Below, piece after piece: positions 1 to 64,000 of a stretch of DNA of 64,000 nt. Origin of the DNA: Pedobacter jejuensis (GTDB lineage: Bacteria > Bacteroidota > Bacteroidia > Sphingobacteriales > Sphingobacteriaceae); the NCBI RefSeq assembly GCF_003725795.1, contig NZ_RBEE01000023.1:62001-126000 (forward strand). Direction: 5' to 3'. The notes under the pieces are model-generated. The model was not told the origin of the DNA and searched no databases. It saw only the letters and a list, made by a program, of their open reading frames with translations. Within the stretch, counting starts at the first letter, position 1; every line of letters starts with the position of its first letter. The position numbers and the translations under genes are program-made.

Positions 1-1023
1 TTAGCGCTGATTAACAAGGCAGAAGGCTTAATTAATAAACCACAAAAATCGGTAAGTGGAAAAATTACCAGGTTTGCAGTAAGAAATTTTGTGGACACCG
101 ATGATATCAAAGCTCAGATTCCTGGCTTTGCAAAAACAATTATAGCACAGGTAGATAACCCAAACAATAAAAAGCAATTGAGTACAATGGCTATGGGTAA
201 GTTTACACAAATGGAAAATACAGGTGTTGTAGATAGTCTTTTATCAGAAAAAGAAGCTTTAATTTCTAAAGTGTATAAAAAATATCAGGTAAATACAGTT
301 GATCAGTTTAATAATAAGCTAACCAAATCGCTAGATGACATTAAAAATAAAACATACACCTACTCATTCATCATGTTGATTTGTATCGTAATAGTTTTAT
401 CACTTTGGTGGATGCTTAGAAGAAGGGTAGAGCTTCACGCTACACTTTTTATTATGTCGTTATTGTTTGCCTTTATATTGCTGGCAGTTGGCTTAATGGC
501 ATCAATGATAGAGGTAGACGCCCGTATTAAATCATTAGATTTTATGCTTTTGGGTGAACATGTGGTATTTAAAAACCAGGTGTTATTTTTCCAAAGTAAG
601 AGTATTTTAGATGTTGTTGAGGTTTTAATTAAACAGCCAGCAATTGATTCGATACTTGTGGGTGTTTTGATTTTGGTATTTAGTATTCTTTTTCCGGTAA
701 TGAAATTAAGCTCTACTGGTATTCATTTATTAGGGAAAAAGAAATTGGCTGAGAACAAGTTTATTAAATATTTCGCTTTTCAATCTGGCAAATGGAGTAT
801 GGCTGACGTTATTGTAATAGCAATTTTGATGGTTTACATCGGCTTAAATGGTTTGTTGGAAACGCAATTAGCAATGTTAAATATTAAGAGCGATGCCTTA
901 ACCATAATCACCACAAACAATACAGCATTGCAACCTGGTTATATCATATTCATAAGTTTTGTGTTATATGGTTTAACGCTATCAACCATTTTAAAGTTTA
1001 TCACCCCGCATGATTCTCATTAG
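1..1023 (+). CDS. PqiA-like (paraquat-inducible protein A family) membrane protein, 5' truncated by window edge
   Basis: The reading frame is open from base 1, so the true start lies outside the window; a GTG at 91 is internal, because the residues before it (KPQKS, then KITRFAVRNF) match the middle of the next gene. Visible parts are a soluble, charged segment followed by about four membrane helices. The C-terminal half carries PqiA-family marks: IEVDAR, VLFFQSKSI and SGKWSMADV. PqiA proteins are inner-membrane partners of MCE-type lipid transport systems in Proteobacteria; no MCE-domain gene is visible here. It is a close tandem paralogue of the downstream gene (44 bp gap). Family call fairly sure; substrate unknown. 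Confidence 0.8.
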   Translation, partial: LALINKAEGLINKPQKSVSGKITRFAVRNFVDTDDIKAQIPGFAKTIIAQVDNPNNKKQLSTMAMGKFTQMENTGVVDSLLSEKEALISKVYKKYQVNTVDQFNNKLTKSLDDIKNKTYTYSFIMLICIVIVLSLWWMLRRRVELHATLFIMSLLFAFILLAVGLMASMIEVDARIKSLDFMLLGEHVVFKNQVLFFQSKSILDVVEVLIKQPAIDSILVGVLILVFSILFPVMKLSSTGIHLLGKKKLAENKFIKYFAFQSGKWSMADVIVIAILMVYIGLNGLLETQLAMLNIKSDALTIITTNNTALQPGYIIFISFVLYGLTLSTILKFITPHDSH

Positions 1024-1067
1024 CATTATTCTAAATCTTTTTTCATTATTTTAAATTTAATACAGCT

Positions 1068-2393
1068 TTGACAACTCATATACAAGAACCTTCAGCTAAG
1101 AAAAATGGTCTGGCCAACGTTATACTAATCATCGCACTAAGTATATTGCTTGCCGGTATGGCTTATTTTGGATATCGTTTGCGCCAAACTTCTATAGAAA
1201 GAGAGCAGATAAAAGAAGATTACAGCATGGTTAATAACATCACGTTTGGTCTTTTTTCTGTAGATCAGTGGAGAAATAAAATCGTTTCTGTAGTAGAAGG
1301 GCAAGTTGGCGATTTTAAAATGACTGCTAAGCAGAAAAAGGAATTGCAAGCACAAGTTGAGGCGCAACTTAGTGGTTTGGTTAAAAAAACGGTTGCAGAG
1401 TTTAACAAACCTCAAAAATCGATAGGTGGTAAGTTAAAGAAGTTTGCGTTTAAACAATTTGTAGATCCGAAGAAAATACAAGCACTCGTTCCATCATTTG
1501 CCAGTACAATTATTGCGAAGATTAATAGTCCGGCAAGTATTAAAAGACTTAAAGGCATTGCAACGAGTAAAATAGATCAATTAGAAAAACAAACTTACGA
1601 TAGTACAGAATTTGCTGGAGCAGCAGTTACAAAGTACATCGCTAAAAAATATAATGTATCCGATCCGGAACAATTCAATAAGAAAATTAATTCCCGTTTA
1701 GAAGGGATAAATAAAGATACCCAAAATGCCGCTTGGGCCATGATTGCTTGCTTAGTAGTTGCGCTAGGAATTTGGTTGATAATGAGAAAGCAAACGCAGC
1801 TTCATACCACTCATTTTGTTGTTTCGTTGTTGTTTGCCGTTGTGATATTAGCGGTTGGCATAACCACGCCAATTATTGAAGTTGATGCTAGAATACAATC
1901 TCTAAACTTTATGCTGCTTGGTAAAAAAATCGTGTTTGAAAATCAAGTATTATTCTTTCAAAGCAAAAGTATTTTAGATATTATTTGGGTTTTACTTAAA
2001 CAGCCTAAGCCAGATTCGGTAGTTATTGGCGCACTGATTTTTATTTTCGTAATCATATTTCCGGTTTTAAGATTGATAGGCAAAGGAATTCACATTCTAG
2101 GAAATCACGAGTTTGGTGAGAACAAAGTTGTTAAATACTTAGCTTTAGACTCTGGTAAATGGGATATGGCTGATGTAATGGTAGTTGGGATTTTAATGAC
2201 CTACATTGGTTTAAACGGAATTTTGAAAAGCCAATTATCCAATTTAAATATTCATAACGATTTTTTAACCACAATGACCGTTAACAACACATCATTGCAG
2301 CCTGGTTATTATGTATTTGTTGGATACGTTGCTTATGCAATCATATTATCTGTTATTATGAAAAGAATTACACCAAACGATACCATCATTTAA
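1068..2393 (+). CDS. PqiA-like (paraquat-inducible protein A family) membrane protein
   Basis: 441 residues. One N-terminal helix (about 15-37), a basic coiled-coil-like soluble domain (about 60-215), then four hydrophobic segments to the C-terminus. PqiA-family motifs IEVDARIQS, VLFFQSKSI and SGKWDMADV are present. No ATG lies upstream of the hydrophobic N-terminus, so the TTG at 1068 is the best start; the next Met would cut into the first helix. It resembles the upstream truncated gene along the whole visible length, indicating tandem duplication. The two probably form one transcription unit. The N-terminal soluble part is not part of classical PqiA and its role is unknown. Confidence 0.8.
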   Translation: MTTHIQEPSAKKNGLANVILIIALSILLAGMAYFGYRLRQTSIEREQIKEDYSMVNNITFGLFSVDQWRNKIVSVVEGQVGDFKMTAKQKKELQAQVEAQLSGLVKKTVAEFNKPQKSIGGKLKKFAFKQFVDPKKIQALVPSFASTIIAKINSPASIKRLKGIATSKIDQLEKQTYDSTEFAGAAVTKYIAKKYNVSDPEQFNKKINSRLEGINKDTQNAAWAMIACLVVALGIWLIMRKQTQLHTTHFVVSLLFAVVILAVGITTPIIEVDARIQSLNFMLLGKKIVFENQVLFFQSKSILDIIWVLLKQPKPDSVVIGALIFIFVIIFPVLRLIGKGIHILGNHEFGENKVVKYLALDSGKWDMADVMVVGILMTYIGLNGILKSQLSNLNIHNDFLTTMTVNNTSLQPGYYVFVGYVAYAIILSVIMKRITPNDTII

Positions 2394-2442
2394 TCAGGGG
2401 AAATAGGGGTTTATCATCTCAAGATATCTACTTAAAGGTTGT

Positions 2443-2468
2443 TGATTTTATACAACTTGAATATTTGC
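2443..2468 (+). promoter_or_regulatory. weak candidate promoter upstream of the DUF5695-like gene
   Basis: A TTG is followed, 18 bases later, by AATATTTG, five of six fixed positions of the Bacteroidota -7 box TAnnTTTG. It lies about 90 bases before the ATG at 2558. Low confidence because the first -7 base deviates. Confidence 0.25.
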
Positions 2469-2557
2469 AGATTTTGCCCAGTTTTTGCTAAAAGCACTTC
2501 CTTAAATTTATAAAGTATATTTTTGGTCATGCCACTACTAAGTGGTATCGATGGATT

Positions 2558-5323
2558 ATGCTTTTAAATCAAGATAACTTAAATTCTCTGGTAAAGAATA
2601 TCTTATGGGTTGTTCTTTTCACCGCTCTGATAGCTACAAATACATTAAAAAGTTTCTCGCAATCACCATGGATTGCACTTGGCAAAAAACCATCAACTTT
2701 AGAGTTGGAGCAAGGATTTTTAACTTTTGATGCAGGCGATTTTAATTTAAAACTTGTAAAATCCTCGCAAACCGTCGCTGGATTAAGGCCCAAAACGATT
2801 AATGATTTTGATTTTGTACCAAGTGATAGCTTGAAAGTGAGAAGTTCTGATGGACTTTACCACCTCGGTGATATCAATTTAAAACTCAGAATTGGAGATG
2901 ATCCAACGTGGAAAAGTTACAGCACGGCTGCTAAACGCAATCCTGTCAAAAATCTTTCGGTACCAAATGTACTTGCAGCGGCAGATTTAAGTCAAACTTT
3001 ACCTTCAGATTTTCCATTAGCCTTAAAAAGAATTTGGGAAATGAAAGCAGGTAAATTGGTTCTGCGTTTCGAATTAACCAATAAAACAACTCAAAACATA
3101 GAAATAGGTGCCTTAGGTATCCCAATGGTATTTGATAATATTTTAGAAGGTAGAACACTCGAGCAAACACATGCTAAAAACGTTTTTTACGATCCTTATA
3201 TCGGTATGGATGCCGGTTATCTACAAGTTACACGATTAAGTGGGCATGCGCCATCTTTAATTGTAGCACCTTATGGAAAAACCCCATTTGAAGCTAATAA
3301 TCCATTAAATGATGATAAAACCCCACGTGGAATTGCTTTCGAAGGTTTTTATGAATGGATGGTTTGCAGTAAAGCTTATGCTGCAAATGAATGGAAAGGT
3401 GCTGAACAGTGGAATAATCCAACTTTTATAATTATAAAACCTGGTGAAACCAAAAGTTACGGACTTCAATTCATTTTATCTGGAACGGCAAAAGATACCG
3501 AAAATAAGCTTATAGAAAACCGCAAGCCGGTTGCCATGTCGGTTCCTGGATATGTCCTTCCAAAAGATGTTGATGCAAAATTGTTCATTAACTATCATAA
3601 AAAAATTAAATCTTTTGATCTTTATCCGGCAAATGCTTTAACAGTAAAAGCAAATGGTACCACTAAAAAAGGTTGGAAAAAATTTAATGTTAAAGGTATA
3701 ATTTCTGGTAGAGTAAGGTTAACTATAAACTATGCAGACGGGTTAATTCAAACGATAAACTATAAAGTTATTGAGCCTGAAAATGAAGTAATTGCAAGTT
3801 ATGGCAATTTTTTATTAACGAAACAATGGTTCGATAAACCCGATGCTGTTTTTAAAAGAAGTCCATCTGTTATCACCTATGATTATGAAAAACAACAGCA
3901 GGTTACGCAAGATAACAGAGCGTGGATTGCTGGGTTAAGTGATGAAGGTGGCGCTGGTTCATGGCTTGGTGCAATGATGAAACAGTTGGTTCAGCCCAAA
4001 AAAGCAGAGGTAGATAAACTAAAGCAATTTGTAGATACCGTAATGTTCGGACGAATCCAGATAAAGGAAGGACCCGAAAAATTTGGGGTTCGAAAAAGCT
4101 TATTTTATTATGCGCCAGATTCTTTGCCTAATGGTACCTATTCACAAGATATAAATTTTAAAACATGGTCTGCATGGCCAAAAAAGGAGGCTGATAATCT
4201 TGGTCGTTCATATAACTATCCACATGTTGCAGCAGCGCATTGGGTAATGTATCGCCTGGCTCGAAATTATCAAGGCTTGGTTGATGAAAGAACCTGGAAA
4301 CAACATTTAATCAATGCCGCCGAAACTGGTTTAGCCATGATAAATATTGCTCCGTATTATGCGCAGTTTGGCCAAATGGAAGGCACCATTTTTTACCTGA
4401 TTTTAAAGGATTTAAAAAATGAAGGCTTAACCGAAGAAGCAAACAAGTTAGAAGGTGAAATGAAAAAAAGAGCAAACCATTGGCGCTCGTTGGATTACCC
4501 TTTTGGAAGCGAAATGCCTTGGGATTCGACAGGGCAGGAGGAAGTGTATGTTTGGTCGAATTATTTTGGTTATCAGGATAAAGCCCAGGTAACGCTCGAT
4601 GCAATTCTTGCCTACATGCCGGTAGTTCCACATTGGGCTTACAATGGCAATGCCCGCAGGTATTGGGATTTTTTATACGGTGGTAAGTTAATGCGTATCG
4701 AACGTATGATTCATCACTATGGTTCTGCGCTTAATGCAATTCCGGTCTTAATGGATTATCGTAAACATCCCAACGATTTTTATTTATTACGTACAGGCTA
4801 TGGCGGATTAATGGGTTCTATATCTAATATCACAAAAGATGGTTTTGCACCAGCGGCTTTTCATTCTTATCCATCTACACTAAAAAATGATGGCATTACA
4901 GGAGATTATGGTTCGGGCTTTTTTGGTTATGCCGTAAATACATCATCCTACATTTTTAATCATAATGATTTTGGATGGCTTGCTTTTGGTGGAAATCTAA
5001 CTAAGCAATCTAATATTGTTACCATTAAGCCAACCACGGCTGCAAAGTCTTCTGTTTATATTGCGCCGGCCGGGCTTTGGCTTACATTAGATGCCGGAAC
5101 AATTGATGAGCTGAGTTACAATACTAAAAATGGAGAAATTAAATTGAAATTAAACAAGGCTAATGAGCACACAGCTAGAGCAATTTTAAGAATAAGTCAA
5201 CCTGCAAAAATTGAAGGTATTGGTGTTTGCAAAGTAAAGAATATAGAAATTGGAAAAAGAGGCGCTTATGAATTTCAACTTAAAAGTGAAAACACAACTG
5301 ATGTAAATATAAGTACGCAATAG
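2558..5323 (+). CDS. secreted DUF5695-like protein, probable carbohydrate-active (alpha/alpha)6 fold
   Basis: 921 residues with an N-terminal hydrophobic signal (about 12-36, ending near FSQ). The sequence resembles the large DUF5695 family of Bacteroidota and Acidobacteriota: YHLGDINLKLR, the LALKRIWEM region, IGALGIPMVFDNIL and FYEWMVCSKAY in the N-terminal beta-rich half, then an alpha-helical half with aromatic runs such as YNYPHVAAAHWVMYRLA and WSNYFGYQDKA. Such architecture (beta-sandwich plus helical toroid) recalls polysaccharide lyases and glycosidases, but no activity is established to my knowledge. It is followed within 70 bases by a small hypothetical gene. No CAZyme neighbours here. 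The family name is from memory of the motif pattern. Confidence 0.7.
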   Translation: MLLNQDNLNSLVKNILWVVLFTALIATNTLKSFSQSPWIALGKKPSTLELEQGFLTFDAGDFNLKLVKSSQTVAGLRPKTINDFDFVPSDSLKVRSSDGLYHLGDINLKLRIGDDPTWKSYSTAAKRNPVKNLSVPNVLAAADLSQTLPSDFPLALKRIWEMKAGKLVLRFELTNKTTQNIEIGALGIPMVFDNILEGRTLEQTHAKNVFYDPYIGMDAGYLQVTRLSGHAPSLIVAPYGKTPFEANNPLNDDKTPRGIAFEGFYEWMVCSKAYAANEWKGAEQWNNPTFIIIKPGETKSYGLQFILSGTAKDTENKLIENRKPVAMSVPGYVLPKDVDAKLFINYHKKIKSFDLYPANALTVKANGTTKKGWKKFNVKGIISGRVRLTINYADGLIQTINYKVIEPENEVIASYGNFLLTKQWFDKPDAVFKRSPSVITYDYEKQQQVTQDNRAWIAGLSDEGGAGSWLGAMMKQLVQPKKAEVDKLKQFVDTVMFGRIQIKEGPEKFGVRKSLFYYAPDSLPNGTYSQDINFKTWSAWPKKEADNLGRSYNYPHVAAAHWVMYRLARNYQGLVDERTWKQHLINAAETGLAMINIAPYYAQFGQMEGTIFYLILKDLKNEGLTEEANKLEGEMKKRANHWRSLDYPFGSEMPWDSTGQEEVYVWSNYFGYQDKAQVTLDAILAYMPVVPHWAYNGNARRYWDFLYGGKLMRIERMIHHYGSALNAIPVLMDYRKHPNDFYLLRTGYGGLMGSISNITKDGFAPAAFHSYPSTLKNDGITGDYGSGFFGYAVNTSSYIFNHNDFGWLAFGGNLTKQSNIVTIKPTTAAKSSVYIAPAGLWLTLDAGTIDELSYNTKNGEIKLKLNKANEHTARAILRISQPAKIEGIGVCKVKNIEIGKRGAYEFQLKSENTTDVNISTQ

Positions 5324-5390
5324 ATTGGTTTCATTTTCAATCAATTATAAATTTCTTGAAACCATAAAGCATTTTTCAGGTTATTTAAAC

Positions 5391-5735
5391 ATGGAAAAAG
5401 AGCTACTTGCAATACAATACTTTCAGCTAAAAGAAAAAGCACTGGTACAACGCGAATACATCGACTATACAATGGCTGATCATCTAAAACTGCTAAAAGA
5501 GGATAAAACTGAAACAGGAAAAGAACATTTAGAGCAATACAAAAAAGAAATTGATGCTGCGGAGGATGAATTTCTACAAACAATTTTAAACGTTAAACCA
5601 ATATTTGAAAAGCTGTTTTTGTATTTGCAAAGCGATGCCGCGACTAAAAAATCACCATATACTTTCAACTTTATGGATATGCAGATTGAAATGTATATTG
5701 ATGATAACAAGAATATTCACTACAAAAAGTCTTAA
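5391..5735 (+). CDS. hypothetical protein, 114 aa
   Basis: A charged, helix-rich soluble protein (MEKELLAIQYFQLKEKALVQ) with no signal peptide or recognised domain. The frame opens 66 bases earlier at 5325 through a TTG, but the ATG at 5391 begins a typical cytosolic N-terminus and is preferred. It follows the DUF5695-like gene and converges on the small cold-shock-like gene, overlapping its end by 4 bases. Function unknown. Confidence 0.6.
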   Translation: MEKELLAIQYFQLKEKALVQREYIDYTMADHLKLLKEDKTETGKEHLEQYKKEIDAAEDEFLQTILNVKPIFEKLFLYLQSDAATKKSPYTFNFMDMQIEMYIDDNKNIHYKKS

Positions 5736-5947
5736 GAATTTTCATTGCTACTTTCTAATTTAAAAGCTTTCAAATTAGAGGCGACTAAATTTTTATTCCT
5801 AAATACAATTTCAAAGGAAACGGTTTCACCAACTGCCGGTATTTTTTTAGAGTCGTCTCTATAAAATCGGATATGCTGGTTGTTGCTGTCTTTGATGATA
5901 CCGACACCGGCAGATTTGTTAAAAGAAAGAATTATTCCAGTACGCAT
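5732..5947 (-). CDS. small divergent cold-shock-domain-like protein, 71 aa
   Basis: 71 residues with the layout of a CspA-type OB-fold: MRTGIILSFNKSAGVGIIKD matches the first two strands and RNP1 region (consensus GxVkwFNxxkGyGFI), and QHIRFYRDD sits where RNP2 (VFVHxs) would be; GETVSFEIVFRNKNLVASNL matches the last strands. The canonical Phe of RNP1 and the FVH of RNP2 are replaced, so nucleic-acid binding may be weak or altered. A second protein of the same kind is encoded at 12461-12664. Probably an RNA- or DNA-binding protein; inference from fold only. Confidence 0.6.
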   Translation of the reverse strand: MRTGIILSFNKSAGVGIIKDSNNQHIRFYRDDSKKIPAVGETVSFEIVFRNKNLVASNLKAFKLESSNENS

Positions 5948-6214
5948 TTCGTATATTTTGTAGTACTTCCAATACTAAATTTCTAGTATTACTAAGTCTA
6001 AAGTAAAAGTTTTGATTGATAAATCTGAGCCGTGTAGTTTACATGCAAAATAGAGTAGATTAAACTATGTATATAGTAGATTTGAGTATCTATATATTTT
6101 ACTTTTAATTTTCAGCATTAAGTAGATATAATGCTTCATTTTATAGATATTATTATTGTTATTGGTGGTTTTTAGCTACCTTTCCAACGTCGATTTATCC
6201 CACCGACTTTGAAG
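5948..6214. other. AT-rich intergenic region between divergent genes
   Basis: 267 bases between the divergent cold-shock-like gene and the histidine kinase. Rich in TATA/TAGAT words (about 6060-6130). No ORF of credible length and no convincing -7/-33 pair were found; it must hold both promoters. Confidence 0.4.
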
Positions 6215-7294
6215 ATGGAGACTAAAAGCGAGCAGATAAAAACTCTGATCGGATTGAATGATGAGCTGGAAAATTATTTTCGTAATACAATTATTCCACA
6301 GCTATTTGTAGATGCTCATCTTATACTTCGCAAATTTACGCCGCCTGCTATGAAGCAATTTAGCTTAAAAATGGAGGATGTAGGAAGGCCAATGGCTGAT
6401 ATTAAAGATAATTTCAGGTTTCCGAGCATTATTGAAAATGTGAAATATGTTATAGAATCAGGAGAATTGTTGGAGAAAGAAATTCAAACTACTGATATGC
6501 GCTGGTATCAGATGAATATTTTGCCTTACCTGGTAGCTAAAGAAAAAAAAACGGATGGAGTTATCATAACCTTTGTAGAAATTACCATGCGTATTCGTGA
6601 TTTGAGAGAGCAGGAAAAGCTTATAGCAGAGCATGAAATATTATTGGATACCATTTCTCATGACATCAAAACGCCACTTACCAGCCTAGGTCTTACGATT
6701 GAAATGCTAAGAAAAATTCCTGAAAAAGGCATGGGAAAATTTCCAATGTTATTGGAAAAGGTTGAGAGCAGCCTGATAAAGATGAAGGATATTATTTATG
6801 ATTTAACAGAATCAAGACAATCTGAACATCGCTATAATGCGATAGAAGAACTGTTAAATTTTGAGCACATCATGGAAGATGTTAGACTTACACTTGCACC
6901 TCAAATCATGGAAACCGGGGCAATAATTGAATGTGAGGTTTGCCATTCTGAAATTGTTTTTGTAAGGCGAAAATTGCGTAGCGTTATATTCAACCTTGTA
7001 AGCAATGCTATAAAATATGCGTTACCTGGTAGAACCCCAAAAGTTGTTTTAAGTACTTCAAATGAAAATGGATTTACAACAATTTCGGTTTCTGATAACG
7101 GGCGGGGGATTGCAGAAGATGATTTGTCAAAGATATTTGCAAAATATGAACGTATTGCCAAAGATGTTGAAGGAACAGGAATAGGCCTTTATCTGGTTAA
7201 GGAGATTGTTAATTTAGCAGGTGGGCACATTACTGTTGAAAGCAAAATAAACGAAGGCACAACTTTTAAGGTGTATCTTAAAAATCAGGTTTAA
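6215..7294 (+). CDS. PAS-domain sensor histidine kinase (orphan, soluble)
   Basis: 359 residues without membrane helices, so a cytosolic sensor. Residues about 10-130 look like a PAS domain (DAHLILRKFTPPAM, then RWYQMNILPY), of the type found in CheB/CheR-PAS proteins. The HisKA box ISHDIKTPL puts the phospho-accepting His at residue 149. The ATPase domain shows an N box (NLVSNAIKYA), G1 (DNGRGI) and G2 (GTGIGL). A TTG two codons upstream (6209) is also open, but the ATG at 6215 is preferred. No response regulator gene is adjacent; the nearest single-domain regulator is 30 kb away. The HATPase end is complete. Confidence 0.9.
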   Translation: METKSEQIKTLIGLNDELENYFRNTIIPQLFVDAHLILRKFTPPAMKQFSLKMEDVGRPMADIKDNFRFPSIIENVKYVIESGELLEKEIQTTDMRWYQMNILPYLVAKEKKTDGVIITFVEITMRIRDLREQEKLIAEHEILLDTISHDIKTPLTSLGLTIEMLRKIPEKGMGKFPMLLEKVESSLIKMKDIIYDLTESRQSEHRYNAIEELLNFEHIMEDVRLTLAPQIMETGAIIECEVCHSEIVFVRRKLRSVIFNLVSNAIKYALPGRTPKVVLSTSNENGFTTISVSDNGRGIAEDDLSKIFAKYERIAKDVEGTGIGLYLVKEIVNLAGGHITVESKINEGTTFKVYLKNQV

Positions 7295-7304
7295 CCTTCA
7301 TCAT

Positions 7305-7574
7305 TTATCCACACAAACTTTTAGTTTTAATGGTTATAGCATCATAAACTTCTTTAGCCAAATCGTTTTCTGTTAATTTGGTTATAATGGCATAAACAGG
7401 ATTAATCATTATAGAAACTAAGTTTAAGCTATTGGCTTCAATCTTTAACGATTTATGATCAGAGCTGATTTTGGTATTAACATTAAACATATTAGCAGAA
7501 AGAATTTCTATTGTGTTTAGATAATTATCTGCGGTTTTATTAAAAGGGATGTATATATATTCTTTAGTAAGCAT
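7305..7574 (-). CDS. hypothetical protein, 89 aa
   Basis: Small soluble protein starting MLTKEYIYIPFNKTADNYLN; no domain recognised. A TTG two codons upstream (7580) is an alternative, but the ATG at 7574 is more likely. It is convergent with the histidine kinase (10 bases between stops). Coding status rests on length and composition only. Confidence 0.5.
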   Translation of the reverse strand: MLTKEYIYIPFNKTADNYLNTIEILSANMFNVNTKISSDHKSLKIEANSLNLVSIMINPVYAIITKLTENDLAKEVYDAITIKTKSLCG

Positions 7575-7699
7575 AAACAATCAACATCAATTGATAAAAA
7601 TAGTTTTAGGCTACCAGAATTTCTTTCTAAAGAGATGAACTATAATTGAATAAGTATATAGAGTTACAGTTTGCATTGTGTCCGTATTGCTTGTACAAC

Positions 7700-7767
7700 A
7701 CGTCATGCTGAATTTATTTCAGCATCTTAAATGCAAGAAAGATCCTGAAATAAATTCAGGGTGACGT
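7700..7767. repeat. REP-like imperfect palindrome (28-bp arms)
   Basis: Left arm 7700-7727 begins ACGTCATGCTGAATTTATTT; right arm 7740-7767 is its reverse complement at 25 of 28 positions; the 12-base spacer is AT-rich. The core, CTGAATTTATTTCAG, is itself palindromic, so the element can fold as one long hairpin. This is the look of interspersed extragenic palindromes (REP/BIME) known from many bacterial genomes. It lies in the gap upstream of the DUF2256 gene and may act as a transcriptional barrier or mRNA stabiliser. Confidence 0.8.
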
Positions 7768-7835
7768 AAACTAAAAAAAAAGCAACTTGTTAATGATGAG
7801 GAGTAACTTCAAGATTCGAACTCAGTTTATAAGTT

Positions 7836-7979
7836 TTATTTAACTCTATTCGAACTGCATTTTTTGCTACAATATACTATGCTATCCCAATTTTTCTCCC
7901 ATTTTTTTCGCCAAGTAAAAGGACGATGGCAAACCGGACACATCTTTGTAGGCAAATTTTCTTTTTTAACGTTGTTCAT
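7836..7979 (-). CDS. DUF2256 family zinc-ribbon-like mini-protein, 47 aa
   Basis: A 47-residue ORF ([12 protein letters not shown]..., stop TAA at 7836) contains the DUF2256 signature: [15 protein letters not shown], then [11 protein letters not shown], giving a CxxC...CxxxC cysteine set typical of a small zinc-binding fold. An in-frame ATG at 8003 would add eight residues (MHTYYDKA); the ATG at 7979 matches the usual N-terminus (MxxVKKENLPxK) of the family better. Known family members are 40-60 residues and of unknown function, often found near photolyase or cryptochrome-like genes; none is visible here. It stands alone on the minus strand, divergent from the exporter operon. Confidence 0.85.
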
Positions 7980-8100
7980 TGCTTTATCATAGTATGTATG
8001 CATAATGTAATTTATCGGTAAAGAACATAAATAAAATTGATTTTTTATTGTTTCGAAAGCATATTTGCAGCAAATATTGGCTACAAGCGGCTAATATTTA

Positions 8101-8133
8101 TTTGTAATCAGCTTGTTACAAAACATACATTTG
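8101..8133 (+). promoter_or_regulatory. candidate promoter of the exporter operon
   Basis: TTTG at 8101-8104 and a perfect -7 box TACATTTG at 8126-8133, spaced 21 bases, about 25 bases before the ATG at 8159. A second, weaker pair (TTG ... CATATTTG) lies about 60 bases upstream. Sequence match only. Confidence 0.45.
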
Positions 8134-8158
8134 AGGAAACCTGTTACGTGAACGATTT

Positions 8159-9163
8159 ATGAAAAAACACCATCGAGTAAATAGTCTTACGCCCTGGCAA
8201 CGGCTTGTGGAAATGCTTCACGTAGAGCGTTCGACAATCAACTACATTTTTTTATATGCCGGATTTATAGGTATTATAGGCTTGTCTCTCCCTTTAGGTA
8301 CAGCAGCCGTGTTTAACCTATTATCAAACGGCTCTATGTATAGCTCCACATATATACTAATCGCCGCAATATTATTAGGTATAGTTATTGGCGGAATTTT
8401 ATTAAAGGGTCAACTTGCATTGGTGGAATTTTTAGAGCAGAAGATTTTCATTAAAGCTGCTATTGAGTTTGCGTATCGTTTGCCTCGGATTAAGAAAAAA
8501 GAACTCGAAGGTGAGAATCCACAAGAATTGGTTAACCGTTTTTTTGATGTATTAACCATTCAGAAGGGTTTAACAAAATTGCTAATCGATATTGTTGCTG
8601 CGGCAGTTCTTATTGTGTTCAGTGCCATTTTGCTTTCCTTTTATCATCCAATATTTATCGGTTTTGGAATTTTTACCATCCTTTGTATTTCGATAATTAT
8701 ACTTATTTACTACAGAAGAGGTGTAGAAACCAGTATCGAAGAATCTGAATATAAATATGAAGTAGTCGGATATTTAGAAGAAGTTGCTTCAAATTTAGAT
8801 GAATACCGCGGGCAGGAAGATAAAATGGCAAAAGTAACATCAATAACAGATCAAATTACTGCAAAGTACATTGCCGCAAGAAATGATCACTTTAGTATTT
8901 TAAGAAGACTTTTTGCCAGTGCTGTAGCATTGCGTACCATTTTAATGGGCGGATTACTTTTGCTTGGGTCGTACTTTGTGGTAGAACGCCAGATGACTTT
9001 CGGACAATTTGTTGCTGCAGAAGTAATTATTGTTCAGATATCATATGCCGTAGAAAAACTTATGACCAGCTTAAATACTGTTTTTGATATGGTTACAGGA
9101 AGCGAGAAATTAGCTGTTGTTACCGATTTGGAAATTGAGGAAGGAGGTGTTCATCATGACTAA
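8159..9163 (+). CDS. ABC exporter transmembrane domain without an ATPase domain
   Basis: 334 residues. The sequence resembles the type-1 ABC exporter membrane domain: six hydrophobic segments (about 30-55, 65-80, 150-165, 168-185, 255-275 and a short sixth near 285-300) separated by the long charged loops expected of such domains (e.g. VVGYLEEVASNLDEYRGQED). Full-length homologues continue with a Walker-type ATPase of about 240 residues; here the protein stops right after the last helix (TGSEKLAVVTDLEIEEGG) and the next gene already overlaps the stop by 8 bases. No peptidase C39 domain. Probably the inner-membrane part of a tripartite exporter with the HlyD and TolC proteins; an ATPase would have to come from elsewhere. 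Not a frameshift: the downstream frame is HlyD. Confidence 0.8.
   Translation: MKKHHRVNSLTPWQRLVEMLHVERSTINYIFLYAGFIGIIGLSLPLGTAAVFNLLSNGSMYSSTYILIAAILLGIVIGGILLKGQLALVEFLEQKIFIKAAIEFAYRLPRIKKKELEGENPQELVNRFFDVLTIQKGLTKLLIDIVAAAVLIVFSAILLSFYHPIFIGFGIFTILCISIIILIYYRRGVETSIEESEYKYEVVGYLEEVASNLDEYRGQEDKMAKVTSITDQITAKYIAARNDHFSILRRLFASAVALRTILMGGLLLLGSYFVVERQMTFGQFVAAEVIIVQISYAVEKLMTSLNTVFDMVTGSEKLAVVTDLEIEEGGVHHD
9141..9149 (+). promoter_or_regulatory. strong Shine-Dalgarno-like sequence before HlyD gene
   Basis: AAGGAGGTG ends six bases before the ATG at 9156. It lies inside the last codons of the upstream gene and supports the ATG within the ATGACTAA stop/start overlap rather than the ATG at 9117. 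Such strong sites are rare in Bacteroidota; it could also be a by-product of the codons for Glu-Gly-Gly. Confidence 0.5.
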
Positions 9164-10514
9164 CGAAACCAAAAAACTCGTGGTACAAAAGGTTGATGAA
9201 TATTCTCTATTATCAAAAGCACAACTAATATCATCAAACGGAGCACGATTGCTTGGCAGGATAATGATAGGTGTTTTGGTAATATTCATCATCATTTTAT
9301 TGCTTCCATGGCGCCAAACCATTTCCGGGCGTGGCGTAATAACTGCTTTAAGACCAGAAGATAGGCCTCAAACAGTTCAAAACCAAATTGGTGGCAGGAT
9401 AGAATATTGGGCAGTAAGAGAAGGAGAGGAAGTAAAAAAAGGCGATACCATTTTGGTGATTTCCGAAACAAATCAATCGTACTTTAACCCCGATTTGCCT
9501 GAAAGATTAGATGAGCAACTTGACGCCAAACGCAACAGCGAAATTGCCGCGGAGCAAAAAATTGCAGCTACAGATGCGCAAATTAGTGCTTTAACTAACG
9601 GACTTCGTATTCAATTACAAGCGGCTGAAAATGATGTTAGGAAAGCCAAAAATACAGTAAGAATAGATAGTGCCGACTTAATAGCCATTAGAAATTTTTA
9701 TCAAACCAGTCGCTCTAGGTTAGAGCGTTACGAAGCCGGATATAAAAATGGTTTATTTTCATTAACGGATATTGAAACCAGAAGATTAAAACTTCAGGAA
9801 GATAAAGCGAAAGAAGTTAGTCAGGAAAATAAATTAAGTAGTGCAAGGCAAGCGCTTTCTAGTGCAATTATCGAGTTGGATAACATCCGGGCTAAATACA
9901 ATCAGTCACTTGCCTCGGCACAATCCGATAAAAGTTCTGCACTTTCGGGCAAGGCATCTGTTCGCGAAGAAATTTCAAGGCTTAAAAATGAAATGTCGAA
10001 CATTAAAATTCGGCGGAGTTTATATATAGTTAGAGCGCCACAAGACGGTTATATTGTAAAAACATTAAAGGCAGGCTTAGGTGAGAACATAAAGGAAGGT
10101 GAGTCTATTGCCACCTTACAACCACTTTCGCCAATGGTGGCTGCCGAAATTTATGTAGATGCGATGGATGTGCCATTGATATTAGATAGCAGTGATGTAA
10201 GGTTGCAATTTGAAGGATGGCCATCAGTTCAATTTTCGGGTTGGCCTTCTGTTGCAATCGGAACTTTTGGAGGTAAAGTATCTGTAATTGATAGGGTTAG
10301 TACCGATGGTAAATACCGCATTTTGGTTAGGCAGTTAACCCATTTACCTAAAAATGAAGAACCATGGCCAATTCAGTTAAGGCAAGGTTCTGGTGTGTAC
10401 GGCAGGGTTATACTTAGAACAGTTCCAGTATGGTACGAAATATGGCGCCAATTAAATGGTTTTCCACCTAGTTTGGATAAAGCACCATCCAAAGAAAATA
10501 TAAATAACAAATAA
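9156..10514 (+). CDS. HlyD-family membrane fusion (periplasmic adaptor) protein
   Basis: 452 residues. A single N-terminal membrane helix (about 36-56, MIGVLVIFIIILLLP) follows a cytosolic tail; then a split biotinyl-lipoyl domain (GGRIEYWAVREGEEVKKGD and, near the end, VRAPQDGYIVKTLKAGLGENIKEGE) interrupted by a long coiled-coil hairpin (about 130-290, rich in Gln, Lys, Ala and Asp). This is the standard HlyD/EmrA plan of type I secretion adaptors. The start codon overlaps the stop of the upstream membrane-domain gene by 8 bases, suggesting translational coupling; the TolC gene follows after 15 bases. The adaptor would link the inner-membrane protein to the outer-membrane channel. Confidence 0.9.
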   Translation: MTNETKKLVVQKVDEYSLLSKAQLISSNGARLLGRIMIGVLVIFIIILLLPWRQTISGRGVITALRPEDRPQTVQNQIGGRIEYWAVREGEEVKKGDTILVISETNQSYFNPDLPERLDEQLDAKRNSEIAAEQKIAATDAQISALTNGLRIQLQAAENDVRKAKNTVRIDSADLIAIRNFYQTSRSRLERYEAGYKNGLFSLTDIETRRLKLQEDKAKEVSQENKLSSARQALSSAIIELDNIRAKYNQSLASAQSDKSSALSGKASVREEISRLKNEMSNIKIRRSLYIVRAPQDGYIVKTLKAGLGENIKEGESIATLQPLSPMVAAEIYVDAMDVPLILDSSDVRLQFEGWPSVQFSGWPSVAIGTFGGKVSVIDRVSTDGKYRILVRQLTHLPKNEEPWPIQLRQGSGVYGRVILRTVPVWYEIWRQLNGFPPSLDKAPSKENINNK

Positions 10515-10529
10515 ATCTAATCAACAGAA

Positions 10530-12017
10530 ATGTATAATATTAATATGCGGGCAAAACATAAACTTAATGCGTGTACCTGGATATTTTTTATTTTTTTTAC
10601 CTGGATTTTAAATCCATTATTTGCACAGCAAACGCAGTCAGTTTCAGGTTCAGCGCCAATTTTTACGCTTAACGATATGGAAGAAATCGTGTTGCAAAAT
10701 CATCCAATAGTTAAACAGGCTGCGCTATTAAGCAAGGAAGCTGGCGCAAAAGTATTACAATCTTTAGGTAAGTTCGATCCTGCTATTAATGCTTCATTTG
10801 GAAGAAAAATTTTTGGTGGTACAGAATACTATAACCATTGGGATAGTGAATTAAAAGTTCCGTTGTGGCTAGCTGGTGCCGACTTAAATGTTGGTTACGA
10901 TAGGAATGTTGGCGTTTATAACAATCCGGAAACGCGAACCAGCACAACTGGCTTATCAGGTGTTGGACTTACCATTCCCCTCGGCCAGGGTTTAATTATC
11001 GATTCTCGCCGTAATACCTTACGCCAGGCAAAAATTATGGTCGATTATGCTGAAGCTGATAAAATCAATCAAATTAATAAGGTTTGGTTTGGAGCAGTAA
11101 AAGATTACTGGAGTTGGTATTATGCTCATCAACAATATAATTTAATAAATGAAGGTGTTGATTTAGCCTCTCGAAGATTTTCCGCTATCCGCCAGCAAGT
11201 TATTTTAGGTGATAAACCGCCAATTGATTCCGTTGAAGCTTCTATAACTCTTGAAGATAGAAAAGTTCAGCTTCAGGATGCGAATGTAAAACTCGCCAAT
11301 TCTCGGTTAATCTTATCTAATCATTTGTGGAATTCGCAAGGTGTACCGACTGAACTTCCTGCAAATGCACTGCCACAAGAAACTAATGATACGGAGAATG
11401 TACTGAATCAGTTGGTTTTGGATTCACTTGTACAGCAAGCTACTGAAAGTCATCCTGAGATACTTAAAATCAGATATCAAAAATCAAAACTGGATGTTGA
11501 GCGTTTGTATCGGCAAGAAATGCTAAAGCCTAAACTAAATATAAAAGGTTCATTTTTAGCGGGTAGGAGAGATTTTTCGTATGTACCCGATTACTATGAT
11601 TTTCGATTGGCAAATTATAAAGTAGGAATCGATTTTGCTTTTCCTCTGTTTTTACGAGAAGAACGCGGTAAACTTAGAGAAGTTAAAATTCAACAGGCAG
11701 AGGTTGAATATGGACTTCAACAAACCGGCAGAGAAATCCAAAACGGGGTATTATCTGCGGTGAATGAAGTTAAAGCCTTAAAAGCACAGTTTGTATTACA
11801 GACTAAAAATTTGGCAAGTCAACGAACATTAGTTAAGGGTGAACTGCAAAAATTTGAACTAGGCGAAAGTAATTTATTTCTTATCAATAGTAGAGAAACC
11901 AAACTGATTGATATGAGAATAAAACAAGCAGAAATTATTTCTTATTATCAAAAAGCTTTAGCAGAATTATACTTTAAAGCTGGGAAACGTTTTACTTTAA
12001 ATGATACTAAAAATTAA
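10530..12017 (+). CDS. TolC-family outer membrane efflux protein
   Basis: 495 residues with a signal peptide ending near PLFAQQ (cleavage about residue 32). Two repeated coiled-coil halves typical of outer membrane efflux proteins: an N-terminal half (LNDMEEIVLQNHPIVKQAAL, then FDPAINASFGRK) and a second half starting around residue 300 with SHPEILKIRYQKSKL. Ends with the usual helical tail (IISYYQKALAELYFKAG). Third gene of the ABC-like/HlyD/TolC operon. An in-frame ATG at 10545 is an alternative start. Forms the outer-membrane exit duct of the exporter. Confidence 0.9.
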   Translation: MYNINMRAKHKLNACTWIFFIFFTWILNPLFAQQTQSVSGSAPIFTLNDMEEIVLQNHPIVKQAALLSKEAGAKVLQSLGKFDPAINASFGRKIFGGTEYYNHWDSELKVPLWLAGADLNVGYDRNVGVYNNPETRTSTTGLSGVGLTIPLGQGLIIDSRRNTLRQAKIMVDYAEADKINQINKVWFGAVKDYWSWYYAHQQYNLINEGVDLASRRFSAIRQQVILGDKPPIDSVEASITLEDRKVQLQDANVKLANSRLILSNHLWNSQGVPTELPANALPQETNDTENVLNQLVLDSLVQQATESHPEILKIRYQKSKLDVERLYRQEMLKPKLNIKGSFLAGRRDFSYVPDYYDFRLANYKVGIDFAFPLFLREERGKLREVKIQQAEVEYGLQQTGREIQNGVLSAVNEVKALKAQFVLQTKNLASQRTLVKGELQKFELGESNLFLINSRETKLIDMRIKQAEIISYYQKALAELYFKAGKRFTLNDTKN

Positions 12018-12178
12018 GTATTTTTTAGATATTTGCTTGATTTTAGGATATTTAACTTAATAAAAGGTTAATTTTCTTATAGCTTTGATGTTTAAAATTA
12101 AGTATTAGTACGCTTTATTATTTGTTTGCTTGATAGAAATTATCTTTATCTATAAATTAGTTATTCTAAATTATTGAT

Positions 12179-12436
12179 ATGGCCATCTATTTTAAAAATG
12201 AGATTCCCGTAGTAACGATTATCCATCAAATAGAGAAGTTTCTTGGTGAATCTGGTTTTAAAAGTGTTCTGGATTATAAAGAAATTACACTCTACGTTTA
12301 TGATACGGCTGATAAAGCTGTTTTATCGATTAGATTTTGGTTAGAAGGTGTTGAGTATAAAAAACTCTATGCCGATACCGCTCCAGAAATCGATAAATTG
12401 TATAACGATATAGAACATATAATTTTAGAATACTGA
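12179..12436 (+). CDS. hypothetical protein, 85 aa
   Basis: Starts MAIYFKNEIPVVTIIHQIEK; an alpha/beta-looking soluble protein with no recognised domain. It lies 161 bases after the exporter operon and converges on the second cold-shock-like gene. Function unknown. Confidence 0.55.
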   Translation: MAIYFKNEIPVVTIIHQIEKFLGESGFKSVLDYKEITLYVYDTADKAVLSIRFWLEGVEYKKLYADTAPEIDKLYNDIEHIILEY

Positions 12437-12460
12437 TATGATTAGGTAAAAATATATTCG

Positions 12461-12664
12461 CTATTTCGATTCAGTTTTTAGTTCTATATCAGTTGCTATA
12501 AGCCCACTCTCAGTCATTTCAATAATAAAAGTAATTTCCTGATTTATTAGAGGAACGAAAATAAGTTCTCGTATAAGAAAATTTATTTCTTGTTCATTAG
12601 TATCTACAATAGTTCCAAGTGCTATGTCTTTATTGATAGATATAATATAACCTCTTCTGCGCAT
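12461..12664 (-). CDS. small divergent cold-shock-domain-like protein, 67 aa
   Basis: Starting at the ATG at 12664, the 67 residues MRRRGYIISINKDIALGTIV, NEQEINF and QEITFIIEMTESGLIATDIEL follow the five-strand plan of a CspA-like OB fold and align with the protein at 5732-5947 (RTGIILSFNKSAGVGII). The aromatic RNP1/RNP2 residues are largely missing. The frame stays open 23 codons upstream to 12733, but those residues do not fit the fold. Function unknown; a degenerate relative of nucleic-acid-binding proteins. Confidence 0.5.
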   Translation of the reverse strand: MRRRGYIISINKDIALGTIVDTNEQEINFLIRELIFVPLINQEITFIIEMTESGLIATDIELKTESK

Positions 12665-12904
12665 GATAACTGTGGGATGATTATTGTGGCATTCAAAAGA
12701 TAATTTTCTAATTCGTAACGCAATATAAATCAATAATTTAGAACTATTTCGAATAACGCAAATTTATATATAATATTTTATGTATATCATATTTTTCAGT
12801 GTTCCTCTTGCGAACATTAAAGTTATGTATGTTGTTTAAATTTCATCAAAATAGAACATTTTACTAAAGCGTCTGTAAAATAAATTGGTATTATGTTTTT
12901 ATTC

Positions 12905-12933
12905 AAACTCTGCTGCCGAAAGCAACAGAGTTT
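12905..12933 (-). terminator. candidate terminator hairpin after DinB-like gene
   Basis: Inverted repeat with 8-bp outer arms AAACTCTG/CAGAGTTT and a GC inner stem closing a short CGAAA loop, 7 bases beyond the stop of the minus-strand DinB-like gene. No clear T-run follows, so efficiency is uncertain. Confidence 0.45.
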
Positions 12934-12939
12934 ATCTAA

Positions 12940-13470
12940 CTAAAATAATTTTTCTTGTGGTGGTTTAACGCCTGCCAAACGCAGGTAAACTGTAGCCTGA
13001 CCGCGGTGATGGGTTTGATGCTCAAAATCTTTAGTAAAAACCATGTCTTTTGTTAGGTCAAAACGATTCATAAGTTTTACTTTTTCTTGCATTTGGGTAG
13101 CAGATAGTTTTTTCAATCCTGCAATTACATAATCGTAACCTGCTAAAACCACTTTAGTAACGTTAGCCTTTGATTTATCTGTAATCTTTTCTAAATCACC
13201 AAAACCGTATGGACTTTTTTCTCCCGTCGCAGCAGCAGTAAAGCCATAATTTGCATCGGTAAGGTGAAGCATTTGCTCAGCAAATGATCGCATTTCTGGT
13301 GTTGGTTTTAAAGCATAACCTGTTTCTGGCATTGCATCTAAATACTCTTTTGTGTAAGCTTTGGCTCTTTCCCATTCTGCAATTTTTGTTGTCAATTGCT
13401 CTTGCGCATTAACACTGCTTACCATTGCCATTAAGCAAACGATAAGCATTAAAAATTTTAATCTTTTCAT
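12940..13470 (-). CDS. secreted DinB/YfiT-family putative metal-dependent protein
   Basis: 176 residues with a signal peptide (cleavage after VNAQ, about residue 23). The four-helix DinB plan is present: H69 in EQMLHLTDANYGF and H151/H155 in FEHQTHHRGQ form the metal-binding His triad of the family. Family members include thiol-dependent transferases and uncharacterised hydrolases; the periplasmic location here is common for Bacteroidota homologues, whose substrate is not known. Stands alone; flanked by hypothetical genes. Confidence 0.85.
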   Translation of the reverse strand: MKRLKFLMLIVCLMAMVSSVNAQEQLTTKIAEWERAKAYTKEYLDAMPETGYALKPTPEMRSFAEQMLHLTDANYGFTAAATGEKSPYGFGDLEKITDKSKANVTKVVLAGYDYVIAGLKKLSATQMQEKVKLMNRFDLTKDMVFTKDFEHQTHHRGQATVYLRLAGVKPPQEKLF

Positions 13471-13619
13471 AATTTGATTTGTTTAAGTAAAACAAATATA
13501 TGATAGATTACCAAAAATAGTTTATCGATTAAAAATCCTATTGGGATTAAGGATTTTGTAATATCTTAATTTTTTGCAGTGGTTTTCAGCATAAATATTT
13601 AATGTTTTTGCCAAGAGAT

Positions 13620-13850
13620 TTATTTTGGTGGAGCATGAAATACTTCTAAAACTACGCAGCTAAAGCCTAGTTTATTAAATAGAGCAATTACAATATCATT
13701 CATATTTACCGGAGAATCAACTCTTAAAATTTTATCACAATCAGTAAGGTCGATATGCCAATTGAGATTGGGCACATTAACCTTAAAGTTTGGCACAATT
13801 TGTTGCAGTTCTACTTCTGTGTGCACATTTGTTTTGAAAATGGATATCAT
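13620..13850 (-). CDS. small HMA-fold-like protein lacking the metal-binding cysteines, 76 aa
   Basis: The pattern MISIFKTNV...NWHIDLTDCDKILRVDS...IIVALFNKLGFSCVVLEV is widespread in Bacteroidota as a 70-80 residue stand-alone protein. It resembles a beta-alpha-beta-beta-alpha-beta heavy-metal-associated domain, yet has no CxxC metal site near the N-terminus. Its role is not known. Monocistronic on the minus strand. The HMA link is an inference from secondary-structure pattern. Confidence 0.65.
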   Translation of the reverse strand: MISIFKTNVHTEVELQQIVPNFKVNVPNLNWHIDLTDCDKILRVDSPVNMNDIVIALFNKLGFSCVVLEVFHAPPK

Positions 13851-13946
13851 ACGTTTCTTTTTCCCAAAAAAAATTAGGTAGGGGTTTCCAAAGTAAACGG
13901 ATGAGTTGAAAATTTACTTTAATATTTATGAAATATTATTTTCAAT

Positions 13947-14165
13947 CTATGCATTAGCTTCAACTATTAATTTTAGCGCTTTTAATCGCCAAATTAAAGG
14001 TTGATTTACACGACTTGCTGGATCCATCTTTAAGGGAGTAAAATGACTTTCCAGAAAATGCTCATAATTGTTAATCACAGTAGCCTGATTCAGGTATATC
14101 GGTGTAGCCTGCTTTTCGGCATTTGCAAAAAATTCTTCAAGTTTATTAACTTCTTCTATTGTCAT
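13947..14165 (-). CDS. DUF6965-like small protein, 72 aa
   Basis: 72 residues. The arrangement LEEFFANAEKQATPIYLNQATVINNYEHFLESHF...RLKALK matches what I recall of the DUF6965 family of short Bacteroidota proteins (LxxYF, LNxxTxIxDxxxFxxSHL, RLxxLK). Function unknown. Single gene on the minus strand. Confidence 0.6.
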   Translation of the reverse strand: MTIEEVNKLEEFFANAEKQATPIYLNQATVINNYEHFLESHFTPLKMDPASRVNQPLIWRLKALKLIVEANA

Positions 14166-14319
14166 CCTTCAAAATTAATAAAAAGTAAATTTTAACAGCA
14201 GTATTTTTGATTAAGAAAATGCTAGTTCAGCTATTTAATGATGAAAAAGCTATTTGATCCTTAGAACGTGCTTCAATTGAACCCACAACTCATCTAACTT
14301 GTAATATGTGTTTTACCCT

Positions 14320-16974
14320 TTATAAATATTTATATTCAAAATGGTAATTACCTGAACCAACCTTTTCTTTTTTATCACTTTTAGGAAGTAGAATGGTAGC
14401 AGTTGTATTTGCCGGCACGGTAACATCTAGTTTAAAAATACCATTATCGATTATCCATGTTGATTTTAATAGTCCATAACTGGTTTCTAATTCTGCAGTA
14501 GCGCTTGTTAAACCGCCACCAGGTTTCGGTGCAATTATAGTTTCCTTATAACCCGGTTGTTCGGTAACTGCATTTAAGCCAGCTATATTTTTATACATCC
14601 AATCGCCAATTGCGCCATAAGCATAATGGTTGTACGAATTCATATTTGGAGTTTGGAAACTTCCATCAGGTTTTATGCCATCCCAACGTTCCCAAATAGT
14701 AGTTGCGCCCATCTTTACAGGATAAAGCCATGAAGGATATTTTTCTTGCATCAACAAATCATAAGCAACATTTTCAAATCCAAAACGGCTTAATACGTGG
14801 CATAAATATGGCGTCCCTAAAAAGCCAGTTGTAAGGTGGTTGCCATAACTCTTAACGTTTTCTACCAATCGTTCTGCTGCTTGCTGTCTTAACTTCTCTG
14901 GTAGCATATCAAACTGTAAAGCAAGTACATAGGCTGTTTGTGTATTAGACACCAACTTGCCATTTGGTGTCATATATTCTTTTAAATAAGCCGTTTTTAT
15001 ACGTTCTAATAATCCTTTGTATAATCTAACATCTTCTTTTTTATCCAAAACTGTTGCAGCGTTTAAAAGCAATTGTACAGAATGTGCATAAAAGGTTTGT
15101 GCAATCATATATTTATCTGTAACCGCCGCACGACCATCATTATCATCTTCAGGGCGATAAAACAACCAATCGCCAAAATGCGAGCCGCTATTCCACAAAT
15201 CATTTTTTGCAACAGATGATATATAGGTTACCCAATTTTTCATGCTTTCGTATTGGGTTTCTAAAATTCCTTTATCACCATATGATACATACATATCCCA
15301 GGGTATAATCGTGGCTGCATCGGCCCAACCGGCAGAGCCATTAGAGCCCGAGTTTAGTACATTTGGTACAACATAGGGAATACTACCGTTAGGTAATTGG
15401 TCTGCCTTTACATCTTTAAGCCACTTAGTAAAAAAACCAGAAACATCCATGTTAAAAGCTGCTGTTTTGGCGAAAGCTTGAGCATCGCCGGTCCAACCCA
15501 ATCGCTCATCTCTCTGCGGACAATCTGTTGGTACATCAACAAAATTTCCTTTTTGCCCCCATTCTATATTATGTTGTAATTGATTTATTAGTGGATTGGA
15601 GCTGGTGAATTTTCCTGTAGGTTTCATGTCAGAATAAATTGCTACAGCAGTAAAGTTTTCCAAACTTATTAAGCCAGGATAGCCATCTACTTTAACATAC
15701 CTAAATCCCTGAAATGAAAAATGCGGTTCAAAAGTTTGCTCACCTGTACCTTTTAAAATATATTGATTCTGTTGTTTGGCACTACGTAAATTTGTAGTAT
15801 AAAAATTTCCTTCTTTAGTTAAAACTTCGGCATGGCTTAAGGTTATTTTTGTGCCAGCAGGCCCTTTAGCTTTTAATATAACCCAACCAACCATATTTTG
15901 TCCAAAATCTATAACGGTTTCACCTTTGGGCGTTTTAATAATTTTTAGCGCTTTAAATTCTTCATGCTTTATAACGGCTGGTCCGCTCATTCCAACTAAC
16001 TTTTCAGTTCCTTTTTCTAGAATTCTTACAGGTTTCCAAGTACTATTTTCTTTAAAACCTGAATTTGTCCAACCCGGTATTTCAAATCTCGCATCGTATG
16101 TTTCGCCATCATAAATACCCGAAGCTAAAATAGCCCCAGTATTGCTTTTCCAACTTTCATCGCTGTTTATAACCTGTTTTTCTCCATTGGTGTATTCTAC
16201 CTCAAGCTGTAATAATAAAGCTCTTGTATTTCCATAAAAGTTCTTCTGATTCTCAAATCCAATTCTGCCTTTGTACCAGCCATCGCCAAGCGTAACACCA
16301 ATAGCATTCTGTCCATTTTTTAGTGATGATGTTACATCGTAAACCTGGTATTGAATGTGGTCGTTGTAACTCGTCCATCCCGGAGATAAATATTCATTGC
16401 TTATTCTTTTACCATTAATATTGGCTTCGTACAAACCTTTTGCGGTAATGTATATCATTGCCGACTTAATTTTTTTATCAAGATTGAATTCCTTTCTCAT
16501 CAGTGGACTTTTCAAGGAAGTATCTGGATTTGCCGTGCTAATCCATTTTGCTGTCCAATCTGTATCCAATAAACCAGTTTGAAAATATTGTGTAGGAGAC
16601 CATGGCGAAGTATTTCCATGATTATCTTTAACCTTAACCTGCCAATAATATTTTGTTTTAGATAAGAGTGTTTTGCCACTATACGCGATTAACACCGATT
16701 GATCGGATTTTTTACTCATTTTAACAGCATCCTTATTTTTAAAAGATTCCGCTGAACTTATTCTAATTTCATAGCCCGTTTGTAATGTATTTTGCAAGCT
16801 AGAGTTTATTTTCCAACTGAAACGGGGCAGAGGATTATCTACACTCAGCGGATTTGTTTGATGCTCTACCGTTAAATTATTTACTGAAAGTTTTTGTGCA
16901 AACGTATTTTGCGTAAAAATGAACGAGAAAATTAATAGTAATAATTTAACACGAAGTTGGTTTAATAGGCTCAT
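14320..16974 (-). CDS. secreted alpha-L-rhamnosidase, GH78
   Basis: 884 residues, signal peptide to TFAQ (about residue 27). Domain order of GH78: N-terminal fibronectin-like segment (NPLPRFSWKI, about 30-135), beta-sandwich (AKGLYEANINGKRISNEYLSPGWTSY, about 170-320), second beta domain (FDFGQNMVGWV-type, about 345-455), (alpha/alpha)6 catalytic barrel (about 460-790) and a C-terminal beta domain. The catalytic-region motif DCPQRDERLGWTGD spans about 484-497, with the proposed general acid Glu at about 490. Hydrolyses terminal alpha-L-rhamnose. It follows EEP and AI-2E genes on the same strand and lies outside the main pectin region. Confidence 0.93.
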   Translation of the reverse strand: MSLLNQLRVKLLLLIFSFIFTQNTFAQKLSVNNLTVEHQTNPLSVDNPLPRFSWKINSSLQNTLQTGYEIRISSAESFKNKDAVKMSKKSDQSVLIAYSGKTLLSKTKYYWQVKVKDNHGNTSPWSPTQYFQTGLLDTDWTAKWISTANPDTSLKSPLMRKEFNLDKKIKSAMIYITAKGLYEANINGKRISNEYLSPGWTSYNDHIQYQVYDVTSSLKNGQNAIGVTLGDGWYKGRIGFENQKNFYGNTRALLLQLEVEYTNGEKQVINSDESWKSNTGAILASGIYDGETYDARFEIPGWTNSGFKENSTWKPVRILEKGTEKLVGMSGPAVIKHEEFKALKIIKTPKGETVIDFGQNMVGWVILKAKGPAGTKITLSHAEVLTKEGNFYTTNLRSAKQQNQYILKGTGEQTFEPHFSFQGFRYVKVDGYPGLISLENFTAVAIYSDMKPTGKFTSSNPLINQLQHNIEWGQKGNFVDVPTDCPQRDERLGWTGDAQAFAKTAAFNMDVSGFFTKWLKDVKADQLPNGSIPYVVPNVLNSGSNGSAGWADAATIIPWDMYVSYGDKGILETQYESMKNWVTYISSVAKNDLWNSGSHFGDWLFYRPEDDNDGRAAVTDKYMIAQTFYAHSVQLLLNAATVLDKKEDVRLYKGLLERIKTAYLKEYMTPNGKLVSNTQTAYVLALQFDMLPEKLRQQAAERLVENVKSYGNHLTTGFLGTPYLCHVLSRFGFENVAYDLLMQEKYPSWLYPVKMGATTIWERWDGIKPDGSFQTPNMNSYNHYAYGAIGDWMYKNIAGLNAVTEQPGYKETIIAPKPGGGLTSATAELETSYGLLKSTWIIDNGIFKLDVTVPANTTATILLPKSDKKEKVGSGNYHFEYKYL

Positions 16975-17086
16975 AATTTGATGGTATGATTTATTAGGGT
17001 CGTTTAAATTACTATACTAAAACGATTTTCCAAAATCTTAAATTCAAGTTATTAAAAACGTTACCTGCTAATTTGATAGGTTTAAA

Positions 17087-18142
17087 TTAGGTAGGGGTAT
17101 TGATTTTCTCTTCTGCCAAAGCTTTGTCTTCTTGCGTAGCTTCTGGAACGTGATTTAACTCCTCAGCCTCTGGATTGAATTGTAAATTAACCCACATTGG
17201 AAAATGATCGGAACCGCAACTTTTTAATCTTTTAATCGAACTTAATGAGAAATCAGGCGAGCAGAAAATATGATCGAGTGGGAAGCGAAGGAAAAAATAC
17301 TTCGCATTGAAGCTGTTGAAAAAGCCTCTTCCTCTTCGCGGGTCTAGCAAACCACTTATTTTGCCGAAAAGTTCGGTTGTGTAACTCCATGCTACATCAT
17401 TTAAATCGCCCATAACCACCACAGGTAAATCACATTTCTTGGCTTTTTCGGCCACTAATAATATTTCTTTATCTCGCTCGGTAGAACGTGGATTTTCTTG
17501 TGGTACAGGTGGTTGCGGATGCAGGCAAAACAATTTAACGGTCTGTCCAGAAGATAATTTAACATCTGTTTCTATTGATGGAATATCTTCCTCCACCAAA
17601 AATTTAACTTCGCCATTTAGTTCAAGCTTAGAATACAATAACATCCCATAGGTATTTTCTAACGGAACTTTTATCTGGTAGGGATATTCTTTTTCTAAAA
17701 CATCCATTTGGGTTTGCCACCATTTATTGGTTTCTACCATTAAAATAACATCTGGCTTACATTTTTCTATCAAGCCATAATATGTTGCAGATTGCCTGTT
17801 TTCTTGGTAAACGTTTGCAATTAAAAGCTTTAAATTGTTTGTGTTATTAGCAAGTTTACTACTAACAATTTGCTTTTTGCCAAAAATGGTAAAAGGAAAG
17901 ATTAAATAGAAAAGATAAATCAGATTAACCGAAAGTGCGGCTAATACCACAATATCAATAGGTTTGTTTGAATCAAGAAATATTACTAAACTGATTATCA
18001 GTATTAGGTTCAATACTAATTTTTGGATTCTAGGGTATTCAAAAACTCTAAAAATCCAAAAATTATGTCTAATAAAAGGTATTATGGTAGAGCATATTAA
18101 AAATATACCCAGGTAATTCAAAATATCGTGCGTTAGTTCCAA
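17087..18142 (-). CDS. membrane-anchored endonuclease/exonuclease/phosphatase (EEP) family protein
   Basis: 351 residues: about three N-terminal membrane helices (8-25, 42-60, 66-88) followed by an EEP domain. Catalytic-type motifs are visible: NVYQEN, MVETNKWW, HPQPP, MGDLNDVAWS, PLDHIF and GSDHFP. EEP proteins cleave phosphodiester or phosphoester bonds in nucleic acids, lipids or inositol phosphates; the domain here should face the periplasm. Homologues of this plan (three helices plus EEP) are common in Bacteroidota and of unknown substrate. Only 17 bases after the AI-2E transporter gene, so probably co-transcribed. Confidence 0.85.
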   Translation of the reverse strand: MELTHDILNYLGIFLICSTIIPFIRHNFWIFRVFEYPRIQKLVLNLILIISLVIFLDSNKPIDIVVLAALSVNLIYLFYLIFPFTIFGKKQIVSSKLANNTNNLKLLIANVYQENRQSATYYGLIEKCKPDVILMVETNKWWQTQMDVLEKEYPYQIKVPLENTYGMLLYSKLELNGEVKFLVEEDIPSIETDVKLSSGQTVKLFCLHPQPPVPQENPRSTERDKEILLVAEKAKKCDLPVVVMGDLNDVAWSYTTELFGKISGLLDPRRGRGFFNSFNAKYFFLRFPLDHIFCSPDFSLSSIKRLKSCGSDHFPMWVNLQFNPEAEELNHVPEATQEDKALAEEKINTPT

Positions 18143-18159
18143 TTGTTTAAAGTAGTTTA

Positions 18160-19257
18160 TTAAGCTTTTTCATTGAGTGCAGGCTTTCTTCTTCTGATGC
18201 GTTTAATTTGCCCCATATGTTCCGTTGGGATGGTATCGCCTAATAATTTACCCCAAGGTTTTAGTCCTTCAATTCTATCAAAAATTATTTTTAATACGGC
18301 AATAAATGGAATCGATAAAAACATACCCGGAACACCCCAAAGTGCTGCACCTAATAATACAATTATAATAGAAATTAAAGCATTTATCTGCACTTTAGAT
18401 GATACAATTTTTGGTACAAGAAAATTGTTATCGATAAATTGTATTAATGCATACGCTCCAATAATGAGTAATTGGGTTGTAAAACCATCAGTTGTTAATG
18501 TTGCCATTAACACAGGAAGAAGTATGGCAATGATACCGCCAATGTATGGCAACAAGTTTAGTATGGCCCCAATAACACCGATTAATATCGCGTTTTGTAC
18601 ACCTAAAATAAGCAGAGCACAAGAATTCATTACAGCAACAATTGAAGTTTCTATTAGTAAACCAATAATATAGCTTTGAATTGCAGCCTTGGTTTCTGAA
18701 AGAATGTCGCCAACCTTTTTTTGATTCTCCTCTGAAAAAACCTCATAAAGAAAATTCAGAATTAAGGTTTTATAGAACATAATTAAGAAGGTATAAACCG
18801 GAATTAAAAAAATCACGCTCAAAATACCCAATACACCACTTAGCGTTTGGCCGATAACCGCTTTACTACCTTTAGCTGCATCGTTAAGCATTTCTACCTG
18901 CTTCTGTGCTGAAATACCAAAAGTTTGCTGAAGCCATTGTTGCGCAATATTTAAAATCTCTGCAAATTTTTGCTTCATTGCATCGAGGTTATCAAAAAAG
19001 TGTGCAATTTGAGAAGAAAGGAAATACATCAATCCACTCAGAATTAATACCGCAATAATCATGGTGATAAGAATGCTCAAAACCTTTGGCATTTTTCTTT
19101 CCAAGCGGTTTGATAACGGATTTAGCAATATTGCAATCAATGTTGCAAAGGCAAGCGGAACCAGAACATCCCGAAGAATATTTAGAATAAATACAGTTAT
19201 CACTAAACCTAAAAGTATTATCGGCGCTTTAATGTAGAATGGAAAGTTTTTAACCAT
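18160..19257 (-). CDS. AI-2E family transporter (PerM/YdiK-like)
   Basis: 365 residues with about seven to eight hydrophobic segments, including paired N-terminal helices (PIILLGLVITVFILNILRD; FATLIAILLNPL) and the family-typical C-terminal region (LPYIGGIIAILLPVLMA, then FIDNNFLVPKIVSSKVQINAL and GVPGMFLSIPFIAVLKI). The family covers the proposed AI-2 exporter and sodium/proton antiporters; substrate cannot be read from sequence. The C-terminus is a basic cytosolic tail. First gene of a likely operon with the EEP protein. Confidence 0.9.
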   Translation of the reverse strand: MVKNFPFYIKAPIILLGLVITVFILNILRDVLVPLAFATLIAILLNPLSNRLERKMPKVLSILITMIIAVLILSGLMYFLSSQIAHFFDNLDAMKQKFAEILNIAQQWLQQTFGISAQKQVEMLNDAAKGSKAVIGQTLSGVLGILSVIFLIPVYTFLIMFYKTLILNFLYEVFSEENQKKVGDILSETKAAIQSYIIGLLIETSIVAVMNSCALLILGVQNAILIGVIGAILNLLPYIGGIIAILLPVLMATLTTDGFTTQLLIIGAYALIQFIDNNFLVPKIVSSKVQINALISIIIVLLGAALWGVPGMFLSIPFIAVLKIIFDRIEGLKPWGKLLGDTIPTEHMGQIKRIRRRKPALNEKA

Positions 19258-19312
19258 AATTTTTTTGAATAAGTAGGCTTAACAATAAATATCGTTAAAA
19301 GTTTATGATATC

Positions 19313-19368
19313 AAATCAAATAGATTTGCAATTAACAAATCAAATAGATTTGCAATTAACAAATCAAT
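19313..19368. repeat. 24-bp tandem repeat, two full copies plus a partial
   Basis: The unit AAATCAAATAGATTTGCAAT plus TAAC occurs at 19313-19336 and 19337-19360, identically, and a third copy starts (AAATCAAT) before diverging. It lies upstream of the AI-2E gene (start at 19257) and could affect its promoter. Each unit contains the palindromic core CAAATAGATTTG. Confidence 0.85.
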
Positions 19369-19499
19369 AAGATACATTTATCACTCAGAAAAACGTAATA
19401 GAGGATAGCTTGCTATCGTATTAAGCGACTTTTTCTTTAACCTTTTTTTATAATGTGTTAGGGAGAATTATAAGCGTAACTAATACATCTCTTTATTCG

Positions 19500-19621
19500 T
19501 TAATCTTATTTAAAATTGTGGACTACCGGAATCGTAGTAATTTATAAGCTTTATGCAGATAATTACTATGTACCTTAACCCCACGCCATTTAGCCTATCG
19601 TGTTTAACGATAGGCTTTTTT
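19500..19621 (+). ncRNA. candidate small RNA or leader ending at a strong terminator
   Basis: No ORF of note lies on the plus strand between 19258 and 19732, yet the segment ends in a textbook terminator (19592-19621). Upstream, TAGTAATT (about 19534) pairs with AATTACTA (about 19561), giving a second stem-loop. The left boundary is not defined; the nearest -7-like word is TAAAATTG near 19511. It could be a small RNA or an attenuated leader of the 19733 gene, 111 bases further on. Confidence 0.4.
19592..19621 (+). terminator. Rho-independent terminator
   Basis: Perfect 9-bp stem AGCCTATCG/CGATAGGCT (19592-19600 and 19608-19616), 7-base loop, followed by five to six T. Orientation is plus strand only. 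No protein gene precedes it on that strand. Confidence 0.85.
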
Positions 19622-19732
19622 GATTGTTGAAAGTTATGACTTTTGTCAAGGTGTATTTTTTAACAATCGATAAGCTGCTATTTTCTTAAAAAAACTTTGT
19701 TACTACTTTTATCGTATCTAAAGTTCTCAAAC

Positions 19733-19999
19733 ATGGAAGCAATAATCGAAAAGCAGAAAATAAGATCCTTTTTAAGAAAAATGGATTTAGAGTGGCCTGG
19801 TAAAATCGAGCGTGTAAGCTTCAAGTCAGAGGATTTGGTGTTTGTTCATTTGCAGGACGACACTCCACCTGTAGAATTTGCAGAAAGTTTAATTCCTAAA
19901 GTAAACGTTTTTGTAGATTTTTCTGCACCATTAAAAATTTGCTTTTTAAATGATGATGGTGAGGGTAGTAGCAGCATGGTTTTCAACTGGGTAGCGTAA
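19733..19999 (+). CDS. hypothetical protein, 88 aa
   Basis: Starting at the ATG at 19733 (MEAIIEKQKIRSFLRKMDLEWPGK). The frame opens 36 bases earlier, but those hydrophobic residues are unlikely. Alpha/beta soluble protein; no domain recognised. Stands just upstream of ldhA on the same strand, 105 bases apart. Confidence 0.6.
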   Translation: MEAIIEKQKIRSFLRKMDLEWPGKIERVSFKSEDLVFVHLQDDTPPVEFAESLIPKVNVFVDFSAPLKICFLNDDGEGSSSMVFNWVA

Positions 20000-20104
20000 T
20001 TCCTTTATCCAATTCAGGTTTTATTTATCATTAACTTTACACCATTGTTTTAATTGGTTTCTCTGTAGATTAATATAACTACTTTGTAAGAAATCTCATT
20101 CCTT

Positions 20105-21091
20105 ATGAAAATTGCTGTATTTAGTACCTGTTCCTATGATAAAGAATATTTGGAACTGTTAAACACTGGTCACGAACTTACTTTTTACACCGAATCTCTT
20201 AATACGCAAAATGCATTACTAACAAAAGGTTTTGAAGCGGTATGCATTTTTGTAAATGATAAGGCAGATGCTGCAATGATGCCTTTGCTTGCTGATAACG
20301 GAATAAAGTTAATTCTCCTTCGATGTGCAGGTTTCAATAATGTTGATTTAGCAATGGCTGAAGAAGTTGGTATTAAGGTGCTTCGCGTTCCATCATATTC
20401 TCCCGAAGCTGTTGCCGAACATGCTATGGCAATGATACTTACCTTAAATCGTAAAACACATAAGGCATATAACCGGGTTAGAGAAGGAAACTTTTCGTTA
20501 GAAAACTTAATAGGTTTTAATTTATACGGTTGTAAAGTAGCACTAATCGGAACAGGAAATATTGGAAAAGCATTTTACAAGATATTAAAGGGATTTGGTT
20601 GCCATATTTCTGCCTTCGATCCTTTCCCTAATTCCGAACTGATTAACGACGGATTGAAATATGAAAACTTGGAAAATGTATTAAAAGATGCCGAAATTGT
20701 ATCGTTGCATTGCCCATTAACCGAGGATACTTTACACTTGATTAATACCAATACCCTTAAGCTCTTCAAAAAAGGAGCAATGCTGATTAACACCAGTAGG
20801 GGTGGTTTGATAGCCACAAGAGACGTTATTGAGGCATTAAAAAGCGGTCAGTTAGGTTACTTAGGTTTAGATGTTTATGAGCAGGAAAGTAAATTGTTTT
20901 TTAAAGATTTATCAGCCAATATTATTCAAGATGATGTGATTTCGAGATTAATATCATTCCCTAATGTCTTGGTGACATCGCATCAAGGTTTTTTTACAAA
21001 AGAAGCGATGACACAGATTGCAGAAATTACGTTTTTCAATGCCAATTCATTTGAGAATGGTGAAGTACTTGACAATGAATTGTTTAATTAG
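20105..21091 (+). CDS. ldhA: D-lactate dehydrogenase (2-hydroxyacid dehydrogenase family)
   Basis: 328 residues. Reduces pyruvate to D-lactate with NADH. Rossmann motif IGTGNIGKAF (about 150-159). Catalytic residues Arg232 (NTSRGG), Glu261 (VYEQE) and His293 (TSHQGFF) have exactly the 29- and 32-residue spacing of Arg235/Glu264/His296 in Lactobacillus D-LDH. The run LDVYEQESKLFFKDLS with the IIQDDVISRL stretch is characteristic of the fermentative LdhA subgroup, rather than formate or phosphoglycerate dehydrogenases. Cytosolic, complete, single gene. Confidence 0.9.
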   Translation: MKIAVFSTCSYDKEYLELLNTGHELTFYTESLNTQNALLTKGFEAVCIFVNDKADAAMMPLLADNGIKLILLRCAGFNNVDLAMAEEVGIKVLRVPSYSPEAVAEHAMAMILTLNRKTHKAYNRVREGNFSLENLIGFNLYGCKVALIGTGNIGKAFYKILKGFGCHISAFDPFPNSELINDGLKYENLENVLKDAEIVSLHCPLTEDTLHLINTNTLKLFKKGAMLINTSRGGLIATRDVIEALKSGQLGYLGLDVYEQESKLFFKDLSANIIQDDVISRLISFPNVLVTSHQGFFTKEAMTQIAEITFFNANSFENGEVLDNELFN

Positions 21092-21243
21092 GTGTTTTTG
21101 AAATGTTAAAAGCAATAGCTTTTAGGAATACTACCTAGCCTCATTTTAATTGTACGCCAGTTTTTGTTGACAACTTCTATTTTGTTTACAAAAATGATTA
21201 TAATGTTGTATGATTAGTAAGTATGTTTTTTAGATTTGTGTCC

Positions 21244-21474
21244 ATGGAAAAACGCAAATCTGATCTGAAAGATTTTTTAAGGAAGGTGAAAGACTTACGT
21301 GGCTTTGGAGATATGAACTCATATCAGGTAGTGAAAGATTATAAGCATCTGGCAGAAGATGAACCAGATGAAAAGTTAAATGTAATCATCGAAGATTTTT
21401 CAAATCCTCAAACTTATAAAGAAGGCAAAGATAAATTAATAAGAAAAGTTGAGCGTAAGCTTAGAGATTTATAA
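21244..21474 (+). CDS. hypothetical protein, 76 aa
   Basis: Highly charged helical protein (MEKRKSDLKDFLRKVKDLRG, then KDKLIRKVERKLRDL). The ATG at 21244 is chosen over an upstream hydrophobic extension (21223). No domain recognised. Confidence 0.55.
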   Translation: MEKRKSDLKDFLRKVKDLRGFGDMNSYQVVKDYKHLAEDEPDEKLNVIIEDFSNPQTYKEGKDKLIRKVERKLRDL

Positions 21475-21535
21475 CATTTTTATCACCTCATTCTAAAATT
21501 ATTTAAGCGTTTTCCCAATAGACTTATTATCACTT

Positions 21536-22063
21536 TTATTTTAAGTCTTTAGCTAAATCATACTGCAATTCTCTAAATTGTGCCACGTTTGAAATCGTGG
21601 TTTTTTCTATTTTATTCCATAAGGTTCCATCATTTTTATAAATTTCCACAATTGATGGATAGTTTTGAACGGCGCTATTTGCTTTGCTTTTAACGCTTGG
21701 GGATTGGAACAAAGCATAAATTTTAAAGTATTTATCGCCAATCGTGTGGTTCATAATACCAGTTAGCAATGTTTTTGTTATCAATGCTTTTTGTTCTTTG
21801 GTTTTTCCCTTAAATTTTGAATTCCAAAGGACCGGCGATTTCGGTACACAGATTATTTTTGCTGTCCCTGTTTGTGCATCAGAATAAATAAACATTGGCA
21901 CATTACTGATCAACTTTTCATCACTTTTAGAATGTAAAAAGCCAAGCCATGATGCTGTAATATGATTTGGGTTACTGAATAAATCCTTATCATTTAATAC
22001 AATTGCTTTAGGATTTATAAGAGCAAGCAACGTTAAACTTATAGATAAAATTGGGACGTTCAT
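21536..22063 (-). CDS. hypothetical exported protein, 175 aa
   Basis: Hydrophobic N-terminus (MNVPILSISLTLLALINPKA) suggests export, followed by a soluble alpha/beta domain with IYSDAQTGTAKIICVPKSPV and ends in a helical DLAKDLK. No recognised family. Upstream gap to the ABC transporter is 249 bases with nothing visible. Confidence 0.6.
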   Translation of the reverse strand: MNVPILSISLTLLALINPKAIVLNDKDLFSNPNHITASWLGFLHSKSDEKLISNVPMFIYSDAQTGTAKIICVPKSPVLWNSKFKGKTKEQKALITKTLLTGIMNHTIGDKYFKIYALFQSPSVKSKANSAVQNYPSIVEIYKNDGTLWNKIEKTTISNVAQFRELQYDLAKDLK

Positions 22064-22312
22064 TCGGTTAGATATTCAAATCAGGCTGCAATATATGGCA
22101 CATAAACCCATTATGTCCGTTTAGAAATTCATTATGACATTGCTTAAAGTATCGAGTAGGATTTGTCAGTTTCCATGCATCTCAACCTATACATAGAATA
22201 TATTTTATTTTTGGTTGTACGCGTATCCGTAATTCAGATGGAAAAATACACTATGAAATACAAGCATGTAAACTAAGTTTTAGTTAATATTTAAAATCAC
22301 TTTGTTGATTTA

Positions 22313-24145
22313 TTATTGATAGCCTTTTGCCTGCAAGTTAAATAGTTCAGCATATCTTCCATTTTTATCAAGCAATTCTTCGTGGCTACCGGTTTCTAAT
22401 ACAGTTCCTTTATCTAGAACCAATATTCTGTCGGCTAGCCTTGCTGTAGAAAAGCGATGCGATATTAAAACAGCCGATTTACCATGGGTAAGTTCAGCAA
22501 AGCGCTGAAAAACTTCATATTCTGCTCTTGCATCTAATGCTGATGTTGGCTCATCTAAAATAAGTACTTGAGCATCTTTCATATATGCTCTTGCCAAAGC
22601 AACTTTTTGCCACTCACCACCAGAAAGTTCAATGCCATCATTAAATTTTCTTCCTAGCCATTGGTCGTAACCCAAAGGAAGTTTCTTGGCAAGCAAATCT
22701 GCTAAACTCTCTGTCGCCGCTTTTTCAATTAAGTTTTTATTATCAATTTCTTCGATGTTTCCAACGGCAATGTTTTGAGAGAATGTCATTTGATAGCGGA
22801 TATAATCCTGAAAAAGGATACCAAGATTTTTCCTTAACTCATCTAAATCATAATTTTTTAAATCCTGCCCATCCAATAAAATTCTACCTTCTGATGGGTC
22901 GTACAATCTGGCAAGTAATTTAACAAGTGTGGTTTTACCTGCTCCGTTTTCTCCAACAAGTGCTAATTTTTCTCCAGGTTTTAAGTCAAAATTTAAGTCA
23001 CGACAGGCGTAATTCTCACTATTGTGGTACTTAAATCCAACGGCTTCAAATATAAAACCTGTTTTTATAGGATTTGGAAAGGGTAAGGGGTTTTTAGGTT
23101 TGGTAATTTTTGGTTGTATATCGAAAAATTCTATAAAATCGTTCAGGTAAATTGCGCCTTGTGATACCAACGTAAATCGTGATAATGTCGTTTCCATCAA
23201 ACTACTTAACTGCCTGAAAGAGCCAGCTAAAAAAGTAAGACTACCAACCGATGCATTTCCATTTATGGTTTGATAAATGATAAAACCGTAAGCAGCATAG
23301 TAACCAATTGTGCCAAGGACAGAAAAAAATGTTCCCCAACCAGAGCGATTTAGCGCCAGCTTGCTGTTATCGGCATAAAATTTATCTGATAAAGTTTTAA
23401 ATCTTTTGATGATGAAATCTGCCAAACCAAATATTTTTACCTCTTTAGCAGTTTCGTCGCTCGCACCTAAATAACGGATGTAATCGAGTTCTCTTCTTTC
23501 AGGTGTTTGACTTCTGGAAAGCGCATAGTTTTTACTGTTAAAATAAGATTCGCCAAGAAATGAAGGAATTATTGCGATTAAAAGCAATAGAATAAGCCAT
23601 GGGTTAAAAGCGATTAATCCGGTTAATAGAAAAGCCATCGAAATAAAATCCTGAATTTGGCTCATCACTTGCGATAGCAACACAGTTCGCCCAACTGTTT
23701 GCTGCCTTGCTCTTTCCAGCTTATCGTAAAAAACAGAATCTTCAAATTGATCGAGGTCTAATGTAGCTGCATGACGCATAATACGCATTGATGTGTAATT
23801 AGAAAACTGATCACCCAACAAACTATCGGTTAGATTTATCATTCTATTTAACCCATCTGTTAAAACTGCTAAGCCAAATTCAATGGCGACCAATTCCCAA
23901 AGTTTGCTCGTATCTGCAGTGTGGTTTGCATTTAGTGCAATTACATTATCGATAATTAACTTGCCGGTGTAAAGCAAAGCCACAGGCATTGCCGATCGCA
24001 AAATGCGTAAGCCAAAGCTAATAAGCGTTTTCTTCGGGCTGCTTTTCCAAACTAATTTAAAAAATACCGGTAAGTTTTTAAGTGATGAGAACCGTTGCCG
24101 AAAGGTTATATTTTGGAGTGGTATGGTATTTCTATTTTTAGCCAT
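22313..24145 (-). CDS. ABC transporter, fused permease and ATPase
   Basis: 610 residues. N-terminal type-1 exporter membrane domain (about 40-330, six helices) fused to an ATPase: Walker A GENGAGKTT (about 398-406), signature LSGGEWQK, Walker B VLILDEPTSALD and the switch His in LISHRFS. Works as a homodimer or heterodimer half-transporter exporting a small lipophilic substrate or peptide; substrate unknown. Unlike the exporter at 8159, this protein carries its ATPase. Monocistronic on the minus strand. Confidence 0.9.
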   Translation of the reverse strand: MAKNRNTIPLQNITFRQRFSSLKNLPVFFKLVWKSSPKKTLISFGLRILRSAMPVALLYTGKLIIDNVIALNANHTADTSKLWELVAIEFGLAVLTDGLNRMINLTDSLLGDQFSNYTSMRIMRHAATLDLDQFEDSVFYDKLERARQQTVGRTVLLSQVMSQIQDFISMAFLLTGLIAFNPWLILLLLIAIIPSFLGESYFNSKNYALSRSQTPERRELDYIRYLGASDETAKEVKIFGLADFIIKRFKTLSDKFYADNSKLALNRSGWGTFFSVLGTIGYYAAYGFIIYQTINGNASVGSLTFLAGSFRQLSSLMETTLSRFTLVSQGAIYLNDFIEFFDIQPKITKPKNPLPFPNPIKTGFIFEAVGFKYHNSENYACRDLNFDLKPGEKLALVGENGAGKTTLVKLLARLYDPSEGRILLDGQDLKNYDLDELRKNLGILFQDYIRYQMTFSQNIAVGNIEEIDNKNLIEKAATESLADLLAKKLPLGYDQWLGRKFNDGIELSGGEWQKVALARAYMKDAQVLILDEPTSALDARAEYEVFQRFAELTHGKSAVLISHRFSTARLADRILVLDKGTVLETGSHEELLDKNGRYAELFNLQAKGYQ

Positions 24146-24229
24146 TAATATTTGTGATGCGCAATTTAATGCAATCCTGATGTAGGTTTACAATGGAATT
24201 TAAAAAAGGCTTTATTTTGAAGCTACAAT

Positions 24230-24829
24230 CTATAACGCAACATGCTGCAAGATTGCGGTTACGCTCAGCGATGTTATTTTAACGGTATGAGATTTATGTA
24301 GTGGTATAGACATATAATCTCCAGGGCCCATACTAAAATCTGAGTTATCAATAGTACAAATGCAGCTACCTTCGAGAATTAAAAAGCTTTCCAACTCGTT
24401 TTCGTGGATTTCTTTTTTGATGTCTATTTCTGAAACAACAAGCATTTGCATAACCTTTTCATTTCCTGTTAGCAGGTGTGTGAATGTTCCATCAACTCCA
24501 TTTATTGGAATCAGATTTTCCACAAGGTTAAACCAGTCTTGATAATTAGCATTTTCATCAATTAAAGGAAGGTTACTGATATTTAATTCACCCGTAGAAC
24601 TTAGTTGATGAAATAAATTCTGCAATTTTAACTCCGTATTAATGCTTACCGGAACAGAATGTTGCAGGGCATGTTGCTCAAAAAACAACTCAATTTTATT
24701 TATCTCATCGTTAACTTCCGAAGAATTTAAACGTAAATTTTCTATTTGAGCAAGTTCATCACCTTCCAAAAGATTTAGTACATAAAGTTCTAATAACCCA
24801 CTTTCAATAATATCTACAACTGCTTTCAA
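24230..24829 (-). CDS. ChrR-like cupin-domain protein
   Basis: 199 residues. C-terminal cupin (ILEGSCICTIDNSDFSMGPGDYMSIPLHKSHTV, about 150-185), N-terminal helical part (IESGLLELYVLNLLEGDE) recalling the zinc anti-sigma/ASD domain of ChrR, but without its His/Cys metal set, so this resemblance is weak. ChrR-like proteins usually neighbour an ECF sigma factor; none is visible here. Possibly a sensor or anti-sigma-like regulator; function otherwise unknown. Confidence 0.65.
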   Translation of the reverse strand: MKAVVDIIESGLLELYVLNLLEGDELAQIENLRLNSSEVNDEINKIELFFEQHALQHSVPVSINTELKLQNLFHQLSSTGELNISNLPLIDENANYQDWFNLVENLIPINGVDGTFTHLLTGNEKVMQMLVVSEIDIKKEIHENELESFLILEGSCICTIDNSDFSMGPGDYMSIPLHKSHTVKITSLSVTAILQHVAL

Positions 24830-24959
24830 TAGTTTTATGTTAATCTTTTCTTAGATATCACATCTCAATTAGATATCTATTTACTTCTACAATTACCTGT
24901 ACGCGAATATATTCATTTATTTTTATTCGAGATCGTTTGTTTAAAAATGATTGTACTTA

Positions 24960-25160
24960 TTAGGGTTTTTTTCTTGATTTTTTTTGATCGGCGGTTTCTC
25001 CAGTAAGTAAAGCTGCTAGAAGCTCAAATTTCTCTGGATTTTGATTATACTCTTCTTCAATAGTGTGCCATTTTTGAAGTTCCACTTTAGCATTTTCTAC
25101 TTCTGCTTTTAAAAATTCTATCTTGTTTTGCAATAATTTGCTGATGTTTTGATTTGCCAT
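24960..25160 (-). CDS. small coiled-coil hypothetical protein, 66 aa
   Basis: MANQNISKLLQNKIEFLKAEVENAKVELQK... forms a heptad-like coiled coil (about 5-40), ending in a basic KKSRKKP tail. No family recognised. Confidence 0.5.
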   Translation of the reverse strand: MANQNISKLLQNKIEFLKAEVENAKVELQKWHTIEEEYNQNPEKFELLAALLTGETADQKKSRKKP

Positions 25161-25438
25161 GATACAAAAGTACGGGCTTCGCTGTTTATTTATTAAGATT
25201 TATGAAACTTAAATGCTAAGTAACTCAATATCAATATAAAAACATTTATCAACTAAAATATGTTGATTCGGCTATGAAATTACATTGCGATATATCCTTC
25301 AAAATCATTTCGCTGATTATATCCATTTTCAAGGTTTGCAATCTTCATATTCACTAAAATTATTTTAAAAGGTTAAGAATTTTATTTTGCTAAATAGCAG
25401 TCGGTTATCAGCATATTGGCAAATTTACCTTCTAAATA
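25161..25438. other. intergenic region without visible gene
   Basis: About 280 bases up to the promoter at 25439. Only ORFs below 25 codons; no repeat or hairpin of note. Confidence 0.4.
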
Positions 25439-25469
25439 TTTGCATGCTAAAAATATTAGTATAATTTTG
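25439..25469 (+). promoter_or_regulatory. consensus Bacteroidota promoter
   Basis: TTTG at 25439-25442 and TAATTTTG at 25462-25469, 19 bases apart: a full match to the TTTG-N19-TAnnTTTG consensus of this phylum. Predicted transcript start near 25475, 54 bases before the ATG at 25529, driving the two-gene unit with the CoiA-like gene. Confidence 0.65.
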
Positions 25470-25528
25470 CCGTTGTTAGAACATAGCAATCTTTTATTTC
25501 GATGGCTAAATTAATTTGAAGATATTTT

Positions 25529-25843
25529 ATGACAGTTACGGTACTTGCCATTACAGAAACTGATTTTGTTCCCGATGTTTCACTTGCCCGAATTATGAAC
25601 GAACGCTTAAAGCGAGCGGCGGCAGAAATGCAGGATATTCATTTGGAACCAATGCTTTCTGTAGGACAACGTAAAGATGATTTAGTAGTTTACATTAGTT
25701 ATAATCCAAAATATACCATTAGGTTTCGTGTTGTTAACGATGTACCGCAAGATGTAGAAAATTTTGTAGCCACTGTATGCGGCAACTTGGGATACATAAA
25801 ATGGAAAACCAATGTTGTGAACGTTTTTAAAGGAAATGATTAG
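25529..25843 (+). CDS. hypothetical protein, 104 aa, coupled to CoiA-like gene
   Basis: Starts MTVTVLAITETDFVPDVSLA; soluble alpha/beta, no recognised domain. The stop overlaps the next start by 8 bases (ATGATTAG), so the two are probably translated together. Preceded by the consensus promoter at 25439-25469. A functional link to the nuclease-like partner is inferred from coupling only. Confidence 0.7.
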   Translation: MTVTVLAITETDFVPDVSLARIMNERLKRAAAEMQDIHLEPMLSVGQRKDDLVVYISYNPKYTIRFRVVNDVPQDVENFVATVCGNLGYIKWKTNVVNVFKGND

Positions 25844-26525
25844 TGATGAAATAATTACCAAAAATATCAGTGAAGCAATCGTTTCAACTACATTGTTGGA
25901 TGAACCTTCATTTTCACTACCCGAGAAATATCATAAAGAAAGTTTATGGCACAGAAACTGGAAAAAGGCCTTTCCGGAAAATTATAGAGAAAAAAGTTTT
26001 TGTTGTAAAATAACAGGTGAATTACATCGAGCAGATGTTTTCACGCCATGCTCAACCGCAATAGAATTTCAAAATTCGCCAATTAGTTTGGCTGAAATGC
26101 AAAGTAGGGAAGCGTTCTATCCAAACATGATTTGGATACTTAACGGTAAAAAATTTAAAGGCTTCAGGATTTTAAAAAACTTGCCTCATCCGGATGACTC
26201 CAAATTGTTGGATTATGAGTTTTGCAATACCGATCATTTATCAATGGTCCGCAAAGCTGAAATCAAAAATGGAGTTGTAAAACCGAAAGTCTTAAATTTC
26301 TATCATCCAGAAATAAAAGGTGTGGCCATAACATCTAACTTTTATCATTTTTGCTGGAAACAACCACATGCCGTATGGTTTGCAGCAAAAGCACCAATAC
26401 TAGTTGATTTGGGCGGGCATTTTTTGTACAGAATGCTGAGTAGAGAGCAACTATCAGGAAATTTTCCTTATCTAGAAATGATAAGCAGAAAAACTTTTAT
26501 TGAAGGGTATTTATGTTTTGAGTAG
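25836..26525 (+). CDS. CoiA-like competence/nuclease family protein
   Basis: 229 residues. The stretch WHRNWKKAFP...EKSFCCKITGELHRADV...AIEFQNSPISLAEMQSREAFY matches the competence protein CoiA-like family: an Asp in HRADV and Glu-x-Gln in AIEFQNS form the PD-(D/E)xK-type nuclease core, preceded by a HxxWK helix. In Streptococcus, CoiA is needed after DNA uptake; Bacteroidota homologues are shorter and uncharacterised. The start overlaps the previous gene by 8 bases. No zinc-finger-like N-terminal domain. Other competence genes are not nearby. Confidence 0.75.
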   Translation: MISDEIITKNISEAIVSTTLLDEPSFSLPEKYHKESLWHRNWKKAFPENYREKSFCCKITGELHRADVFTPCSTAIEFQNSPISLAEMQSREAFYPNMIWILNGKKFKGFRILKNLPHPDDSKLLDYEFCNTDHLSMVRKAEIKNGVVKPKVLNFYHPEIKGVAITSNFYHFCWKQPHAVWFAAKAPILVDLGGHFLYRMLSREQLSGNFPYLEMISRKTFIEGYLCFE

Positions 26526-26539
26526 TATCCTGCAAGAAA

Positions 26540-27259
26540 CTAAAAATACTTGTCGATGCTTAATCCATAAGTTAAATTCAGATTTTCTCGTTCTGTAATA
26601 TTAAATTTATTGTAGTTTAATGCTGTTGTTAGGCTAATCCATTTTCTAATTTTCAAGCCAAGCGTTGTTACAGATTTTATAATGTAATCACCCTTTCTTG
26701 AATATGAATTTTGCAGGAAATTACTTCCATCAAAAGTTACTATATCTTTATATCCAAAATGAAACTGCAGTCTTAAAGAATTTCTTAACGTATTGTAACT
26801 CGCCATTTCAACTAAACTGCTATTATCGAATAATATGCCATTGCTAATGTTAAAATACGCATTAGGCTTATCTATAAAATTGTAGGCAATGCCACCACCA
26901 GCCAGCAATTGATTTTTTATTTTAAGCGAATAACTTGTATTATAATTTACCAAACCCCAGTAATAGAAGTGGGGAAATGTTTTGTACAGATTAAAATTCA
27001 TCGTGGTAGAAAAATCATTGTTACTTAAATTGCTATTTTGTTTTCCATACAGCCACGATGTATTGCTGTTTAGTACAATGTTTTTCTTTTTAATTCCAAA
27101 ATTTAGGCTGTTGTTCAACAAATAAGCTTGTTCATTATTCGTTTTATTTATCGAACCTGCTGATGATAAATTTAAATGATAATTGGTTGTATCAGTGTAT
27201 TGAGCTTTGGTTTGAATGGTGAAAAGCGACAAGAAAAACAGCAGTAACAATATCTTCAT
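26540..27259 (-). CDS. DUF481-family outer-membrane beta-barrel protein
   Basis: 239 residues with a clear signal peptide (MKILLLLFFLSLFTIQTKAQ). The rest is a run of alternating beta strands (NTSWLYGKQNSN, YYWGLVNYNTSYSLK, LLAGGGIAYNFID, NISNGILFD) typical of DUF481/YdiY barrels, ending in LTYGLSIDKYF with a C-terminal Phe as in outer-membrane proteins. Role unknown. Convergent with the CoiA-like gene. Confidence 0.75.
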   Translation of the reverse strand: MKILLLLFFLSLFTIQTKAQYTDTTNYHLNLSSAGSINKTNNEQAYLLNNSLNFGIKKKNIVLNSNTSWLYGKQNSNLSNNDFSTTMNFNLYKTFPHFYYWGLVNYNTSYSLKIKNQLLAGGGIAYNFIDKPNAYFNISNGILFDNSSLVEMASYNTLRNSLRLQFHFGYKDIVTFDGSNFLQNSYSRKGDYIIKSVTTLGLKIRKWISLTTALNYNKFNITERENLNLTYGLSIDKYF

Positions 27260-27374
27260 AGCAGATTAACAATTTATTCTAGGTGATGTTTAATAAAAAT
27301 GTCATCGTTCGCACTTAACTGTTTCCTTACCGTCATTTGTTGTTAATTAACCCTCAATTGATTTTTTAAAAGGA

Positions 27375-27382
27375 TAGTTTTG
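27375..27382 (+). promoter_or_regulatory. candidate -7 box upstream of LLM oxidoreductase
   Basis: TAGTTTTG matches TAnnTTTG exactly, 28 bases before the ATG at 27410. No TTTG at the proper distance upstream, so support is partial. Confidence 0.35.
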
Positions 27383-27409
27383 TACTCTTAATTTTTCTAC
27401 CACATTGAT

Positions 27410-28414
27410 ATGTCAATAAATACATTAAAAAATATACCATATTCTATTCTTGATTTAGCAACTGTTTTAGATGGATATAAAGCAGCTGATACTTTTAAAA
27501 ATAGTTTAGAAATTGCCCAACAATCCGAAGCTTTAGGCTACAATCGATATTGGTTTGCTGAACATCATAATATGGGCGGTGTAGCAAGTTCGGCACCTTC
27601 AGTTTTAATAGGCTACATTGCAGGTGGTACAAAAACAATCAGGGTTGGCTCGGGCGGAATTATGTTGCCTAATCATTCGCCTTTAATTGTTGCAGAGCAG
27701 TTTGGTACACTTGCTTCGTTATATCCAAACCGGATAGATTTAGGTTTAGGCAGGGCGCCAGGTACCGATCAGGTTACCGCAATGGCTATACGAGGAGAGA
27801 ATTTTAATGCTGCACACAATTTCCCTAGAGATATAGAAAAATTACAACAATTATTTTCTGCTGAAAATCGCAATTCAAATGTTAGGGCCATGCCAGGTGA
27901 AGGACTTGATATTCCGATTTGGATTTTGGGTTCGAGTACGGATAGCGCCAGGTTAGCTGCCGAAAAAGGTTTGCCCTATGCCTTTGCAAGTCATTTCGCA
28001 CCAACATATTTTGAGCAAGCAATATCAATTTATCGCAACAATTTTAAACCATCTATCCATTTAGCTGAGCCTTATGTAATGGCATGTGTAAATGTAGTTG
28101 CAGCAGATACTGATGATGAAGCTGAAATTTTATCAAGCTCTGTTAAAAAAATGTTTTTGGGTGTAATTACGGGTAAGCGTGAGTTGTTAAAACCTGCTGT
28201 AGAAAATATGAATGCACATTGGGGACAAATGGAGAAGGAAGCCGTAGAACAAATGCTTTATTATTCCTTTATTGGAAGCCAAGATACTATTAAGAATAAT
28301 ATGGAGGGTTTTATCTCGAAATATGGTGTTAATGAAGTTATGGCAACATCACACATTTACGATCAGCAAGCTAAACTACATTCTAATTTGCTTTTTGCAG
28401 GAATTTTCAAATAG
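27410..28414 (+). CDS. LLM-class flavin-dependent oxidoreductase (luciferase-like, YhbW-type)
   Basis: 334 residues, a TIM-barrel F420/FMN-dependent monooxygenase-like protein: SILDLATVLDGYKAADTF at the N-terminus, the flavin-contacting WFAEHHNMGGVASSAP (about 48-63), VGSGGIMLPNHSPLIVAEQFGTLASLYPNRIDLGLGRAPGTD (about 84-125) and IWILGSSTDSARLAAEKGLPYAFASHFAP. Belongs to the MsnO8/YhbW subgroup. Natural substrate unknown. Cytosolic, complete, monocistronic. Confidence 0.9.
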   Translation: MSINTLKNIPYSILDLATVLDGYKAADTFKNSLEIAQQSEALGYNRYWFAEHHNMGGVASSAPSVLIGYIAGGTKTIRVGSGGIMLPNHSPLIVAEQFGTLASLYPNRIDLGLGRAPGTDQVTAMAIRGENFNAAHNFPRDIEKLQQLFSAENRNSNVRAMPGEGLDIPIWILGSSTDSARLAAEKGLPYAFASHFAPTYFEQAISIYRNNFKPSIHLAEPYVMACVNVVAADTDDEAEILSSSVKKMFLGVITGKRELLKPAVENMNAHWGQMEKEAVEQMLYYSFIGSQDTIKNNMEGFISKYGVNEVMATSHIYDQQAKLHSNLLFAGIFK

Positions 28415-28660
28415 TTGTCGATTTGATTTACTATTGGCTATTTGACAATTAGCCGATTAATTTCATAATAAACAGGCGATAAGTTTGATGTAAATATTGG
28501 TTCTTCCAAAGAGTTAATGAAACATTGTTCTTAGAAAGCAAAATCTTCGAAATAGCAAATTTCTATCACATGGTTTTTATAAGATAAACCAATTAGTACT
28601 ATCTTTCTTAAAACCATATTACTTTTTGCTGTGTTGAGTTCATATCTAATTTGGGATGAT

Positions 28661-29020
28661 ATGATAAAAAGAAATTCAAGGAATATTGAGATAAGCAAGG
28701 TGTTGCTTGGTGGTTTACAAATGGCTGGTGATGCAATTGGAAAGCATCAGTCGAAACGAACTATTGGTAGAAAGGTAGCAAATAATGTTGGCTTAGTTAA
28801 TCAAATATTGCGATTTGCTTTAAATAGAAAAGGGTCATCTGGTAAATTAACAAAAAATATAGAATTGGGTGGACTAGGTGCAATTGCACTATACAACATC
28901 TATCGAGGCATTAAGCGAAAAAGAAATTATTTGCTTCTTCAAGGTGCATTTTTAACCGTTTCTCTTGCGGTTTCCTTATTAAGTTCAAAGGAAAAGGATA
29001 ATAATACAGTAAGAAAATAA
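28661..29020 (+). CDS. hypothetical membrane-associated protein, 119 aa
   Basis: Basic protein (MIKRNSRNIEISKVLLGGLQ) with two hydrophobic segments near the C-terminus (ELGGLGAIALYNIYRG and LLLQGAFLTVSLAVSLLS). The frame extends 30 bases upstream to a TTG; the ATG at 28661 is preferred. No family recognised. Precedes ligD on the same strand. Confidence 0.55.
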   Translation: MIKRNSRNIEISKVLLGGLQMAGDAIGKHQSKRTIGRKVANNVGLVNQILRFALNRKGSSGKLTKNIELGGLGAIALYNIYRGIKRKRNYLLLQGAFLTVSLAVSLLSSKEKDNNTVRK

Positions 29021-29139
29021 AATGATGTCTGCATATCGTTTAACAACTAAAGCACTTATATTTTAATCCGGTTAAGTAATCAACGTACGGCAACAAACCT
29101 TTTGTATTAGAGCGATGTTCTATATAAAATTTGATTATT

Positions 29140-31845
29140 ATGAGTCTGGGTAAATATGCTGCCAAGCGAGATTTTTCTAAAACTACCGAGCCAAAATCTG
29201 GTAAAAGCAACGATAGTAATAAATTACATTTTGTAATCCAAAAACATGATGCATCTCGCTTGCATTACGATTTCAGGCTTGAAATGAATGGTGTTTTAAA
29301 AAGCTGGGCAGTACCTAAAGGTCCATCTACCGATCCTAAAACCAAACGTTTAGCCATGATGGTTGAAGATCATCCTTATGATTATAAAGATTTCGAAGGC
29401 ATTATCCCAAAAGGTGAGTATGGCGGTGGAACAGTAATCGTTTGGGATAGTGGCACTTACGAACCTATTGAAGATATCAAAGGAAAAAAGGCACAAGAAA
29501 AGCATTTGATTCAGCAATTAAAAGATGGTTCACTCAAAATAAAACTTAATGGTGAGAAACTGAAAGGTGAGTTTGCTTTGGTTAAAACCCACGGAATGGG
29601 TGAAAATGGATGGCTTTTAATTAAACATAAAGATGATTTTGCTTCTATAAAAGATATAACCAAGCAAGATGAATCGGTTTTATCAGGTAAAACCATAGAA
29701 AGTATGGCTAAAACCTCTGATACGGTTTGGAAAGAAGGGCAGGAGCAGAAGCTAAAGCCATCAAAAAAAACTCCTGAAGAAAAGCTTGAAAAGAAAATAA
29801 AACCAACAGCGCCTGAAGATATTAACATCAGTAGTATTTTAAAAAATATCAAAAAATCTGCGCTGCCAGATGGCATTAAACCGATGCTAGCAACCTTGGT
29901 TGATGAACCCTTCGATGACCCAGATTGGCAATATGAAGTTAAATGGGATGGCTATCGGGCTTTGGCTTTTATAAATAAGGGCAAGGTCGATTTATTATCC
30001 AGAAACAATAAATCTTTTAACGATAAATTTTATCCCATATACGATTTATTGCAAACCTGGCAAATAAATGCGGTACTAGACGGCGAAATATTGGTACTAA
30101 ATGATAAGGGAATTTCGAATTTCGGTTCTTTACAAAATTGGCGAAGTGAAGCTGACGGTGAGTTGGTATTCTATGTTTTTGACATCCTTTGGTATGATGG
30201 AAAGAATTTAATGGATTTGCCCTTAAATCTACGCCAGGCAATTTTGCAAGATATTTTGCCTACAGATGATGATAGCGTGAGGTTAAGCAAAGTATTTAAA
30301 GCTAGCGGAATTGATTTTTTCGATGCTGCCGAAAGGATGGGTTTAGAAGGAATTATTGCTAAAAAATCTGATAGCTTGTATAGTCCGGATAGGCGTTCGA
30401 AGGAGTGGTTAAAAATAAAAGTTCATAGGCGGCAAGAAGTTGTTGTAGCTGGTTTTACAAAAAATGCCGATACTTCAAAATCATACAGTTCACTTCTATT
30501 GGGTGTTTATGAAAAGGGAAAGTTGCAGTATGTTGGTAAAGTTGGTACCGGTTTTTCTGATAAGCTTCAGAAAACGATGATGGAACAATTCAAGCCTTTA
30601 ATAATTGATAAAAGTCCTTTCGAATCAATACCCGATGTTAACAAGCCTTCAAGATTTCGCCCTAACCCTCCAAAAGCACAGGCAACATGGTTAAAACCGG
30701 AATTGGTATGCGAGGTTGCCTATACAGAGGTTACCGATGATGGCGTTTTTCGTCACCCATCTTTTCAAGGTATGCGTGAAGATAAAAAGGCTAAAGATGT
30801 TGTGAGGGAGAAGGAAAAAGCAACAGGTGAAATTATAAAAGTTGACGAAAAAAAACCTTCAAAAAGTTCTGATCATGCTGATGCTATTAAGCCACCAAAA
30901 GGAAAAGAGCCAAAAACTTTACTAAACCCAAAAGATGAAACCCAAGTTAGAAAAATTAAGGGTCATGAATTAAAGTTTACCAATTTAAGCAAAATTTACT
31001 GGCCTGAAGATAAGGTAACTAAGCGTGATATGTTTAACTATTACTATCAGGTTGCCGAATATATTTTGCCGTATTTAAAAGATAGACCACAATCGCTCAA
31101 TCGCTTTCCGGGTGGCATCCACGGACCAAGTTTTTATCAAAAAGATGTTAAAGGTAAAGCTCCGGATTGGGTTAAGACTTTTCCTTATGAGAATGGGGAA
31201 GGAGAAAAAAAAGAATATTTGGTAGGAACTGATGTTGACAGTTTATTATGGATGGCATCTTTAGGTTGCATTGAAATGAATCCATGGTTTAGCCGGGTTC
31301 AAAGTCCTGATAACCCAGATTATTGTGTAGTAGATTTAGACCCGGATAAGCATACGTTTGACCAGGTTGTAGAAGCAGCTTTAGAGGTGAAAAAAGTTTT
31401 AGACGCAATTGAAGTACCGTGTTACCCTAAAACATCTGGTTCTACAGGCATGCATATTTATATACCTTTAAATGCAAAATACAGTTATGAGCAAAGCCAG
31501 ATGTTTGCTAAAATAATTGTAAGCTTAGTGCATAAACAAATTCCTGAATTTACATCTTTAGAACGTATGGTTTCTGCCAGAAAAGGTAAGATGTATTTAG
31601 ATTTTTTACAAAACAGGCCTGGGGCTACAATTGCTGGTCCTTATTCTTTGCGACCAAAAATTGGTGCAACCGTATCTATGCCATTGCACTGGGAAGAAAT
31701 TAAACCGGGTTTAAAAATGACAGACTTCAATATTTTTAATGCTATTGAGCGCTTAAAAAAAGAAGGAGATTTATTTAAAGGCGTTTTAGGAAAGGGAATT
31801 GATTTGAAGAAAGCAATAAATGCTGCAAAAAATACATTTGGATAA
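29140..31845 (+). CDS. ligD: DNA ligase D (phosphoesterase-ligase-polymerase)
   Basis: 901 residues from the ATG at 29140. Three modules: N-terminal 3'-phosphoesterase (about 30-160; DASRLHYDFRLEM and PKGEYGGGTVIVWDSG), ATP-dependent ligase (about 245-530; nucleotidyl Lys268 in YEVKWDGYR) and a primase-polymerase (about 605-895; catalytic DLD, Asp732/Asp734). This PE-Lig-Pol order is that of Pseudomonas LigD, not the Pol-PE-Lig order of mycobacteria. It seals double-strand breaks by non-homologous end joining together with Ku. No ku gene is visible in this window, so the partner must be elsewhere. Confidence 0.95.
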   Translation: MSLGKYAAKRDFSKTTEPKSGKSNDSNKLHFVIQKHDASRLHYDFRLEMNGVLKSWAVPKGPSTDPKTKRLAMMVEDHPYDYKDFEGIIPKGEYGGGTVIVWDSGTYEPIEDIKGKKAQEKHLIQQLKDGSLKIKLNGEKLKGEFALVKTHGMGENGWLLIKHKDDFASIKDITKQDESVLSGKTIESMAKTSDTVWKEGQEQKLKPSKKTPEEKLEKKIKPTAPEDINISSILKNIKKSALPDGIKPMLATLVDEPFDDPDWQYEVKWDGYRALAFINKGKVDLLSRNNKSFNDKFYPIYDLLQTWQINAVLDGEILVLNDKGISNFGSLQNWRSEADGELVFYVFDILWYDGKNLMDLPLNLRQAILQDILPTDDDSVRLSKVFKASGIDFFDAAERMGLEGIIAKKSDSLYSPDRRSKEWLKIKVHRRQEVVVAGFTKNADTSKSYSSLLLGVYEKGKLQYVGKVGTGFSDKLQKTMMEQFKPLIIDKSPFESIPDVNKPSRFRPNPPKAQATWLKPELVCEVAYTEVTDDGVFRHPSFQGMREDKKAKDVVREKEKATGEIIKVDEKKPSKSSDHADAIKPPKGKEPKTLLNPKDETQVRKIKGHELKFTNLSKIYWPEDKVTKRDMFNYYYQVAEYILPYLKDRPQSLNRFPGGIHGPSFYQKDVKGKAPDWVKTFPYENGEGEKKEYLVGTDVDSLLWMASLGCIEMNPWFSRVQSPDNPDYCVVDLDPDKHTFDQVVEAALEVKKVLDAIEVPCYPKTSGSTGMHIYIPLNAKYSYEQSQMFAKIIVSLVHKQIPEFTSLERMVSARKGKMYLDFLQNRPGATIAGPYSLRPKIGATVSMPLHWEEIKPGLKMTDFNIFNAIERLKKEGDLFKGVLGKGIDLKKAINAAKNTFG

Positions 31846-31853
31846 TTTAGAAC

Positions 31854-31884
31854 AAAAAAAGGGGTAAGCTAAGAAGCCTACCCC
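31854..31884 (-). terminator. terminator of the glp operon
   Basis: Hairpin 31861-31884 (GGGGTA...TACCCC with an inner GC pair). On the minus strand it is followed by seven T (31854-31860 are A on plus). It lies about 150 bases past the glpF stop and also directly behind ligD, so may block both directions. Confidence 0.75.
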
Positions 31885-32031
31885 ATATCTAAACCCAAAC
31901 ATGCGCTCAAACATGAATGAATTATTTAGTTAACAAATGTATTAAATATTGGTTTCAAAAATATTCTTAAAGGATAATATTTGTGTTAATTAATCGATTT
32001 AAAATACCTGGATTCACATTTTAGGTAGTTT

Positions 32032-32769
32032 CTAATATTTAAAATTGAGTGCTAAATAAAGTAGAGCGGCTAATGTTGCACCTACCACTGGTCCAACAAT
32101 TGGAACCCACGCATAAGCCCAATCACTTGTGCCTTTACCTTTCATTGGTATTATGCTGTGTATAATTCTTGGTCCCAAATCCCTAACCGGGTTTATGGCG
32201 TAACCAGTTGTCCCACCTAATCCTAAGCCAATAACCCAAACCAAAAATGCCACCGGAATTGCGCCAATAGAACCTAGTCCAATGGGTGTTTTATCTGTTC
32301 CCATTTCTGCATTGGTAAAGAAGAATATCACGAAAATTAAAACGAATGTCCCTATGATTTCAGATATTAAATTGGATTTTAAGTTTCTTATTGCTGGCGA
32401 CGTTGCAAATGGAGCAGCTTTTAAACCTTTATCTTCAGTTGCATCAAAATGGTCTTTATAAATTATCCATACTAAAAACGATCCTATCATGGCTCCGCAA
32501 AGTTGGGCAAGAATATAGTAAGGGACTTTTATCCATGCAAACTTTTGCGTTATGGCAAGTGCAATGGTAACTGCCGGATTTAAATGGGCACCGCTGTATG
32601 GCGCAGCAATAACAACACCTACAAAAACTGCAAGTGCCCATGCCGTGGTTATAACCATCCATCCGCTATCGTTTCCTTTAGTTCCTTTTAATACAACGTT
32701 TGCCACAACGCCATTTCCTAATAGAATTATAAGCGCTGTACCTATAAGTTCTGCAACAAACTCTGTCAT
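32032..32769 (-). CDS. glpF: glycerol facilitator, MIP family aquaglyceroporin
   Basis: 245 residues, six membrane helices plus two half-helices. The two MIP boxes are NPA (64-66, GAHLNPAVT) and NPV (about 193-195, GYAINPVRDLGPR); the Asp after the second-box Arg is typical of glycerol-conducting members. The second box reads NPV rather than NPA, a known tolerated variant. Brings glycerol across the inner membrane. Last gene of glpD-glpK-glpF, 32 bases after glpK. Confidence 0.9.
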   Translation of the reverse strand: MTEFVAELIGTALIILLGNGVVANVVLKGTKGNDSGWMVITTAWALAVFVGVVIAAPYSGAHLNPAVTIALAITQKFAWIKVPYYILAQLCGAMIGSFLVWIIYKDHFDATEDKGLKAAPFATSPAIRNLKSNLISEIIGTFVLIFVIFFFTNAEMGTDKTPIGLGSIGAIPVAFLVWVIGLGLGGTTGYAINPVRDLGPRIIHSIIPMKGKGTSDWAYAWVPIVGPVVGATLAALLYLALNFKY

Positions 32770-32801
32770 TTTATATTTGGTTAAATTCTGAATTTATCTA
32801 T

Positions 32802-34292
32802 TTACTCTTCTGCACAAACTCGTGCTGCTTTAACTGCTCTATTCCAGCCTTTAATACGTTCGGTGTTATCAATGCCTTCTTCGGCTGCAAAAGTTTTATC
32901 TATTTTCCATTGCGACCGGATTTGGTCGATGCTATCCCAATAACCTGTTGCTAAGCCTGCAAGGTAAGCTGCACCAATTGCAGTAACCTCTGTAACTTCT
33001 GGTCTGATAACTTTACAACTTAGTAAATCTGCCTGAAATTGCATTAACAAATCATTCGCTGTTGCGCCACCATCAACACGTAATTCAGATATACTTACAC
33101 CGGCATCGGCTTCCATAGCTTTTAAAACATCCATGGTTTGATAGGCAATACTTTCTAATGCAGCCCTTGCAATATGCGATTTATTTGTACCTCTGGTTAA
33201 GCCTGTTATGGTTCCTCTCGCATGCTGATCCCAATGTGGAGCACCTAAACCAGCAAAAGCAGGTACAACGTAAACGCCTTGTGTATCCGGAACTTTTTTA
33301 GCAAGTGTTTCTACATCAGCAGATTTAGATATTAAACCCATTTCATCTCGAAGCCATTGCACTACGGCACCACCAATAAAAATACTGCCTTCTAAAGCAT
33401 ATTGAACATCATCTTTAATTTTCCATGCAATAGTTGTAAGTAAGTTGTTTGCAGATAGTTTTGGTTCCTTACCAATATTCATCAGCATAAAGCATCCTGT
33501 ACCATAGGTATTTTTAACCATGCCAACTTCTGTGCACATTTGCCCAAATAATGCCGATTGTTGGTCGCCCGCTATACCTGCGATTGGAATTTTCGCAGCC
33601 AATATATTACCGGCGGTTTCTCCGTAAACTTCGCTTGATGACTTTACTTCGGGTAACATTTGCTTCGGAATGCCGAAAAGTTCTAAAAGCTCATCATCCC
33701 AAGTTAAATTATGAATGTTAAAAACCATCGTTCTTGATGCGTTGGTCACATCTGTTACGTGAGTTTTACCAGCTGTTAATTTCCAGATTAACCAGCTATC
33801 CATCGTTCCGAAGGCTAATTTACCTGCTTCTGCTTTCTCTTTCGCACCTTCTACATTTTCCAAAATCCATTTTGCTTTGGTTGCCGAAAAATAAGAATCA
33901 ATAATTAAACCCGTTTTTTCCTGAATTTTTTTAGCCAGTCCTTTCGCTTTTATTTCATCGCAATAGGCTGATGTTCTTCTGTCTTGCCATACAATTGCAT
34001 TGTAAACAGGTATTCCTGTTTCTTTATCCCAAACAACGGTGGTTTCTCTTTGATTGGTAATTCCGATAGAATCAATATCTCTCGCTGATAAACCAGCCTT
34101 TACGATTACTTCGGCAGCTACTGCGATTTGCGACGACCAAATTTCCATCGGATCATGCTCAACCCAGCCAGCCTTTGGATAAATTTGTGTAAATTCTCTT
34201 TGTGCAATGGCTACGATTTCACCATCGTGATTAAATACAATTGCTCTCGAACTGGTGGTTCCTTGATCGAGAGACAAGATAAACTTGCTCAT
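32802..34292 (-). CDS. glpK: glycerol kinase
   Basis: 496 residues. FGGY-family kinase phosphorylating glycerol to glycerol-3-phosphate. N-terminal ATPase phosphate loop [11 protein letters not shown] (7-17), glycerol-contacting region ([11 protein letters not shown], about 78-88), second FGGY signature ([21 protein letters not shown]) and adenosine motif [15 protein letters not shown] near the C-terminus. Length matches bacterial GlpK. Lies between glpD and glpF; 19 bases after glpD. Confidence 0.95.
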
Positions 34293-34311
34293 AACTAAAT
34301 TTGGTTAGGTA

Positions 34312-35904
34312 CTATTTGGCCAAAGCCACTTTAGGTAATTTTAAATCGGGTTGATAAATATAACCAGAGGCCAAATTATTAAAAATTTCGACTTGGTTTG
34401 CTTCCCAATTTTTATCTGCTTGTAACTCTTTTGCTAAAATTGATGCAACGGATTTACTCATTTCCATAGCAGCATGCGCATCAATAAATAAAACACGTAA
34501 CCTTCTGCTTAAAATATCCTCTACAGTTTCGGCCATTTCATTTCTTATTGCCCATACAACTTCTGCTTTATTGTAAGGAAAATGGGGGTGAAGTAGCTCA
34601 GTCAAATCAGGATTTTCAGCCATTAAAGCTTCAATTTTAGGTCTGTCGCTACCATAAATATCCAGGTAATTGTTATCGCTGAAATCTGTGCATCCATGAA
34701 TTTTTAAATTTTTTGTTACACAAGGTTTAGCATTTAAGTTAGCATGGGCAATGGCTAAATCGACGGTTTCTTCTGCCATGCGGCGATAAGTTGTCCATTT
34801 GCCACCAGTAATAGTTATTAATCCTTTAGTAGAAACCATTAATTTATGATCGCGACTAATTTCTTTTGTACTACTTCCACCACTTTTTGATGGTGCAGCA
34901 AGCGGTCTTAAACCAGAGAAAACACTTAAAATATCTTTCTCAGTGGGTTTTTGATTAAAATATTCACCCGCTGTATTTAAAATGAAATCTACTTCTTCTT
35001 TTAAAGCTCGTGGCTCCAAACTATGTTCATCCAAAGGTGTATCGGTTGTACCAACCAATAAATGTTTATGCCAAGGCACAGCGAAAAGCACTCTTCCATC
35101 AGATGTTTTTGGAATCATTAACGCAGATTCGCTATTCAGAAACTTCCTATCCAAAACTATATGCACACCCTGACTTGGACGAACCATGTTTTTAGATTCA
35201 GGATTACTCATTTTTAAAATGTCATCAACAAAAACTCCTGTTGCATTAATTATAACTTTACCATTAAATTTGGCTCTATTACCTGTTAAAGTATCTTCAG
35301 TTTCTATTCCAACAATGCCATTGTTACTCTTTTGCAGTGCAACTACCTTGGTATAGTTTAGCAAAGTGGCGCCATTTTCTATTGCCGTTTGGGCAATATT
35401 AATTGCTAATCTGGCATCATCAAATTTGCCATCGAAATAACTTATAGCACCTTTTAGGCCTTTTGATTTTATTTCTGGAAGGGCTTCTAAAGTTTCTTTT
35501 TTATTGAGGTATTTCGATTTTCCAAAACTATATTTTCCTGCAAGCCAATCGTATATGGTTAAACCAGTAAGGTATTTTAATATGGAAAACCAACTGTAGC
35601 AAGGAATTATAAATTCTTCTTTACTTACTAAATGAGCAGCATTTTTCTGTAATAACCCTCGTTCTTGCAGGGCATGCTTTACCAATCCAATATCACCTTG
35701 TGCCAAATAGCGAACACCACCATGCACCAATTTAGTGCTTCTGCTCGATGTTCCTTTTGCAAAATCTGACTGCTCTACCAATAAAGTTTTATATCCCCGG
35801 CTAGCTGCATCCAAAGCAGTACCTAAGCCAGTTGCGCCACCACCAATAATGATGATATCCCATTGGGTATTTTCAGGAATGACCGTATTATGAATTCTCA
35901 TCAT
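34312..35904 (-). CDS. glpD: glycerol-3-phosphate dehydrogenase, FAD-dependent
   Basis: 530 residues. Oxidises glycerol-3-phosphate to dihydroxyacetone phosphate at the membrane, feeding electrons to quinone. FAD-binding motif IIIIGGGATGLGTALDAASRG near residue 18-38, substrate-domain motifs (TSSRSTKLVHGGVRYL; ITGGKWTTYRRMAEETVD) and the C-terminal DAO domain are present. The start is one of several adjacent codons (TTG 35907, ATG 35904, ATG 35901); the ATG at 35904 is used here. First gene of the operon, divergent from a DeoR-type regulator. Confidence 0.93.
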   Translation of the reverse strand: MMRIHNTVIPENTQWDIIIIGGGATGLGTALDAASRGYKTLLVEQSDFAKGTSSRSTKLVHGGVRYLAQGDIGLVKHALQERGLLQKNAAHLVSKEEFIIPCYSWFSILKYLTGLTIYDWLAGKYSFGKSKYLNKKETLEALPEIKSKGLKGAISYFDGKFDDARLAINIAQTAIENGATLLNYTKVVALQKSNNGIVGIETEDTLTGNRAKFNGKVIINATGVFVDDILKMSNPESKNMVRPSQGVHIVLDRKFLNSESALMIPKTSDGRVLFAVPWHKHLLVGTTDTPLDEHSLEPRALKEEVDFILNTAGEYFNQKPTEKDILSVFSGLRPLAAPSKSGGSSTKEISRDHKLMVSTKGLITITGGKWTTYRRMAEETVDLAIAHANLNAKPCVTKNLKIHGCTDFSDNNYLDIYGSDRPKIEALMAENPDLTELLHPHFPYNKAEVVWAIRNEMAETVEDILSRRLRVLFIDAHAAMEMSKSVASILAKELQADKNWEANQVEIFNNLASGYIYQPDLKLPKVALAK

Positions 35905-36000
35905 CAAAACAAAAGGTAATAAAACGAAACAATACGCAATTATAAGTAATCCTAATCGAAATAATATAATATCATCATTAAAAAATTATTATTTTATTTA

Positions 36001-36031
36001 CACAAATGATTTAGCAAATGATTAATTTGTG
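36001..36031. promoter_or_regulatory. candidate operator between glpD and the DeoR-type gene
   Basis: The 9-base word CAAATGATT occurs twice, at 36003-36011 and 36015-36023, 12 bases apart; CACAAAT (36001) is also mirrored by ATTTGTG (36024). Such repeats in the divergent region are the expected place for binding of the DeoR-type regulator. Prediction from layout only. Confidence 0.45.
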
Positions 36032-36057
36032 GCATTGCAAAAAACCAAGTAATATTT

Positions 36058-36822
36058 ATGATGAATTTAGCCGAAAGGCACCAATTAATTTTAAGTCGTT
36101 TACAACGCGATCAATATATCAATGTTGTGGATTTATGTAAGGAACTGAAGGTTTCATCCGTTACCATAAGAAAGGATTTAAAACTACTTGAAGATAAAAG
36201 CTTGCTTTTTAGAACACACGGTGGCGCAACTATGAACAATCCTTATACGGTTGATAGGCCCGTAAATGAAAAGGAAAAGATTCAATCTTCAGAAAAAAAT
36301 AAAATAGGTGCAGCAGCTGCTACATTAATAAATGATAATGATTCTATAGTTATAGCTTCGGGTACTACGGTTTTGTATTTTGCCAAAAATTTACAGCCCG
36401 CAACCAACTTAACCGTTGTAACATCGGCATTAAATGTAGCGCTGGAACTTATGAGAGAACCAAGCATAGAAGTTATTCAATTGGGTGGGATTTTAAGGAA
36501 AAGTTCTTCATCAGTTTTGGGGAGTTATGCAGAGCAAATTTTAGGCGATTTTTATTTTAACAAATTGTTTTTAGGTGTTGATGGAATTGATTTAGATTTC
36601 GGTTTAACCACAACAAACGCTATGGAAGCCCAGTTGAATAGGAAAATGATTAGCGTTTCACAAAAAACGATTGTCCTTGCAGATTCATCTAAATTTGGTA
36701 AAAGAGGTTTTGGAAAGATATGTGGTTTAGATGAAATCGATCACATTATAACAGACAAAGGAATTTCTGAACAAATTGTAAAACATTTAGAAAGTTTAGG
36801 TGTTACTGTAACTATCGTATAG
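36058..36822 (+). CDS. DeoR-family transcriptional regulator (probable glycerol regulon repressor)
   Basis: 254 residues. N-terminal winged helix-turn-helix with the DeoR signature (VVDLCKELKVSSVTIRKDLKLLEDKSLLFRTHGGA, about 21-57), then the effector domain (SGTTVLYFAKNL, VTSALNVALELM, QLGGILRKSSSSVLG, LADSSKFGKRGFGKI). The closest known role by neighbourhood is GlpR, which senses glycerol-3-phosphate; it is divergent from glpD-glpK-glpF, with the operator candidate between them. The start at 36058 and the next ATG (36061) are adjacent. Confidence 0.85.
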   Translation: MMNLAERHQLILSRLQRDQYINVVDLCKELKVSSVTIRKDLKLLEDKSLLFRTHGGATMNNPYTVDRPVNEKEKIQSSEKNKIGAAAATLINDNDSIVIASGTTVLYFAKNLQPATNLTVVTSALNVALELMREPSIEVIQLGGILRKSSSSVLGSYAEQILGDFYFNKLFLGVDGIDLDFGLTTTNAMEAQLNRKMISVSQKTIVLADSSKFGKRGFGKICGLDEIDHIITDKGISEQIVKHLESLGVTVTIV

Positions 36823-36863
36823 TAAAAATCACCCAATACAGTAACCAAACAATAATTTGAATT

Positions 36864-37256
36864 ATGTCAAAAAAGAGAATACACATTTTAGAAGATGATC
36901 AGGAAATCAGAAACGTGATTGAGATTCTTTTAAAAGAAGAAGGGTTTGAACTACAGCTATCATCATCTTTTTCTGAATTAAAGAAAAATATTAAAGATGC
37001 AATGCCAGATTTATTTCTGCTGGATGTGATGTTGCCCGATGGAAATGGTGCAGAAATTTGCGAAGATTTAAAAACAGATATTTTTACCAAGCACATTCCT
37101 ATTATCGTAATGTCTGCCCAAAACAATAGCGAGCAAAAAGCTATTGATGCTTTTGCAGATGATTATATCAGCAAGCCATTTGATATTTACGATGTTTTAG
37201 AAAGAATAAATGCTCAGATAAAAAAGAGCCATGAAGGTAAGCCAGCTCAGGCATAA
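36864..37256 (+). CDS. single-domain response regulator
   Basis: 130 residues, a lone receiver domain: acidic pair D11/D12, phospho-acceptor Asp54 (LFLLDVMLPDG), Thr/Ser at S84 (VMSA) and Lys104 (SKPFD). No output domain, so it works through protein contacts or as a phosphorelay step. 41 bases after the DeoR-type gene on the same strand; ends at a terminator. The partner kinase is not visible nearby; the orphan kinase at 6215 is a candidate only in a loose sense. Confidence 0.9.
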   Translation: MSKKRIHILEDDQEIRNVIEILLKEEGFELQLSSSFSELKKNIKDAMPDLFLLDVMLPDGNGAEICEDLKTDIFTKHIPIIVMSAQNNSEQKAIDAFADDYISKPFDIYDVLERINAQIKKSHEGKPAQA

Positions 37257-37276
37257 CCAATTCATTTAATATTTAG

Positions 37277-37310
37277 AGAGAGGTAATTTTCAAGTTATCT
37301 CTCTTTTTTT
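37277..37310 (+). terminator. Rho-independent terminator after response regulator
   Basis: 10-bp stem AGAGAGGTAA / TTATCTCTCT (one G-T wobble; 37277-37286 and 37295-37304), 8-base loop, then at least six T. Confidence 0.8.
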
Positions 37311-37317
37311 ATGCCTG

Positions 37318-37650
37318 CTAATAATCAGTTTTAATTTTTCCGTTAAGGTTGTTGATGGATACTACAATATCATCGAGTTGAAAAGCACCCTCTAAATCTG
37401 TAGGCATATTTAGGATATGATTAAAATTGTAATCTGTAAAATCTAAAGTTCTTTTTGTTGATGTGACATAATAAAAACCGCCAGATTTAGCCTTTCTAAC
37501 ATACCAATATAAAAAGCTTGGTTCATTTTCATTCGTATGCTCAATTTCAGTTATATATACTTTTAATCTAATTACATCGGGTTCGGGAATTGATTTTTTA
37601 CATGCAAAAAGTGTAATTGCAAGTGCAAAAAGAACGATGAAATTTTTCAT
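37318..37650 (-). CDS. small lipoprotein, 110 aa
   Basis: Signal peptide with lipobox LFAC (lipidated Cys17, MKNFIVLFALAITLFACKK), then a beta-rich soluble domain (VIRLKVYITEIEHTNENEPSF). No family recognised. Converges on the response regulator. Confidence 0.65.
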   Translation of the reverse strand: MKNFIVLFALAITLFACKKSIPEPDVIRLKVYITEIEHTNENEPSFLYWYVRKAKSGGFYYVTSTKRTLDFTDYNFNHILNMPTDLEGAFQLDDIVVSINNLNGKIKTDY

Positions 37651-37854
37651 AAGTAATTAGAGGGATGACAAATAGGGCGTAAAATTAGTAAAAATTTGTT
37701 GTTTAATTTATTTTAAAACACACGTTAAATCCACTGCTTTTTAAGGAGGTAAAAAGTAATCCAAAATGTATATTATTGTAAAGTGTATTTCTAATCAACG
37801 TTATTTGCATCAATAGTAAATCGATTAACCAATTATCCATCTTTTTCATTGCTT

Positions 37855-40512
37855 ATGATATTATCTCTACGTAAATTTTATATTTTGCTTTTGCTTGTTA
37901 TACTGCAACAAACAGTATTTGCTGCAAAACCTGTACAGCTTAAATGTGAGTATTTGGTAAGACCAATCGGTTTAGATAATCCAAAGCCAAGATTTACCTG
38001 GATGATGCTCGATGAAACCAAAGGAGCCGTTCAGAATGCTTATCGAATTATAATAGGAACAGATTCTATTCAACTTGCGAATAAACAAGGCATTCAATGG
38101 GATTCGGGTAAAATTCTTTCATCGAATAGTTTAATAACCTATAATGGAAGAACACTATCGCCATTTACAAAATATTATTGGCGGGTTGAGATTTGGGATA
38201 AGAGCAACAAAATTTCATCAGCTACATCGACATTTGAAATGGGGATGATGGCTATGGAAAATTGGAAAGGAACGTGGATAAGCGATACAAATGACATCAA
38301 CACTTTACCAGCACCATATTTTAGAAAGGTATTTGCTGCAGAAAAAAAGATTAAATCGGCAAGAGCTTATATTGCTGCTGCGGGTTTGTATGAATTATAC
38401 CTAAATGGTAAAAAGGTTGGGAACCATCGTTTAGACCCAATGTACACTCGTTTTGACAGAAGAAATCTATATGTTAGTTATGATGTTACTTCGAATCTTA
38501 ATGATGGGAAAAATGCAATTGGTGTTCTTCTTGGCAACGGATGGTATAATCATCAATCGCTTGCAGTGTGGAATTTTGATAAAGCACCATGGCGTGCCAG
38601 ACCAACTTTTTGCCTGGATTTAAGAATTACTTACACCGATGGTTCGGTAGAAACGATAACATCCGGAAGTGATTGGAAAACAAGTTTAAGCCCGATTATA
38701 TCAAACAGTATCTACACTGCAGAGCATTATGATGCCCGTTTAGAACAAAAGGGTTGGAACACCGTAAATTTTGATGATTCAAAATGGAAGGGCATTACTT
38801 TAAGAGCTGCACCATCTAAAAATATTGTGGCTCAAGCTATGCATCCAATAAGAAATGTTGAAGAAATTCCGGTAAAAACCATGCGCAAATTTAACGATAG
38901 CACCTATCTTTTTGATTTAGGTAGGAATATCGCAGGTGTTACAAAAATTAAAGTAACAGGAGAAAGGGGTATTGTGATAAGGTTAAAACATGCAGAGCGG
39001 TTAGACAGTCTGGGGCATGCAGATTTGTCGAATATTGATGTGTACCATCGCCCGAAAGACAAATCCGACCCTTTTCAAACCGATATATTTATTTTAAATG
39101 GCGAAGGAGATGAACAATTTATGCCGTTATTTAATTATAAGGGTTTTCAATATATTGAGGTAACCAGTTCAAAGCCAATAAGATTAACTGAAAAAAGTTT
39201 AGTAGGTTATTTTATGCATAGTGATGTGCCAGCTGTAGGGAAGTTGTCGTCTTCAAATCCACTAATTAACAAAATTTGGTGGGCAACCAATAATTCATAT
39301 CTATCTAACCTGTATGGTTTTCCAACCGATTGTCCGCAAAGAGAAAAGAATGGCTGGACGGGCGATGGACATTTCGCAATTGAAACGGGATTGTATAATT
39401 TCGATGGGATTACAGTTTACGAAAAATGGATGGGTGATCACCGGGATGAACAGCAACCAAATGGCGTGTTGCCAGATATTATTCCTACCGGAGGCTGGGG
39501 TTATGGCACAGCAAATGGCACAGATTGGACGAGTACAATTGCGATAATTCCATGGAATATTTACACCTTTTATGGCGATAGCAAATTGCTCGCAGATAAT
39601 TATCAAAGCATCAAACAATATGTTAATTATGTTGATGGAATAAGTAAAAATGGGTTAACAACCTTCGGCAGAGGCGATTGGGTACCCGTTAAATCTACTT
39701 CAGATTTAGAATATACCTCGTCTGTTTACTTTTATGTAGATGCAGATATTTTGGCAAAAGCTGCTAAATTATTTAATAACAACAATGATTATTTGGTTTA
39801 TAGTGCATTGGCTAAAAAGATAAAAAATGCCATAAATTCGAAATATTTTAATGCCCAAACCGGAATTTATGGTAAGGGTGTGCAAACCGAGCTGAGTATC
39901 GCATTGCAATGGAATATCGTACCCGAGGCCTCGCGACAATTGGTAGCAGATAATTTAGCAAAGAGGGTGGTAGCAGATGGAATGCATATTGACGTTGGTG
40001 TACTTGGTGCAAAAGCGGTATTAAATGCTTTAAGTGATAATGGACATAGCGATATCGCCTACAAATTGGCTGCTCAGGATACATATCCTGGTTGGGGCTG
40101 GTGGATTGTTAATGGCGCAACAACCTTACATGAAAATTGGGACATGCAAGCTAAGAGAGATATTTCTGATAACCACATGATGTTTGGTGAAATAGGTGGC
40201 TGGTTCTTTAAAGGTATAGGAGGGATAAAGGTAGATGAGGATAAACCTGGATTTAAAAACATCTTACTCAGACCTCACTTTGTTGAAGGACTAAATCATT
40301 TTGAAGCTTCGCATGATGGACCTTTCGGAAAAATTATTTCATCATGGAAAAGAACAGATAAAGGTGTTAAATACCATGTAACTATTCCTGCTAATTCTTC
40401 AGCTAGCGCAAAAATACCTTTAATCAAAGGACAAACTTTGTTTCTTAACGGAAAAGAAATAGCTAATAAAATTCAGCTTGTAGCAGGTAATTATGAATTT
40501 GAGGTAAAGTAA
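37855..40512 (+). CDS. secreted alpha-L-rhamnosidase, GH78
   Basis: 885 residues from the ATG at 37855 (a TTG two codons earlier is also open). Signal peptide to VFAA. Domain order as in GH78: fibronectin-like (NPKPRFTWMML), N-terminal beta-sandwich (AAGLYELYLNGKKVGNHRLDPMYTRFD), beta domain (YLFDLGRNIAGVTKIKVTG), six-hairpin barrel and C-terminal beta domain. Catalytic-region motif DCPQREKNGWTGD at about 492-504, with the proposed acid Glu at 497. It releases rhamnose from rhamnogalacturonan or arabinogalactan. It opens the pectin region, 445 bases before the GH28 remnant. Confidence 0.93.
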   Translation: MILSLRKFYILLLLVILQQTVFAAKPVQLKCEYLVRPIGLDNPKPRFTWMMLDETKGAVQNAYRIIIGTDSIQLANKQGIQWDSGKILSSNSLITYNGRTLSPFTKYYWRVEIWDKSNKISSATSTFEMGMMAMENWKGTWISDTNDINTLPAPYFRKVFAAEKKIKSARAYIAAAGLYELYLNGKKVGNHRLDPMYTRFDRRNLYVSYDVTSNLNDGKNAIGVLLGNGWYNHQSLAVWNFDKAPWRARPTFCLDLRITYTDGSVETITSGSDWKTSLSPIISNSIYTAEHYDARLEQKGWNTVNFDDSKWKGITLRAAPSKNIVAQAMHPIRNVEEIPVKTMRKFNDSTYLFDLGRNIAGVTKIKVTGERGIVIRLKHAERLDSLGHADLSNIDVYHRPKDKSDPFQTDIFILNGEGDEQFMPLFNYKGFQYIEVTSSKPIRLTEKSLVGYFMHSDVPAVGKLSSSNPLINKIWWATNNSYLSNLYGFPTDCPQREKNGWTGDGHFAIETGLYNFDGITVYEKWMGDHRDEQQPNGVLPDIIPTGGWGYGTANGTDWTSTIAIIPWNIYTFYGDSKLLADNYQSIKQYVNYVDGISKNGLTTFGRGDWVPVKSTSDLEYTSSVYFYVDADILAKAAKLFNNNNDYLVYSALAKKIKNAINSKYFNAQTGIYGKGVQTELSIALQWNIVPEASRQLVADNLAKRVVADGMHIDVGVLGAKAVLNALSDNGHSDIAYKLAAQDTYPGWGWWIVNGATTLHENWDMQAKRDISDNHMMFGEIGGWFFKGIGGIKVDEDKPGFKNILLRPHFVEGLNHFEASHDGPFGKIISSWKRTDKGVKYHVTIPANSSASAKIPLIKGQTLFLNGKEIANKIQLVAGNYEFEVK

Positions 40513-40860
40513 CTATTGATAAACCCTTATAACCAAAAAATACTTCTGTCTTTCGATGCAGAATATTTATGTGGAAGCTTGGGGACGTGAACCTATGACA
40601 AAATCTGCGTTTAAACTATATCGAATGTTATTTTAATATTCCATTCACCAAATTCATTTCCGCAAAGGATATAGGATAGCTATAATGAATATTACGCGAA
40701 TTTAATGTTGAAAATTGTTGAATAGATGACCAAAAATATTTGATCTTCTAGTCATGTTTTCTACCTATGTTATTTGCAATTAACAGTTTTAAAGCTTTAT
40801 ATATATCTGATTCGCCTTAATAAATTCGTTTTGCCAATATAATATTCAGTGCTAACATTG
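40513..40860. other. intergenic region after GH78
   Basis: About 350 bases without credible coding capacity: the longest plus-strand ORF is 26 codons (40553-40633). AT-rich, no notable repeat apart from the motif beginning at 40861. Confidence 0.4.
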
Positions 40861-40907
40861 AGCAGGTGACTACAGGATAGCCAGTGAGATTCGTTTCTGT
40901 ATATTTG
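40861..40907 (+). promoter_or_regulatory. operator-like motif plus -7 box, promoter of the RG-I block
   Basis: AGCAGGTGACTACAGG (40861-40876) has CAGG repeated one helical turn apart and lies 23 bases upstream of a perfect -7 box, TATATTTG (40900-40907). The same arrangement recurs at 46264-46310. There is no TTTG -33 element at the proper place, consistent with activator-dependent transcription. Inference from repetition. Confidence 0.6.
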
Positions 40908-40957
40908 ATTGAGCTCATATTTAAGCTTTAACTAATCAATTATACCCAATTCCGGCT

Positions 40958-41170
40958 ATGAAAAAACGTATTGTATTCCAATTATTTCATTTATTGATTT
41001 CCGGATTTATACTTTCCTTCACTAGCAAAATCTATTCTGTTAAGATAGTGCAAATCGATTTAGCGAACCCTTTTGTAATGCCTCCTTTTAAAGTTCCTGA
41101 TTTCTCGGGTAACAGACGGTTTTCAATAGTTGATTTTGGTGCCGTTCCTAGATTTTCCACACAAAAATAA
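40958..41170 (+). pseudogene. remnant of a secreted GH28 (polygalacturonase-like) gene
   Basis: 70 codons: a signal-like N-terminus (MKKRIVFQLFHLLISGFILS) followed by PFKVPDFSGNRRFSIVDFGAV, the typical first strand of GH28 parallel-beta-helix enzymes (F-x-I-x-D-F-G-A). In intact enzymes several hundred residues follow; here the frame runs into RFSTQK and a stop, 65 bases before the next gene. So only the first part is left. The promoter with the repeated motif sits directly upstream. Confidence 0.7.
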
Positions 41171-41235
41171 TTATCTAAACTTCACAAGCCTCAATTTTTA
41201 AGTTCTATCTGTCACTTATTCCAATAGCAAACTAA

Positions 41236-42564
41236 ATGAATTTCAAACGTATACTTTTAATCGGTCACACCTTATTACCTCTTTTTACAAGCGTAGCTGC
41301 GCAACAAAAAACTGATTATAAATTTGACTTTGGCCCCGGGAAAGTGGCTAAAAACTACATTCAGATTCTGCCTAAAACCAGTTTTTCGCGAAACGATACA
41401 TATGGTTTTGATTTTGACTCAAAAGTGGAAGGATTTGACCGTGGTGGAAAAAACCTACTAACTGCTGATTTAGTAAGGAGTGATAAACCTTTCTATTTTT
41501 CAGTTGCGGTACCAGAAGGAAATTATAGGGTTTCTGTTACTTTGGGTGATTCCAGACAATCGGTTCATACAACTATCAAGGCAGAGTCGCGCCGTTTAGT
41601 GCTTGAAGATGTAAGAACCAAACCTGGTGTATTTACAACCAAAACCTTCATGGTAAACGTAAAAAACAGAAATATCAGTACTGGAAGTATTGTTAGTTTA
41701 AAACCCCGAGAATTAAATAAGCTGGATTGGGACGATAAACTAACATTGGAGTTTGATCATCAAACAGCTCTTGCTGCGATTGAAATTACCAAAGTAGAAG
41801 ATCAGATTACAATTTTCCTGGCAGGGAACTCCACGGTCGTTAATCAGGAAGACGAACCATGGGCATCCTGGGGGCAAATGATTCCTCGTTTTTTTAAGCC
41901 GGGTGTAGCTATTGCCAATCATGCAGAATCTGGCTTAACCCTTGGCTCTTCCATAGCTAGCCGAAGGCTTGAAAAAGTATTGAGTATTGCAAAACCTGGT
42001 GACTACCTTTTTATCGAATTTGGCCACAATGATCAAAAGGATAAAGGGGCGGGCGATGGTGCTTACAAATCCTACACAGACCGTTTAAAAACCTTTATCA
42101 GCGAGTTTAGAAAAAAAGGCGGCATTCCTGTTATTGTAACTTCAACAAGCAGAAGGTCGTTTGATGCAAACGGCAAAACCCAAAACACCTTGGGTGATTT
42201 TCCTGATGCTGCCAGAAAAGTCGCAGCTGCTGAAAACGTACCATTAATTGATTTGAATGTAATGACAGCTCAGCTTTATGATGCGCTAGGCGAAGAAAAT
42301 TCCAAAAAGGCATTTGTTCACTATCCCGCCAATAGCTATCCTGGTCAGGATAAAGCGCTTGCAGATAATACGCATTTTAATCCTTATGGTGCTTATGAAA
42401 TTGCCAAATGTGTTGTTATGGGGATAGAAGCCCAAAAGTTGGGGATTTCGAAATTTATAGTGGATGATTTTCCGGCCTTTAATCCTTCGAAACCTGATGA
42501 TCCAATGATGTGGAAATGGCCTGAAAGTCCGAGAAATAGTATCGTTAAACCCGATGGAAATTAA
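41236..42564 (+). CDS. rhamnogalacturonan acetylesterase-like, CE12-type, with N-terminal sandwich domain
   Basis: 442 residues, signal peptide to VAAQ. Residues about 20-185 form a beta-sandwich (FDFGPGKVAKNYIQI; YRVSVTLGDSRQSVHT) of the galactose-binding-like type; the SGNH esterase follows (about 190-435). Block I reads AGNSTVV, with Asn where classical GDS(L) has Asp, block III IEFGHND and the catalytic pair DNTHFN. It would remove acetyl groups from galacturonic acid of rhamnogalacturonan-I. First intact gene of the plus-strand block, 44 bases before PL11. Confidence 0.88.
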   Translation: MNFKRILLIGHTLLPLFTSVAAQQKTDYKFDFGPGKVAKNYIQILPKTSFSRNDTYGFDFDSKVEGFDRGGKNLLTADLVRSDKPFYFSVAVPEGNYRVSVTLGDSRQSVHTTIKAESRRLVLEDVRTKPGVFTTKTFMVNVKNRNISTGSIVSLKPRELNKLDWDDKLTLEFDHQTALAAIEITKVEDQITIFLAGNSTVVNQEDEPWASWGQMIPRFFKPGVAIANHAESGLTLGSSIASRRLEKVLSIAKPGDYLFIEFGHNDQKDKGAGDGAYKSYTDRLKTFISEFRKKGGIPVIVTSTSRRSFDANGKTQNTLGDFPDAARKVAAAENVPLIDLNVMTAQLYDALGEENSKKAFVHYPANSYPGQDKALADNTHFNPYGAYEIAKCVVMGIEAQKLGISKFIVDDFPAFNPSKPDDPMMWKWPESPRNSIVKPDGN

Positions 42565-42608
42565 ACGAATTAATAGGGAACAGTTATTTACTCTATAAGA
42601 TATACTAA

Positions 42609-44465
42609 ATGAAGTATAAATCAATTGTTATAAAATGTTGCCTTTTGCTTTCTTTGCTCATACTATCAACAAATTCTTTTGCCCAGCGGCAGATGGAAAA
42701 GTTGGGAAGAGGATTGGTTGCCCTTCGTACAGGGAAGGATTCGGTATTTCTAAGTTGGAGAATTCTGGGTACCGAGCCTGATGACATTTCCTTCAACCTC
42801 TATCGTCAAACCGGTAGCCTACCTGCCAAAAAGCTAAATCAATTTCCGCTAACAACAGGAACTAATTTTACTGATGGTAATGTAAATCCTGAATTAGAAA
42901 ACAAATATTTTATCAAGCCAATAATCAATAAACATCAACAGCTGGCAGAGAAAGCTTTTTTGCTAAAGCCAAAAACGCCGGTTCAGCAATATTTAAACAT
43001 TCCATTGCATACACCAGCCGGCTATGTACCAAATGATGCTTCTATTGGCGACCTCGATGGTGATGGAGAATATGATATTGTATTACATCAAACCGGTCGT
43101 GGTCGCGATAATTCTTCAAATGGAATAACTGATCCGCCTATTTTTCAGGCTTATGAACTAGATGGAACTTTTTTATGGGAGATAAATTTAGGAAAGAATA
43201 TTCGGGAAGGTGCTCATTATACACAGTTTATGGTTTATGATTTAGATGGGGACGGAATCGCAGAGTTTGCCTGTAAAACTGCCGACGGAACGGTGGACGG
43301 GAAGGGCAAAGTAATTGGCGATTCTACAAAAGACTATCGGAATAAGAACGGAAAAATATTATCGGGTCCTGAGTTTTTTACCATCTTTAACGGGAAAACC
43401 GGAGCGGCTTTAGCAACGACGCTTTACCTTCCTGAAAGGGGAAACATTGCAGCTTGGGGCGGCGTTGGAGGTAATGGAAAAAACGATAGTACCGGCAACC
43501 GGGTGGATAGATTTACGGCATGCATTGCTTATCTGGATGGGATTCATCCAAGTTTGGTTATGGGCAGAGGTTATTACGGTAGGACGGTTTTGGCAGCTTG
43601 GGACTGGCGAAATGGAAAACTCACATCCCGATGGGTTTTCGACTCCAGCGATGAGAAAAATGCCTATTCTGGTATGGGTAATCACAACTTATCTGTAGCG
43701 GATGTTGACGGCGATGGTAAGGATGAGATCATTTTTGGATCAATGTGTATCGATGATAATGGCAAAGGTTTATATACCACCGGTTTGAGACACGGAGATG
43801 CGCTGCATGTTTCAGATTTTGATCCCCAGAGGCCAGGTCTGGAAGTTTTTGGAGTCCATGAAATTGAAGAAGGAACAAAAGGTTGTGGAGTTGCCCTTTA
43901 TGATGCTAAAACAGGCGAAATACTCTGGCATGCATCAGAGGATGAGGATGTTGGCCGCGGTGTAGCCGATAATATTGACAACACCCGCATTGGTGCGCAA
44001 ATGTGGTGGTCGGATTCAAATGGTTTGTTTGATAATAAAGGAAACAGGATTGGTTCACAGCCGACGTCAACTAATTTTCTGATTTATTGGGATGAGGATC
44101 TTTCCCGTGAACTTTTAGATGGCAATCACATCGACAAATATAACCACGGAAATCTTCTTACGGCAATCGGCGCAGTAGCAAATAATGGCACCAAATCAAC
44201 TCCGGTGCTAAGTGCTGATATTTTCGGCGATTGGCGGGAAGAGCTTATTCTTCGTTCGCAGGATAATCAAAGTCTTAGAATTTACACCACAACAATTCCA
44301 ACAACGCATAGAACTTATACCTTAATGCACGACCCGCAATACCGTTTAAGCATTGCCTGGCAAAACGTAGGTTATAACCAACCACCGCACACCGGTTTTT
44401 ATTTTGGCTTAGATATGAAGAAAGCGCCAAAGCCGAACATTATTCTCGTTGAACCTCATCATTAG
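42609..44465 (+). CDS. rhamnogalacturonan lyase, PL11
   Basis: 618 residues, signal peptide to SFAQ. Beta-propeller-type PL11: N-terminal FnIII-like segment (EKLGRGLVALRTGKDSVFLSW), then GDLDGDGEYDIVLHQTG, YDLDGDGIAEFACKTADGT and VADVDGDGKDEIIFG calcium-binding DxDxDG loops, with repeated blades. Similar to Bacillus YesW/YesX. Cleaves the rhamnose-galacturonate backbone by beta-elimination, leaving an unsaturated uronic acid for the GH105 enzyme downstream. Followed 12 bases later by a CE12 gene. Confidence 0.93.
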   Translation: MKYKSIVIKCCLLLSLLILSTNSFAQRQMEKLGRGLVALRTGKDSVFLSWRILGTEPDDISFNLYRQTGSLPAKKLNQFPLTTGTNFTDGNVNPELENKYFIKPIINKHQQLAEKAFLLKPKTPVQQYLNIPLHTPAGYVPNDASIGDLDGDGEYDIVLHQTGRGRDNSSNGITDPPIFQAYELDGTFLWEINLGKNIREGAHYTQFMVYDLDGDGIAEFACKTADGTVDGKGKVIGDSTKDYRNKNGKILSGPEFFTIFNGKTGAALATTLYLPERGNIAAWGGVGGNGKNDSTGNRVDRFTACIAYLDGIHPSLVMGRGYYGRTVLAAWDWRNGKLTSRWVFDSSDEKNAYSGMGNHNLSVADVDGDGKDEIIFGSMCIDDNGKGLYTTGLRHGDALHVSDFDPQRPGLEVFGVHEIEEGTKGCGVALYDAKTGEILWHASEDEDVGRGVADNIDNTRIGAQMWWSDSNGLFDNKGNRIGSQPTSTNFLIYWDEDLSRELLDGNHIDKYNHGNLLTAIGAVANNGTKSTPVLSADIFGDWREELILRSQDNQSLRIYTTTIPTTHRTYTLMHDPQYRLSIAWQNVGYNQPPHTGFYFGLDMKKAPKPNIILVEPHH

Positions 44466-44477
44466 ATTATCGTTTCT

Positions 44478-45251
44478 ATGGCAAAATACATATATAAATC
44501 GGGAAGACTCCTTATAGTTGCAATTGCAATTATAGCTTCCGCTTTTGTTCAACAAAAAAAGCCGGTACTGCATATCATTGGTGATTCTACTGTTAGAAAT
44601 GCCAACAAAGAAACCTGGGGCTGGGGAACGCCGATTGCCGCACTTTTCGATACCACCAAAATTTCAGTTGAAAATAATGCAATGGCTGGAAGGAGTACCC
44701 GAACATTTCTTTCTGAAGGAAGATGGGATAGGGTTTTATCATCCTTGAAACCCGGTGATTATGTAGCCATGCAATTTGGCCACAATGAAGGTAGCGAACC
44801 CGATACCACAAAGGCCGGTCGTAGAGGCGTTCTAAAAGGAACGGGTGAAGAAACAAAACAACTAAAATGGCCCGATGGAAAGCCTGAAACCGTTCACACT
44901 TACGGCTGGTATATCAGAAAATTTGTTCGGGAATGCAAAGCTAAAGGTGCTACACCAATTGTAATTTCGATGATTCCTAGAAACGAGTTTAGGAATGGGA
45001 AAGTACTTCGAGCAGATAAAGACTTTGGAAAATGGGCAGCAGAAGTTGCGCAGCAGGAGCATATTTATTTTGTAGATTTAAACAAAATCACAGGGGATAA
45101 ATATGATGAAATGGGACCTGAAAAAGTAAAGACATTTTTCCCCCAAGACCATACACATACCAATCTGGAAGGCGCTAAAGTCAACGCCCAATCCGTTGTA
45201 GAAGGAATTAAGGCATTGAAAGGTTGTAAACTTAAAAAATACCTACTGTGA
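44478..45251 (+). CDS. rhamnogalacturonan acetylesterase, CE12
   Basis: 257 residues with an N-terminal hydrophobic signal. SGNH blocks: IIGDSTVRN (I), AMAGRSTRT (II region), MQFGHNEGS (III) and DHTHTN (V, catalytic Asp-His). Closely related to the gene at 45362 (WGWG, GWYIRKFV, CKAKGATPIVISMIPRN shared). Removes acetyl esters from galacturonic acid. Twelve bases after the PL11 gene. Confidence 0.9.
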   Translation: MAKYIYKSGRLLIVAIAIIASAFVQQKKPVLHIIGDSTVRNANKETWGWGTPIAALFDTTKISVENNAMAGRSTRTFLSEGRWDRVLSSLKPGDYVAMQFGHNEGSEPDTTKAGRRGVLKGTGEETKQLKWPDGKPETVHTYGWYIRKFVRECKAKGATPIVISMIPRNEFRNGKVLRADKDFGKWAAEVAQQEHIYFVDLNKITGDKYDEMGPEKVKTFFPQDHTHTNLEGAKVNAQSVVEGIKALKGCKLKKYLL

Positions 45252-45361
45252 ATATGTAAAGGTTGATTTTTTTCCATAGAAGAAATCATTTTCTAAAAAA
45301 TTCTTATTACAAAGCCATCATCATTTAAAGATTCAGAATAGTTTTATAAAGGACGAAACCA

Positions 45362-46156
45362 ATGAAATCAAATAAAACATACTTATTAATAAGTCTATTT
45401 AGCACATTCATCGTGTTTTCTTCGTGTATTATCTTAAAACAAAAAGAAAAGCCGACCTTGTTTTTAATCGGAGATTCAACCGTAAAAAATGGTAAAGGTA
45501 AAGGCGATGGTAATTTGTGGGGATGGGGAAGTTTTTTAGAAAGCTTTTTTGATAAAGATAAAATTTCGGTAGAAAACGATGCCTTAGGCGGAACCAGCAG
45601 CCGGACCTTTCAAACAAATGGTTTATGGGCAGCCGTATTGGCTAAAGTAAAAAAAGGCGATTTTGTAATGATGCAGTTTGGTCATAACGATAGCAGTCCG
45701 CTCGACGATACAGCTCGTGCAAGAGGTACTATCAAAGGAATCGGGATGGAAAGCAAAGAAATATACAATCCGATTAAAAAGAAACAGGAAATTGTTTACA
45801 CTTATGGCTGGTATATGAAGAAATTCATCAGCGATATTAAAGCTAAAGGTGCTATAGCCATTGTTTGTTCATCTATTCCCCGTAACCCGGTAAATAATGA
45901 GAAAATCGTGCTGGTAACCGATAGCTATGCAGAATGGGCTGGCCAAATAGCTAAAGATGAAAAAGTGGATTTTATTCCCCTCAACCAATTAATAAAAGAT
46001 AAATATGCAGCCTCATCTGTAGAACAGGTTAAAAGCTACTTTACAGAAAAAGATCATACCCACACTAATGAAGAGGGCGCTAAACTAAATGCAAGCTTTG
46101 TGGTAGAGGGTTTAAAGGCAGTCAAAACGAACAAATTGAATCGGTATTTGAAGTAA
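45362..46156 (+). CDS. rhamnogalacturonan acetylesterase-like lipoprotein, CE12
   Basis: 264 residues. The signal peptide ends in a lipobox (FSSC, Cys22), so it should be lipid-anchored, unlike its neighbour. SGNH blocks: LIGDSTVKNGKGKG, DALGGTSSRTF, MQFGHNDSS and DHTHTNEEG. Tandem paralogue of the 44478 gene, separated by 110 bases. The pair may act on different acetyl positions or at different locations; that is inference. Confidence 0.9.
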   Translation: MKSNKTYLLISLFSTFIVFSSCIILKQKEKPTLFLIGDSTVKNGKGKGDGNLWGWGSFLESFFDKDKISVENDALGGTSSRTFQTNGLWAAVLAKVKKGDFVMMQFGHNDSSPLDDTARARGTIKGIGMESKEIYNPIKKKQEIVYTYGWYMKKFISDIKAKGAIAIVCSSIPRNPVNNEKIVLVTDSYAEWAGQIAKDEKVDFIPLNQLIKDKYAASSVEQVKSYFTEKDHTHTNEEGAKLNASFVVEGLKAVKTNKLNRYLK

Positions 46157-46263
46157 ATTCCATGGAATTGCTCCTTTGTTTAAATCTTTTTTAACATACA
46201 ATTGAATTCATCTCTAATTAATTTATTGCTAGGGATGGAAAAAACCTGCAGATAATTCAATCC

Positions 46264-46310
46264 AGCAGGACACTACAGGTTGCCCATACTTATTTTTAAT
46301 GCTATAATAG
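46264..46310 (+). promoter_or_regulatory. second copy of the operator-like motif plus -7 box
   Basis: AGCAGGACACTACAGG (46264-46279) matches the copy at 40861 at 14 of 16 bases and is again exactly 23 bases from TATAATAG (46303-46310), which aligns with TATATTTG there. The distance from the -7 end to the chosen ATG (46360) is 50 bases, against 51 at the other site. Confidence 0.6.
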
Positions 46311-46359
46311 TGCCTTTGACCAGATATGTTTAATGCTTCAGCAATCCCATCCATTTATT

Positions 46360-49266
46360 ATGTACAGTAAAAAGTTTTCTTTGGTCAAGTATATAGCTGC
46401 TGCGATTTGTTTGATTGCTTTGTTTGCAACAAATACGTTCGGCCAAACCATTTCCTTAAAAGGGCAGTGGAGGTTCAAAATCGATGCGAAAGATGAAGGT
46501 GTGCAAGCCAAATGGTATGCTACCAAACTGCCTGAAACTGTAAATTTACCTGGTTCCATGGCTGAGAATTTAAAAGGCGATGAAATAACCCTTAAAACAA
46601 AATGGACAGGAAGTATTTATGACAGTTCTTATTTCTATCACCCACGGCTCGAAAAATATCGTCAGCCCGGAAACCTGAAAATTCCATTCTGGTTAACGCC
46701 TGCGAAACATTATACTGGTGCTGCATGGTATCAAAAAGAGGTTGAAATTCCAGCAGACTGGAAAGGACAACGCGTAGTTTTATCTTTAGAGTACCCGCAT
46801 TCGCAAACACGCGTGTGGATTGATGACATAGAAATTGGAACTCAATACACATTCGTTGTTGCACAAAACTTTGAACTTCCATCTTCTTTAAAGGGCGGAA
46901 AACATACCATCACATTACTAATTGATAACCGGATTAAAGCCATCAATGTTGGTCCGGATTCGCATAGTTTAACTGATCACACACAGGGAAACTGGAACGG
47001 CGTAGTTGGAAAAATATTTTTAAAAGCCGGCTCTCCGGTTTATTTTGATGATGTCCAGGTTTATCCGGATTTAAAGCACAAATCAGCAAAGATTAAAATC
47101 ACTTTAAAGGGACCTGCGAGGGTTTCATCTTCGGGGACAATCACTTTATCTGCAAAGAGTTTCAATACCAAAAACATTGTTGGTGTAAAGCCACTTAGCT
47201 TGGCTTATCAACTTAAAAATGGTATAGCCACAGTAGAAGTTAATTATCCGATGGGTGATAAAATTGTAACCTGGGATGAATTCGATCCGGCATTGTATCG
47301 TTTATCGGCTTCGTTAGTTGCTGATGATGGTAAGAAAGACGAAAAGCAGATTCAATTCGGAATGCGGGAATTCAAAGCTGTTGGCAGGCGTTTTGAAATT
47401 AACGGTCGCCCGGTTTTTTTACGTGGCACCGTCAATAACTGTGAATTTCCGCTAACTGCTTATCCATCAATGGATGTGGCTGCCTGGCAGAGAATATTTA
47501 AAATTTCCAAGGCGCATGGATTAAATCACATGCGTTTTCACTCCTGGTGCCCGCCTGAAGCGGCATTTATCGCGGCAGATTTATCCGGGTTTTATCTGCA
47601 GCCTGAAGGACCAAGTTGGGCCAATCACGGCACATCCATCGGAGAGGGAAAGCCTGTTGACGAATTTATTTATGATGAAACCAATCGCATGGCTAAAAAC
47701 TACGGAAACTATGCCTCTTTTTGCATGATGGCCTACGGTAATGAACCCCGCGGGAAACAGGTAGAGTATTTAACCAAATTTAATAATTACTGGAAGGCCA
47801 AAGATTCCCGAAGGTTGTATACCGGAGCCTCGGTAGGCGGCAGCTGGCCGGTAATTCCAAATAATGAGTTTATGGTTCGCGCAGGAGCCCGGGGTTTAGA
47901 TTGGGCTAAACGACCTGAGAGCATTTCTACTTATGCTAAGCAAATAGAACAATTCTCAGTACCTTTTGTGGCGCACGAAATGGGACAATATTGTGTTTTT
48001 CCGAATTTCGAAGAAATGAAGAAGTATACAGGTGTTTATAAACCCAAAAACTTTGAAATGTTTCAGGAGGATTTAGCCGATCATGATATGGCAGACCAGG
48101 CAAAAAATTTTTTGATGGCCTCAGGTAAATTGCAGGTTTTGTGCTATAAAAATGAAATTGAAAAGGCGTTGAGAACCCCAAATTACAACGGCTATCAGTT
48201 ATTGTCCTTAAATGATTATCCCGGACAAGGAACAGCTTTAGTTGGTGTGTTAGATGCGTTTTGGGATGAAAAAGGTTACATAACAGCGAAAGCTTTCAAG
48301 CGTTTTTCCAACAGTACTGTTCCATTGCTTAGGGTACCTAAATTTGTTTACTCCAATAACGAAAGTCTAGTTGCCGGAGTTGAAGTTGCCCATTTTGGTA
48401 AAGCCCCGTTGGTTAATGCCAACCTGTTATGGACGATAAAAGATGAAAAAGGCCTTGTATTAGCCAAAGGAAGCTTTCTTCAAAAAACGATACCTGTTGC
48501 AAATGGCGTTAATATTGGAGACATTAACTTCAATTTTAGTTCTATTCAGAAAGCAACTAAATTAAATCTGGAGTTAAGTATTCAGGGAACGGAGTTTGCT
48601 AACGACTGGGATTTTTGGGTTTATCCCTCTGTACTGCCAAAACTTAAAACCAATTTTTACTACACCACTGATTTGGATGAACAGGCCAAAAAAGTTTTGG
48701 ATGAAGGAGGCAATGTGTTTCTCAATGCTGCCGGAAAAGTAGTAAAAGGTAAAGAAGTAGTACAAACATTTTTGCCTGTTTTCTGGAATACATCCTGGTT
48801 TAAAATGCGTCCTCCGCATACGCAAGGTATTTTATGCGATCCCAAACATCCCGCCTTTACCAACTTTCCAACGGAAAACCACAGCGATATGCAATGGTGG
48901 GAAATCGTTAACAAAGCACAGGTTATGAATCTTGAGGATTTTCCATCCGGTTTTAAGCCGATCGTACAGCCAATCGATACCTGGTTTTTAAATCGCAAAT
49001 TAGCTCTAGTGTTAGAAGCCAGGGTGGGAAAAGGCAAGCTTATTATTTCGAGTGCTAACCTTTCTCCTGATATACTGGATTCGCCGGCCGCACAACAACT
49101 TTATTTTAGCCTGCAGCAGTACATGATGTCTGAAAAGTTCGATCCAAAATATGAGGTTACTTATAGCACAATAAAGGATATTTTCCAAAGCCCATCTAAA
49201 ATTCAATTTGATACTTTCACAAAAGATAGTCCGGATGAGCTAAAACCAAAGCCAAAAACAAATTAA
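46360..49266 (+). CDS. secreted GH2-like glycoside hydrolase
   Basis: 968 residues, signal peptide from MYSKKFSLVKYIAAA to TFGQ. N-terminal jelly-roll (about 25-220; LKGQWRFKID, RVWIDDIEIG), immunoglobulin-like domain, then a TIM barrel: the acid/base candidate is Glu462 in MAYGNEP and the nucleophile candidate is Glu540 in AHEMGQY. Known GH2 activities include galactosidase and glucuronidase; which one cannot be told. In rhamnogalacturonan loci such enzymes trim side chains. The ATG at 46333 adds nine polar residues; the promoter spacing and signal peptide favour 46360. GH105 follows after 45 bases. Confidence 0.8.
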   Translation: MYSKKFSLVKYIAAAICLIALFATNTFGQTISLKGQWRFKIDAKDEGVQAKWYATKLPETVNLPGSMAENLKGDEITLKTKWTGSIYDSSYFYHPRLEKYRQPGNLKIPFWLTPAKHYTGAAWYQKEVEIPADWKGQRVVLSLEYPHSQTRVWIDDIEIGTQYTFVVAQNFELPSSLKGGKHTITLLIDNRIKAINVGPDSHSLTDHTQGNWNGVVGKIFLKAGSPVYFDDVQVYPDLKHKSAKIKITLKGPARVSSSGTITLSAKSFNTKNIVGVKPLSLAYQLKNGIATVEVNYPMGDKIVTWDEFDPALYRLSASLVADDGKKDEKQIQFGMREFKAVGRRFEINGRPVFLRGTVNNCEFPLTAYPSMDVAAWQRIFKISKAHGLNHMRFHSWCPPEAAFIAADLSGFYLQPEGPSWANHGTSIGEGKPVDEFIYDETNRMAKNYGNYASFCMMAYGNEPRGKQVEYLTKFNNYWKAKDSRRLYTGASVGGSWPVIPNNEFMVRAGARGLDWAKRPESISTYAKQIEQFSVPFVAHEMGQYCVFPNFEEMKKYTGVYKPKNFEMFQEDLADHDMADQAKNFLMASGKLQVLCYKNEIEKALRTPNYNGYQLLSLNDYPGQGTALVGVLDAFWDEKGYITAKAFKRFSNSTVPLLRVPKFVYSNNESLVAGVEVAHFGKAPLVNANLLWTIKDEKGLVLAKGSFLQKTIPVANGVNIGDINFNFSSIQKATKLNLELSIQGTEFANDWDFWVYPSVLPKLKTNFYYTTDLDEQAKKVLDEGGNVFLNAAGKVVKGKEVVQTFLPVFWNTSWFKMRPPHTQGILCDPKHPAFTNFPTENHSDMQWWEIVNKAQVMNLEDFPSGFKPIVQPIDTWFLNRKLALVLEARVGKGKLIISSANLSPDILDSPAAQQLYFSLQQYMMSEKFDPKYEVTYSTIKDIFQSPSKIQFDTFTKDSPDELKPKPKTN

Positions 49267-49311
49267 TCATTTTAGCCTGAAGCCAGGAATAACGAAATAA
49301 AAACGATAAAA

Positions 49312-50439
49312 ATGAAGAAAGTAATAATCAGTCTGACCTTATTGGTTGGGCTATCGATCCAACTGCTTTATGGACAAAAAATCCCCGATAAGGCGAAAGT
49401 TTTGCAAAGCTTAAAGTTAACGAATGCTTACTTTATGAATAAGTGGCCTGATGCAGGAAAATCAATTATTACCAACAAAGAAAGGCCAAGTAATCTTTGG
49501 ACCAGAGCGGTTTATTATGAAGGTTTAATGGCATTGTATCAGATTAATCCTGATAAAATATACTACGACTATGCATTACAGTGGGGTGAGAAGCATAATT
49601 GGGGATTAAGAGGTGGCATTAAAACCCGTGATGCCGATAACCAGGCTTGTGGACAAACATACATCGACTTGTACAATATTGATAAACAGCCAGAACGAAT
49701 TAAAGAAATTAAAGCCTCAATTGATTTAATGATAAGTTCTGGTAAAGTTGATGATTGGACATGGATTGATGCTTTACAAATGGCAATGCCTGTTTTTGCC
49801 AAACTCGGAAAGCTGTACAACGACAAAACCTATTACGATTACATGTACAAAATGTATCTTCATAGTAAAAATGTTCAGGGTGGCGGTTTGTATAATGCCA
49901 AAGATGGGCTATGGTGGAGAGATAAAGATTTCGTTCCGCCTTACAAAGAACCAAATGGTGAAGATTGTTACTGGTCAAGAGGCAACGGATGGGTGGTTGC
50001 AGCACTGGTTCGAATATTGGAAATTATGCCTAAAAACGCAGCAGGTTACGATGAATACCTGAAAACCTATCATGAAATGATCAAGACCCTTGTTCCGCTA
50101 CAGCGTATAGATGGTTTTTGGAATGTAAGCCTTCACGATCCAAACCATTTTGGTGGAAAAGAAACTTCCGGTACTGCACTATTTGTTTACGGAATGGCTT
50201 GGGGCGTGAATAAGGGAATGTTGGATAAAAAAACGTATTTGCCAATCATTAATAAAGCCTGGAGCGGAATGTCAAAAGATGCCGTTCAAAAAGATGGCTC
50301 TTTGGGCTTTACTCAGGGAACAGGCAAAGAACCTAAAGATGGTCAGCCGGTAACTTACGCCAGCAGACCTGATTTCGAAGACTATGGTTTAGGCTGCTTT
50401 TTGCTGGCCGGTTCTGAAGTTTATAAATTAAAAAAGTAG
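49312..50439 (+). CDS. unsaturated rhamnogalacturonyl hydrolase, GH105
   Basis: 375 residues, signal peptide to LYGQ. (alpha/alpha)6 barrel related to Bacillus YteR: WTRAVYYEGLMALYQ, WTWIDALQMAMP with Asp153 at the position of catalytic Asp143 of YteR, and CYWSRGNGWVVAALVRILE. Hydrates the double bond of the unsaturated uronic acid left by the PL11 lyase, releasing it. Between the GH2-like gene and rhaM, 46 bases from the latter. Confidence 0.93.
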   Translation: MKKVIISLTLLVGLSIQLLYGQKIPDKAKVLQSLKLTNAYFMNKWPDAGKSIITNKERPSNLWTRAVYYEGLMALYQINPDKIYYDYALQWGEKHNWGLRGGIKTRDADNQACGQTYIDLYNIDKQPERIKEIKASIDLMISSGKVDDWTWIDALQMAMPVFAKLGKLYNDKTYYDYMYKMYLHSKNVQGGGLYNAKDGLWWRDKDFVPPYKEPNGEDCYWSRGNGWVVAALVRILEIMPKNAAGYDEYLKTYHEMIKTLVPLQRIDGFWNVSLHDPNHFGGKETSGTALFVYGMAWGVNKGMLDKKTYLPIINKAWSGMSKDAVQKDGSLGFTQGTGKEPKDGQPVTYASRPDFEDYGLGCFLLAGSEVYKLKK

Positions 50440-50485
50440 GACACCATCCTCAAATTGCTCTGATAAATTTAACAACCAATATCGA

Positions 50486-50794
50486 ATGAAAGTTGCATTT
50501 AAAATGAAAATCAAAGCTGGTTTTAAGGCCGAATATAAAGCCCGTCATGATATGGTTTGGCCGGAATTAGCTACACTTTTGAAAGAAAAAGGCATCAGCG
50601 ATTATTCTATTTTTTTAGATGAGCAGACTGATACGTTATTTGCCGTTCAGAGACAAAATGCTAATTCATCGCAGGATTTAGGCACAGAGGAAATCGTTCA
50701 GAAGTGGTGGGCTTATATGGCTGATATCATGGAAACCAATGAAGATAAATCTCCAAAATCTTTTCCCTTAGAAATGGTATTTCATCTAGACTAG
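50486..50794 (+). CDS. rhaM: L-rhamnose mutarotase
   Basis: 102 residues, cytosolic. Typical RhaM/RhaU pattern: FKMKIKAGFKAEYKARHDMVWPEL at the N-terminus, ISDYSIFLDEQTDTLFAVQ, and WWAYMADIMETN...FPLEMVFHLD at the end. Interconverts alpha and beta L-rhamnose, delivered by the rhamnosidases encoded around it. Five bases before the GH106 gene, so co-transcribed. The rest of rhamnose catabolism (RhaA/B/D) is not in this window. Confidence 0.92.
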   Translation: MKVAFKMKIKAGFKAEYKARHDMVWPELATLLKEKGISDYSIFLDEQTDTLFAVQRQNANSSQDLGTEEIVQKWWAYMADIMETNEDKSPKSFPLEMVFHLD

Positions 50795-50799
50795 TAGCC

Positions 50800-53571
50800 A
50801 TGCAGACTAAAAGATTTTTTTCCTTACTTATTATTGGAATTTCATTCTATAACCTCGCCAGTGCCCAAACACAGTCTAAAAATATAGTGTCGTGGCCAAA
50901 GCAGGAGCAGCAAATGAAACCCTGGACAAGGTGGTGGTGGATGGGTAATGCTGTTAATGAAAAAGATTTGAGTTTCGTTTTACAGAAATATGCAGCTGCA
51001 GGGCTTGGAGGTGTAGAGATTACGCCCATTTATGGTGCTTTAGGTTTCGAAAAAGAGTACCTTCAATTTCTATCTCCTGCCTGGATGAACGCACTTCATT
51101 ATACCGTTAAAAAAGCCAATTCGCTTGGTTTGGGCGTTGATATGAATACAGGAACCGGATGGCCATTTGGCGGTCCGCAGGTAAAGCCAGAATATGCTGC
51201 AGGTAAATTGATTATTCAGGACTATAAATTAAACGCAGGAGAGAAATTATCAGAAAGCATTAAAGTAAAGGAAACTAAGCAGGAGTTTGCAAAGTTACAG
51301 GCACTCACAGCTTATGGTCCCAATGGTGAAACTCAGGATTTGCTTTCTTCCCTTAACACGGATGGTCAGTTAAGCTGGTCACCAAAATCGGGTACCTGGG
51401 AAATTTATGCAGCTTTTTCCGGCAAAACCAGACAAATGGTTAAACGTGCCGCTCCCGGTGGAGAAGGATTCACGCTTGACCACCTAGATAAACCTTCGGT
51501 TGATGTTTATTTAAAAAGATTTACAGATTCATTCGAAAACAAGCCACAAGGCATAAGGTCTTTTTTTAATGATAGTTATGAAGTTTATGGCGCTACCTGG
51601 ACACCTGTTTTTTTTGCCGAATTTAAAAAGAATAGGGGTTACGATTTGTCGAAGCATTTAAAAGATTTGGCCGGCAAAGATTCTACTAGCGAAACCATTG
51701 CCCGTTTGAAATCAGATTACCGTCAAACCATGGATGAATTGCTTTTGGAAAATTTTACCAAGAACTGGACTAACTGGGCACATGGTTTAAAATCATTAAC
51801 AAAGAATCAATCTCATGGTTCGCCGGGTAATCTGCTAGATCTCTACGGTGCAGTAGACATTCCGGAAACAGAAACTTTTGGCTCCAGTTCATTTGATATT
51901 CCGGGAATCAGAAGAGCACCTGCTGATGTTAGAAATGTTGATCCTGACCCGATGATGAGCAAATTCGCCTCTTCAGCTGCCCATACAGGTGGTAAAACAT
52001 TAGTGTCATCAGAAACTTTTACCTGGCTTACCGAACATTTTAAAACTTCATTTTCGCAATGTAAACCTGAAGCAGAACAGTTATTTTTATCTGGTGTAAA
52101 TCACATTTTTTATCATGGTACCACAAATTCTCCTGAAAATGTGCCTTGGCCGGGCTGGCTATTTTACGCCTCAGTTGAGATAAATCCCAATAACAGTTTA
52201 TGGCCGCATGCTAAAGGCCTTAATGATTATCTTGCCCGGTGCCAATCGATTTTACAAACAGGAAAACCCGATAATGAATTATTGATATACTGGCCTATTT
52301 ATGATGTGTGGAATAAGGCGAAAGGACTTGATATGGCTTTAACTGTGCATGGTGTTGATAAATGGTTGCATCCAAGCGCATTTTATAAATTGGCTGTTGA
52401 GCTAAAAAAAACAGGTTATTCATTTGACTTTGCTTCTGATAGATTGCTGGCCAAAACTGAAGCTGAAAATGGAGTCATCCTGACCGCCAAAAATGCTTCG
52501 CCTTATAAGGTATTGATTGTTCCATCTTGTGATTTGATGAGTAATGAAACTTTAGAAAACATTTTGCGGTTGGCTAATGCCGGCGCAACGGTAATATTCC
52601 AATCACTGCCTAAAGATGTTCCGGGACTGAATGAACTGGAATCGAGGCGAGCAAAATTTAAAAATACCCTTTCTTCTTTTACCTTCTCAAAAGTTGAAAA
52701 AGGTTCAATGACTTACAAAATCGGTAAGGGCAAAATTATTTTAGCAAATGATGTGAAGTCTGCACTCGCTCAAAACACTATCGATAGAGAGGCCTTGATA
52801 GATTCTGGATTACAATTCATCAGAAGAAAAAGCGGCGAAACGACGTATTATTATCTTGTAAATCATACTGCAAAAGATGTTGACACCGAAATACCGTTAA
52901 ATACGATGGGAAGTGCGGTAATTTTAGATCCTCAAAACGGACATACAGGCTTAGCATCTAAGCTGGGAAACAAAGTAAGGGTTCAAATAAAATCTGGTGA
53001 AAGTTTGTTTTTAAATGTTTCAAAAACACCGGTTCAAAATTCCCCATGGGAATATCTAAATAAAAAGAGTAATCCGCTTGTTCTGAATAATCCCTGGACT
53101 TTGCATTTTACCGCTGGTGGTCCGGAGCTTCCGGCTGATCAAAAACTAAAAAAGCTAATTTCCTGGACAGAACTAGCCGATCCAAAATTAGCTGCTTTTT
53201 CAGGAACCGGCATTTACGAATCTCATTTTTATCTGGCGGCTAAAACTGCCAAGGAATATGTTTTGAATCTCAATAAGGTGGATGAAAGCGCCAGAGTTTG
53301 GATAAATGGTCAGCTTGTCGGGATTTTATGGAGCGTTCCATTTGAAGCCAGAATTGGTAAATATTTAAAGCCCGGAAATAATACCATCAGAGTTGAAGTG
53401 GTAAACCTGATGGCCAATCGCATCCGGGATATGGACAGGAAAAAAATCCAATGGAGAAAATATCATGAAATTAATTTTGTAAATATTAATTATAAGAATT
53501 TTGATGCATCTGATTGGTCATTGATGCCTTCAGGCTTAATCGGACCGGTATCCATTACACCATATTTTTAG
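50800..53571 (+). CDS. secreted alpha-L-rhamnosidase, GH106-like
   Basis: 923 residues, signal peptide to ASAQ. GH106 features: KPWTRWWWMGNAVNEKDLSF, AAAGLGGVEITPIYGALG, GLGVDMNTGTGWPFGGP near the N-terminus of a TIM barrel, WTPVFFAEFKKNRGYDL, SHGSPGNLLDLYGAVDIPETE and a C-terminal beta-sandwich (YVLNLNKVDESARVWINGQ). Releases rhamnose from rhamnogalacturonan-type or arabinogalactan glycans, complementary to GH78. Last gene of the plus block; converges with GH115 68 bases on. Confidence 0.9.
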   Translation: MQTKRFFSLLIIGISFYNLASAQTQSKNIVSWPKQEQQMKPWTRWWWMGNAVNEKDLSFVLQKYAAAGLGGVEITPIYGALGFEKEYLQFLSPAWMNALHYTVKKANSLGLGVDMNTGTGWPFGGPQVKPEYAAGKLIIQDYKLNAGEKLSESIKVKETKQEFAKLQALTAYGPNGETQDLLSSLNTDGQLSWSPKSGTWEIYAAFSGKTRQMVKRAAPGGEGFTLDHLDKPSVDVYLKRFTDSFENKPQGIRSFFNDSYEVYGATWTPVFFAEFKKNRGYDLSKHLKDLAGKDSTSETIARLKSDYRQTMDELLLENFTKNWTNWAHGLKSLTKNQSHGSPGNLLDLYGAVDIPETETFGSSSFDIPGIRRAPADVRNVDPDPMMSKFASSAAHTGGKTLVSSETFTWLTEHFKTSFSQCKPEAEQLFLSGVNHIFYHGTTNSPENVPWPGWLFYASVEINPNNSLWPHAKGLNDYLARCQSILQTGKPDNELLIYWPIYDVWNKAKGLDMALTVHGVDKWLHPSAFYKLAVELKKTGYSFDFASDRLLAKTEAENGVILTAKNASPYKVLIVPSCDLMSNETLENILRLANAGATVIFQSLPKDVPGLNELESRRAKFKNTLSSFTFSKVEKGSMTYKIGKGKIILANDVKSALAQNTIDREALIDSGLQFIRRKSGETTYYYLVNHTAKDVDTEIPLNTMGSAVILDPQNGHTGLASKLGNKVRVQIKSGESLFLNVSKTPVQNSPWEYLNKKSNPLVLNNPWTLHFTAGGPELPADQKLKKLISWTELADPKLAAFSGTGIYESHFYLAAKTAKEYVLNLNKVDESARVWINGQLVGILWSVPFEARIGKYLKPGNNTIRVEVVNLMANRIRDMDRKKIQWRKYHEINFVNINYKNFDASDWSLMPSGLIGPVSITPYF

Positions 53572-53639
53572 TTTAAAGCGATGATTGGTAGTGATTAAAC
53601 CTGTTATGAAAATTATATGCTTTATCAGAAAACCAATTG

Positions 53640-56012
53640 TTATAATTTCTGATTAACACCCCAGACTTTAATCTGATCCAACACTACGCCCTCATCCAAA
53701 GCTTTTATGCTTAAGGTATGAGCCGTATTATTCTTCTGTAGCTTAAATCTCGATTTTCGTACGGCCTGATTGGTTAAAACATTAATTTTCCATTCTTCAC
53801 TTCGGTCGTTGGTATGATAATCTACTGTTTCCGGTTGTTCATCATCAAATTTTATTTCGTATCGAATTAATTTGCCTGCTACCGGATGATTGGGTGCTAG
53901 TGATATTTCAACAATCAGCGAATCTGACCTCCCAATTTTGAATGTATAGAAAGCTTTGCTGCCTTTTTTAAGACTCACTGCAGCACTTTCATAACCCAAA
54001 CCATGTGCAATTGGCTTTGAACCTTCAAACTTTGAAAATTGTTTTCCATTTAAAATCAGCGCTGGCGGATTAAATTTCGGCAACCCTAAACCCGAAGTTA
54101 CTTCAGGTAATTTTTGGAAAACTGCAAGACCTCTTGGCTGCGAGTCCATCATGTTTTTCCATTTCCCATTATTCAGGGTATTGTATTTCAGCGTAAGTTT
54201 TTGAATTTGTTCAAATGCACTATCTGATAGAGACCATTTCGCAAGTCCGTGCCTGGCTAATTGGCCGTATAAAATTTTCTTATTCATTTCCGCCGCACAA
54301 CGTACAGGATATTCAATCAGTTCAAACCAGGTATTTTGCCTTTCTGTAGGAATAGTTTTCGACATTCTGATAACCTTGGCAGCAATTTTATCATAATCTG
54401 CAATACGCTTGTTAATTTCTTCTTCGCTCCAGGATAAATCAGAAATTGCTTTAAACTTCGGGTCCTGCTCCTCAGTTCGGGTATTGCCCATAAATTCAGG
54501 TTTGCGAATATAGGCAAGCCGGTAGTACTCGTTCATAATTTCCAGCAGCTCATCTGCATGTGGTTTCCCAAATTCTCTTGAAAGGAACGATTTTAAGTGC
54601 CTGTCAATTGCTTCTTGGTTATCCTCAATTGAATTGATATCCCATGCCATGTCCAGAAAAAGTTCCATCAGGTATTCTCCGGGTTTAATGTCCCCAACAT
54701 TTAAAATCCACATTTCTTTGGCACCTTTATCGTAAGCCATTTTCATCTGTGTGTAAATTTGAGCAGGATGATTTGTTGCCAACCAAAGATAATCATGCGG
54801 TCGCCCCCAGTAAGAAATGTGGTAATAAACACCATTCCCGCCTGGTCGACTGCTTTCCGATTCGTTTGGAAAATGACGGATATAGCCATAATTGTCATCC
54901 GTCCACATCAAGGTAACGTCTTCCGGCACCTTCAAACCCATGTTATATACCTCAAGCACTTCTTTGTAATGGATAAAAACCTGTGGCACTTTCGTTACAT
55001 CTGAATTTAGGTTTTTAGCAATCATCTTTCTTTGGTCTTTAAAGAGCGAAGTAATGGCATCGAATTGCTGTTGAACACTATTGGCGTCTTGCATTTTACC
55101 ATCATGTACACCGCGAATGCCAAGCGTATAAATATTATCTGAGTTTTTCAATTCCTCAACACGGCTTTGCCAAAAGTTTAAAACATTTTGCCTATTGTTT
55201 ACATAGTCGTAATTTCCTACGCCATCAATTTTCCATTCTGTGTTTGCGCTCCGCATCATAGGTTCGCAGTGCGATGCACCAACAACGATTCCGTATTTGT
55301 CTGCAATTTCTTTGTTGCCGGGCGTTTGGTAAAATGCGACTGAAACCTCGTGCATGGCAGGCCAAAAAGCATTGGCTCTTAAACGTAATAGTAATTCAAA
55401 GATACGGGCATGGGTTTTAGGGCCGATTTGACCACTGATTTTAGATGGCTCAAAAGTTTTGGAACTCCATGGCATTAGTCCCCAATCTTCATCATTTATA
55501 AAAATGCCACGGTAGGCCACAGAGGGATACCGAAATAAACGGAATCCATTTTTTAAAATCAATAAATTTTGTTTTGCGATTGCTGAATCTGCCCACCATT
55601 GCCACGGCGAAACACCAATTTTACGGGATAATTCCAAAATGCCGTAAGCAGTACCTCTTTTATCACTTCCCAGTACATATAGTTTATCATTCTTAACTAA
55701 AATGAGGAAAGCTTCTGCATGTTTTTTTAATTCATCAATGGATTGCTGATCGATTGCCTGCTCTGCATCAGAATTGTTTCCGATTGTGCCGATAAGAACT
55801 TTTGCATTTTTATCAAGATTTGTGTTGGCACCAAAAACAGCCTTATAATCGCTTGTAAAGATATCGAACGCTGTATGAACCACTTGTGCCTCGTTTGATA
55901 AAACTGAAATAGTAATATCTTCACCTTTGCGGAACCTAAAATCAGCCAAAACCTGAAGAGGTGCCATGATGGCAAAGATGATTAAGGGAAGTATTTCTTT
56001 TAAATTCATCAA
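53640..56012 (-). CDS. secreted alpha-glucuronidase, GH115
   Basis: 790 residues, signal peptide to VLAD. N-terminal alpha/beta domain (about 25-165), TIM barrel with the GH115 pattern: YRGIFINDEDWGLMPW (about 170-185), NAFWPAMHEVSVAF, GIVVGASHCEPMMR, MWTDDNYGYIRHFP, GGNGVYYHISYWGRPHDYLWL, then a helical domain; a C-terminal beta domain is also visible. GH115 enzymes remove (4-O-methyl-)glucuronic acid from xylan or arabinogalactan. Last gene of the PUL transcribed from susC, after GH43 with a 108-base gap. Confidence 0.93.
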   Translation of the reverse strand: MMNLKEILPLIIFAIMAPLQVLADFRFRKGEDITISVLSNEAQVVHTAFDIFTSDYKAVFGANTNLDKNAKVLIGTIGNNSDAEQAIDQQSIDELKKHAEAFLILVKNDKLYVLGSDKRGTAYGILELSRKIGVSPWQWWADSAIAKQNLLILKNGFRLFRYPSVAYRGIFINDEDWGLMPWSSKTFEPSKISGQIGPKTHARIFELLLRLRANAFWPAMHEVSVAFYQTPGNKEIADKYGIVVGASHCEPMMRSANTEWKIDGVGNYDYVNNRQNVLNFWQSRVEELKNSDNIYTLGIRGVHDGKMQDANSVQQQFDAITSLFKDQRKMIAKNLNSDVTKVPQVFIHYKEVLEVYNMGLKVPEDVTLMWTDDNYGYIRHFPNESESSRPGGNGVYYHISYWGRPHDYLWLATNHPAQIYTQMKMAYDKGAKEMWILNVGDIKPGEYLMELFLDMAWDINSIEDNQEAIDRHLKSFLSREFGKPHADELLEIMNEYYRLAYIRKPEFMGNTRTEEQDPKFKAISDLSWSEEEINKRIADYDKIAAKVIRMSKTIPTERQNTWFELIEYPVRCAAEMNKKILYGQLARHGLAKWSLSDSAFEQIQKLTLKYNTLNNGKWKNMMDSQPRGLAVFQKLPEVTSGLGLPKFNPPALILNGKQFSKFEGSKPIAHGLGYESAAVSLKKGSKAFYTFKIGRSDSLIVEISLAPNHPVAGKLIRYEIKFDDEQPETVDYHTNDRSEEWKINVLTNQAVRKSRFKLQKNNTAHTLSIKALDEGVVLDQIKVWGVNQKL

Positions 56013-56120
56013 CTGTTATTTATTTAATGACTATTATGGAAAAGATATTATGTCTTGTATTTTGATAGACAATTTGATTATAATAGATTCTTAGAAACTT
56101 ACATTATTTCATAAACTTAT

Positions 56121-57731
56121 CTATCTGATTTTGACCAAAGAAACATCATCAATTAAACAAATGGCATTTGGTTTCCCTTCTGCAAGGAAGCCAATTTCTA
56201 TTTTCCCGTCTGATATTTTTATACCTTTCAGAACAACGTGTTTCCAATTCTCATTTGCTTTTTCAAGGTGATGTGTAAACTTTTTACCACCGCTAAGTGC
56301 AAACATTTCAAGGTTATTGAAATTGCCATCGTTTTTAACCTTTGCTGATAGGTTGTAAATGCCATCTGCTAATTGTACGTATTTTGTGGAGGCAATAATT
56401 TGTGAGATTTTCCTTTTAAAATTAATTTTATCACTAATGTTTAAACTCTTTTCGCCAATAACTATTTTTCTTTCGGTTGCTGTGTTAAAATGATTAAGAT
56501 TTGGTGAATTTAAACTATCTAAACTAATTTTATTTCCTTCGATGATTTCGGTAAACCAACCTGTTAATTGCGTTTGAACAGGCTTTACGATGCTTGGAAT
56601 GCGTTTTCTATCTGCTTCGAAACTACCATTTTTTACGAAGTCGTTATCCTTGGCAACCGTCCAATTTCCTGTTTTTGCATCTATTTTCCAGGTATTTAAG
56701 GAATTGAAATAAGGGATATCTCCATCAAATGATAGGGGGCACCATTGGTTGTAACCTAGTCCGTTTCCTGCAAAATCCGACCACCTGTCGCCACAGAAAA
56801 TAACTGTTTCGGTTTTTGTTCCTTTCACATTAATGAAAAAGCCGGTTTGAGATACGTGTGCATAATCATCTACGCTGCCATCGGTAACCAACATCTTATT
56901 TATCGGTAAATAAGGACCTTTTACATCATCAGCAACTAAATAATAGGCCAATGAACTATCCCATCCATAGATATTAGATGCGTACATATAATATTTCCCT
57001 TTGTATTTGAACATGCAGTTTCCCTCTCTACTTTCTCCCTTAAAAATCTCAGTACAATCCAATAAGGCTATTTTTCCGTCTTTTACCCCAATTTCGGAAA
57101 CGTATATTTTATTCCGCCCTCGGCCGTAAGAATAAATCAGATATGATTTTTTAGTATCCTCATCGGTAAAAACAGTTTGATCACCTGTATTTGTGGTTCC
57201 AATAAGTGGCTCCATATTAATTTTTTGATACCAGGTAAATTGTCCGTTCGGTGTATCAGAAATCGTGATAAGCACTTGATTGCCATGCTGCACGAACATT
57301 GCATATTTTTTAAGCTGTTGGATATATGCCACACCTAAGCGGCCAACCCAGGTTTTTCCATTTTTGTTGGTTTCGGTTTTACTTAGCACATCTCCTTCAT
57401 CTTTCCAGTTTATTAAATCAGTAGAAGAGTAGCAACTTACAGATTCAAATGTTGCGTTTGGGTACGTAACAGAAGGATCGTTTCGGTAGAGGTCGGCCTC
57501 ATCATAATGGACGCCATACCAAAAATACTTGCTGGTTCCTGATTTAGGATCTTTGAATTTAAAAACACCACCGCCCTGACTATTAATAGCTTTTCCATCT
57601 GTTGTTTTCCAAAAGGAATCATTTTTTATATACCTGGTTTGTGCCCTTATCGAATTGATAGTCTCAAAATAGAAGTAACTAAGCAGCGATAAAAATAACA
57701 GGAAGGGGCGGAGAGATTTAGTTGTGTTCAT
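56121..57731 (-). CDS. secreted GH43-like five-bladed propeller hydrolase
   Basis: 536 residues from the ATG at 57731 (an upstream ATG at 57791 would add 20 unlikely residues). Signal peptide to SIRAQ. Propeller with FKDPKSGTSKYFWYGVHYDE, VSCYSSTDLINWKDEGDVL, GESREGNCMFKYKGKYYMYASN, reminiscent of exo-beta-1,3-galactanase-type GH43 (subfamily 24-like), then a beta-sandwich C-terminal domain (about 390-536) of carbohydrate-binding appearance. The activity is a guess from neighbourhood with GH115. Follows susD, separated by the inverted-repeat element. Confidence 0.8.
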   Translation of the reverse strand: MNTTKSLRPFLLFLSLLSYFYFETINSIRAQTRYIKNDSFWKTTDGKAINSQGGGVFKFKDPKSGTSKYFWYGVHYDEADLYRNDPSVTYPNATFESVSCYSSTDLINWKDEGDVLSKTETNKNGKTWVGRLGVAYIQQLKKYAMFVQHGNQVLITISDTPNGQFTWYQKINMEPLIGTTNTGDQTVFTDEDTKKSYLIYSYGRGRNKIYVSEIGVKDGKIALLDCTEIFKGESREGNCMFKYKGKYYMYASNIYGWDSSLAYYLVADDVKGPYLPINKMLVTDGSVDDYAHVSQTGFFINVKGTKTETVIFCGDRWSDFAGNGLGYNQWCPLSFDGDIPYFNSLNTWKIDAKTGNWTVAKDNDFVKNGSFEADRKRIPSIVKPVQTQLTGWFTEIIEGNKISLDSLNSPNLNHFNTATERKIVIGEKSLNISDKINFKRKISQIIASTKYVQLADGIYNLSAKVKNDGNFNNLEMFALSGGKKFTHHLEKANENWKHVVLKGIKISDGKIEIGFLAEGKPNAICLIDDVSLVKIR

Positions 57732-57848
57732 ATAATTTTGATTAGCAGTGCGATATTCGGTCGATATGGCCAATAAGTTGCTTCCCGGCATCTCGCCATT
57801 GATATGAAAATGGCGTAACTTAAAGTTTCAGGTTAATTTGAGTATAAA

Positions 57849-57979
57849 AAGAGGCTGTCTCATAAATCGATTTCCCTTAGGATCTTTTCACGGTGAGCTT
57901 GTTGAAACGCCTAAAGGCAGTTTTTGCAATTCCTTCGACAGGCTCAGGATGATATTTCGTATTTATGATACAGCCTCTT
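57849..57979. mobile_element. MITE-like element with 19-bp inverted ends
   Basis: AAGAGGCTGTCTCATAAAT (57849-57867) and ATTTATGATACAGCCTCTT (57961-57979) are reverse complements at 18 of 19 positions. Inside, GTGAGCTTGTTGAAAC and TTCGACAGGCTCAGGATGA form a further REP-like pair. The element sits between the susD stop (57994) and the GH43 gene, and can fold into a hairpin that may attenuate or end transcription. It carries no gene; the plus-strand frame through it is spurious. Transposition in trans is inference. Confidence 0.75.
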
Positions 57980-57993
57980 ATTGGTGTCTAAAT

Positions 57994-59994
57994 TTACCAG
58001 TTCGGGTTCTGCAAAGCCTGCTTCTGAGCAGCGGTTAATGCTGCTCCGCTGCTTTTAACAACATCTAAGAAAGATTGTGGAATTGGTCTTAAATAGTGTT
58101 TGTTTTCTACCGGTTTTGCTTCCGAATTAAATGCTGCGGTACGTGCAACCAGGGTTTTAGTTCTTGCCAGATCTTCCCATCGTTGCAGTTCGCCCATTAA
58201 TTCTCTAGAACGTTCATTCAAAATAAAAGCTGTGAATTTATCGCCTTGAGAACTTGCTCCAATTTTGTCGTAAAATTCTTTATTAGAGTTAAAGATATCC
58301 GCTTCGGTGTTTAAATGCATTGAAGCTAAAGTATTCGAAGTCGTTGCCGCAATGTTGTTAGATTCAAAATAGGTGTTCTTATCTGAATATGACGAAAGCG
58401 CTGTTGCATTTGTAGCCGGATTGGTTTTATAAGAAATACCTCCGTCAACATAACTTTCTCTGTTCTCTCCATCTTTATAGGCAGCACGATCTCTGATTTT
58501 ATTTAAATAAGGAATGGCTTGTGCATACTGACCTAATCGGCCGTATGCTTCTGCTGCTATAAGATAGGTTTCCGCCAATCGAGCCAGGATACCATCTCTC
58601 TGTCCGAATTGTGAGGCAACTAAATTTCGCGAGCCATCCATGAATTTAGACAGCGCTACGAATTGACTCGGGCCGTAATTTCCGTGTGAATCCAGATAAC
58701 TTTGTGACTGACCAGAAAAATACCTTACAAGCATACTTGGCTTACGGCGACCAATATCAGTTGACAATGGGTTGGTTGCTGTTGCATTTAGTGGTGTATA
58801 GCGGCTATCTCCAGCGTTATTAACGATATATAGAACAGACTCTTCTCCGCCAACAAACTTTACCTGACCAACCTGTGCTGGTGTTGGTGCTGTTGCTGCA
58901 GTCCACTTGGTGGCGCTTGCAGGGTTATTACAAACATATCTTGTTTTAAAGCTTTTCCAGAATCTTGAATCATTTACTCTATCAAAAACATCGAGTGCAT
59001 AGTCAGTTGATCTCATTCTTTGAAATTCCCGTCCTCCTGCAAGGTCACGTACCATACCTGGAAACGTTTGATAAATAGAAGGGTAGTAAAGGTGTATCTG
59101 ATTTCCATACCTGCCTTGTGTAGTAATGTTGTTTGAGAACTGGGCAGCAAGAATAATCTCTTTATTAGATTCATTCGGACCATCAACCGTAGTGAAATTC
59201 CACAGGTCGCTATAATTTGTAGCTAAAGTATAACCACCACCATTTATAACCAAATCAGCATATTTAACAGCATTTTGTAAATCGGCCGTTTTAGTATCGC
59301 TGTTCCAGGCATTATTAATTTCACTTGCACGAAATAGGTACGCTTTAGCCAAAAAATGTGCGGCTGCCCATTTAGTAATTCTTCCTGGTTCTGCTGCTGA
59401 AGTAGGCAAAAGGTCATAAGCTTGAGTAAAATCCTTTATTACCTGTTCATAAATTTCTTTAGCCGTATTTCTGCTAAATTCCTCCTGTATCGTTTCTGAT
59501 GGTTCTAATTTCAAAGGCACACCTCCAAATTGTTTAACAAGTTTGAAATAGTCAAATGCACGCATAAAGTAACCTTCACCTAAACGAACGTTTTTATTTG
59601 CACCTTCGTAATAAACCGGCACATTTTTAATTACAATGTTAGCCGAATTGATGTTACCATACATATTATCCCATATGGATTGAATGTCTCCTGACAAAGA
59701 ATTGAAGTTTCCGTCGTAAGAGTTAAACATTTGCTCGGTACGGTCGCCGCCAACGGTAAATTCATCTACGCCATAATTTGTTGTGGTATAAGCCCAAGTG
59801 TAATTAAAGTGGAATTTTAAACTTTGGTACATTCCAATTACGAGTCCATCCAAACCTGATGCTGTTTGGAAATCGGAAGTATTATGTGAGTTGATTACTT
59901 CCTCATCCAAGAAGCTTTTTTTACAGGAAGTTGGAAGAACCATTAATCCCCCTAACAATGCTACTGTTGATAGTAAATTTATAATCTTTTTCAT
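57994..59994 (-). CDS. susD: SusD/RagB-family outer-membrane glycan-binding lipoprotein
   Basis: 666 residues. Lipobox PTSC (Cys24). Tetratricopeptide-like scaffold with the RagB/SusD pattern: LDEEVINSHNTSDF at the N-terminus, WDNMYGNINSANIVIKN (TPR part), VRLGEGYFMRAFDYFKLVKQFGGVPL, ARLAETYLIAAEAYGRLGQYAQAIPYLNKIRDRA, and the C-terminal domain LNERSRELMGELQRWEDLAR. Forms the lid of the SusC transporter that captures oligosaccharides. Fourteen bases after susC. Specificity not readable. Confidence 0.95.
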   Translation of the reverse strand: MKKIINLLSTVALLGGLMVLPTSCKKSFLDEEVINSHNTSDFQTASGLDGLVIGMYQSLKFHFNYTWAYTTTNYGVDEFTVGGDRTEQMFNSYDGNFNSLSGDIQSIWDNMYGNINSANIVIKNVPVYYEGANKNVRLGEGYFMRAFDYFKLVKQFGGVPLKLEPSETIQEEFSRNTAKEIYEQVIKDFTQAYDLLPTSAAEPGRITKWAAAHFLAKAYLFRASEINNAWNSDTKTADLQNAVKYADLVINGGGYTLATNYSDLWNFTTVDGPNESNKEIILAAQFSNNITTQGRYGNQIHLYYPSIYQTFPGMVRDLAGGREFQRMRSTDYALDVFDRVNDSRFWKSFKTRYVCNNPASATKWTAATAPTPAQVGQVKFVGGEESVLYIVNNAGDSRYTPLNATATNPLSTDIGRRKPSMLVRYFSGQSQSYLDSHGNYGPSQFVALSKFMDGSRNLVASQFGQRDGILARLAETYLIAAEAYGRLGQYAQAIPYLNKIRDRAAYKDGENRESYVDGGISYKTNPATNATALSSYSDKNTYFESNNIAATTSNTLASMHLNTEADIFNSNKEFYDKIGASSQGDKFTAFILNERSRELMGELQRWEDLARTKTLVARTAAFNSEAKPVENKHYLRPIPQSFLDVVKSSGAALTAAQKQALQNPNW

Positions 59995-60008
59995 ATTCTT
60001 TTTATTGT

Positions 60009-63000
60009 TTAGAAGCTAGCGTTAATTCCAAATACAAATCCTCTGTTAAAAGTAGAACCGCCTAAATCAGGGTCAATCCAGCTCACATTGGAGTAAATTA
60101 AACCTGGATTAATTGCCTGGGCATACACTCTAAGGCGAGACAGTGTTAATTTTTTAGCGATGTTTGATGTAAAGTTATAGCCTAATGAAATGTTCCTTAT
60201 TTTAATAAAAGATGCATCCTGATAGTTCAAAGCACTAATGTATTGGTCGCCACTGGCACTTGCATAGTTTGGTGCCGGGTAAGAATTGGTTGGGTTTGTT
60301 GGTGTCCAATAGTCAACTACTCTTTGTGCAAAACGACCTTGAAGAGCTTCTGCACCAGTTTGAATAAGGAAGTTGTAACGAGCAATGATAAAAATTGATA
60401 AATCGAACCCTTTATAACCAAATGTATTGGTTAAACCTCCGGTCCAGCTTGGATTGTAATGGCCTAAAACCTGGCGATCGTTATTGGCATCAATCTTATA
60501 ATCGCCGTTTAAATCTCTAACCTTAACATTACCAGGGCTAAACACCACACCATTGAGTTTATATTTAGCGATTTCAGCTAAATCCTCGGGTGTATTTTGC
60601 CAGATACCTTCTTTAACAAAATCATAAGCAACGCCATTTCGCTGGCCGATAAAGAAACGGTCATTAACCATGTCGCCATTATCTAGCTTTACAATTTCAT
60701 CCTTACTCATCGAGAAGTTTAAGGTAGATTCCCAGGTAAAATCCTTTGCTTTTACGTTAACGGTATTGATAGTTAAATCAAGTCCCTTGTTTTTTGTTGA
60801 ACCAACGTTATCGTACGAAGTTGTGTAACCATTAACTGAAGCAATTTTTTTAAGCAAAATTAGGTCGGTTGTTTTTGATTTATAAACGTCTAATGATCCG
60901 CTAACTCTTCCTTTTATCAAATCAAAATCAAGCCCCAGGTTATACTGCAATGTTTTTTCCCATCCCAATAATTTGTTTGGCAAGGGAATCGGTGAGGCCA
61001 AAGATGCATCTGAAGACACATAACCGGTTTGGGCCGAACTGCCGAAGGTATAAGTTAAAGGTTGTAAAAGTCCAAGTGTGCTGCCGATATCCACCGACGA
61101 GTTTCCGGTACTACCAACACCTAATCTTAATTTCAACTGGTCAATCCATTTAATGTTTTTCAAGAAATCTTCCTGATCAAGTCTCCATGCGATTGCCGCC
61201 GATGGGAAAAAATCCCATTTATTTCCTGCAGCCAACTGAGAGGCACCGTCCCAACGTGCAGAAGCCGTTAGTAAATACTTACTGTTAAAGCTATAGTTGG
61301 CTCTTGCCATGTAAGATACCAATGTTGATCTTCTTAAATCAGTATTGAAACCATCTAAACCGGTAATGTTGGCGGTATTCAAGCCGTACCACAACGAATT
61401 TGGCAATGATATTTTACTTCCTGTGAGCGATGATGATTCATCTCTGAATGAAGATGAACTCTGTAATAAAGTTACTCCGAAATTATGTTTGCCAATCGTT
61501 TTATCATAATATAATAAATGATCGAGTGTGTAAGCAAATCTACTGCTCTGGTTTAATTGAGCATAGTTGTTAATGGAACCCGGAACACCGGCATCGCGAT
61601 TCACAGATTTAGCATCCTGGTATCTTCCGTTGTAGAAGTTAGAAAAATCCGGACCAAAATTAACCCGGTATTTTAAATCCTTCAAAATGTTAATTTCCGC
61701 ATAAACAGAACCCAATGTTCTTAATGATTTACGTAGGTTAATGTTGTAATCTGCTTCCAAAACCGGGTTTTGGATGTTGATATCGCCACCGGGTAAATTA
61801 ATTCTATTGCCATTTGCGTCAAAAGGAATTGCTAATGGGAGCATACCTCTTGCTGCAAAATAAATACTGCTGGCACCAGAAGCACTAGCTGCCTGAAAAC
61901 CATAATTCTGCAATCCGTAAGTTGCCGAAAGATTAGCACCCATTTTAAACCACTTAACTGGATTAATTTCAACACTTAACTTTCCGCTATAGCGTTCAAA
62001 ATCCTGTCCTAACTGTGTTCCTTCCTGATTTAAATAACCAAATGAACTGTAAGCTTTAATTTTATCTGTACCACCGCTAACACTTAACACATGATCTTGG
62101 GTAACACCAGTTCGGGTAACCAAATCTCCCCAATCTGTTGTGGGAACTAAACTTCCATCAAAAACGCCATTAACCCATCCTTTATCAAGGTTAGTAATCA
62201 TATTGGGGTCTTGTTTGAAAATCTCTCTATCAGCCGCCTGAGTTGCCACAATTGGATAAGCATAAATAGGGGCTGTATTCGTACCGTTTATAGAGTTAAG
62301 ATAGGCTGTTCGGCGATAGGCATCACGACGAAATTCAATATACTGACCTGAATTCATCATATCTGCCCTGTCACTCAACTTTTCAATGGTAGCTGTTCCT
62401 ACATAATCCATTGTAAGTCTTCCGGCTTTACCTTTCTTAGTTGTAATTAAAACAACACCGTTAGCACCTCTGGAACCATAAATTGCAGTTGCAGAAGCAT
62501 CTTTCAAAATGTCGATTGATTCGATATCATTTGGGTTGATGGCTTCTATGCCGCCTGCTTGTAGCGGAATTGCATCTACAACATATAAAGGAGAGTTGCT
62601 GGCTGTAAGTGATCGTACACCACGAATTAAAATACTTCCAAGTTGACCCGGACGCTCATTCGAGGTAATATCTACCCCAGCTGCTTTACCTTGAATGGCT
62701 TGCAATGCATTGGTTACTGGTCTTGACCTTATCTCTTCAGCTCCAACACTTACAACAGAACCGGTTAAATCACTTTTCTTCACTGTGTTGTAGCCAACAA
62801 TAACGATTTCATCTAGGTCATTTACAGAACTTTTCAATTGCGCATTAATAGTAGTCCTGCCATTAACAGGTAGCTCCTGAACAACATATCCTACGTATGA
62901 AAGAACCAGCGTTGGATTCGTGGTTCCGGTTGGAATAGTAATTGAGAAGGCACCATTTGCATCAGTTGCGGTACTTACATTTGTGTTTTTAACTTTTACG

Positions 63001-63233
63001 ATTACACCGACCATCTTTTCGCCTTTATCATCGGTTACTTTACCTTTAATCACATCATCAAATTTTTTCAAATCCGCTGAACTGTTTAAATAAGTGATTT
63101 TTGGGATCAGATTCGCCTTAGTAGGTGCGGCGGCAAAAAGTATGAGTAAGGCAGATAGCACTACAGACAGGAGTTTCTGCCTTGCCACTATAACTGATAT
63201 ATAATTTAAGCTTGTGGGTAAATTAAAATACAT
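60009..63233 (-). CDS. susC: SusC/RagA-family TonB-dependent receptor
   Basis: 1074 residues. Signal peptide region at about 18-40 (KLLSVVLSALLILFAAAPTKA), carboxypeptidase-regulatory-like domain (about 60-140), TonB box-like DLDEIVIVGY, plug domain (about 150-265; ALQAIQGKAAGVDI, GSRGANGVVLITTKKG) and a barrel ending in GFVFGINASF with C-terminal Phe. No STN domain, so it is not coupled to an anti-sigma factor. Imports the glycan products with SusD. The start at 63233 has a long basic N-terminus; a later Met is not available before the signal. Confidence 0.93.
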   Translation of the reverse strand: MYFNLPTSLNYISVIVARQKLLSVVLSALLILFAAAPTKANLIPKITYLNSSADLKKFDDVIKGKVTDDKGEKMVGVIVKVKNTNVSTATDANGAFSITIPTGTTNPTLVLSYVGYVVQELPVNGRTTINAQLKSSVNDLDEIVIVGYNTVKKSDLTGSVVSVGAEEIRSRPVTNALQAIQGKAAGVDITSNERPGQLGSILIRGVRSLTASNSPLYVVDAIPLQAGGIEAINPNDIESIDILKDASATAIYGSRGANGVVLITTKKGKAGRLTMDYVGTATIEKLSDRADMMNSGQYIEFRRDAYRRTAYLNSINGTNTAPIYAYPIVATQAADREIFKQDPNMITNLDKGWVNGVFDGSLVPTTDWGDLVTRTGVTQDHVLSVSGGTDKIKAYSSFGYLNQEGTQLGQDFERYSGKLSVEINPVKWFKMGANLSATYGLQNYGFQAASASGASSIYFAARGMLPLAIPFDANGNRINLPGGDINIQNPVLEADYNINLRKSLRTLGSVYAEINILKDLKYRVNFGPDFSNFYNGRYQDAKSVNRDAGVPGSINNYAQLNQSSRFAYTLDHLLYYDKTIGKHNFGVTLLQSSSSFRDESSSLTGSKISLPNSLWYGLNTANITGLDGFNTDLRRSTLVSYMARANYSFNSKYLLTASARWDGASQLAAGNKWDFFPSAAIAWRLDQEDFLKNIKWIDQLKLRLGVGSTGNSSVDIGSTLGLLQPLTYTFGSSAQTGYVSSDASLASPIPLPNKLLGWEKTLQYNLGLDFDLIKGRVSGSLDVYKSKTTDLILLKKIASVNGYTTSYDNVGSTKNKGLDLTINTVNVKAKDFTWESTLNFSMSKDEIVKLDNGDMVNDRFFIGQRNGVAYDFVKEGIWQNTPEDLAEIAKYKLNGVVFSPGNVKVRDLNGDYKIDANNDRQVLGHYNPSWTGGLTNTFGYKGFDLSIFIIARYNFLIQTGAEALQGRFAQRVVDYWTPTNPTNSYPAPNYASASGDQYISALNYQDASFIKIRNISLGYNFTSNIAKKLTLSRLRVYAQAINPGLIYSNVSWIDPDLGGSTFNRGFVFGINASF

Positions 63234-63825
63234 AGTTTTTTATTATTGAGTAGATATTTGGTTAGTTAATAGGCGATTGGTTATTGCCTATCTTGTTTGT
63301 TTCTTTTTGAGGTAATGTTGAGCAAAATCTTTGTCTGGATTTCGATTCAGTTGTTTGTGTTTTATTCGTTCATGTGCCGAGCGCTAATATTAATTTGATT
63401 GATTACACAGTTCTTTTTTTACAACTAAGCACAAATTCCAAGTTTTGCAAGCTAAATACAGATTGCTTATCGCTAGAACTTTCTAATCTAATAAAATGTA
63501 GTTAAATGTTGTTGGGATGAATTAGCGAGTATTTGTGAGCAGAAATGGAGCAAATTTTTTGCTTTATCGTTTTAAACGGTACCGCAATAATAAATTTGCT
63601 GGACCTGTTTCGGCACAGCACGAATTATAAATGCACATATAATAAGATAGGTTCGATGGATACAGTTCGACCGGGACTGCGAATAATTTTTGCGCAGGAC
63701 ATTAGACTTTCTCATAACTTTATATTTGGTGGTTAATGGATATAAAATTAGCGCATATTCTAAGTAGATAGCAGTAAATTTTCGTCAATTAATGGGTAAA
63801 AAACAGTCATAAATGTTGATAGGTG
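63234..63825. other. non-coding upstream region of susC
   Basis: About 590 bases with no convincing gene. A 63-codon plus-strand frame (63545-63736) has no recognised features. No sigma/anti-sigma gene pair. The susC promoter should lie close to 63240-63450, but no full consensus was found. Confidence 0.4.
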
Positions 63826-63858
63826 TTTGTGCCTAAGATGCCATCTGCACTAAATTTG
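63826..63858 (+). promoter_or_regulatory. candidate promoter of the right-edge gene
   Basis: TTTG (63826-63829) and TAAATTTG (63851-63858) with 21 bases between, the same spacing as at 8101-8133. Start codon at 63966 is about 100 bases downstream. Confidence 0.4.
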
Positions 63859-63965
63859 ATATATTTGGAATAATCATCTAACTAGATATTCTTTTTAACC
63901 AACGTCCTAATTTTTGTATAGCGATATAAAGAATAGTATATGTTTTAGCGTATTTATTACTATAT

Positions 63966-64000
63966 ATGAAATTTAAAATACTTCTTTTCTTTATAATAGC
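63966..64000 (+). CDS. start of an exported or membrane protein, truncated by window edge
   Basis: ATG at 63966 opens MKFKILLFFII, a typical signal-peptide start, and runs off the window after 11 codons. Divergent from susC, the place where PULs often encode their hybrid two-component or other regulator, but identity cannot be read from this fragment. Confidence 0.45.
   Translation, partial: MKFKILLFFII

Follow-up and report, generated by a model that had tools for sequence, protein, structure and literature searches.

Regulators of the GntR family as a rule bind palindromes, and AraR of Bacillus subtilis, an arabinose regulator whose full-length layout joins a GntR DNA-binding part to a LacI-like sugar sensor, has a palindromic operator. 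The operators of DeoR-type RhaR proteins of Rhizobiales, Thermotogales, and Chloroflexales, which serve a rhamnose regulon, are described as imperfect direct repeats with a 10–11 bp period, and that of the AraC-type RhaR of Bacteroides is described as a direct repeat with a 21-bp period (PMC3870299). The operators of HTCS_Rgu-1 and HTCS_Rgu-2, which precede rhamnogalacturonan loci of Bacteroides, are described as direct repeats of 12–14 bp boxes with a period of ~21 bp (PMC3878776).

We analyzed a window of 64,000 nt from Pedobacter jejuensis in which two promoters share a control site. This site, found at one fixed promoter distance in many Bacteroidota, appears to couple the breakdown of rhamnose-rich pectin to rhamnose utilization. 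It resembles the DeoR-type RhaR operators in its rhamnose regulon and its imperfect direct repeat of 10-bp period, the likeness being one of repeat period. In contrast to those systems, the linked regulator is of GntR type, and no DeoR gene is regularly present. Like the HTCS_Rgu operators, the site is a direct repeat before rhamnogalacturonan loci of Bacteroidota, but its period is 10 bp, a second box 21 bp away is absent, and no hybrid regulator is conserved with it. The candidate reader is a rhamnose regulator of Bacteroidota, as is the AraC-type RhaR of Bacteroides, although it belongs to another family. It has the two-part layout of AraR (PDB 4egy and relatives), whereas the repeat runs head to tail.

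In the window, AGCAGGTGACTACAGG (40861-40876) and AGCAGGACACTACAGG (46264-46279) are identical at 14 of 16 positions, and each is separated by exactly 23 nt from a -7 box. The start codons at 40958 and 46360 lie 51 and 50 nt, respectively, past the last base of the box. CAGG recurs after 10 bp at both sites, making each a direct repeat with a period of one helical turn. All of these points had been made in an earlier sequence-only reading of this DNA and agree with it letter for letter. Simple duplication, which that reading had also discounted, was rejected as the origin of the pair because the flanks are unrelated, both in the window and among dereplicated relatives. The -7 boxes follow TAnnTTTG, the consensus given for primary sigma promoters of Bacteroidota (PMC9723704). 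TTTG at -33 is missing; this position, 20 nt upstream of the -7 box, is occupied by TTG or ATG. Its absence had been noted and is correct to the letter, with the qualification that site 2 has a TTG directly 3' of ACAGG and 20 nt upstream of the box. Relatives carry WTG at the place of this TTG (dereplicated copies; WTG was included in the search pattern).

Promoter 1 would drive a GDSL-PL11-GDSL-GDSL unit behind a GH28 remnant, and promoter 2 would drive a GH2-GH105-rhaM-GH106 unit (Table 1). The putative remnant has no Pfam match. By BLAST, it shares 47% identity over 51 aa with L313_7909 of genome G047, in a stretch resembling the N-terminus of GH28 frames; the GH28 label of L313_7909 is itself a BLAST match at 29%. 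As a correction to the sequence-only reading, the first frame behind site 1 is not an intact gene.

Table 1. Sites, -7 boxes, and genes at the two promoters, in window coordinates
Feature	Position	Strand	Remarks
Site 1	40863..40882	+	Tandem half-sites CAGGTGACTA (40863-40872) and CAGGATAGCC (40873-40882)
-7 box, promoter 1	40900..40907	+	TATATTTG; full fit to TAnnTTTG
70-codon frame, first behind promoter 1	40958..41170	+	Probable GH28 gene remnant
GDSL esterase with galactose-binding-like domain	41236..42564	+	Pfam
PL11 rhamnogalacturonan lyase	42609..44465	+	Pfam
GDSL esterase	44478..45251	+	Pfam
GDSL esterase	45362..46156	+	Pfam
Site 2	46266..46285	+	Tandem half-sites CAGGACACTA (46266-46275) and CAGGTTGCCC (46276-46285); TTG 46280-46282
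-7 box, promoter 2	46303..46310	+	TATAATAG; fits TAnnTTTG at 4/6
GH2-like enzyme	46360..49266	+	
Unsaturated rhamnogalacturonyl hydrolase, GH88/GH105-type	49312..50439	+	Pfam Glyco_hydro_88; GH105 is our reading
L-rhamnose mutarotase (rhaM)	50486..50794	+	Pfam
GH106 alpha-L-rhamnosidase	50800..53571	+	Pfam
Hybrid two-component regulator	begins 63966		

A 14/16 match between two 200-bp upstream regions was reached in 82 of 2,000 Markov shuffles, and the 36 upstream regions of the window gave 17 region pairs at this level, whereas 30 shuffles averaged 26.5. Therefore, the pair of sites alone is not significant. When the window was scanned with a consensus drawn mainly from other genomes, sites 1 and 2 were the only places with two or fewer mismatches, and none of five shuffled windows had any. 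The P. jejuensis assembly (45 contigs) contains exactly two exact copies of AGCAGGNNACTACAGG, which are sites 1 and 2. Two imperfect copies in this assembly were rejected: the one-mismatch copy on contig C3 gave no promoter-type site with the refined pattern in a 20-kb stretch, and the two-mismatch copy (C23:129096) lies inside the hybrid regulator gene without a -7 box at the expected place.

The rhamnogalacturonan-type site recurs widely. GCAGGAYANTACAGGWTG followed by 20 nt and TA was found, with at most one mismatch, at 147 places (summed) in 64 of 145 genomes of the genus, a count for which site 1 itself is too divergent; the reversed pattern gave 0 in all 145. Scanned for exact matches, 84,980 species yielded 92 stretches compared with ~7 expected anywhere by our estimate, and all 80 of the stretches listed are from Bacteroidota by name. 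Three of these 80 (L230, L235, and L270) look like chance matches, with a poor -7 box and no matching genes by label; L270, from Phocaeicola, is the sole Bacteroidales stretch among them. The site is present in all 30 promoters examined of the GH2-like gene behind site 2, that of P. jejuensis included (exact in 20, with one mismatch in 8, two in 1, and three in 1). Genes behind site copies encode PL11, GH2, GH28, GH43, GH78, GH95, and GH105 enzymes, SusC/D, rha products, and KduI-UxaC; beyond the Pfam-labeled proteins, these labels come from BLAST comparison with a reference set built from those proteins, some of the matches having only 24–35% identity. Many copies are orthologous promoters and so are not independent; after dereplication on the identity of their flanks, sets of 80, 165, and 198 sites came down to 55, 88, and 111, respectively. 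The proposed genome scan thus found the motif before GH28, GH2, GH105, GH78, PL11, and rhamnose genes with its spacing kept, and the suggestion of a co-regulation site for rhamnogalacturonan genes gains support from these targets and from the conserved spacing in relatives.

The distance to the -7 box was also evident where it had not been imposed. At a gap of 23 nt, a box matching at least 4 of 6 positions is present in 40 of the 42 exact copies. A box of at least 5/6 occurs at this gap in 20 exact copies compared with at most 4 at any other gap; in 6 of the 42, another gap outscores 23. The two T's of the box, whose positions were likewise left free, are present in 47 and 66 of 70 dereplicated rhamnogalacturonan-type sites and in 18 and 18 of 18 rhaT-type sites.

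The site consists of two 10-bp half-sites, head to tail, of the general form CAKRAYRSTN, and its rhamnogalacturonan variant reads CAGGAYANTA CAGGWTGC. The TA of a TAnnTTTG-type -7 box follows at 37 nt from the first C of the site. The promoter of the L-rhamnose operon has a like architecture (CATAACAGT twice) at the same 37-nt distance. A head-to-tail repeat lies 37 nt before TA at 35 of 36 rhaT starts examined, three of the repeats (L155, L415, and L428) being recognized by eye and the exception being Adhaeribacter (L248). Among rhaT-type repeats from loci picked by gene position, TA follows at 37 nt in 40 of 40, with no spacing imposed; the repeats of L415 and L428 were recovered again in this set. 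The rhaT form was found at 122 places (summed) in 97 of 145 genomes compared with 7 control matches. Relative to the general consensus, the rhaT site of P. jejuensis has 0 mismatches, site 2 has 1, and site 1 has 2 (3 of 18 positions relative to the genus 18-mer). Two positions set the half-site types apart, reading TA or TG in one type and GG in the other. Of the 111 dereplicated sites, 12 are hybrids, and six of these hybrids lie between rhaR and rhaT (L155, L183, L185, and L189-L191); at L192 and L193, both half-sites between rhaR and rhaT are of CAGG type. Such an operator therefore stands in the rha operon promoter, beside the gene for a GntR-type regulator. The shared architecture, the 37-nt distance, and the hybrids together indicate, at the level of sequence, that the site is a variant of a rhamnose/rhamnogalacturonan operator.

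This regulator, RhaR, has a sugar-binding-protein-like domain and is the recurrent neighbor of the sites. In a PDB search, its GntR part resembled AraR (4egy, E = 2.8e-5), and its sensor part was weakly LacI-like. We propose, with moderate confidence, that the sites are operators of an L-rhamnose/rhamnogalacturonan regulon read by RhaR as an activator. Encoded beside the rha genes, RhaR is the likeliest reader and would bind from about -49 to -30, the span of the site, in which the second half-site would replace the -33 element. Its periplasmic-binding-protein-like part would sense rhamnose or a rhamnose product; in tandem on one helix face, RhaR would lie against RNA polymerase and turn on the rhamnose pathway together with the enzymes releasing rhamnose from pectin. 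The spacing suggests activation rather than repression.

RhaR is present in all 64 site-bearing genomes of the genus, and the site occurs in 0 of 18 genus genomes without RhaR compared with 64 of 127 with RhaR (Fisher 1.4e-5; size-stratified 0.0027). RhaR is also found in 63 of 81 site-free genus genomes, and because it is common, co-occurrence is a weak test of its role; the loss of RhaR may have gone along with that of rhamnose and pectin use. Outside the genus, a survey of 38 site-bearing genomes, without site-free controls, found a RhaR relative in 36, the exceptions being two metagenome bins; best-hit identity falls to 31%, and orthology is therefore not assured there. Genes of the rha set or GH78 genes adjoin RhaR at 27 of 30 best-match loci and in 35 of another 40 stretches chosen by us from the list, and rha, rhaM, GH78, or GH106 genes adjoin the RhaR relative at 13 of 20 loci outside the genus. 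In F. rivuli, a GntR gene and the DUF4861-KduI-UxaC genes that it faces are separated by a site copy, and F. zepuense has the same layout, judged by frame size. By inspection, the consensus is not the palindrome typical of GntR regulators and AraR, its half-sites running head to tail, and no palindrome was seen by eye beside rhaR in 31 upstream stretches. It may not be possible for one protein to read both half-site types. The rhaR gene of P. jejuensis (C14:39346-40368), which has a paralogue at C23:131440-132444, also precedes araB- and araD-like genes and so could encode an arabinose regulator.

RhaR might read the site as a repressor, blocking the -33 region until released by rhamnose, which would change only the sign of control. 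We regard this as quite possible, though less likely than activation: the AraR and LacI relatives from the PDB search are named repressors, and site 2 keeps TTG at the -33 place, but ATG replaces it in many copies. Moreover, a blocker tolerates many distances, whereas contact with RNA polymerase requires a constant distance such as that seen here with no spacing imposed (40/40 rhaT-type and ~40/42 pectin-type sites). Chance resemblance between the two promoters is extremely improbable; the 14/16 match by itself would allow it, but the conservation of the site and the control scans speak against it, and for site 2 they already refute it.

Other proteins could read an unchanged operator. An AraC-type monomer on a marbox inserts its pair of helix-turn-helix motifs into successive grooves, and a position overlapping -33, as here, is typical of AraC-type activators. 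An unlinked activator of this type, free-standing or hybrid two-component, could thus occupy the 20 bp as a single monomer site with the regulon unchanged, but we consider this unlikely. A rhamnose activator of AraC type is described in Bacteroides (PMC3870299), a Flavobacterium AraC gene adjoins one site copy, the P. jejuensis hybrid regulator lies ~18 kb from site 2, and another hybrid regulator stands behind a site-GH28-DUF4450 unit in G047. However, the occurrence of CATAACAGT twice is a true half-site repetition, unexpected if a single AraC monomer read the site with two differing helices. The Flavobacterium protein, rejected as reader, has a best match of 34% in the genus, with as many as 17 candidates scored in each genome. 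The P. jejuensis hybrid regulator was rejected as a genus-wide reader; with the four best candidates scored per genome, relatives of at least 47% identity occur in only two other genomes of 145 (G128 and G125), and it is found in 2 of 64 site-bearing genomes, its own counted. A second box at the ~21-bp period of HTCS operators is likewise missing, the upstream side showing only two weak A/T columns in 55 dereplicated copies, and nothing is conserved within the 80 bp upstream examined that would match SusR-type boxes 67 or 77 bp apart. The AraC- or response-regulator-type reader of the sequence-only reading was not upheld on these grounds. Boxes of PhoB type lie at -35, and an OmpR/PhoB-type protein, or one of DeoR type, might bind 10–11 bp direct repeats such as this one. 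The RhaR motifs of other phyla have this form (PMC3870299), but the DeoR gene of the window (36058-36822) adjoins glycerol-type genes, on which ground it was rejected, and has a relative in only 3 of 40 stretches around RhaR genes. We consider a reader of either type distinctly improbable.

The sequences establish the architecture of the site, its fixed spacing and conservation, and the presence of a like-spaced site at the rhamnose operon promoter. None of six representative site sequences was found in print in the literature searched, and in the rhamnose-regulon paper (PMC3870299), the main text mentions neither Pedobacter nor Flavobacterium, nor any regulator of GntR type. A broader and more tentative view, which we hold to be rather doubtful, is that a GntR-type class II activator with a sugar-binding-protein-like sensor acts on head-to-tail 10-bp half-sites, rather than on a palindrome, at an invariant position and links intracellular rhamnose sensing to outer-membrane and periplasmic rhamnogalacturonan digestion across Sphingobacteriales, Chitinophagales, Cytophagales, and Flavobacteriales, in parallel to local hybrid two-component sensors or in their place. 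Non-gut Bacteroidota are important degraders of plant and algal polysaccharides, and their regulons are little charted in the literature found. The analysis provides a searchable site, a fixed promoter geometry, a list of targets, and one candidate regulator, and therefore makes it directly testable whether a monosaccharide controls pectin digestion.

The sequence-only reading had placed two matching 16-mers ahead of two pectin transcription units, each 23 nt from a -7 box; checked on the sequence, the placement of both 16-mers, the gaps and the boxes was borne out. The resemblance between site 1 and site 2 is not strong evidence by itself, because a 14/16 match between two 200 bp regions was reached in 82/2000 Markov shuffles, and across the 36 upstream regions of the window 17 pairs of regions match this well, against an average of 26.5 over 30 shuffles. 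The sequence AGCAGGNNACTACAGG has two copies in the organism's own assembly, exactly sites 1 and 2, and these are the only places in the window within two mismatches of the general consensus. The 70-codon frame behind promoter 1 probably represents the beginning of a GH28 gene that has since been lost. Coordinates are collected in the table.

Coordinates of the sites and neighboring features (G000, own assembly; C, contig; L, fetched locus)
Feature	Location	Strand	Remark
Site 1	window 40863-40882
Site 2	window 46266-46285
70-codon frame	window 40958-41170		first frame behind promoter 1
Site copy in the genus genome G047	L313, 9385	minus	in front of a 454-residue frame, similar in kind to the 70-codon frame
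Own rhaT promoter site	G000:C14:39255-39293	minus	0 mismatches to the general consensus
Own rha operon and araB-/araD-like genes	L301 (G000:C14:30000-49999)		back to back
Free-standing receiver-domain protein	window 36864-37256		between a glycerol-type regulator and a GH78 gene
Hybrid two-component regulator	window 63966-64000, on to G000:C23:129664		begins in the last bases of the window

Counting our own, we surveyed 145 genomes of the genus. A search for the exact 16-mer, two of its bases left free, gave 47 places in 34 of them (reversed control, 1 match). A refined site derived from relatives, GCAGGAYANTACAGGWTG, scanned with a TA required 20 nt downstream and no more than one mismatch allowed, was detected at 147 places in 64 genomes, with reversed controls at 0 throughout. 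Site 2 fits this refined consensus fully; site 1 is a poor member (3 mismatches in 18) and is not counted among the 147. For the GH2-like gene that follows site 2, 75/145 genomes have a match at E <= 1e-50, paralogues included, and all 30 promoters taken from the best 30 of these (own included) carry the site, with no mismatch in 20, one in 8, two in 1 and three in 1, and in every case a TA 23 nt behind it. Two exact copies occur in each of 12 relatives, one of them 3.7-10.5 kb upstream of the other; where the region was fetched, this upstream copy precedes the PL11 and GDSL unit, often with another gene first. Therefore, both window promoters have counterparts.

The predicted recurrence in relatives before GH28, GH105, PL11 and rhamnose genes was found, with the spacing kept. 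Among 42 distinct exact copies, many orthologous to one another, and with spacing not imposed, a -7-like box (at least 4/6) lies at gap 23 in 40, and gap 23 is the best gap in 36; the two copies without a box sit inside open frames of ~600 codons. Outside the site, the site-1, site-2, SusC (G093) and GH43 (G028) promoters appear unrelated. Scanning 84,980 species for exact matches returned 92 stretches; the 80 listed, which we take from organism names to be all Bacteroidota, include Pedobacter, Sphingobacterium, Mucilaginibacter, Chitinophaga, Arachidicoccus, Flavobacterium, Cellulophaga, Gramella, Pontibacter, Adhaeribacter and others. In 55 dereplicated copies, upstream conservation was absent apart from two weak A/T columns; -7 positions not imposed in the search were nevertheless conserved, also in a larger set.

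A head-to-tail repeat, typically CATAACAGTN twice, stands at 35 of 36 rhaT starts examined (3 recognized by eye), the sole miss being in Adhaeribacter (L248). Counted from the first C of the repeat, the TA of the -7 box is 37 nt downstream, precisely the distance seen at the pectin sites. The initial count favored a TA at this distance; in a recount without the distance, with loci chosen by gene position only, TA was found at 37 nt in 40/40 distinct repeats (TAnnTT in 38) and at any other distance in at most 7. In the genus, the rhaT form occurs at 122 places in 97/145 genomes (reversed control, 7 matches), and it is not confined to rhaT: it also lies ahead of SusC/D units and of GH78 genes, with GH106-like frames (25-26% identity) behind some of them. 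The 111 dereplicated sites comprise 70 with two GG (CAGG) halves, 27 with two TA/TG halves, 12 hybrids with one of each and two sites with GA; six of the hybrids fall between rhaR and rhaT, and in two further genomes (L192, L193) the rhaR-rhaT site has both halves of the CAGG type. We take the shared repeat and 37-nt distance, the hybrids, the CAGG pairs at rhaT and the consensus fit as good evidence that the pectin sites represent a variant of the rhamnose operator.

Downstream of the -7 box, AACCAA/G/T occurs within 80 nt at 49/81 sites (L207-L286 promoters), compared with 10% of random stretches, and within 20 nt at 35/81, compared with 3%. AACCAAATAT recurs in rhaT leaders. Both are perhaps initially transcribed or translation elements.

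The candidate reader is RhaR, a protein ~343-356 residues long that recurs beside the sites and combines a GntR DNA-binding part with a part resembling periplasmic binding proteins; its PDB relatives are AraR and, weakly for the sensor part, LacI. RhaR was found in 127/145 genus genomes. The site is present in 64 of these and in 0/18 without RhaR (Fisher 1.4e-5; genome-size-stratified 0.0027). This co-occurrence may reflect rhamnose use only, and RhaR is also present in 63/81 site-free genus genomes. In the genus search, rha or GH78 genes adjoin RhaR at 27 of the 30 best loci and in 35/40 further stretches picked from the hits of that search; outside the genus, its neighbors include rha, rhaM, GH78 or GH106 at 13/20 loci. 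Among site-bearing genomes outside the genus, the only ones covered, 36/38 have a relative (best-hit identity, 31-70%); the remaining two are metagenome bins, and in one of these the site itself is doubtful. Five neighbors of our own rha genes were scanned and included no further regulator. Palindromes are the usual target of GntR proteins, which counts against RhaR as the reader, as does the position of our own RhaR, which also faces araB- and araD-like genes: the GntR-type regulator gene heads the ara side there, as in a few relatives.

The regulator that begins where the window ends is a two-component hybrid with Reg_prop, Y_Y_Y, HisKA, HATPase, receiver and AraC-type HTH domains. Beyond it come GH28, an ECF-type sigma factor, SusC/D and, next to GH28, a second regulator of the GntR type (45% to RhaR). 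In one Flavobacterium locus (L223, by Pfam), a site copy lies behind an AraC-type regulator gene; L268 and L285 share this arrangement, judged by frame size and a near-identical site, and in L268 the copy also precedes a rhamnosidase-like gene. Here the regulon may have been taken over independently.

Taking the -7 box as -12 to -5 (PMC9723704), the site extends from ~ -49 to -30. Its half-sites are equal and one turn apart, which would place two protein units on the same helix face, and the unchanging distance to the box argues for contact with RNA polymerase and hence activation. That the protein is instead a repressor covering the -33 region is less probable, though a real possibility. The ~21 bp period of hybrid two-component operators and the 67 or 77 bp period of SusR operators (PMC3878776) were both absent at these sites in the 80 bp examined upstream. 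DeoR-type rhamnose operators of other phyla have a 10-11 bp period (PMC3870299); in contrast, no DeoR gene regularly accompanies our sites. A GntR-type rhamnose regulator was not found in the main text of that paper, the site sequence was not found printed in the literature searched, and search listings returned no description of the regulon.

Site copies precede PL11, GH2, GH28, GH43, GH78, GH95, GH105, WbsX and SusC/SusD genes. In Flavobacterium rivuli a copy precedes DUF4861-KduI-UxaC, a layout shared by F. zepuense as judged by frame size, and in three genus genomes (G054, G025, G086) one precedes GH78-rhaR-rhaT-rhaEW-rhaI-rhaB. The target set is pectin and, above all, rhamnose.
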